The notes under the pieces were generated by a model that made no database searches, had not been told where the DNA came from, and saw nothing but the letters and a program-made list of their open reading frames with translations. From a virus: a DNA stretch of 24,540 bases. Position numbers and translations under genes: made by a program. Position 1 is the stretch's first letter; each line of letters begins with the position of its first letter. Of the stretch, positions 1 through 24,540 are shown one piece after another. The DNA is taken from positions 1-24,540 of IMG/VR virus record IMGVR_UViG_3300044825_000127. One strand, given 5' to 3'.

Positions 1-199
1 CGCCAATCATAAACAATTCATCAATAGCGGATAGCGCGCCAATCGCCTGAAATTGCTGCTCAAGAGGTGCCATGATGTTCACAATGTGCGGCTCAAACCC
101 GTGTGCCGCAAACCCGATAGCAATATGGCGGGCAAAGTTTTCTGTGACGCCATACGGATGTGTGTTTGTAAGTATGCAAATCCTGCGATGCGTTTTCAT
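1..199 (-). CDS. Partial gene, N-terminal 66 residues; possible glycosyltransferase
   Basis: The frame opens with ATG at 199 and runs off the left edge, so only the first 66 residues are visible. They begin MKTHRRICILTNTHPYGV, continue with a helix-like stretch (ENFARHIAIGFAAHGFEPHI) and then a second strand. This beta-alpha-beta pattern, with an Asn-Thr-His-Pro-Tyr-Gly loop after strand 1, resembles the N-terminal Rossmann half of GT-B glycosyltransferases, but no catalytic part is present. The start overlaps the stop of the upstream glycosyltransferase as ATGA, and GGGGTG lies just upstream, so translation is probably coupled. The family is inferred from fold pattern and context only; another Rossmann-type enzyme is equally possible. 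Confidence 0.6.
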   Translation of the reverse strand, partial: MKTHRRICILTNTHPYGVTENFARHIAIGFAAHGFEPHIVNIMAPLEQQFQAIGALSAIDELFMIG

Positions 200-846
200 G
201 TTTGCACCCCAAACCATTTTTTGGCGTATTCCGGCCTGTGCTCAACGATCCACGGTGCGGCTGCACCGATCAACGCTTTAGCGTCACGCCCAACCGTCAT
301 GCTTCCTGCGTGATGTACATAAGCGCGTGACACGAAATGCTTGTAACCGTCTGCCGCCATGTCAGCGCACACAACGTCATCACTAAACCAGTTGATCGGC
401 GGAAACGGATGATCCTTGATCGCTTTGGCGTTCACCCAGGTAAAGATCGGGCTGATCACGTCAACGGGTTTGATGGCATCCTCTGAGCGCCAGCGGCACA
501 TCTCAATTGCGTCACCTTCGTTGCGCGGTACTCTGATGTTTTGCGGTGGTCGCACAAAGTCTGAACGCGCTGCGATGAAGCCAATGCGCTTGCACACTTT
601 GCTCAGTGCCGCCACGTCATCAAGCAATAACGACATGGTTTGTGGCGTGATCACAACATCATCGTTAGCAATGATGAACGAATCATCACCTTCTGCAAAC
701 GCTTCAATAGCTGCGTTGTAGTCATCGCCAAAGTTTCCAAGTTTCCCGTCCCATACGCACAACTGCACACCTTTGGCGTAATGAAATACGCTGGACTTCA
801 TGACATGCAACGTTGGGCTTCCTGTGGTTGATATGATTATTTTCAT
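196..846 (-). CDS. GT-A-like glycosyltransferase
   Basis: A 216-residue protein. The start is taken as ATG at 846, which overlaps the previous stop as ATGA; the frame is open ten codons further upstream, but only inside the preceding gene. It begins MKIIISTTGSP, has an acidic NDD motif at residues 61-63 after a hydrophobic strand (SFIIANDD), then a second acidic pair at 156-157 (FSDD) and a His-His near 178-179. A strand ending in a DxD-like acidic cluster, with a downstream acidic/His element, is the usual layout of GT-A (GT2-like) enzymes that bind a metal and nucleotide-sugar. No membrane segment is seen, so it would act in the cytoplasm. It sits directly downstream of the C-methyltransferase and epimerase, which suggests it transfers a modified sugar. 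Donor and acceptor are unknown. Confidence 0.6.
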   Translation of the reverse strand: MKIIISTTGSPTLHVMKSSVFHYAKGVQLCVWDGKLGNFGDDYNAAIEAFAEGDDSFIIANDDVVITPQTMSLLLDDVAALSKVCKRIGFIAARSDFVRPPQNIRVPRNEGDAIEMCRWRSEDAIKPVDVISPIFTWVNAKAIKDHPFPPINWFSDDVVCADMAADGYKHFVSRAYVHHAGSMTVGRDAKALIGAAAPWIVEHRPEYAKKWFGVQT

Positions 847-1061
847 GCGGGCCAATGTCCTACGCGTCTCAAGCACTCGATAGCGCGGCGGCGAACCACG
901 GCATCCTGAAAGCGTCCGTATTGCTCCAAGCCTTTGAGCGTTTCAATGCAATCAGTTAGGTTTTCCATCGCTTCGGAATACTTTGATTCCAACTCGCTAA
1001 TCGCTGACGCTTTGCTGCGCTTCTTTTCTGGTTGTTGCTCATCAACTGAAAACTCATCCAT
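843..1061 (-). CDS. Small coiled-coil-like protein of unknown function
   Basis: A 72-residue protein starting at ATG 1061, overlapping the end of the methyltransferase by 8 bases and ending in an ATGA overlap with the glycosyltransferase. The N-terminus is charged (Glu/Lys/Ser, residues 1-20). The rest is predicted helical with Leu/Ile spaced as in a short coiled coil (residues about 21-47), followed by an Arg-rich helix (VVRRRAIECLRR). I recognise no domain. Its position wedged between two sugar genes suggests an accessory role or a small unrelated phage protein. Confidence 0.6.
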   Translation of the reverse strand: MDEFSVDEQQPEKKRSKASAISELESKYSEAMENLTDCIETLKGLEQYGRFQDAVVRRRAIECLRRVGHWPA

Positions 1062-2259
1062 GGAGTGATTCCTTAAAGGTCATTGGGAAAGGCGTTAAAA
1101 CAGAATCGTAAAGATGTGGATCGCGCAGTGCTTGCAACTTTCGTATCAGTTCTTGCTTAAAGTTCCATGCGCCAAGGATAAAAAGGCACTTTTGCCTGAT
1201 CTCCGATACGGTTTGAAGCGCAACAATTTGCTGCGTGGAGTTCGGAAGGTACTTACCGATCTTCAATGGCGATTCATCCACCACGACATGCGGATCGTCG
1301 TTAATGGCTTGCATCAGCGTGACTGCTTTGGCGGCACAACCAACCATCACCACCACATACCCATCACTTTTGGCTTGCTTGATGACGGATCGCATGGATT
1401 CCACGGCACGGTTTACGCCATTGGCAAATCGTTGGCCGTCCATCCACGTCAGCTGGTGCAACCTTCCCTCGTTCCACTTGCTCGGTGCAAATGGAATCGG
1501 ACTCGGAAACGAGTCGCGCTTACATACTGCTGCAAGCATTGATCCGCCATGCACGTTAACGCGCTGGCGAAAACCTACTCTTAAACCCGCCCTGGTACAC
1601 GCCAAAGTAAACGAGTCAACCGTGAAAAAAGAAACGTGCTCGTGATAAATCGTGTCGAATTCACCATTGGCGAGCATATCCATTTGGCTTACTTGTATGT
1701 ACGCAACGCCATCATCCGTTAAGCAAGCCTCAATGCCTTTGAGAAACGCAATCGGATCGTCGTTATGCGCCAACACGTTCATGGCGATCACAACGTCATA
1801 ACGTTCATTGCCCATGTTCAAAGGCCAATAGGCCGGGATCGTGTAAACGCCTTTTTTGCTTGAAAGTTCAAGCAAATTCTTTGCTGGTTCAATCCCCGTC
1901 ACGGTTGCGCCACGCTTGGCAAGTTTCTGCAGCAACGTTCCATCGTTGCTCGCAATCTCAAGCACGTCAGCGTTCGGGTGATGAAGCGAAACGTTCTCTG
2001 CGAACCATTCAAAGTAATCGTTAAGCGTGTTGCTCGTGCCACTAACGTATAGATAGTGATCGAACAGTTCTTTGGCGTTGTAGCTCACCTTTTGCATAAC
2101 GTGCGTACATTGTGTGCACATCTGCGCAGCAAGCCTTGCGCAGCGCACAAATGTGTTGGGATTGTTCTTTAGCGCGTTGGCGGGTGGTTGCTCGCCAAGA
2201 TCAAAGATCATTTCTGTTTTCCCCTCGCAAAGCAAGCATTGGTTAATTGTTTTGTCCAT
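1054..2259 (-). CDS. SAM-dependent sugar C-methyltransferase (TylC3/NovU type)
   Basis: 401 residues from ATG 2259. This start is preferred to the longer frame (to 2376) because AAGAGAG precedes it and the extension lies inside the epimerase gene. Three parts match the known C-methyltransferase architecture: an N-terminal zinc site (C8xxC11 and C48xxC51), a class I Rossmann domain with motif I at 99-110 (VLEIASNDGTLL), and a C-terminal domain from about residue 300 with a second nucleotide-fold-like strand (VVVMVGCAAKA). The YHEH motif at 205-208, followed by a Phe-Phe-Thr stretch, is the hallmark of NDP-keto-sugar C-methyltransferases such as TylC3, NovU and TcaB9. Length fits the family (about 410). 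Family knowledge implies transfer of a methyl from SAM to a keto-sugar nucleotide carbon. The substrate here is unknown. It overlaps the epimerase by 17 bases. Confidence 0.9.
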   Translation of the reverse strand: MDKTINQCLLCEGKTEMIFDLGEQPPANALKNNPNTFVRCARLAAQMCTQCTHVMQKVSYNAKELFDHYLYVSGTSNTLNDYFEWFAENVSLHHPNADVLEIASNDGTLLQKLAKRGATVTGIEPAKNLLELSSKKGVYTIPAYWPLNMGNERYDVVIAMNVLAHNDDPIAFLKGIEACLTDDGVAYIQVSQMDMLANGEFDTIYHEHVSFFTVDSFTLACTRAGLRVGFRQRVNVHGGSMLAAVCKRDSFPSPIPFAPSKWNEGRLHQLTWMDGQRFANGVNRAVESMRSVIKQAKSDGYVVVMVGCAAKAVTLMQAINDDPHVVVDESPLKIGKYLPNSTQQIVALQTVSEIRQKCLFILGAWNFKQELIRKLQALRDPHLYDSVLTPFPMTFKESLHG

Positions 2260-3037
2260 AAGCTCTCTTGAAGTGTTCGCAGCGTTCTTGTATTGAATAG
2301 AGTTGCGGAATCGTTGGGAGCGCAAACGAATATGTGCCTGTGCTAACACCAAACTCAACCGGGACTTTGTAAACACTTGCCACCTCGTGCGCTAGCTCGC
2401 CAATGCTCATGGTGTAAGACGCCAACGGATAAATGCCTTGCGCGCTGTCATCCTCAATGATTTCCATCACGCGTTCCGCTAAGTCGTCATGGAACAAAAT
2501 ACTTCGCATCGCATCGGGATTAGTAACGTAAACGCGCCCCTCTTCAATCGCTGATCGGTTCATCGCGTTGAAGATCAAATGCCATCGCATCTTTGGCGAC
2601 CATCCGCTTACCGTGCCCATGCGCAAACCAACCACGCGCTTGCCCATGTACTTAGCCACCAAATCGAATGACAACTTGCTGGCGTCATAAGCGTTCTCGC
2701 GCTGTTCGTTAGCCACCAACGAATCACCGTTTGAGAGCAACGATCCTGTGCTGGCGTAAATCAGCCTTGTGTGTGCCGCCATGCGCTCAAGTAGACACAA
2801 TGTGTATACAACGTTCTCCGCTACAGCTCGATGAGGTTGGCGGTTAGCGTCGGCAACATTAGATACGCCAGCAAAGAAAAGGATCTCATCAAACGCACTA
2901 AGTGCAACGTCTGACATGTCTATGAAATCCATGCCCGTTTTTATATCAACAGCCACAAGATTCACGTCATGCGCAATGTTTTTCAGCAATTGGCTGCCAA
3001 CGTAACCCTCAGATCCAATAAGCAAGACGCGCTTCAT
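2243..3037 (-). CDS. Extended SDR NAD-dependent sugar epimerase/dehydratase
   Basis: 264 residues from ATG 3037, which overlaps the preceding stop as ATGA. The N-terminus carries the dinucleotide-binding GxxGxxG loop (G8, G11, G14) after strand MKRVLLIG, with Asp31 at the end of strand 2 as in NAD-binding enzymes. The catalytic set is present: Ser96-Thr97 in IYASTGS and YxxxK at 117-121 (YDASK). A C-terminal substrate domain follows but is short; family members usually reach 300-340 residues. Such enzymes epimerise, dehydrate or reduce nucleotide sugars in the cytoplasm. Its overlap with the C-methyltransferase suggests the two act on one sugar nucleotide. The reaction cannot be chosen from sequence alone. 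Confidence 0.88.
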   Translation of the reverse strand: MKRVLLIGSEGYVGSQLLKNIAHDVNLVAVDIKTGMDFIDMSDVALSAFDEILFFAGVSNVADANRQPHRAVAENVVYTLCLLERMAAHTRLIYASTGSLLSNGDSLVANEQRENAYDASKLSFDLVAKYMGKRVVGLRMGTVSGWSPKMRWHLIFNAMNRSAIEEGRVYVTNPDAMRSILFHDDLAERVMEIIEDDSAQGIYPLASYTMSIGELAHEVASVYKVPVEFGVSTGTYSFALPTIPQLYSIQERCEHFKRAYGQNN

Positions 3038-3225
3038 GAAATATGCCTAATGATCTCTAACGCTTTGCCTCGCACCTCTTCCGTGACTGCGTGTCCAAAC
3101 TCTTCAGGATGCAATAACGAGTGGATAAACCTGCGCGCAACGCGCAACTTGTTGTCGCTTTCCGCGGCAAGGGTGCGCGTGTACTTCAATAACTCTTTTA
3201 GATTTTCAACTTCCTGTGTGCTCAT
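3034..3225 (-). CDS. Small helical protein of unknown function
   Basis: A 63-residue protein from ATG 3225, overlapping the resolvase end by 20 bases and the epimerase start as ATGA. The sequence is almost all amphipathic helix: a Glu/Leu/Lys-rich N-terminal half (VENLKELLKYTRTLAAE) and a second helix (VRGKALEIIRHI), separated by HPEEFGH. No Cys, no membrane segment and no recognised domain. The overlaps on both sides and the GGGG-containing region upstream of the start support it as a real coupled gene. Confidence 0.6.
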   Translation of the reverse strand: MSTQEVENLKELLKYTRTLAAESDNKLRVARRFIHSLLHPEEFGHAVTEEVRGKALEIIRHIS

Positions 3226-3700
3226 TCATAACCCCATAAAGTGCAATCAAACTGGCGTCAGCCCGCCCGTCATCTCTTTTGCGAGAAAAACTTGACGCGT
3301 TATTAGGAAACATTTGTTGCGCCAATGCTCGTGCGCCATCCTTGCCGCCCGTCAACCTAACCTTGCGCTGCCACACGAGCGGCGGCACAAAGTGGTAAGG
3401 AATCTGTAAGGATGCAAGCACGCCCTCAACATTGCCGAGTGAGCGCCCAAACGAAAACATGGAACTTACACCCTGGCCTGGCATGGCGGAAACCTGCTCG
3501 ATATACGCGGTGCATTCGTAGTCAATTAGGTAGGCCGCCAAATGCGTATGCAACTCATGTGGCGACACAAAGTTCTTGACAGCCTTTCCAACGGTGCGCT
3601 GCACAATCGGCATGTCAATCACATCAATGAGTTTCTTGCCTTGAAGTGTTGCAATCGCACCACTTGCACCTGGATCAATACCAATAATTAGTTTGTTCAT
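3206..3700 (-). CDS. RuvC-like Holliday junction resolvase
   Basis: 164 residues from ATG 3700. GGAAAG lies 3 bases upstream, and the longer frame would begin inside the terminator hairpin at 3757-3783. The RNase H-fold catalytic acids are all visible: Asp9 in IGIDPGASGAIA, Glu68 in YIEQV, and Asp143/144 with Asp148 near the C-terminus (RDDGRADA). The motif MPGQGVSSMFSFGRS (73-87) is typical of phage RuvC-like nucleases. It probably cuts branched DNA before packaging or during recombination; RuvC proteins act as dimers. It is the first gene after the terminator that closes the virion gene block, and is followed by the sugar cassette. Confidence 0.88.
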   Translation of the reverse strand: MNKLIIGIDPGASGAIATLQGKKLIDVIDMPIVQRTVGKAVKNFVSPHELHTHLAAYLIDYECTAYIEQVSAMPGQGVSSMFSFGRSLGNVEGVLASLQIPYHFVPPLVWQRKVRLTGGKDGARALAQQMFPNNASSFSRKRDDGRADASLIALYGVMNEHTGS

Positions 3701-3756
3701 AGCTTTCCATTTGGCGGTAAAAAGTTGCAAGTGTCCAACCTTTTCCGACGAACGGC

Positions 3757-3783
3757 AAAAAAAATGCCCGCAAGCGGCGGGCA
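3757..3783 (-). terminator. Intrinsic terminator closing the virion gene block
   Basis: On the minus strand a perfect 7-bp stem, TGCCCGC paired with GCGGGCA, encloses a 5-base loop and is followed directly by eight T residues (complement of 3757-3764). It lies between the stop of the 624-aa protein (3811) and the resolvase start (3700). Bases 3784-3810 hold nothing further that I can see. Confidence 0.85.
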
Positions 3784-3810
3784 AAAACCAACAGGAGGGT
3801 AGTTCCGTGC

Positions 3811-5685
3811 CTATTCTACGCCAGCACCAATGAACGGTGCAAGGCCCATTTCCTTTGCTTTCTTACGCAATTGGTTCGCCACTGGCTTAATGCTCATCGT
3901 GGTAGCTTTTTGCATCATTTGCGCTGCAAGTTTCGGATCAAGCATTGCCTCAACCATCAAGCGCGAAATCTCTTCATCGGGCAAGCGGTATAAGAAATCA
4001 AGCGGACGCGCTAACGTGCGAATGGTTGTGTTATCCGCCATGGCGTCAGAAAAGATTGCGCCAATCAGATTAGCGGTTGAAAAGTTCTTAAACGTATCGC
4101 TTCCGGGACGTTTTGCAACGGCTGATGTGGTTGACGCTGAACGATCAAGATCGCGCATAAGGTCATCGACCTGGCGCGCCTGCGAATCGGAAAGCGTTTT
4201 CCCTAACTCTTCAGCGCGTGATCGCAACTGCTGGCGCAATTTAGCTTGGCTAAATATATCCATGCCCGTTGTAACGTCTGGCGCGGCAAGCGTTGACTTG
4301 GCTTTGATTTCCTGCAATAACGCCATTTGATCAATGGGCTTGCTCATTTTGGCGTACTGAGCAAGGTAATTTCTAAACCCTGGCGTTGCCGTTTCAAGCA
4401 CATTGTCTAGCACATCACGCACGGCGATAAGTTCTTTTGCCGCCAAGCGCAACCCAGGATTGTTGTCCTCAAGTTTTCCACCAATGGCGTCGTTAATGTC
4501 CTTTCGCACGTTGTAAATGCGTTCAGGCGTATTGCCAGCGTTCTCAATACGTCCACGCAACCACCGCATAGCAACTTCAACGGGTTGTCGGTTTCCGGTT
4601 TCACCAGCAAGTACGTTATCAACGGCGTTTGTGATTGGTGTTGTCGCAACCGGGCCAAACTCGTTAAGTGACTTGGCAAATGCTGCCTCGCGCATGGGCG
4701 CGGTAACTGCTGCGCGTTTCGCTTCAGCTGCCTCAATCGCTTGTGGCGTACCACCTGATAGCCGCTCAAGTAAGCGCATCCTTGCGGCGTTGCTTTCGGA
4801 AATGCGCTGACCAATTAGGTTTTGCACATCAAGCGTTTTGGCAAGCGGATTTTGCAACGCCATCAAACCAGGATCCATAGACGATTCGGCAGTCATCGGG
4901 CGCGAACCTGGAACATACTCAGGTGCATTAGCTAACGCGATTTGCGCTTGCTCTGGGTTTGTGGCGGATCTGCGCAATACCTGGCCCGCGATAACCTCTC
5001 TTCCTTCACGCGTAAACGGACTGACAATTTGCTGTGCCCTTTGCCCAACATTACGCGCAACAATTGGCGCGGCACCCGGTGCCATGGAGCCAATAAGTCC
5101 AGCACCTAATTGAGATAAAGGCCCAAGACCTTCCTCACGCGCCGCACCCGCGGCAACCGCACCTGTGCCAGCTGCAATGGCTTGTGTGCGCGGATCTGTT
5201 CCGAGTTGCGTTAACACTTGACGCGCTGTTGGTGAAGTCGCTGCACGCGCACCTAGCTGCGCAGCCTTGGCAACAGTGCCCGTGCCGGAAAGTGCTTGCG
5301 CAACATCTTGTGAAATACGCTCTTGCTCTGTTTCTGGCTTTGGTACGCCAAGCGCATCAAGCAAACCTTGAATGGTTTGCGATGGCGGCGCAGCAATTTG
5401 CCTCCCTGCTGCTTGATTCATAAGCGCAACAAGTGGATCCGCCAACATGGTTGGAAGTGACGCGGCACCTGTTAGCGCGGCACGCGCCGTAAGTCCAAGT
5501 TGTCTGCTTATACCGCCAGCGGATGGCGGTTGCATCTCACGCGCCTGCGTTGCCTGTTGCATCATTTGCTGCACTGGCGAGCGTTGCTCAATTAATCCTT
5601 TGATCGCCTTTTCAATGTCCGCATTGGACATTTCATCAGGAAAATCAACGCTTCCAATGCTTGGAATATCAACCGTCTTTGCCAT
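3811..5685 (-). CDS. Large Ala-rich virion protein, candidate ejection protein
   Basis: 624 residues from ATG 5685. GGAG sits 8 bases upstream, and the longer frame would need a TTG two codons earlier. The N-terminus (VDIPSIGSVDFPDEMSNADIEKAI) is the short motif often found at the head of large phage internal proteins. Residues about 50-220 are Ala/Gly-rich with hydrophobic helices (for example TAGTGAVAAGAA-like stretches) that could interact with membrane. The remainder is long charged helices. I see no enzymatic motif. Its place at the end of the virion block, with two other Ala/Gln-rich proteins just upstream, matches the ejection protein trio of P22-like phages. That role is inferred from composition and order, not from recognised homology. 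Confidence 0.65.
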   Translation of the reverse strand: MAKTVDIPSIGSVDFPDEMSNADIEKAIKGLIEQRSPVQQMMQQATQAREMQPPSAGGISRQLGLTARAALTGAASLPTMLADPLVALMNQAAGRQIAAPPSQTIQGLLDALGVPKPETEQERISQDVAQALSGTGTVAKAAQLGARAATSPTARQVLTQLGTDPRTQAIAAGTGAVAAGAAREEGLGPLSQLGAGLIGSMAPGAAPIVARNVGQRAQQIVSPFTREGREVIAGQVLRRSATNPEQAQIALANAPEYVPGSRPMTAESSMDPGLMALQNPLAKTLDVQNLIGQRISESNAARMRLLERLSGGTPQAIEAAEAKRAAVTAPMREAAFAKSLNEFGPVATTPITNAVDNVLAGETGNRQPVEVAMRWLRGRIENAGNTPERIYNVRKDINDAIGGKLEDNNPGLRLAAKELIAVRDVLDNVLETATPGFRNYLAQYAKMSKPIDQMALLQEIKAKSTLAAPDVTTGMDIFSQAKLRQQLRSRAEELGKTLSDSQARQVDDLMRDLDRSASTTSAVAKRPGSDTFKNFSTANLIGAIFSDAMADNTTIRTLARPLDFLYRLPDEEISRLMVEAMLDPKLAAQMMQKATTMSIKPVANQLRKKAKEMGLAPFIGAGVE

Positions 5686-5687
5686 GA

Positions 5688-7142
5688 TCAATACTCCACT
5701 AATCTGCCATTTTCGTATCGGTAACGTTTTTTACCAGTAGGCGCAGCGGGTGGCGTTTCTTTGACTTGCGCCATAGCTGTACCTGCTGATGTAGTCATAC
5801 CATTAATTGCTGTTTGCCTTGCTCGTGCCTTTTGCGCAATGACTTGTGGCGAGTCACCGATCTGAGGGAAGTATGTCCTGATTTCATCAGTCATTTCTTT
5901 CTCGCCAATTGCTGCGCCTGATTCTTTACGCAGCTTTGCTCGAACCCAATCTTCTTGCGCTTGACGTGCCATTTGTTGCTGAGGGTTCATCAAAGACCTT
6001 TCTGCAACACCACCAACAAACGGAATAACTGACGCTGCCGCGGCAAACGGCCCTGCTTTTTGTTGGCTTTCTGGCACACCGGTAAGTATTTTCTCGGCCT
6101 CTATCATGCGGCTCGCAAAACCGGCTGCGTTTAACTGACCTTCTGTTGGCTTATTACCGCCACCGCGTACAGTTTCACCCGCTGCTGTCGTAACGGGCAT
6201 GGCATAACCGGCACCAGGTACAACAGGCACATATTGCAACCCTTGATCTGTTTCCTTGACGGTGAACGCGCCTCGGTTAAATTCTGCTTGGCGTAAACCA
6301 AGTCCAGCTCGCTCAAGGCCCAATCGTTGCTCATCAAGCCCAACGCGTCGCTCTTCAAACCCAAGTCGTCTGGCTTCAGCTGGCCCAATAGCCTTTGGAA
6401 TTCGATTGGTGATCGTTCCGGTGGCTTTGTTTTTGATGATGATTTCTGCGCCCGTGTCGTACTGCACTTCGTCTGGCGTTGGTTCGACGCCAATAATCTT
6501 AAAGTTTCCTCGCTTGCTTACTGTGTAACTAACCGGGCTTCCATTGATTACGCCAGTGTTGATGGTTGTCCCATATTCCTCTGGCTTAACGTTTTCGCCA
6601 ATGTACTTGACCGCTTCGGCGTATGGCATTTGCGAAGCAATCAATCGTTGTTCTGGCGAAAGGCTTGCGAATGGCGATGACGCTTGAACGGCTTGCTCTT
6701 GCGCTTTTGCAGCAGCTTGCGTTGGCCCGCCGCCTCCGGCCATGGCCGTTTGTCCAGCTTGAAATTGTTGCGCTGCACCAGGTTGCGCGGTTAATGCCTG
6801 GCGTAATGCTTGCTCGCGTTTTTGCTGCTCCATCATTTGCGCAAACTGCGCACCGACAATCTGTTGCTGCAAGGCTTGTTGACGCGCTTGTTGCAAACCT
6901 TCCGCGGCAGTTCCGCCACGAGCAAGCGTTGATCCGATATTGGCAAGCGTCATCCATCGTTGACGCATACGCTCTTCTTCGTCCATGGGTGGCGTTGGCA
7001 AACCAGGGATCATGGTTGCACGATCAAGACCTGTGCCAAAGCGTTGCAAGACATTAGGCGATGCGCCTTGCATGGCGGATTCAGGTGAATTCGGAACCGT
7101 GCTGTATGAAGGCCCGCCAAACAGAAAGTCTAAAAGTGCCAT
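5688..7142 (-). CDS. Gln/Ala-rich virion protein with heptad repeats
   Basis: 484 residues from ATG 7142 with AAGGGG 6 bases upstream; its stop is 2 bases before the next start. After a short hydrophobic N-terminus (MALLDFLFGG) and a Pro-rich stretch, residues about 55-125 are a Gln/Ala/Arg helix. A beta-like segment (190-250) follows. Four 7-residue repeats at 260-287 (LGFEERR, VGLDEQR, LGLERAG, LGLRQAE) then point to a coiled coil. The C-terminus ends in a basic/aromatic tail (KKRYRYENGRLVEY). No known catalytic motif is visible. Between the S74 protein and the large Ala-rich protein, it is most simply a structural or DNA-ejection protein; function unproven. Confidence 0.65.
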   Translation of the reverse strand: MALLDFLFGGPSYSTVPNSPESAMQGASPNVLQRFGTGLDRATMIPGLPTPPMDEEERMRQRWMTLANIGSTLARGGTAAEGLQQARQQALQQQIVGAQFAQMMEQQKREQALRQALTAQPGAAQQFQAGQTAMAGGGGPTQAAAKAQEQAVQASSPFASLSPEQRLIASQMPYAEAVKYIGENVKPEEYGTTINTGVINGSPVSYTVSKRGNFKIIGVEPTPDEVQYDTGAEIIIKNKATGTITNRIPKAIGPAEARRLGFEERRVGLDEQRLGLERAGLGLRQAEFNRGAFTVKETDQGLQYVPVVPGAGYAMPVTTAAGETVRGGGNKPTEGQLNAAGFASRMIEAEKILTGVPESQQKAGPFAAAASVIPFVGGVAERSLMNPQQQMARQAQEDWVRAKLRKESGAAIGEKEMTDEIRTYFPQIGDSPQVIAQKARARQTAINGMTTSAGTAMAQVKETPPAAPTGKKRYRYENGRLVEY

Positions 7143-7144
7143 GT

Positions 7145-8113
7145 TTAACCCCTTGTGCGGCGATCAAGTTCCTTGACAGCCTCAACCAGCAAACCCGTTA
7201 CCTCTGGATAGTTCACCATCTTCATGCCGTTATCCGCTTTGGCTACCGCGTGCGGCATAACGCGCTCAACGTCTTGCGCCATCACGCCACCCGTTGGCAT
7301 ATCCGAACCCTTGTACTCGTATTCGTAACCACTTAGCTCGCCAAGCGATGCAAGTGGTGACTTCATCTTGGCGATGTTTTCCTTCATGCGCTTATCGGAA
7401 AACAGGTAAGCAAGCGCCGCAACATTGCTTAATCCCTGCCCAAACTGTTGAGCGCCGGAAAGGTTTTGCGTGGTTTGTTGCGTACCACCTGATGGCATTT
7501 GCGTAAGACCTTGTTGAAGGATCTGCAACTGCTGCAACGGGTAATTCTGTTGGCGCAAAAAGTCTTGATACGCCAAATCTAAATTAGCCTGGTTCATGGC
7601 TTGTTGCTGTGCACCAATACCTTGTAACCCTGCTGCGGCTTGTTGGCGTAAACCAATGTCTTGCGCACCGAGCGCGGCGGCCTGCCCAAACCCTTGCTGC
7701 GCAAGTTGTGCCGCGGCCTGCGCGCCTGTTTGCAATGCGGCTTGCTGTTGCAACGCTTCCTGCACTGCTTGGCGAGTTCCGCCATACGCGCCAGCCTTTG
7801 CCGCGGCAGCGCGTGACTGTTGCTGTTGCATCAGTCGTTGCGTTTCAATGTTGCCGAGTGTGTTTTGGATAACTTGCTGGTTGTACGGGTTGTAGAAGTT
7901 AGCCATAGATTCGCCAAGACTTAATGGCGATTCTCTGATAGCGGCCATTGCCTCTTGTTGCGGTTGCGTGAACCCCGCAATCCTTGGCCCGCCATAGGCT
8001 TGATAAGGTTGCTGCGCTACCTGTTGCGCAAACGCATAGTTTTGCAGCGCAGCTTGCTTAAACTCTGGATCGGGTGTGTATGTTGACGAACTTCCGCCGC
8101 CGCCTTTGCTCAT
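7145..8113 (-). CDS. Gln/Ala-rich virion protein with C-terminal S74 chaperone domain
   Basis: 322 residues from ATG 8113. AAGGAG lies 8 bases upstream and the start overlaps the previous stop as ATGA, so the longer frame (to 8185) is rejected. Residues 1-10 are Gly/Ser, then about 20-230 is strongly Gln/Ala-rich helix. The last 80 residues are an intramolecular chaperone of the endosialidase/Peptidase_S74 type: SDKRMKENI at 239-247, the GVMAQDVERVMP strand-loop at 276-287, NYPEV at 301-305 and LLVEAVKEL at 308-316. In known members this domain trimerises the upstream part and then cleaves itself off before its conserved Ser; Ser239 is the likely nucleophile. The chaperone is usually on beta-helical fibres, so its attachment to a helical Gln-rich body is unusual. 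Confidence 0.85.
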   Translation of the reverse strand: MSKGGGGSSSTYTPDPEFKQAALQNYAFAQQVAQQPYQAYGGPRIAGFTQPQQEAMAAIRESPLSLGESMANFYNPYNQQVIQNTLGNIETQRLMQQQQSRAAAAKAGAYGGTRQAVQEALQQQAALQTGAQAAAQLAQQGFGQAAALGAQDIGLRQQAAAGLQGIGAQQQAMNQANLDLAYQDFLRQQNYPLQQLQILQQGLTQMPSGGTQQTTQNLSGAQQFGQGLSNVAALAYLFSDKRMKENIAKMKSPLASLGELSGYEYEYKGSDMPTGGVMAQDVERVMPHAVAKADNGMKMVNYPEVTGLLVEAVKELDRRTRG

Positions 8114-8490
8114 GGTGATAACTCCTTGGACATGACAGTCCACTTTTCTTGATAACCTTCGTCCGCCAGAAATGATTTGATCCATCCGCGCCGGCCCGCT
8201 AGCGTGACGCGATTACATCCTATGGATAGCGCCCACTTCTCGATAACGGGGCGCATTGCGGCGAGTTCTTCGATGTTTCCGCCAGCAAGGAAGTAATGAC
8301 ATGCCTTGCTTCGCGGATAAACTTGAATCTCTGTGATGACAGCGGATTGCGAACCGGGCCAAAACTGCATTTGCTTGTTTGTCACGGCCTTTGCAATATC
8401 TTCAATGGTATGCGTTTGTCCGGCGTGAAGCAATGCCGCCTCAAGGTAAGGCTTGCATCGCTCCCAGTGCTGAAGGTCAAACTTTGTCAT
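8110..8490 (-). CDS. GNAT-like protein of unknown substrate
   Basis: 126 residues, start ATG 8490 in an ATGA overlap with the DUF4214-repeat gene, and ending in ATGA with the S74 gene. The order of elements resembles a GCN5-related acetyltransferase: N-terminal helices, beta strands (VITEIQVYP), a loop with Gly-Gly (FLAGG), a long helix (AAMRPVIEKWALSIGC), then a strand NRVTLAGRRGWIKSFLADEGYQ that parallels the GNAT ending in which an aromatic residue follows a Gly. The classical Q/RxxGxG/A acetyl-CoA loop is not clear, so it may be a non-catalytic relative. Small proteins like this are common between virion genes; acetylation of a virion protein is speculation. Confidence 0.55.
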   Translation of the reverse strand: MTKFDLQHWERCKPYLEAALLHAGQTHTIEDIAKAVTNKQMQFWPGSQSAVITEIQVYPRSKACHYFLAGGNIEELAAMRPVIEKWALSIGCNRVTLAGRRGWIKSFLADEGYQEKWTVMSKELSP

Positions 8491-9656
8491 TGAATGGAAA
8501 GCAATCCATTGTTTGCGGCTTGTGGCGTGAAACTGGATAAAAGACCTTGCAGCGGTGCTCCACTACCAAGTTGCCCAAGATAGTAGTTATATGGCTGCAA
8601 AGTCATATTCTGCGCGGCCTGGTTGTAGCTTGAAAATAGTTGCGCTTCGGGTGATGCGCTAATTGATTGGCGAATATCTGACAGCGGGACGCCTTTGTTG
8701 TACTCGCCAAGCCAGTAACCATAATCGGCTTGCGTTGGCATCCTTCCAAGCGACATGCGATAAGTGCGGTTTAGCAACGCTTCGGGTGATGTGCCAATAG
8801 ATTCCTGAATAGCGCCAGCATCAATACCTTTGGCGAGTTCACCGCCCCAGTAACTCAGATCGGCTTGCGTTGGTGCGCGTCCAAGCAGTGATTGATACCA
8901 ACCCGTTACTTGCTGATCGTAAGGATTGACAACGGGTTGCGTCGGAACATTCAAAAGGCTATCCGTTACCGACCCTCCGGGCAGTAAAGTGGAGCGATCA
9001 TCAATGAAATTATCCTTGCCCATTTCGAGCAAACCCGTGTTGCCGCCAGCACCTGGCGTTACCGCTCCAGGTGGATTTGGATTCGGCGTTAAGGTTGCAA
9101 GATCCGGTGGAATTGGTTTTTTATCAACGGGCGGTAAGTTTGAATCGCTTGGCTTTGGTTCGGCTGGCTCAACGGCTGGCCGCCACTTCTCACCGGATGG
9201 CAATGTGTAGGGCGTCACTTTGCCCGTATTGGTGAACAGTAAACCTTCAGGCCCAAAACCGTAACGCGTGTAATCACCAGCATATGGCGTATAAGTCCGT
9301 TCCGCCAAACCTGTCTGGGTAATGCCTTGCGTTGTGCGTTTAGCGCCCGGTTGACGCGCCGCGTTAATATCAATCTCTGATTGCGCTGAACGTAAAAACT
9401 CGGTGCGCAGTTTTTCTGGGCTTGCTAACTCGTTTTGCGCCCAATCCCAGTATGCGGTTTCATTGGGTTGCGGTGCGCGTCCCAAGACTGACGTGTAAAG
9501 CTCAGGTATTGCGTCACGCAAAAACGCACTACGCAACTGTGCTGGCGTCCACTTTTCGTTGTTGGCGGACATAAGCCACCAATTAACCTCATCGTCACGC
9601 GGCGCTCTGTTGAGTGCTTGCTGGTACAAAGCCTGTATGTCTTGTTTCGTTGCCAT
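8487..9656 (-). CDS. Virion protein with DUF4214-like repeats
   Basis: 389 residues from ATG 9656, with AGAGG upstream. Four repeat units of about 42 residues match the DUF4214 pattern (Tyr, LGR-P, YW, then a hydrophobic helix): residues 7-48, 52-95, 252-293 and 297-340, with a degraded fifth at 342-376. The best cores are LYTSVLGRAPQPNETAYW and WYQSLLGRAPTQADLSYW. A Pro-rich linker (about 150-205) separates the two pairs. DUF4214 is known from secreted and surface proteins, often near glycan or S-layer functions; its action is not settled. Here it lies among virion genes and could be a tail-tip or host-surface-binding protein. It ends in an ATGA overlap with the GNAT-like gene. Confidence 0.8.
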   Translation of the reverse strand: MATKQDIQALYQQALNRAPRDDEVNWWLMSANNEKWTPAQLRSAFLRDAIPELYTSVLGRAPQPNETAYWDWAQNELASPEKLRTEFLRSAQSEIDINAARQPGAKRTTQGITQTGLAERTYTPYAGDYTRYGFGPEGLLFTNTGKVTPYTLPSGEKWRPAVEPAEPKPSDSNLPPVDKKPIPPDLATLTPNPNPPGAVTPGAGGNTGLLEMGKDNFIDDRSTLLPGGSVTDSLLNVPTQPVVNPYDQQVTGWYQSLLGRAPTQADLSYWGGELAKGIDAGAIQESIGTSPEALLNRTYRMSLGRMPTQADYGYWLGEYNKGVPLSDIRQSISASPEAQLFSSYNQAAQNMTLQPYNYYLGQLGSGAPLQGLLSSFTPQAANNGLLSIQ

Positions 9657-9664
9657 GTCTACCT

Positions 9665-9874
9665 CTAAATCGACGTTGCACTGATGACGCCAGAATTATT
9701 AACCGTGATGCTATACCGCGTTCCGTTTGGCGAGCGAAGGATCAACCGCATACCCTCCACAAACTCAACGTCTTGTAACTTCTTTAAGTTCAACGCATCA
9801 GCACTTTCCAAAGCGCGGTTGCGTTCACGCTCAAGCGGTTGCGAATAAGTATTTGGCGGCGTCGGTAATCTCAT
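9665..9874 (-). CDS. Small protein of unknown function
   Basis: 69 residues from ATG 9874, overlapping the stop of the tail-hub candidate as ATGA. It has a Pro/Ser-rich start, a charged helix (ERERNRALESADALNLKKLQD) and a C-terminal beta hairpin (LRSPNGTRYSITVNNSGVIS). No recognised domain. Coupled small proteins of this build often accompany tail genes in short-tailed phages; a structural role is inferred from position only. Confidence 0.6.
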   Translation of the reverse strand: MRLPTPPNTYSQPLERERNRALESADALNLKKLQDVEFVEGMRLILRSPNGTRYSITVNNSGVISATSI

Positions 9875-11349
9875 CGCCCGCTACCTGGTACAGCATCCAA
9901 ACGGATCGTGCCAACACGCCAATCAGCATCAGCATTACCAACAACGCGCATTGCTACTTGGCGGCCTGTGAACCGTGCATTCGTGTACGGTTGCATGGTA
10001 TAGGGGCCATAAGTTGTGCTTGATGATTCCGGGGTCGGTTTCGTGTAAAACGTCAACTTCACTTGACCTTGTGACTTTTCATCCGGCAATATTTGCCGCA
10101 CTGCCATAAAGCGATCACCCGTTGACAGTTCAACCGGGCCTGATTCCGCGTAACGCGTGGACGTGATAGGTGTTCCGTTATCCGTCCATCCGTTTTCGTG
10201 CTCGTACAGATAACCATCCGTGCCAACCGCCAAAGGATTCGTGAATACACCGGCATCCGTCCAGCATGTGCGGGCTAACGCGCCAATTGACCAATGGTTT
10301 TCGCGGTAATTCCAAATGATGTACCGATCACACTCATTGCTATCGGCTGACGGGTAAAACCACCACACTTCGCCAAACGCTGAATTGTGGCCTGAGTAAA
10401 TCTTCGCCACTTGATCAAGGTTGATGTCCGTAAACACATAATCGCCAACTGAGCAAGGTAACGGTTGCAGCTGGCCGTTGAATAGGAAAAACGATTTATC
10501 GCTCATCCATACCGCGCCACCCTCGATCACGGCAACGGCTTGCGGGCCAATCAAACCGCAAAACGAACCAACCTTTTCCTGACCATAAACCAATGGCGGC
10601 CCCAGATAATTCATAACATGAGCATCAGTCTCGGTAAGGATTAACACCTGCCCGCGCACACGCTTTGCCGCCAAAATGCGACCGTTAGTCTGTAACTCTA
10701 ACGATCCCGCGGTATTTGTTCCTGATGGCGTCCAAACCGTGTTGTCCTCTTGATCTGACCATTGCACTAAACGCGGGTTCCCGCCAGCACCCAAAGCAAA
10801 CAGATAACGCTCTGGCGTGACAATGAGTGCCGTGTTATCAGTTGGCGCGTTTGTGATGACAGCGGCAAGCGATCCAACGTTGTTTTGCCACTCGTAAAGT
10901 TTCCCGTCTGAGTTGGCACACGCTACAAGATACTCGCCCCAGTTATCAAGCGACCAGGTTGTGGCATCGAGCTCCGCGCCAACGCTTCGCTTAGTTCCGT
11001 AAGTGGATGCGCCGTAATTGGCTGCGCCGTAACCGTAACCCGTGAACGATGATGATCTGCCAGTTGTATAGCCGGATGGCGTGATGTTGTAAAAGTTTCC
11101 GCCATTCCAAACGTAAAGTCTGGAGTGCGTTCCCACGGCAAGCCAACGGTCATAATCGTTATCCCGCCATGAAAACATGCCACGCGCTGAACCTGTAAAC
11201 GTATCGCCTGACGCTTTCACCCACCCGCCAACAGGCCGCATGGTTCCCTCGTACCACCTAACCAGATTGGCGTCCCAATACCTACCCGCGGCCTGGTAAT
11301 TGGTGCCGTTCCTGTATACGCCTGGTGGTATTTTTAGCGGTGCAAGCAT
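9871..11349 (-). CDS. Tail hub / packaged-DNA stabilisation protein candidate
   Basis: 492 residues from ATG 11349. The upstream ribosome site is weak (GAGAT), and only 2 bases separate the start from the lysozyme stop. The protein is Trp/Tyr/Gly-rich and beta-rich throughout, with recurring WxxG/LYVWNGG-type strands, as in a beta-propeller. The opening (LKIPPGVYRNGTNYQAAGRY, then LVRWYEGTMRPVGGW) is a pattern I associate with tail-associated proteins of proteobacterial phages. In P22 the comparable position and size (gp10, about 470 residues) is a hub or plug protein that stabilises packaged DNA. A Tyr/Gly-rich insert is at 104-118. Hub or nozzle function is inferred; no structural match was run. 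Confidence 0.55.
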   Translation of the reverse strand: MLAPLKIPPGVYRNGTNYQAAGRYWDANLVRWYEGTMRPVGGWVKASGDTFTGSARGMFSWRDNDYDRWLAVGTHSRLYVWNGGNFYNITPSGYTTGRSSSFTGYGYGAANYGASTYGTKRSVGAELDATTWSLDNWGEYLVACANSDGKLYEWQNNVGSLAAVITNAPTDNTALIVTPERYLFALGAGGNPRLVQWSDQEDNTVWTPSGTNTAGSLELQTNGRILAAKRVRGQVLILTETDAHVMNYLGPPLVYGQEKVGSFCGLIGPQAVAVIEGGAVWMSDKSFFLFNGQLQPLPCSVGDYVFTDINLDQVAKIYSGHNSAFGEVWWFYPSADSNECDRYIIWNYRENHWSIGALARTCWTDAGVFTNPLAVGTDGYLYEHENGWTDNGTPITSTRYAESGPVELSTGDRFMAVRQILPDEKSQGQVKLTFYTKPTPESSSTTYGPYTMQPYTNARFTGRQVAMRVVGNADADWRVGTIRLDAVPGSGR

Positions 11350-11351
11350 GT

Positions 11352-11819
11352 TTATCTCATCATAAGTGCTTCAGCTTCACGCCTACGCGTTAAACCACGC
11401 ATCACACGTCCGCGTGACTTGTTCCACTTCACGCACTCCTCGCGCGCACCTGCCCAATCGCCAGCGTCGATGCGTCGCTTAAACGTTGAGATCCGATAGT
11501 TCCCTAACCCGCAATTGTATGCCCACGACAGGACAGCTGCGAATCGGCGTGGCGCGGCGGAAACAAGCCTCGGTGATAGTTTGATGAGTCCTAATGTAAA
11601 GTTAATCAGGTGAGCCTCTAAGCGTTTCTCGCATTCCGCCATCGACCAAACGGTTGTTGGCGTTACGTCTGGGCCTGTTGTCCCGAACCCTATCGTATAA
11701 GGATCGCCATTAGAACCAGGATCGGGATACGCGGCAACCATACCGTTTGGCAATACCTTGGCGCAACCCTCAAACGGAACCACCAATAAGTCTTTGGCGA
11801 TCTTGATTGCCTCTTTCAT
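11352..11819 (-). CDS. Endolysin, GH24 lysozyme
   Basis: 155 residues from ATG 11819, in ATGA overlap with the holin. Glycoside hydrolase family 24 features are clear: Glu17 in VPFEGC as the catalytic acid, Asp33 in AAYPDP, and Thr42 in YTIGFGTTG, giving the E-D-T triad. The C-terminal half carries the helix SWAYNCGLGNYRISTFKRRI and a closing RGLTRRREAEALM helix. It hydrolyses peptidoglycan glycan strands during lysis. There is no signal peptide or N-terminal anchor, so release should depend on the upstream holin. Length matches T4/P1-type minimal enzymes (about 150-165). Confidence 0.93.
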   Translation of the reverse strand: MKEAIKIAKDLLVVPFEGCAKVLPNGMVAAYPDPGSNGDPYTIGFGTTGPDVTPTTVWSMAECEKRLEAHLINFTLGLIKLSPRLVSAAPRRFAAVLSWAYNCGLGNYRISTFKRRIDAGDWAGAREECVKWNKSRGRVMRGLTRRREAEALMMR

Positions 11820-12301
11820 TGTTTCTGGTACTTCTCAATGGATCGGCCAACAAACCAGAATGACACGCACATGGTGAAAAGGCCAAAGTCATCCGAGTCC
11901 CATGATTGGTTTAACACGTCCTGCCAACTCGCTTGCGATTCAAACGCTAGGTATATGGCGGCAACCTTCACGGCTGCGTACATAAAGAAAAGCGACCAGG
12001 TGATGCCAGGTCTAACTAATGCGCTGATTGCCGCCACAAACCAACCGGCCGATTTGGCGGTTTCCGCTTGCTCATTGAACGCTGCCTTGATGGCGTCCAA
12101 TTGTGCAATGGAATGATCAACGTACTTTTCTTCCATCTTGAATTGACCACGCATCTTTTCCAAATCCGTCTGGAGTTGGAACATGTTTAATTCGTGGTTG
12201 CGCTCGTTCTTCTTATCCATGAACTTGAGAATCTCTGGCGCGAGTCGGAATAGTCCGCCAAAGATCGAACCAAGTAAGCCACCGGATAAAAGATCAAACA
12301 T
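11816..12301 (-). CDS. Holin, 3-TM type
   Basis: 161 residues from ATG 12301. Hydrophobic segments lie at about 4-20 (short, Gly-rich), 86-120 (one long or two packed, with the VRPGITWSLFFMY motif characteristic of GTA-type 3-TM holins) and 138-154 (GLFTMCVSFWFVG). Between the first and second segments is a charged helical linker (about 28-80). The C-terminus is basic (SIEKYQKQ). It would form inner-membrane lesions that release the lysozyme encoded immediately downstream. No clear Shine-Dalgarno is seen before its start; the 59-aa gene ends 2 bases upstream, so coupling is likely. Family assignment rests on the RPxIT segment, layout and position. Confidence 0.8.
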   Translation of the reverse strand: MFDLLSGGLLGSIFGGLFRLAPEILKFMDKKNERNHELNMFQLQTDLEKMRGQFKMEEKYVDHSIAQLDAIKAAFNEQAETAKSAGWFVAAISALVRPGITWSLFFMYAAVKVAAIYLAFESQASWQDVLNQSWDSDDFGLFTMCVSFWFVGRSIEKYQKQ

Positions 12302-12302
12302 G

Positions 12303-12482
12303 TCAGTGGAAAAGTTTTAAGTTAGTGTTGACAAGCAAAAGGATGATTGCACCGGCTGATGCAATCAGGATTTGCTCTAAGCGTTTAAGTCTTGCGTTGA
12401 TGCCTGCGTAACGCTCGGCGCAGACCGCCTCATGAGTTGACAATTTAGCCTCCACGTCTTTAGCGCTAGCGTTGGCATCCAT
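12303..12482 (-). CDS. 59-aa XhlA-like lysis accessory membrane protein
   Basis: A gene of 59 codons read directly from the minus strand: ATG 12482, stop TGA at 12303, with GGAG 8 bases before the start. Residues 1-38 are a charged helix with heptad-like hydrophobics (VEAKLSTHEAV, then INARLKRLEQI). Residues about 37-52 (QILIASAGAIILLLVN) form a single membrane span, followed by a short tail NLKLFH. A coiled coil followed by one C-terminal span is the layout of XhlA-type proteins encoded beside holins and endolysins. It precedes the holin by 1 base. It may assist or regulate lysis, or be a second small holin. It contains an 8-bp inverted repeat (12344-12367). Confidence 0.75.
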   Translation of the reverse strand: MDANASAKDVEAKLSTHEAVCAERYAGINARLKRLEQILIASAGAIILLLVNTNLKLFH

Positions 12483-12485
12483 GGT

Positions 12486-12776
12486 TTATGCTCCAAGCGA
12501 GTCGCCGCCAATGCTGTCAGCGGTGACAACTTCAACAATGATTTCTTCCGTAGCAGTCACCGGATAAGTACACTCCACCCACGCTTTATTGCCGTGATTC
12601 CAGTTCCACTGGTAGCCTGCCCTGTCTTGTGGCTTTGGATCACGGATGACCCACTCACTTCCCCACCACACCACTTCCTTACCCTCTGGACATTCTGGTG
12701 CATCAGGTACTTCGATCCAGCCTTCAGTGCCATCCGTCTCAGGCTTTGGTATTGATCCTAGTTTGCTGTAGAGCAT
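12486..12776 (-). CDS. Trp-rich small protein, possible tail fibre accessory
   Basis: 96 residues from ATG 12776 with AGGA upstream. Six tryptophans fall in beta-like segments (WIEVPDAPECPEG, EVVWWGSEWVIRDPKP, YQWNWNHGNKAWVE), and the C-terminus is Val/Ile-rich. I recognise no named domain. The position directly after the LamG fibre-like gene is where phages often place a fibre assembly chaperone or a fibre-tip protein, so that is the best guess. The gene ends 3 bases before the start of the XhlA-like gene. Confidence 0.6.
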   Translation of the reverse strand: MLYSKLGSIPKPETDGTEGWIEVPDAPECPEGKEVVWWGSEWVIRDPKPQDRAGYQWNWNHGNKAWVECTYPVTATEEIIVEVVTADSIGGDSLGA

Positions 12777-12785
12777 GATGTTGTC

Positions 12786-14801
12786 CTATTGCAGCGGGAA
12801 TGGTGCAGTTGGTGGCGTGAAGTTGGCTGTGTAACGGGCAAGACCTCTCGTGATGCGAATATCATCAAGATAACCATTCCAAGGGTATTGGTTGTCCGGT
12901 CTAACGCCAACACGCAATGTTGTGTTTGAAAAGTTATCTGATGATGTATAAGTTGATCCTGTCTGTGTGCCATTTACAAACAATCTAAGACTTGTTCCAG
13001 ATCTTGTCACCGCAATATGTTGCCAACTTGCTGCCGCCGCAACAGTGCCTAATATTTCTTGAGCAGAAATTGATACATACCACGCACCTGTTGTAATGTT
13101 TGCGGCTATTGCCAACCCACCAGCAAATGAACCGTTTCGTGTATCAATTGCTGTTGCGTAAGTTGAAAAAGCACCACCATTCCAGTAAGCCCAAAACTCA
13201 ATCGTAAAGTCTCCAGTGCCAAACGGAAGCAAGACATTAGACGGTGCTGTTAAATAATTGCCCGAACTGACGCTAATACTCCCACCACCCCACTTGCTCT
13301 GTGCAGTGCTGATCTGTGCATTGCCCTCTGTCTCCAGCACGTTCTTCGCAGTGGCATCGACGACACCAGCGTTGGTGAAGTTGAGGAGGAGGGAGGTGTT
13401 GGTGATGTTGGTTAATGGTGCTGTGGGGACAGTGATGGTTGATGAGGCTGGGTTATAGACAGCAGTGCCTTTGACAACACGAAGGCTGGATATGTATCCG
13501 CCAAACTCCTGATCGGCATAATCTGAAATTGCTCCAATGTTAGCTGCGCCTTGTGCATAGTTGATGGAATTGCTTTGAGATTGAGTCCCTGATACAGCTC
13601 CGTTAACCCAACAGGTAATCGATGTTCCGCTTCTAGCAACTGCAACGTGATTCCATGAATTGCTTGTAGGCGTAGACCCAAACGTATTATTTACATCAAC
13701 ACCTCGTCTTCCTATCCCAATCAATCCACTTCCAGACAAAAAGATATTTGCACCGTTTGTTGCATTGGCAACAAACAAAACACGTTCACCTCGACCTCCA
13801 GTAATGTACACCCACGCCTCAACCGTAAAGTCTCCAGTACCAAACCCAAAAGCTGCGTTGCTTGCAGCACTCAAATAATCCCCACTCCCATCAAAGTACC
13901 CGCTACCACCCACTGCGGCAGCACTGTAGGAGGACGTTGGTGCGAAGGGGGAGAAGGGGGTGACTGATGTGTTGCCGTTAGATGTAACAGTGAATCCATT
14001 GCTACTTGCGTCACGGAATCGGTTGGATTGGCAAGTTAGTAAGGATGTTCCAGATATTGCTGTTAGCGGTGACGTCGGAGGAGTAAAAGCTCCTGTGTAT
14101 ACGGCAGTGCCTTTGACAACACGAAAATTTGAGATGTAGCCGGTATAAGTTGATGACCCATTCCTTGCGCCAATTTGGAATGTACCAGTTGCATTCATTA
14201 ATGTGGCGCTTGATGTAGTTGTGCTTGTAACAGACCCATTCAAGAAGCACCGTATAGAAGTCCCGCTCCTAGATACAGCGACATGATTCCATGAATTTAC
14301 TGTAGGCGTGCCACCAGAAACACCATTTGCAACATCAAAAGAAGAGTTATTTGAGGACGAATAAAATTCTAACGCTCCAGCATTAAAATATAAATTACAC
14401 GGGCCATAATTTCCCCCGCTTGTATGGGCTGTTAACAAAACACCGTTGTTTGTAATTGTTGGGTATATCCAGCACTCAAGAGTGAAATCTCCTGATCCAT
14501 AATCAAATGCCGCATCATCAGGCACCGTTAAATAATCACCCGTCCCATCAAAGTAAGCACCCCACCCCGTCTGTGAGAACGGGCTAAAGGTTCCCTGCGT
14601 TACATCGCCATTAGGCGTAATAGACCAGCCTGTGCCGCTATTAGCTGTGGATGAGTCAACGAAATCGTTGTTCTTCTTGCCGTTGGTGCCGTTGCCTGGC
14701 AACAAAAGTGACACTAAATTAAAGTATTGATCTTTAATCAGGCCGGACGTGAACCCATAAACGTTGGCAATTGCCGCGCCAAGTGTTGAAAGAACAGGCA
14801 T
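12786..14801 (-). CDS. Triple-LamG tail fibre or receptor-binding protein
   Basis: 671 residues from ATG 14801 with a strong AAGGAG 9 bases upstream. After a 30-residue head the protein consists of three homologous modules, each a linker plus a concanavalin A-like LamG jelly roll. The LamG parts are at about 79-241, 298-455 and 504-665. Each shows YFDGxGDYL or its relative, GDFTxExW (104-111, 323-330, 530-537), a Trp-x-His-x-Ala-Val-x-Arg-Ser-Gly-Thr-Ser turn, and a closing segment like RVVKGTAVY. Module openings SLLLPG, SLLTCQ and SLLLNF lie at 31, 253 and 470. LamG domains in phage proteins bind glycans or other surface ligands, so this is the likely adhesin. The short head presumably attaches it to the virion. 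Confidence 0.85.
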   Translation of the reverse strand: MPVLSTLGAAIANVYGFTSGLIKDQYFNLVSLLLPGNGTNGKKNNDFVDSSTANSGTGWSITPNGDVTQGTFSPFSQTGWGAYFDGTGDYLTVPDDAAFDYGSGDFTLECWIYPTITNNGVLLTAHTSGGNYGPCNLYFNAGALEFYSSSNNSSFDVANGVSGGTPTVNSWNHVAVSRSGTSIRCFLNGSVTSTTTSSATLMNATGTFQIGARNGSSTYTGYISNFRVVKGTAVYTGAFTPPTSPLTAISGTSLLTCQSNRFRDASSNGFTVTSNGNTSVTPFSPFAPTSSYSAAAVGGSGYFDGSGDYLSAASNAAFGFGTGDFTVEAWVYITGGRGERVLFVANATNGANIFLSGSGLIGIGRRGVDVNNTFGSTPTSNSWNHVAVARSGTSITCWVNGAVSGTQSQSNSINYAQGAANIGAISDYADQEFGGYISSLRVVKGTAVYNPASSTITVPTAPLTNITNTSLLLNFTNAGVVDATAKNVLETEGNAQISTAQSKWGGGSISVSSGNYLTAPSNVLLPFGTGDFTIEFWAYWNGGAFSTYATAIDTRNGSFAGGLAIAANITTGAWYVSISAQEILGTVAAAASWQHIAVTRSGTSLRLFVNGTQTGSTYTSSDNFSNTTLRVGVRPDNQYPWNGYLDDIRITRGLARYTANFTPPTAPFPLQ
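13462..13483. repeat. 22-bp exact repeat, copy 1, within the LamG gene
   Basis: An identical 22-base stretch beginning GCAGTGCCTTTGACAAC occurs here and at 14104-14125. It encodes the RVVKGTAV end of LamG modules 2 and 1. The flanking sequence is diverged, so the identity may reflect recent exchange between modules or selection on this turn. Confidence 0.8.
14104..14125. repeat. 22-bp exact repeat, copy 2, within the LamG gene
   Basis: Second copy of the 22-base repeat that also lies at 13462-13483; it encodes the end of LamG module 1. Copies are 642 bases apart, close to one whole module, so recombination between them would remove or add a LamG unit in frame. Confidence 0.8.
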
Positions 14802-14813
14802 GTTTTCTGCTCC

Positions 14814-15539
14814 TTAAGCAAACTTGGTTTGGCTCGCCAAAATCGTGTAAGTGCTGGCGGCTGTCTTCACAATGCTAAACACATAAGCATCAATGGATGA
14901 CGCATTGCCTGCTGAAGGCGCCGTTCCTTGTTGCCACTTCACGCTTACGTTCGTCGTTGTACCGTCAACCTGAAAACCAGTCGGGTAGTAAGCCGTTGCG
15001 CCATTCGTTACAAGGAACGCGCAAGTGATCGACTGGTTCGTTGTGATGAAGTTATTGAGCGTTGTTGCTGCATCACCGCGAAAGTTAAACGTCCAGTTGG
15101 CGGACGCGTTTGACGTGTAGTAATTAACGGCACGCTCGGTCAGATCAACGTTCACCGTTCCCGTTGCGGCCGTGGCGGATACATTAGCTGTTTCAACGAC
15201 AGGCTTGATTACCATCTTGCCTGATGCCGTTACAACGTCTGTCGTTGAATCGCCAAGCGTTGCATTGCCTGACGCCGTAAGCGTTGTGAAAGATCCGGCA
15301 CCGGCAACGGTTTGTCCAATCGAAACACCGTTGATCGTTCCTGCGCCTGTCATGTTGCCGCCAAGCGCAAGCGTCTTGCCCGATCCAACGTTTAAGCCAA
15401 CGCTCGTTCCGCTACCCGCTGCCGCGAATAACGCGTCAAGCGTATCCATGTTTGTGTTGAGTTTGTAACCCCAAGTGTCTGTTGACGCGCCAACTTCAGG
15501 CTTGGTAAGTGAAAGGTTACTGGTGGTGGTATCGGCCAT
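14814..15539 (-). CDS. Short tail fibre-like protein
   Basis: 241 residues from ATG 15539 with AGAGG upstream. The N-terminus ([20 protein letters not shown], then [13 protein letters not shown]) is a motif widely found at the head of phage tail fibre proteins, probably for virion attachment. A Gly/Thr/Ser-rich region follows (about 40-110) with short beta turns ([18 protein letters not shown]), like beta-prism or beta-helix fibre shafts. The C-terminal 120 residues are a compact beta-rich domain without a recognised name. It sits between the 20-residue repeat protein and the LamG protein, so the three may form one adhesion apparatus. Confidence 0.75.
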
Positions 15540-15552
15540 TTTTTATTACCTC

Positions 15553-16677
15553 TTACGCGGCATCTCGCCACGGTGAATTGATGGGTGTCCATATGTTGGA
15601 CGGATCTGTGATGTTTGTCCAAGTGGTGGTTACAGGTGCAACGGGTTCCCATTTCAAACCGCCATCGGCTGACATGGATGAAATTTCTGAACCAGCAGCC
15701 CTTGCATACCAAGTAACAGTTGCCAATGCCGTAACGCTTGATTCGGCATTAGCTTGTGCTTGCGGACTTGCATCAACGTTTGCATCAGCCGTTGCACTTG
15801 ATATGGCATTGGCAATAGCTTGTGAACCTGCATCAATTTCAGCGTTTGCCGTAACCGTTGATTCAGACACGGCAAGCGCAATGCCGCCGCGAACCGCAAT
15901 CCCTGTTGCAGACTGTTCACTGGTGCTGGCGGCCTGCGCGGTGCCATCTCTGACAAATTCTCCTGATGCGCTTGCCGTGGTTGTGCTGGTTGCGGTTGCG
16001 GTTCCTGATTGAAGGAATGCACCACTTGCCGTTGCGTTTGTTTCGGATACTGCACTAGCGGTTGCGCTAAACCGTATACCGCCAAGCGCAGTTTGTGTTG
16101 AATCGCTTGCAGCGGCAGCTGTTCCCGAGAACAGAATGCCGCCTGTTGCAGTTGCTTCGCTTGTGCTTGTGGCAAATGCCGATTGACCAGAAACAACTTC
16201 AGCACTTGCGCTAACCGTTGATGTTGATGCGGCAGTTGCCGTGCCATCGGCAACCATTTGCCCGGTTGCTGTTGCACTGGTATCGCTTGATGCTGGCGCA
16301 TCACTTTGGCGTATAGCCGTTCCGCTAGCCGTTTGCGTTGATTCGCTTGCTGCTGCGGCTGCGCCATCTTGAATGATGGTGCCAGTTGCCGTAACCGTTG
16401 AAACTGAATTTGCTTCAGCGGTTGCGCTAATAACGCCAGCACCCGCCGAATATGGCCCTGAACCATAGGCATAGAATCCATAGTTAGCCAATCCGCCTGA
16501 CGTTTTCTCGCCATCTGCGGTTGCGCTAGATACGGCAGTGCTAACGGCCTCGGCTTCAATGGCATCTGGAGCGGAATACTTCCCCAGGCCATAGGCACCA
16601 ACGCCGTAATTATCGACAGGCGCATCGGTTCCCCATTTGCCACTGCCGTAAGCACCATTGCCATAGTTAAGGGCCAT
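15553..16677 (-). CDS. Repeat-rich structural or fibre protein (twelve 20-residue repeats)
   Basis: 374 residues from ATG 16677; the ribosome site is weak. Three parts are visible. Residues 1-80 carry three copies of an NYGxGAYGxGKYS-like motif (4-16, 23-35, 65-77). Residues 86-325 are twelve consecutive repeats of exactly 20 residues with consensus TAxAxSxSxxTATGxIVxDG, almost all Ala/Ser/Thr/Gly with no Lys and very few charged residues. Residues 326-374 form a Trp-rich end (TTTWTNITDPSNIWTPINSP). A regular 20-residue period with alternating small residues fits a stacked beta-solenoid or beta-roll shaft. No family is recognised. Position among fibre genes supports an extended virion appendage. 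Shadow frames across the gene on both strands are a side effect of the repeats. Confidence 0.8.
   Translation of the reverse strand: MALNYGNGAYGSGKWGTDAPVDNYGVGAYGLGKYSAPDAIEAEAVSTAVSSATADGEKTSGGLANYGFYAYGSGPYSAGAGVISATAEANSVSTVTATGTIIQDGAAAAASESTQTASGTAIRQSDAPASSDTSATATGQMVADGTATAASTSTVSASAEVVSGQSAFATSTSEATATGGILFSGTAAAASDSTQTALGGIRFSATASAVSETNATASGAFLQSGTATATSTTTASASGEFVRDGTAQAASTSEQSATGIAVRGGIALAVSESTVTANAEIDAGSQAIANAISSATADANVDASPQAQANAESSVTALATVTWYARAAGSEISSMSADGGLKWEPVAPVTTTWTNITDPSNIWTPINSPWRDAA
15703..16422 (-). repeat. Tandem coding repeat, 12 units of 60 bp
   Basis: Twelve in-frame units of 60 bp encode residues 86-325 of the 374-aa protein. All units keep the exact length with no insertion. 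The protein pattern is conserved (small residue at 2 and 4, Ser near 6, Ala at 12, Gly at 14, hydrophobics at 16-17, Gly at 20), while bases differ from unit to unit. The array is therefore old or under selection, not a fresh duplication. Units 10-12 diverge most. A degraded extra unit lies upstream in the protein at about residues 43-62. Confidence 0.9.
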
Positions 16678-16681
16678 TCAC

Positions 16682-17077
16682 TTACGCCAAAGTGACTGAC
16701 AGATTCCCAGTTGCAAAACGGAATACATCACCACTTCCAACTGCTTTGCTTGCCGTTAGATCGGCCCATGACAGCATATTGCCTGATGTGCTTGCGTCGA
16801 AAATGGCAGCCGCCACAACCGTACCCCATGAACCGGATGCCGTTGGAAATTCAACGTTAGCCGAATTGGATGCTGTTGTTGGCGATGTACCTGTCACACT
16901 GAACGTTGCCGCGGTGCGTGCGTAGCTGTTGCCCGATACTTCCGTACCGCCGCCAGCATCCGTAGGTGCAACGGTAAATAGTCCAACGTAAAGCGAAGAT
17001 GGCGACGTGTAAGACGTGTTGGTAAACACATGCTTCATCACTTTATCTTCAAGATAATCTGAAAATGAACCTGCCAT
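16682..17077 (-). CDS. Small phage structural protein
   Basis: 131 residues from ATG 17077 with a strong AAGGAGC upstream. The N-terminus (GSFSDYLEDKVMKHVFTNTSY) followed by SSLYVGLFTVAPTDAGGGTEV is a well-known phage pattern: a helix with SxYLExxxxxHxF, then a strand with VGLFT and a Gly-rich loop. The rest is beta-rich (VEFPTASGSWGTVVAAAIFD, then GDVFRFATGNLSVTL). Homologous proteins are usually annotated as tail or structural proteins of unknown detail. It lies between the adaptor and the repeat protein, consistent with a tail or fibre-base component. Confidence 0.75.
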   Translation of the reverse strand: MAGSFSDYLEDKVMKHVFTNTSYTSPSSLYVGLFTVAPTDAGGGTEVSGNSYARTAATFSVTGTSPTTASNSANVEFPTASGSWGTVVAAAIFDASTSGNMLSWADLTASKAVGSGDVFRFATGNLSVTLA

Positions 17078-17078
17078 G

Positions 17079-17699
17079 TTAGTAGCTCCTTGCTCTCATG
17101 CGCGGCGTGGTGCCGCTAAAGTTTGACCTTTGCTCTTCAAGCATTAGATCGTTAAAGGCTTCCTTATATAAGGTGCCCCAGGTAGTGATGCGGTCATCAT
17201 CGCGCAAGTAAGGTGCGCTCTGAACCAATGCGCCATATAGGTACATGGCTGGCGATTTCGTAAGCAACCAGTTGCTTGTGTTGCTATCTGAAAGCGCCGG
17301 AATCTTTTTGTAGTACGACATCTCAACCGTGTATTCGCCACCAGGCGTTGGGATCACTTCAAACGTTTGACCGACAATCGAGTAATACTTTGGTTCGTTG
17401 GCGGCTGCAAAGTAAGTGGATCGCAAATCGTCGGCTTGCTCGTTGCTCACAAATGACAGCTTCATAGGCGTTGCTGTGTTCAACTGAATGTTGATCATTT
17501 GCAGGAAATCGGCTGGCAATTCCGTGTACTGCGTATCAAGTGATGCGGTTGCGCGCTGCACCATATCGCGTGTGCGGATCGTGCGGTTAAACGTTGCTTC
17601 CGCCAAAACAATAAACGATGGAATGACGGACGTTAAGTCATCGCGGTTGATCCAATCCGCAATGCTTGATTTGAGTCCGCTGAATGTGTCGAGTGCCAT
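17079..17699 (-). CDS. Head-tail adaptor protein
   Basis: 206 residues from ATG 17699, which overlaps the glycosyltransferase stop as TGATG and has AAGGTGG upstream; the TTG one codon earlier is not needed. The N-terminal helix (TFSGLKSSIADWINRDDLT) and SFIVLAEATFNRTIRTRDM (about 27-46) are the typical opening of short-tailed phage adaptors (T7 gp11 / SU10 adaptor-like). Downstream lies ELPADFLQMINIQ, then a beta region with EVIPTPGGEYTVEMSYYKKIP and a final helix (TWGTLYKEAFNDLMLEEQ). It would form a ring below the portal and connect to the tail. Family length is usually about 190-220. Confidence 0.82.
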   Translation of the reverse strand: MALDTFSGLKSSIADWINRDDLTSVIPSFIVLAEATFNRTIRTRDMVQRATASLDTQYTELPADFLQMINIQLNTATPMKLSFVSNEQADDLRSTYFAAANEPKYYSIVGQTFEVIPTPGGEYTVEMSYYKKIPALSDSNTSNWLLTKSPAMYLYGALVQSAPYLRDDDRITTWGTLYKEAFNDLMLEEQRSNFSGTTPRMRARSY

Positions 17700-18400
17700 C
17701 AAGCCACCTTTTGAGTTTCGACCGGAGCGCCAGCTGCTTTTCTGCGCTCATCTTCCATCGGTCGGAGTGCCCAAGTATGCTCGTGCTTATACTCGAAGGT
17801 TCCTATATGTCCAATTTGCTTGGACAGGTCATGATCAATATACAACGGAATGCCGTTATCCCGCAACAACTTGCAGAAATACACATCCTCGCCCATGTAA
17901 CCCTTGGCCTGTACATCCCATGGCGTTGCAAACCATGGCATATCAATCACTTTGAAAACGTTGATGTCCACCAGCATCACGCCAGTGCCAACCATGTCAA
18001 CTTGCTCCAAACCTGTATCTTCGGGCATCGAGTAACGTAATACTTTTCTTCCTGTTGCTTTATCGTAGTTGCCAGCCGTGGGGCCGGTTGGCATTCTGCG
18101 CCTGGCGCAGTTTGCCGCCACAACGCATTCGCCATGGGCCAGTAGGCGCGCAATAGTGTCAGCCGGAAAGCGCATGTCGCTATCAAGGAATAGCAGATAG
18201 TCTGCATTCGCGTGTATGGCGTTCATGACTAATTCGGTGCGCTGCGAGCAAAGCAATGTGCCTTGACTCATCAGCAAATTCACAATGTCACCCGTGTTGC
18301 CAATGTGGTGGCTAACAGCATTCACCAAGTCAAAGGTAAACATCGTATGCACTTCATCGCGTGCCGGCACGCAAACAGAAATAATCCGTTTATCAGTCAT
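17699..18400 (-). CDS. GT-A glycosyltransferase encoded in the head module
   Basis: 233 residues from ATG 18400, overlapping the preceding stop as TAATG, with GGGAGGG 4-5 bases upstream. The fold signs are clear: first strand RIISVCVPARDEVH, helix 2 (SQRTELVMNAIHANADYLLF), and a DSD metal-binding motif at 73-75 (FLDSDMRFP). A mid segment VDMVGTGVMLVDINVF and a GEDVYFCKLLRDNGIP motif (170-185) hold the usual acceptor-side acid, and His198 may complete metal binding (GHIG). It would transfer a sugar from a nucleotide donor in the cytoplasm. Lying between capsid and adaptor genes, it could glycosylate a virion protein; the acceptor is unknown. Confidence 0.8.
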   Translation of the reverse strand: MTDKRIISVCVPARDEVHTMFTFDLVNAVSHHIGNTGDIVNLLMSQGTLLCSQRTELVMNAIHANADYLLFLDSDMRFPADTIARLLAHGECVVAANCARRRMPTGPTAGNYDKATGRKVLRYSMPEDTGLEQVDMVGTGVMLVDINVFKVIDMPWFATPWDVQAKGYMGEDVYFCKLLRDNGIPLYIDHDLSKQIGHIGTFEYKHEHTWALRPMEDERRKAAGAPVETQKVA

Positions 18401-18720
18401 TAAACCCTCCCAGGTCTTGTGCGAAAGTGTCGGTTATCTGGATCATTAAGCCAGCGCTTAAAGTCCGTTTGATTGCGCGTGATGCCTTTACCTACCAATT
18501 CCATAAATAAATTCATGGGAATAGAAGCGACCTTCACGCCATGACCATCACCTGACCATCTTGCACGTTCATCGACCTGGTTGAATTCAGTCTTATTGGT
18601 TTCAACAATGGGTTGGACGTTTTGGATTGTCTCGATGACAGCCGTATCGGTATCCTCATCAAAATGCCAGATTCGGGTGATACCTAGAAGCTCGTCTTGT
18701 TCAAAGATCCGTTTTTCCAT
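18400..18720 (-). CDS. Protein of unknown function after the capsid terminator
   Basis: 106 residues from ATG 18720. A longer frame starts at a TTG at 18759, but those 13 codons would span the terminator hairpin, so ATG is preferred even though no clear Shine-Dalgarno precedes it. The N-terminus (MEKRIFEQDELLGITRIWHFDEDTDTAVIETI) looks beta-stranded. The rest has SxPMNLFMELVGKGI and a C-terminal helix (FKRWLNDPDNRHFRTRPGRV). No domain recognised. The C-terminal segment with a Trp-Leu-Asn-Asp-Pro motif is typical of a small phage protein seen near head genes. Confidence 0.7.
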   Translation of the reverse strand: MEKRIFEQDELLGITRIWHFDEDTDTAVIETIQNVQPIVETNKTEFNQVDERARWSGDGHGVKVASIPMNLFMELVGKGITRNQTDFKRWLNDPDNRHFRTRPGRV

Positions 18721-18722
18721 GT

Positions 18723-18746
18723 AAAAAAGGGCGGGTTTCCCCGCCC
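18723..18746 (-). terminator. Intrinsic terminator after the capsid gene
   Basis: On the minus strand a perfect 7-bp GC stem (GGGCGGG with CCCGCCC) closes a GAAA tetraloop and is followed by TTTTTT. It lies 15 bases after the capsid stop and immediately before ATG 18720. It should cap or stabilise the abundant capsid transcript while allowing partial read-through into the tail genes, a common phage arrangement. Confidence 0.9.
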
Positions 18747-18761
18747 CTTCCTGAGTCAAGA

Positions 18762-19724
18762 TTACGACGTGAGCAGGTCAGCGGCAATGCCGTGTGCCTT
18801 CTCGTTGTATACGGCAAGGCCGTATTCCGCCAAAAGTAAGCGCTTCTCAGCGTCACCCGTGGTTGCAAGTTCAACTTGCTGGAATGGGCGCAGGAAGTGA
18901 ACGCCAGCGTAGTCAGGCGAAAGAACAAACGCATCGCGCTCGCGCTGGAACCTGTTTGGAACAATGTTCACTTGGCCGAAATCACCAACGTAAACATCAG
19001 CTGCGCCAATGATCTGTGCCTGTTTGCCTGCTGGCACGTCACGATAGCGCGTTGCAATGCCGTTGAAACCGCTAACGGTTTGCTTGTTAACTGGGCCAGT
19101 CATCACAATCGAAGGCTCGCCGCCACTTGTCCACACTTGCTGAAGAACGCTCTTAAGGATCGTCTCAGTGAACGTGCGCACGGTACCGTCTGAACGCGTT
19201 GCGGTTGGCAGTGTGGTGTACGAAGGATTGCCGCCACCCGAACCAACGGATGTGTTGGTTTTGATGAACGCTAACAACGATCCGGTTTTCTGTGCCGTTG
19301 TCGAGTCACCAGCGGTTGCGCCTTGGTTGGCAAGCAGGATGGTTTCCATATCGCGCTTGAGTTCAGCGGCCTTTTTCGCCAATTGATAAGCAAGCTCGGA
19401 CTTGCGACCTGCTTTGTTAACCGCTTCCATGGTGCCGGAAATCACAACAGTCTTGCGGCTGATCTGTGTGTAATTGCCTAGCTGAACGGTTGGCGTTACG
19501 GCTTCATAGGTGGTTAGATCGTCACCTTGCAGTGCAGCATTGCTGGTTGTTGCATCAGAAAGTGCGTCGGTCTGCCACTGGAACAGGGTATTGGCAGCGG
19601 TGCCGCGGCCAATGTTGTTCATGAAAGGCGTGGTTTCTGGGGAAATGTTGTAAATCTGATTGGACAGATCCTCACGGATACCCTTTGCAGAGTAGGTGAG
19701 GAAGGTATTACTGGCGATAGTCAT
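18762..19724 (-). CDS. Major capsid protein (SU10/DUF5309 type)
   Basis: 320 residues from ATG 19724 with AAGGAAC upstream. The opening (IREDLSNQIYNISPETTPFMN, then TLFQWQTDAL) and the segment YTQISRKTVVISGTMEAVNKAGRKSELAYQL (about 83-113) match the HK97-fold SU10-type capsid family. A helix with KKAAELKRDMETILL follows, then a Gly/Ser/Thr-rich loop, and a C-terminal GDFGQVNIVPNRFQ / FLRPFQQVELATTGDAEKRLLLAEYGL block typical of this family's A-domain. It forms the head shell around the scaffold encoded just upstream. The gene is followed by a strong terminator. The N-terminus shows no long delta domain, consistent with a separate scaffold. Confidence 0.93.
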   Translation of the reverse strand: MTIASNTFLTYSAKGIREDLSNQIYNISPETTPFMNNIGRGTAANTLFQWQTDALSDATTSNAALQGDDLTTYEAVTPTVQLGNYTQISRKTVVISGTMEAVNKAGRKSELAYQLAKKAAELKRDMETILLANQGATAGDSTTAQKTGSLLAFIKTNTSVGSGGGNPSYTTLPTATRSDGTVRTFTETILKSVLQQVWTSGGEPSIVMTGPVNKQTVSGFNGIATRYRDVPAGKQAQIIGAADVYVGDFGQVNIVPNRFQRERDAFVLSPDYAGVHFLRPFQQVELATTGDAEKRLLLAEYGLAVYNEKAHGIAADLLTS

Positions 19725-19733
19725 GATTGTTCC

Positions 19734-20735
19734 TTAAAGAAATTGCTCAAAAAGTTTGGCGGCGTCTTTAACGCTACCCGTTTTTGCAAGGCGCTGTCTG
19801 GCGCGTGTTATCTCGTTCACTTGAACCTTTGCGGCTTGTGGATTACCTGGTGCAACAGTTTTTGCTTTTGGCGCAACAACATTGGGTTTGATGCTTTGTT
19901 GCTTGGACATGATTTGATCAAACATCATGGCCTTGCGCAGCACCTTCACAACACGATGATCAACGACACCCTTCAGATCATCAGGCGTGAATCCCTCTTT
20001 AACGCCAAACTCAATCAACGCGGACTTTTCAGCCTTAGCCGTTTTTTCATCTCGCCACTCCGGGATGGCAGAGACAAGCAAACTAGCCTCTTCCTTCAAC
20101 CTGGCTTGCATTGCGCGTTGCACTTCCTGCTGCTGTAGCGTGTTTAATCGTTGGAGTTCAGCCTGTGATGCCGCTAATTTCTCCGAACGCTGACGCGCTA
20201 ACTCGGTTTGCCGCACCCACTCAATAGGATCTTCACGGTAAAGACGCTCCATATCAACGGGTGATTCCTGTTGCTGTTGCAATTGTTGTTGCAAAGCAGT
20301 CAACAGTTGTGAATAAGTGGCACGCTCTTCACGAACCGCATTCAACTCGGCTTCAGCTGCTTTGCGCTGTTCTGCCAAGGCTTGCGTCTTTCGTGTGTAG
20401 TCTGCCGTGCGCTGGTAGCCCTTTAACAACTCGTCGAGCGGAACCGCCTCTTCCTTACCGTCAATTTTGACGGTGAAAGTGGGTGGCTCGTCTGGTTGCT
20501 TGCTTTCCTCGCTTTCATCAGACTCGCTGGACGCTTCAACTTCTTCGGGCACTTCGCCTTGCTGACCCGCTTCTGCTTCAACGTCCCCTGACGCCTCAAC
20601 CTCATCGGTTTCGGCTTGCGCCTTCTCTGGTGCCTGTTCTCCGCTTTCCTCGGCAAGCAACGCTTCAAAGGCTTGTGCGGCTTCCCGCACACTCATGGCG
20701 GCATTATCCGCCAAAACTACATTCTCGTCACTCAT
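19734..20735 (-). CDS. Scaffolding protein
   Basis: 333 residues from ATG 20735 with AAGAGGAA upstream; it ends 9 bases before the capsid start. Residues about 30-85 are very acidic (Glu/Asp/Ser-rich). A short FTVKIDGKEEAVPLDELLKGYQRTADYTRK block (87-116) is the common signature of phage scaffolds. A long Gln/Glu/Ala coiled coil follows (about 117-220), and the C-terminus is basic (LKGVVDHRVVKVLRKAM, then ARQRLAKTGSVKDAAKLFEQF), the usual capsid-binding end. It guides procapsid assembly and is lost or degraded before maturation. No protease motif is visible. Confidence 0.9.
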   Translation of the reverse strand: MSDENVVLADNAAMSVREAAQAFEALLAEESGEQAPEKAQAETDEVEASGDVEAEAGQQGEVPEEVEASSESDESEESKQPDEPPTFTVKIDGKEEAVPLDELLKGYQRTADYTRKTQALAEQRKAAEAELNAVREERATYSQLLTALQQQLQQQQESPVDMERLYREDPIEWVRQTELARQRSEKLAASQAELQRLNTLQQQEVQRAMQARLKEEASLLVSAIPEWRDEKTAKAEKSALIEFGVKEGFTPDDLKGVVDHRVVKVLRKAMMFDQIMSKQQSIKPNVVAPKAKTVAPGNPQAAKVQVNEITRARQRLAKTGSVKDAAKLFEQFL

Positions 20736-20744
20736 TGTTTCCTC

Positions 20745-21005
20745 TTAGATTTCGGCGCGCTTGCGCATACGATCAATCGTCATGCGCGTGAGCGTGCCAT
20801 CGCTGATTGCACTTGACAGATATTGTTGCACTCTGTCAAGTGCTTTGAATTCAAAATGGATGCGTTCGCGTGCTTCAGTGGTTTCCGCCATAGCCCAATC
20901 ATCAAGCAATTGCTGGCGGATACCCATCCACGCATCCTTGTACAGATTACTTTCTAATATGCGTTGCGCTTCGTGAGCGCGCTTAATCTTTTCTTCGGCT
21001 GTCAT
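20745..21005 (-). CDS. Small helical protein between portal and scaffold
   Basis: 86 residues from ATG 21005, overlapping the portal stop as ATGA. It is all helical: EKIKRAHEAQRILESNLYKDAW, then LLDDWAMAETTEARERIHFEFKALDRVQQYL and a basic tail. The pattern, Arg/Glu-rich with conserved Trp26, is common for small proteins encoded between portal and scaffold in short-tailed phages; the function is usually unassigned. A role in head assembly or packaging is inferred from position only. Confidence 0.7.
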   Translation of the reverse strand: MTAEEKIKRAHEAQRILESNLYKDAWMGIRQQLLDDWAMAETTEARERIHFEFKALDRVQQYLSSAISDGTLTRMTIDRMRKRAEI

Positions 21006-23128
21006 TGCATCGGCTGCACGGCTTGCGCGATTGCATCAAGTTGCATGCGCTCACGATCCATATTCACTTTGGCGTCAATCTCTGCCTGCGCTTGAGCAAG
21101 GCTTACGCCATACTTGAGTTCCATTTCCTGGCGTCTTAGCACACCGTCTTGCGCAATGCGATCACGTTCACGATCATCGGCACGGATCATCTTTTCGCGC
21201 TCGAGGGCAAGTTCAGCGGCTTTCTTTTCAATGTCAGCCTGGATGGCTTGAACTTGCACCGCGGTAAGTGCCTCGGATGGATCGGGGCGCGGTTGTGGTT
21301 GCGGTGGACTGTAATCCATAGGCAACTGATTGATAAATTGCGTCGTGTCCTTGTATCCCGCCAACTCGATAATCTTGGTAAGCGTTCCTGCGTACTGACC
21401 AACCGTAACCAACGGATTGTTTGGCCCAAGACTTTGCAGGATTTGCTCTTGCTTGGCTGCAATGGCTTGCAAGAATTGCAAACGCTCATCGCTATTGCCC
21501 GTTCCAAGCCCAACGTTAACGCTCACATCCATCATGGCGTCCCATCCGCGCGGATCAACCTCAATCCACTGGTTGCGCAAACGGACAACACGAGGCTTAT
21601 CTTGGTTTTGCGTGATCAGGCGCAGCAATCCCTTAAATAACCGCTTCATGCCGATTTCGGCAAAGATACGAGCAATCAGTTCAATGTGTTGCTGCGCGGC
21701 TTGCACGGTGGCTTGAACCGCCAAGCGCGTTGTCGATTGCAAGGCATCAGCGTTAAGGCCCATGGACGCTTTAGACATGCCAGTGCGCGCTTCTTTCACC
21801 TGATCCATGTACTCGATCATGGAAAACGCTTGCTGACCAACAAATGGCGTTGAAAATGGCTGCACCATGCCTGGTGCGCGCATCCTAATGATTGCGCCGT
21901 TCTCATTGTTCAGCACGTCATCCATGTTCACTTGACCTTCCACAACCGCGGTGCGCGGGTGAATGGATTGCGCCAAGGAATCAAGCATATTGCGAAGAAT
22001 CACGGACTTGATGCGCTGAATGTCCATCGTCACATCAGCTGTTGACATACCAAAAAAGGTATGCGGTTCAGGATCGGGCACAAAGTAAGTGAACGGAATA
22101 TCGTCAGCGGGTTCGTTCGCCACAATCTTATAAGACGGGCCCATAGTGCAAATCTTGCGCAACTCGGCAAGTCCATCACCATCCATATCCATGCGGATAT
22201 AGGCTTCCAGGTACAGAATTCTGCGCTGCGAGGGATTGTTGTCGCTTTCGCCAAACATCATTTGCGCGGGATTGCGGGCAATGCGCTCAATGTTTGTGTC
22301 TAGCTCATCTTCACCCGTATTGGCTTCAACTTCTTCTTGGTCATAGCCCATGGCGACCAGCTCGCTGACCGTTGCCAACTTGCGATGCGCCACAATATCA
22401 GCGTCATCAAACGTGCGGGCGCGTCTGTCAATAATAAATTCTTCAGGCGCAAGCGATTCAACGCGAAACTTCTTGTGCGTAATGCGGCGGCTTACTTTGA
22501 CTTCGTGAACCAACACGGTTGGCGTGAGTTGCTGGCCGGTGATCGGATCAATGATCGGTGGTGGCGCGTTGGGATCTGGCTCGCTTTGCAGATCAACCAT
22601 TTCAACGCCATCCTGACTAAGCAGCAACGTTAGCTGCGCGTCATCCATGCCGGAATATGACTCGTTTTTGATCTCGGTGCGCTCGTCGACCCACCACTTG
22701 ATCACACCTGTTTTACGCACCAAAGCGTCTTTGAATGCCGAGTGAAGCGTAACGAAGAAATTGTTATCCTCGTTTAAGATGTATTTCACATAATCCGTGG
22801 CTTGCTCTGCCATCGGCACATCTTCTTTTGAGCGTGGAATGTACTGAACAACATTCTCGCTACTGAAAAATATGCGCATCAGGCTTGGCAAAATAGCCTG
22901 CACGGTATCGCGCACATCCATCGAAACAACCTGGCTGCGCCCTTCTTCTTCATCGCCAAAAGGATCGCCAAAGTAATACTCGGTGGCTTTGGCGCGTAAG
23001 TTGCCAATCTCTAAATCAATAAAGTTAACGGCATCCGTAAGTTCAGCGGCAACGATTGCCTGAACTTCAGTATCGTCCATGGCTTGCCCAGACTTCGCGC
23101 CGGTTTCGAGTTCCGTTTCAATGTCCAT
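21002..23128 (-). CDS. Portal protein
   Basis: 708 residues from ATG 23128. The N-terminal third shows the portal core pattern: IDLEIGNLRAKATEYYFGDPFGDEEEGRSQVVSxDVRDTVQAILPSLMRIFFSS, then TDYVKYILNEDNNFF and VRKTGVIKWWVDE. Mid-protein elements include FVPDPEPHTFFGMSTADVTMDIQRIKSVILRNMLDSLAQ, which resembles the stem and crown joint of short-tailed phage portals. The last 100 residues are a charged helix (EKKAAELALEREKMIRADDRERDRIAQDG), consistent with a barrel or tail-side coiled coil. Twelve copies would form the DNA entry ring and contact terminase, scaffold and adaptor. At 708 residues it is in the range of P22-like and SU10-like portals. Confidence 0.93.
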   Translation of the reverse strand: MDIETELETGAKSGQAMDDTEVQAIVAAELTDAVNFIDLEIGNLRAKATEYYFGDPFGDEEEGRSQVVSMDVRDTVQAILPSLMRIFFSSENVVQYIPRSKEDVPMAEQATDYVKYILNEDNNFFVTLHSAFKDALVRKTGVIKWWVDERTEIKNESYSGMDDAQLTLLLSQDGVEMVDLQSEPDPNAPPPIIDPITGQQLTPTVLVHEVKVSRRITHKKFRVESLAPEEFIIDRRARTFDDADIVAHRKLATVSELVAMGYDQEEVEANTGEDELDTNIERIARNPAQMMFGESDNNPSQRRILYLEAYIRMDMDGDGLAELRKICTMGPSYKIVANEPADDIPFTYFVPDPEPHTFFGMSTADVTMDIQRIKSVILRNMLDSLAQSIHPRTAVVEGQVNMDDVLNNENGAIIRMRAPGMVQPFSTPFVGQQAFSMIEYMDQVKEARTGMSKASMGLNADALQSTTRLAVQATVQAAQQHIELIARIFAEIGMKRLFKGLLRLITQNQDKPRVVRLRNQWIEVDPRGWDAMMDVSVNVGLGTGNSDERLQFLQAIAAKQEQILQSLGPNNPLVTVGQYAGTLTKIIELAGYKDTTQFINQLPMDYSPPQPQPRPDPSEALTAVQVQAIQADIEKKAAELALEREKMIRADDRERDRIAQDGVLRRQEMELKYGVSLAQAQAEIDAKVNMDRERMQLDAIAQAVQPMQ

Positions 23129-23131
23129 AGC

Positions 23132-23383
23132 TCACCATTTAACCTTGTTTGCCCAATATGCCGCGCTCATTTTACCCTTGGCGATGTTGGCTGCGTGACG
23201 CGCTTTGAAGGCTTCGTTACGCTTTGACCCTTCAGGACTGCCGCTTACGCCTTGTTGCCCGAAACGGATCAGCTTGACCTCATCACCCGATTTCGCCAAA
23301 ACAGCATGGCTTTTTGTGGGGTGGCTTGGCGTTTTCTTTGGCTTGTTGTAACCGGAAAACGTTTCTGATCCTCGCTTAATCAC
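23132..23383 (-). CDS. Small basic phage protein (FKARHAANIAKGKMSAAYWANKVKW type)
   Basis: 83 residues from GTG 23383. AAGG lies 9 bases upstream; a TTG at 23392 sits directly against that site and is less likely, and the nearby ATG is out of frame. The sequence is Lys-rich with SGYNKPKKTPSHPTKSHAV near the start, KLIRFGQQGVSGSPEGSKR in the middle and a C-terminal helix (FKARHAANIAKGKMSAAYWANKVKW). I recognise this ending from many short-tailed marine and freshwater phage genomes, where the gene sits near the terminase and portal. Its function is not known; the basic character suggests DNA contact. Confidence 0.7.
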   Translation of the reverse strand: MIKRGSETFSGYNKPKKTPSHPTKSHAVLAKSGDEVKLIRFGQQGVSGSPEGSKRNEAFKARHAANIAKGKMSAAYWANKVKW

Positions 23384-23388
23384 GCCAT

Positions 23389-23919
23389 TCAACCTTGTTG
23401 CGGGAAGTTTGACCGATAGAAACGCATAGCTTGCATTGAGCGTCGACTATCTTGGGCTCGTGTGATAGGGCCGCCAACGAGCCATGCGTCGCATGTTCTT
23501 GCTGCGGCGCACTTGAAATGGAAGAGTTCGCAATAACCGAGATTTGCGGCTTCTTGAACAGCATCCTCAAGATCCACGTCCATGCCTTCATCATCGTTTT
23601 CTTCGCCTTCCATAGCGGCGTTTTCAGCGTCGCCTTCATAATCGTCGTCGCTTTCTTCGTCGCTTTCTTCGCCATCTTCGCCGTGCATACCGTCTGTGAT
23701 GCACTCGATCATTTCTGGCGTCTGAATAAACGCTGCGCAATTACCGCAACGCATGCTCATGGCTTGATCTAAGTCAGTGTTCCAAGTCTTTGATTTTGCT
23801 TGCCAAAATTCATCGTTTGGCATTTCAGGATTAGCAGGGCCATAGCCCACATTGGCAAAAGCCCAATTCCTGTTCTTTAGGTTCGCCAGTGCATCCGTGG
23901 TTTCAATAGGGCATTGCAT
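23389..23919 (-). CDS. Cys-rich acidic protein with HiPIP-like signature
   Basis: 176 residues from ATG 23919, in TGATG overlap with the previous gene, with GGAAG upstream. Cysteines are C58 and C61 (CGNC), C73, C130, C137 and C143. The stretch YCELFHFKCAAARTCDAW (129-146) resembles the second Cys pair of high-potential iron-sulfur proteins, which read CxLFPGK...CxAW, and CGNC resembles their first pair. Between the two pairs is a long acidic insert (about 81-119). Related phage proteins with an MHHFKCHSARxCRTW-like core exist; their function is unsettled. It could bind a 4Fe-4S cluster or zinc. The phage role, for example in packaging or assembly, is unknown. Confidence 0.7.
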   Translation of the reverse strand: MQCPIETTDALANLKNRNWAFANVGYGPANPEMPNDEFWQAKSKTWNTDLDQAMSMRCGNCAAFIQTPEMIECITDGMHGEDGEESDEESDDDYEGDAENAAMEGEENDDEGMDVDLEDAVQEAANLGYCELFHFKCAAARTCDAWLVGGPITRAQDSRRSMQAMRFYRSNFPQQG

Positions 23920-24083
23920 CACATCGGCTTCCGCGTGATCCCTGCCTCGGAAAGCGCAATCGCAACGGCTTGTTTGGGATTCTTAACCTTCGGGCCTTCC
24001 TTGCTACCTGAATGCAATTTGCCCGCTTTGTACTCGCGCATAACTTTGCTGATCTTTTTCTCGGCTTTGGTTTTCTTCATCAT
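23919..24083 (-). CDS. 54-aa basic protein, DUF6496-like
   Basis: Read by hand: ATG 24083 (a second ATG follows at 24080) to TGA at 23919. The 54 residues begin MMKKTKAEKKISKVM and carry the conserved core EYKAGKLHSGSKEGPKVKNP, then KQAVAIALSEAGIT. This Lys-rich pattern is known in small phage and bacterial proteins (DUF6496-type; a name I recall and have not verified here). The gene overlaps both neighbours, as ATGA with the 108-aa gene and TGATG with the Cys-rich gene. Function is unassigned; similar proteins are often near portal and terminase genes. Confidence 0.75.
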   Translation of the reverse strand: MMKKTKAEKKISKVMREYKAGKLHSGSKEGPKVKNPKQAVAIALSEAGITRKPM

Positions 24084-24406
24084 GGAATGATGTCCGTAAT
24101 GGATACGTTGATGTTAGACGCGCTGCCTCGCAGAAACGCTATTTTGTCACCAGGCGCAACACGAAAATACTCAATACATGGCGCTGGCATGATCATGCTT
24201 GTCGATGTTGCCGTTGGGTTTGTGCCAATTTCAAAGTGAACGTGCGAATCTGTGTTGGCAACCGCCACGCGCATGAGCGTGACGCCCGTTCCCGCGGCGT
24301 GTGACTGCTGACTTGTATTGTCAACGGTTAAAAACGTTGTCGTGCCAAATTTGCCGACAATAGCGGGCCATAGCTGGCCCTGCGAATCGCGAAGGTTCTT
24401 GCTCAC
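24080..24406 (-). CDS. Beta-rich small virion-associated protein candidate
   Basis: 108 residues from GTG 24406 with AGGAAG 2 bases upstream, overlapping the preceding stop as GTGA. It is largely beta: TTTFLTVDNTS, VTLMRVAVANTDSHVHFEI, then IMPAPCIEYFRVAPGDKIAFLRG and NINVSITDI. The last block, with APGDKIAFL before a Ser/Asn-rich strand, is the usual shape of a jelly-roll or decoration-like protein. No named family is recognised. It may be a head decoration or fibre-base protein; alternatives include an unrelated structural protein. Confidence 0.65.
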   Translation of the reverse strand: MSKNLRDSQGQLWPAIVGKFGTTTFLTVDNTSQQSHAAGTGVTLMRVAVANTDSHVHFEIGTNPTATSTSMIMPAPCIEYFRVAPGDKIAFLRGSASNINVSITDIIP

Positions 24407-24540
24407 TTCTTCCTCGCAGCGCGCATATTATCAACCAAATTAGGGTAAGGGCGGCCAGCGGACTTCGCCATTGCCTTTGCGCTAGCCTTTTCCTTTTTGG
24501 ATAAAGGTTCGCTCTTGCCAACTGATTTTGGACGTGGCTT
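24403..24540 (-). CDS. Partial Lys-rich protein, C-terminal 45 residues
   Basis: The frame enters from the right edge and ends at TGA (24405-24403), leaving 45 residues that start KPRPKSVGKSEPLSKKEK. They continue with KAMAKSAGRPYPNLVDNMRA and end in ARKK. The composition is strongly basic, and a conserved AGRPYPNLVDN core is present; proteins of this build occur beside the terminase/portal genes of similar phages. Its N-terminus is outside the window. An alternative frame over the same bases (24321-24521) looks like a shadow because its sequence is Arg/Trp-rich without a recognisable pattern. Confidence 0.7.
   Translation of the reverse strand, partial: KPRPKSVGKSEPLSKKEKASAKAMAKSAGRPYPNLVDNMRAARKK

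Follow-up and report, generated by a model that had tools for sequence, protein, structure and literature searches.

A 20-residue repeat protein encoded next to gp80 as the probable rope of a bead-chain fibre in an SU10-like phage

What is the role of a phage protein whose central part consists of twelve contiguous units of 20 residues? The protein comes from an IMG/VR virus record of 24.5 kb whose portal, capsid, and adaptor genes are of SU10 type; this whole stretch of 24,540 nucleotides is referred to as the window. The gene for the repeat protein, which we also call the rope, lies at 15553..16677 on the minus strand and encodes 374 aa, as judged from the ORF call and the relatives. The earlier note on this DNA had reported these coordinates, the frame, and the twelve in-frame units correctly, and it had suggested a beta-solenoid or beta-roll shaft, with a trimer as the form to model. 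The gene directly follows gp80, and a 20-residue period recurs by gp80 in unrelated sequences; the gene context thus points elsewhere than to a solenoid shaft. We read the repeat protein as the probable rope of a fibre in an SU10-like phage, located at the neck or tail vertex, along which Gp80 dimers would be strung like beads on a chain.

The array covers residues 86-325 (15703..16422, minus strand) and was delimited by lag identity and a leave-one-out profile. It comprises 12 x 20 residues with zero indels, and every unit has Ala at its positions 2, 4, and 12. The protein identity at lag 20 was 0.42 in the array, whereas 2000 shuffled sequences reached 0.245 at most, and each array unit scored 5-28 bits with the leave-one-out profile against a null mean of -22 and a 99.9% point of 3.2. 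The pairwise identity between units was 39% on average (range, 15-60%). The repeats, which had been called exact, are therefore exact in unit length but not in sequence. The twelve-unit extent held, but the pattern was found to be wider: an additional isolated unit is present between two Tyr-Gly blocks at residues 43-62 (EAVSTAVSSATADGEKTSGG; 16492..16551, minus strand; 8.3 bits vs the null 99.9% point of 3.2), and a weak further unit is present at residues 326-345 (15643..15702, minus strand; -1.8 bits, above the 99% but below the 99.9% point of the null). The N-terminal segment (16423..16677, minus strand) carries Tyr-Gly motifs (NYGxGxYGxGKWG) and is modelled with a pLDDT of 24-43; the relatives start similarly. 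The C-terminal tail, residues 339-374 (TTTWTNITDPSNIWTPINSPW; 15556..15663, minus strand), is rich in Trp and is possibly an anchor or cap. Since Tandem Repeats Finder did not report the array as a tandem repeat in the window DNA, and since the DNA identity at lag 60 across the array was 0.48, the array is old, with its period kept at the protein level. Ser and Thr make up 79 of the 240 array residues. The low charge described before is better stated as mildly acidic (19 D+E vs 4 K+R).

As the earlier note had stated, the repeat belongs to no recognised named family: the window protein was assigned to none in Pfam, PHROGs, or NCBIfam (with E<=0.01 as the limit for PHROGs), and nothing matched it in a PDB sequence search or in a tblastn search against public phages. 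Relatives were found at 38 IMG/VR loci. The complete ones are 374, 384, 376, 331, 297, or 165 aa long; the absence of length variation thus applies within the protein, but not among its relatives.

The gene starts 4 nt downstream of a gp80 homologue (131 aa; 16682..17077, minus strand), the proposed bead, which was assigned by PF23140 (Podophage GP4 fiber I protein; E 9.6e-44) and PHROG 240. The homologue matches PDB 8jou_a, 10 chains, with an E of 3.3e-10 (profile E 7e-36), and the Gp80 part of a predicted model matched the same entry, titled 'Fiber I and fiber-tail-adaptor of phage GP4', with a TM of 0.74 in a structure search. As had been suggested, the repeat protein lies in the fibre/neck region. 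Beyond gp80 lie, as context, an SU10-type adaptor protein of the neck cluster (17079..17702, minus strand; PF24175, E 3.9e-36) and a glycosyltransferase-like protein (17699..18400, minus strand; PF03452, E 7e-7; phrog_34859). Several further minus-strand products of the window were recorded. A 671-aa protein at 12786-14801 has three LamG/concanavalin-A-like stretches and is likely a fibre or adhesin, a protein at 8487-9656 contains DUF4214, and the C-terminal domain of the product of 7145-8185 is a Peptidase S74 (intramolecular chaperone). The C-methyltransferase-like and NAD-dependent epimerase/dehydratase-like proteins at 1054-2376 and 2243-3037 suggest sugar-nucleotide modification.

The association of gp80 with a period of 20 residues was followed across viruses. 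Of the close relatives of the window protein, 28 had sufficient upstream DNA to be examined, and all 28 had gp80 directly upstream. A significant 20-residue period was found in the next gene in 137 of 191 distinct Gp80 and next-gene pairs, which were collected with gp80 sequences of a few related lineages as queries and are not independent, because 157 of them fall in one gp80 cluster at 60% identity. The smaller gp80 clusters showing the period include those of Bcep22-type phages, Zobellviridae, and Ochrobactrum phages. Among the next genes of these pairs that had any significant period, it was 20 or 40 in 136/141. The next gene had no significant period in the other 54 pairs, and in 7 of those 54 a rope was found elsewhere in the locus. 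A rope near gp80 with a non-periodic adjoining gene was seen in MiniMac, L109, MW202496, MW202481, Venkman, and Octadecabacter DB virus 2. As a control, 383 other ORFs of the same loci were analysed; twelve had period 20 at z>5, and inspection showed each of these to be a rope copy, a rope read in another frame, or a rope at another place in the locus. Conversely, all 9 public phage records matched by two rope queries were also in the gp80 list. In Mycobacterium phage MiniMac, gp22 (locus L137, 2274-3470), annotated as a minor tail protein, has the 20-residue period and lies just upstream of the gp80 homologue. In three loci (L094, L098, and L123), the 20-residue repeats of the next gene are preceded by a fused N-terminal domain, at least about 200 aa long, and the 57-kb contig IMGVR_UViG_3300049844_000006 carries two gp80 loci (L282 and L284) approximately 34 kb apart.

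The spacing is conserved to a greater extent than the sequence. In 48 non-redundant proteins, which have 6 to 31 units each, the unit spacing was exactly 20 in 485 of 503 cases. One related clade changes its copy number by whole units, with arrays of 7 vs 10 units and a tail made of a 10-residue Trp (W) repeat. The Trp-rich C-terminal tail, present in the window protein, is common but not universal among ropes. When 46 ropes were aligned by phase, the consensus was G-x-A-x-[IVL]-[ST]-A-[ST]-[AG]-T-[VLM]-[ST]-A-x-[GA]-x-[R/hydrophobic]-[VI]-x-x, in which alternate positions are small, two of these positions are hydrophobic, and a short R-V turn is present. As far as a sequence pattern can indicate, such alternation would agree with each unit forming a single long, extended strand.

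Evidence on the presence of the repeat proteins in virions goes both ways. Virion association is annotated for BcepIL02 gp56 and BcepMigl gp57, and phrog_19041 is annotated as 'virion structural protein'. In JC1 virions, Gp80 (gp53) is among the proteins detected, but the repeat counterpart gp54 is absent from the list (PMC9144972); likewise, phiM5_17 is marked as detected and phiM5_18 is not so marked.

The repeat array, its neighbour gp80, the recurrence of their link across viruses, and the constancy of the period were all observed, and on this basis we propose how such a fibre would be built. Gp80, encoded just upstream of the rope, would make dimeric beads, and the rope would bind them physically, passing through or along successive beads in an extended conformation. 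Each 20-residue unit may be one extended docking strand of small residues for a bead, so that the strict 20-residue spacing would set a fixed bead pitch and the unit number would set the bead count per fibre. The Tyr-Gly N-terminus and the Trp-rich C-terminus may serve as end caps or anchors. A more tentative extension, which we regard as plausible but somewhat short of an even chance, is that the rope acts as a molecular ruler: one unit would dock one Gp80 dimer, the unit number would fix the bead number and the fibre length, and phages would tune this length by the gain or loss of whole units while the sequence drifts freely. That the spacing stays fixed where the sequence does not suggests that fibre length may follow from a simple count of units. 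The rope reading would also assign a likely function to a large number of uncatalogued phage virion proteins, whose present annotations are hypothetical, 'serine-rich adhesin', or 'ribonuclease E'.

The array could also fold by itself as a thin beta-solenoid shaft, perhaps filamentous-haemagglutinin-like, with two short strands per 20-residue turn and a core of Ala, Ser, Gly, and Thr. AlphaFold2 does draw about two strands per 20 residues, both for the window protein and for the homologue of locus L089, and the repeat strands of the latter reached a pLDDT of 71-88. However, the window protein modelled with 29 relatives had a mean pLDDT of 49, the array lay at 50-67 over most blocks, and the best match of the model in a PDB fold search had an E of only 3.7, with none significant; the shaft proposed before was thus not supported. 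The L089 model was a gp80 and repeat fusion, a modelling device in which the gp80 stop was read as Gly, in frame across a 3 nt gap; we do not suppose that the phage itself reads through. In its alignment, no rows consisting of repeats alone covered the gp80 part. The Gp80 of this fusion was confident, but with a pTM of 0.43 the model gave no confident docking. Moreover, AlphaFold2 has been documented to build confident, unrealistic beta-solenoids from repeats (PMC11795689), and the models therefore neither establish nor exclude a solenoid. The Pfam family Fil_haemagg (PF05594) gave a weak match in 6/47 relatives (best E 6.8e-6), whereas the window protein had no Pfam match to it above the cut-off and matched no other repeat family. 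At a rise of about 4.8 A per turn, 13 units would form a stub estimated at approximately 60 A, and a solenoid leaves the gp80 link unexplained. We consider a solenoid unlikely.

It is improbable, in our judgement, that the repeat protein is a separate fibre or adhesin protein which merely adjoins gp80 in a structural operon and makes no direct contact with it. Fibre genes do come next in the window, including the LamG protein, some relatives bear the extra N-terminal domain described above, and the contact between rope and Gp80 is one that we infer. Nevertheless, unrelated sequences repeatedly show the period of 20 beside gp80, and do so in varied gene orders, with the rope upstream of gp80 in MiniMac and several genes off in others. 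A Ser/Thr-rich scaffold that mainly carries glycans from phage-encoded enzymes would agree with the Ser/Thr content of the array and with the glycosyltransferase-like ORF, sugar epimerase, and C-methyltransferase encoded in the window. However, phages MW202879 and MW202462 have similar repeat proteins and no glycosyltransferase annotated at that place, and several rope clades are Ala-rich with fewer Ser/Thr; we regard this explanation as very improbable. A rope for Gp80 beads is the reading that we retain.

Threaded or beaded neck fibres have been described in other phages. The whiskers of Sf14 consist of gp30 and of gp31 dimers, with the gp30 chain threading through both (PMC11821841), and the neck chains of Bas63 and Sf14 matched the Gp80 fold in a structure search. 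The Felixounavirus protein that was equated with Sf14 gp31 by gene order and size belongs to PHROG 240, as does Gp80. Unlike the rope of the window, the 166-aa upstream protein of Felixounavirus (phrog_3977) had no 20-residue array on reading, and its phage is a myophage. Anabaena phage A-1(L) has five bead-chain neck fibres on a 15-fold neck ring (PMC10966104); there the bead is gp81, and the model has trimers of gp81, gp82, and gp80 at 14:1:1. That this last protein shares its number with GP4 gp80 is a coincidence of numbering. No threaded fibre is described in the neck papers on Milano and 7-7-1. A likeness to the filamentous haemagglutinin repeat concerns the six relatives with weak PF05594 matches and not the window protein.

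Further close systems are found among the Bcep22-type and GP4-type phages. PHROG 19041, from Bcep22-type phages, resembles the window protein in being encoded directly after gp80 and in its 20-residue period, but differs in its repeat residues and ends, and the two had no profile match at E<=0.01. In BcepMigl and BcepIL02, close GP4-type relatives, the repeats are looser and number about 7-8, and the tail is PAPRxR, whereas the window protein has Tyr-Gly and Trp ends. When the GP4 rope sequence was sought among PDB sequences with Bcep22-type repeat proteins, only chance matches were obtained; GP4 gp80 searched in bacterial genomes gave one short, unrelated-looking match and no close genome relative, and a literature search for a 'rope protein' of phage tail fibres found no paper. 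In GP4 fibre I, an elongated rope protein reportedly carries five dimers of gp80. From its position and from the related phages, this GP4 rope would be a member of the present repeat family. The window resembles GP4, a Ralstonia podophage (fibre I, PDB 8jou), in having a gp80 homologue directly upstream and in the setting, the fibre region of a short-tailed phage; the rope reading would link these repeat proteins to one solved fibre.

Follow-up and report, generated by a model that had tools for sequence, protein, structure and literature searches.

Phage virions are usually regarded as bare protein. Glycosylation of the virion has been proven for a few mycobacteriophages according to two papers (PMC12363180, PMC11256854), where the enzymes of Che8 (gp110), Corndog (gp38) and Myrna are reported to glycosylate proteins of the capsid and the tail tube (Freeman et al. 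2023, as cited in PMC12363180 and PMC11256854). Like the enzyme discussed below, they are encoded by phages; in the F1 phage Maravista, as PMC11256854 describes it, the glycosyltransferases are encoded, unlike here, close to the genome's 3' end and outside the head block.

The closest solved protein is A197 of the archaeal virus STIV (Sulfolobus turreted icosahedral virus; PDB 2c0n), a minimal single-domain GT-A glycosyltransferase from a virus with a glycosylated capsid protein. In PMC10551542, A197 is reported as essential, its deletion yielding no viral genomes and the D151E substitution delaying replication; the capsid protein of STIV is described there as glycosylated, with A197 suggested as the enzyme responsible. 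Its acceptor is thus likewise suspected only, and the virus itself is unlike a tailed phage, being non-tailed and having a double-jelly-roll capsid. Among cellular systems, FlmG glycosylates the flagellins of Caulobacter before their assembly (PMC7591256), and this enzyme differs from the phage protein in being of the GT-B type with a TPR targeting domain.

Phage virion glycosylation as such is already known; what is new in the locus described here is the proposed class of A197-like enzymes and the fixed place of its phage members in the head module. A search of the open-licence literature, outside which most subscription papers lie, yielded no published account of a head-module enzyme of this kind.

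The glycosyltransferase and the head module of the window

The window, the whole stretch of DNA analysed, is an IMG/VR virus record of 24,540 bases from an uncultured water phage. All of its features located in this text are on the minus strand. The head module is of the podovirus type and runs in the order portal, 86-aa gene, scaffold, major capsid protein, 106-aa gene, glycosyltransferase, adaptor and Gp80. The portal protein (21002..23128; SU10_portal, 711 bits), the major capsid protein (18762..19724; SU10_MCP, 325.9 bits) and the head-tail adaptor directly downstream of the glycosyltransferase (17079..17699, alternative TTG start at 17702; SU10_adaptor, 125.7 bits) place the module among those of SU10/LUZ24-like phages. 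The scaffolding-like protein (19734..20735) is recognised by its position and by homologues annotated as scaffold, and the Gp80-like fibre or minor tail protein (16682..17077) by a profile match. The gene next upstream of the glycosyltransferase encodes a 106-aa protein (18400..18720) matching phrog_3982, a family of unknown function with homologues in LUZ24 (gp61) and phiM5; among solved structures it found no match (best E 0.14). Its start codon was chosen by inspection, the longer TTG start at 18759 being one that would cross the hairpin described below. The gene order departs from that of LUZ24 in that the glycosyltransferase separates the 106-aa homologue from the adaptor, whereas the two adjoin directly in LUZ24, Lyrsu01 and Venkman.

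The glycosyltransferase gene (17699..18400) encodes 233 residues. Its product matches phrog_1574 with an E-value of 2.7e-15 and passes two Pfam gathering cut-offs by a small amount, Glyco_transf_21 with 22.4 bits (cut-off 21.7) and Anp1 with 29.3 bits (cut-off 28.8); the Anp1 match covers residues 49-114 only, and the homologues L193 and L085 score below that cut-off. The AlphaFold2 model, built on an alignment of 26 window and IMG/VR sequences, reached a pLDDT of 92.9, and Foldseek retrieved 171 PDB matches with E <= 0.001 headed by GT-A enzymes, so that the predicted fold is GT-A. Residues R54 (codon 18239-18241), D73 (18182-18184), D75 (18176-18178), E171 (17888-17890) and D172 (17885-17887) are invariant in 157/157 distinct homologues of at least 185 residues, and H198 (17807-17809) is present in 156 of them, with one gap; all six occur in 12/12 distant members picked by hand. 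The D-x-D metal site, the acidic catalytic region and the C-terminal histidine of GT-A enzymes are thus all in place, and the original prediction of a GT-A enzyme with DSD and GED motifs is borne out by a real open reading frame in which these motifs occupy residues 73-75 and 170-172. The dN/dS ratio, 0.03-0.07 against seven close relatives, is similar to that of the capsid gene and shows the enzyme gene to be under purifying selection. No strong transmembrane helix was found, the maximum 19-residue hydropathy being 1.67, with 13 of the 157 homologues above 1.6. Taken together, sequence and model predict an active, metal-dependent and soluble glycosyltransferase.

The ATG of the glycosyltransferase gene (18400-18398) overlaps the TAA stop of the 106-aa gene by one base (TAATG), and its TGA stop (17701-17699) overlaps the ATG of the adaptor gene in the same way (TGATG), or by more with the TTG at 17702 as the start. 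Shine-Dalgarno-like runs found by inspection precede both starts: GGGAGGG (18405..18411) falls within the 106-aa gene, 4 nt ahead of the ATG of the glycosyltransferase, and AAGGTGG (17704..17710) within the last part of the glycosyltransferase gene, ahead of the start of the adaptor. Because of these one-base overlaps and the runs before each start, the enzyme is probably translated in a chain with the 106-aa protein and the adaptor. The tight overlap originally described had included the capsid gene, and in this part the description does not hold, since 41 nt, containing a hairpin of the intrinsic-terminator type, lie between the capsid stop and the 106-aa ATG. This hairpin (18723..18752; folding energy -22.2 kcal/mol, z -3.7) is followed by T residues; it was spotted by eye and then folded, having been missed by an automated promoter/terminator scan. 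LUZ24 has an annotated terminator at the equivalent spot after its capsid gene, and a strict scan detected such a hairpin in at least 35 of 104 representative loci (at least 26/80 with the enzyme and at least 9/24 without it), a lower bound because the same scan misses the hairpin of the window. The terminator leaves the capsid gene outside the translation chain, and since it cuts that gene off from the enzyme gene, it is with the 106-aa protein and the adaptor that the enzyme is tightly coupled. It probably sets the excess of capsid protein over the products of the head-completion genes.

Position among relatives and inheritance

In the 80 loci recruited by the enzyme in a first scan, among 88 relatives, the enzyme gene lies between the 106-aa gene and the adaptor gene wherever both are readable. 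As this set had been selected for the enzyme, a second recruitment relied on the capsid profile alone; the best 80 of 591 loci were taken, which restricts the set to close kin, and one proved unreadable. The enzyme occupies the slot in 62 of the 79 readable loci from these best 80 of 591, and in the other 17 of the 79 the 106-aa gene abuts the adaptor. Among 196 correctly oriented loci with both flanks recognised, duplicate contigs included, the enzyme gene directly adjoins that of the adaptor in every one of the 196 and that of the 106-aa protein in 192. A variable position, which the original prediction had named as evidence against itself, is thus not what the relatives display: the gene keeps the same slot beside the head genes in 196/196 loci. 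In the four exceptions (L127 / L191, L147 and L224) a further 400-470 nt of sequence separates the glycosyltransferase gene from the 106-aa gene.

When presence of the enzyme is mapped on a tree of capsid sequences with 104 tips (80 with the enzyme and 24 without), 6 gain or loss changes are required, compared with 21.9 for shuffled labels; some of these tips had been recruited through the enzyme, which inflates the clustering. In pairwise comparisons the distances between enzymes follow those between capsid proteins with a Spearman coefficient of 0.885, the value being 0.901 for portal and capsid and 0.743 for the fibre protein Gp80 and capsid; relatives have exchanged the fibre gene for another while retaining the enzyme. 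The enzyme is inherited with the head module, and its fixed position could also come by descent from one insertion. The synonymous divergence of the 106-aa, glycosyltransferase and adaptor genes (window 17079-18720) differs several-fold to tens-fold in comparisons with L002, L004, L008, L010 and L015; against L010 the dS is 0.03 for the 106-aa gene and 0.70 for the adaptor, and against L015 it is 1.83 and 0.15, respectively. Such jumps between neighbouring genes point to recombination breakpoints in and around the glycosyltransferase gene.

The lineage is represented by hundreds of environmental contigs, with at least 583 matching stretches. A matching capsid is present in 316 phage records, of which only four match the enzyme by tblastn, all of them uncultured Manatee Spring genomes, and a profile search of the inspected regions of phiM5, Venkman, HTVC106P, ppBeUSDA76-2, MJing1, Lyrsu01 and LUZ24 did not detect it. 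In phiM5 the gap between the capsid gene and the 106-aa homologue holds an SGNH hydrolase gene (L088 5897-7207) whose product is annotated as detected in the particle; the interval between capsid and adaptor may serve more widely as a place for genes that modify the coat.

Kin of the enzyme beyond the freshwater lineage

In a profile search of 177,635 distinct PDB sequences STIV A197 was the best match (E 4.4e-4) and yeast Mnn9 the second (3.1e-3). The GED motif of A197 aligns with that of the window enzyme, and D151 of A197 corresponds to D172 when counted along the aligned chain. In the structural comparison with VIA-align 2, A197 likewise came out on top (Z 19.8, 2.1 A, 168 aligned residues of 191 in the target), tied with LH3 at Z 19.6 and followed by Mnn9 and mimivirus R699; ranked by Foldseek E-value, COLGALT1 is first and A197 fifth. 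The window enzyme is thus related in sequence to the phrog_1574 / STIV A197-like glycosyltransferases and shares with A197 a minimal fold covering nearly the whole chain, at 19% identity. The collagen glycosyltransferases LH3 and COLGALT1 and mimivirus R699 (Z 15.7-19.6) are multi-domain proteins with 14-17% identity, although LH3 and COLGALT1 do act on a polypeptide acceptor; the LH3 match falls on residues 293-536, which we take to be an accessory domain and not the catalytic one. Mnn9, of the Pfam family Anp1 (PF03452), is similar by its Z of 17.7 and by a profile match just over the cut-off, with the difference that this match is limited to residues 49-114; Mnn9 works within the mannan polymerase complex, lengthening glycans that are already in place.

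One scan of prokaryote genomes yielded 19 homologues of the enzyme. In six of the 19, a raw count, the gene comes first, second or third behind a recognised capsid gene; these capsids are of the window type by a profile made for this analysis (L246, L247), of phrog_1328 (L249, L254, L258) and of phrog_267 (L255). Two further homologues follow a portal gene (L257, L260), seven have no recognised structural neighbour, and the remaining four (L250-L253), from metagenome-assembled genomes labelled Alphaproteobacteria or proteobacterium, lie directly upstream of genes for flagellin, FlbT and FlaF, with TPR proteins encoded farther along. These flagellin-linked enzymes share with the window enzyme 33-37% identity and a place directly upstream of the gene of a self-assembling protein, and the catalytic residues are present in the three complete members tested; they differ in being cellular, in the company of FlbT, FlaF and TPR proteins, and their function is a presumed one. 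The TPR proteins of L250 match a glycosyltransferase marginally and are reminiscent of FlmG. In the family of one flagellin-linked genome the gene occurs, at E <= 1e-20, in 9 of 24 genomes, some of which also belong to the 19 homologues above, and flagellin is adjacent in seven of the nine; of the other two, one ends with the contig and in one flagellin was not seen within the fetched flank. In L251 (7180-8612) and L252 (7237-8591) two tandem overlapping glycosyltransferase genes lie upstream of flagellin, the second being of the window family.

A scan of IMG/VR with the L255 enzyme added eight loci: two in which the gene follows capsid genes of the phrog_267 type (assigned by profile in L281 and through resemblance to L255 in L280), two in which it follows phrog_371 capsid genes (L284, L285), one truncated at the enzyme and three without a recognised capsid gene. 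Microcystis phage Mel-JY34 (L085) and L265 have two divergent phrog_1328 capsids, and the enzyme gene, in Mel-JY34 a divergent homologue, follows the capsid gene in each. Altogether, members of the family follow capsid genes of three PHROG families (phrog_1328, phrog_267 and phrog_371) at a distance of one to three genes. A search of viral contigs for relatives of the L258 enzyme found none, and in vir323 (L086) phrog_1574 lies in the structural region with no capsid gene recognised beside it.

It can be suggested, tentatively and as something we regard as possible more than expected, that small A197-like glycosyltransferases form a cross-domain class dedicated to the subunits of self-assembling protein coats, and routine in the freshwater lineage. 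If so, the class would cover tailed-phage capsids, the capsid of an archaeal non-tailed virus and alphaproteobacterial flagellin filaments; the enzyme would be a standing part of the head module in a large uncultured lineage of freshwater phages, and virion glycosylation would be routine there and not an oddity of actinobacterial phages. A head-module glycosyltransferase would make glycosylation of the coat common among uncultured phages, with a bearing on adsorption and particle stability. The question of the A197 acceptor would also gain many new systems, the flagellin-linked members offering another route to donor and acceptor.

Acceptors and alternative readings

The reading we favour, with moderate confidence, is that the enzyme glycosylates a virion protein. 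The phage would make the glycosyltransferase together with its head-completion proteins, and the enzyme, acting in the cytoplasm of the host, would add a sugar to a protein of the phage's own virion before assembly or in its course. Cytoplasmic modification of the subunits before assembly is suggested by the enzyme being small, having no strong membrane helix and being made with head-completion proteins, as well as by the several kinds of capsid gene that adjoin it and the flagellin genes that adjoin it in bacteria. Action during virion assembly, already proposed on the basis of the window, gains strength from the fixed slot, from the other capsid types and flagellin genes found as neighbours, and from kinship with A197, itself suspected of capsid glycosylation. 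The modification may serve receptor contact, stability or shielding.

The neighbour that the distant members have in common is the capsid protein, which makes it the first candidate for the acceptor; that it is the one modified we hold to be plausible, somewhat short of an even chance, and a small head-associated protein or the adaptor comes next. The enzyme gene of the window lies nearer to the adaptor and 106-aa genes than to the capsid gene. Sites of the capsid, 106-aa and adaptor proteins co-varying with the enzyme gave Fisher p values as low as 2e-12, and no site is claimed from them: on retesting of six capsid sites these values dissolved, since only three independent pairs lie on supported branches, and within those three pairs no capsid residue co-varied convincingly with presence of the enzyme.

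That the adaptor, the 106-aa protein or the tail fibre is the acceptor would be a sub-case overlapping the favoured explanation. The overlap of the enzyme gene by a single base with each of its two neighbours and the terminator that sets the capsid gene apart speak for it, as does the serine and threonine content (27-29%) of the Gp80, 374-aa and 241-aa proteins; the 374-aa protein (15553-16677), Ala/Ser/Thr-rich, repetitive and rapidly replaced in relatives, is likely a fibre or spacer. In L085, L254, L258 and L265, however, the enzyme follows the capsid gene with no recognised 106-aa homologue between them, and we consider an acceptor other than the capsid protein rather unlikely. The Ser/Thr-rich fibre, one of the acceptors originally proposed, found no support, as its gene is swapped while the enzyme stays and the proteins encoded downstream of the adaptor do not differ significantly in serine plus threonine (medians 0.289 in 43 loci with the enzyme and 0.268 in 8 without, p 0.11, for representatives continuing for 3.5 kb beyond the adaptor and uncorrected for kinship).

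Phage glycosyltransferases are commonly morons, and the enzyme might instead modify host surface or cytosolic glycans, in receptor masking, superinfection exclusion or host takeover, while riding in the late operon. The many phages with the same capsid and no such gene would fit this, as would a weak match to phrog_34859, filed under moron/host takeover. Its position and inheritance are nonetheless those of a head-module gene, its homologues neighbour flagellin genes and the capsid genes of further families, it has no strong transmembrane helix (maximum 1.67), and late expression would be ill-timed for blocking superinfection, all of which make a host glycan an unlikely target. Still less probable is a neutral cargo gene in a permissive gap of the head operon, whose position would be functionally meaningless. 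The slot is empty in 17/79 of the loci from the best 80 of 591, and phiM5 carries its unrelated SGNH hydrolase in the neighbouring gap between the capsid and 106-aa genes, yet the annotation of that hydrolase counts it among the proteins found in the particle, and the dN/dS of 0.03-0.07 and the recurrence of the enzyme after other capsid families and by flagellin are not what cargo would lead one to expect. A catalytically idle GT-like protein serving as a structural or assembly factor would suit a place among assembly genes and has a parallel in vaccinia H3, a GT-fold envelope protein among the fold matches (5ej0); with the D-x-D and E-D residues invariant in 157/157 homologues, and retained together with the histidine in 12 distant members including flagellin-linked ones, we regard it as highly improbable.

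For glycosylation of a virion protein, the donor sugar may come from the host pool or be altered by enzymes encoded at the left edge of the window, where an NAD-dependent epimerase/dehydratase (2243..3037) and a C-methyltransferase-like protein (1054..2376) could modify the donor. The original prediction placed the other sugar genes far off at this edge; they are indeed there, these two together with a second and different GT-A-like gene (196..846), but remoteness from the head genes does not hold in the sister clade, where a homologue of the second gene adjoins the portal gene. Such homologues lie just upstream of the portal in 27 loci of that clade, and the gene is found in 25 of the 72 loci having more than 1.1 kb upstream of the portal. 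Its family had no Pfam or PHROG match at the cut-offs used, and membership in the family of the head-module enzyme was considered and set aside, a profile comparison (E 0.036, probability 1.4%) giving no support for kinship. With two enzymes linked to the head, a glycan of two sugars might conceivably be made. The second family has conserved FGxDYN, NDD, SDDV and HHxGS motifs (window 196-846, L073 1482-2180, L107 210-905 and others), and the model of its window member, with a pLDDT of 76.9 (46-51 for the other four models), retrieves GT-A enzymes.
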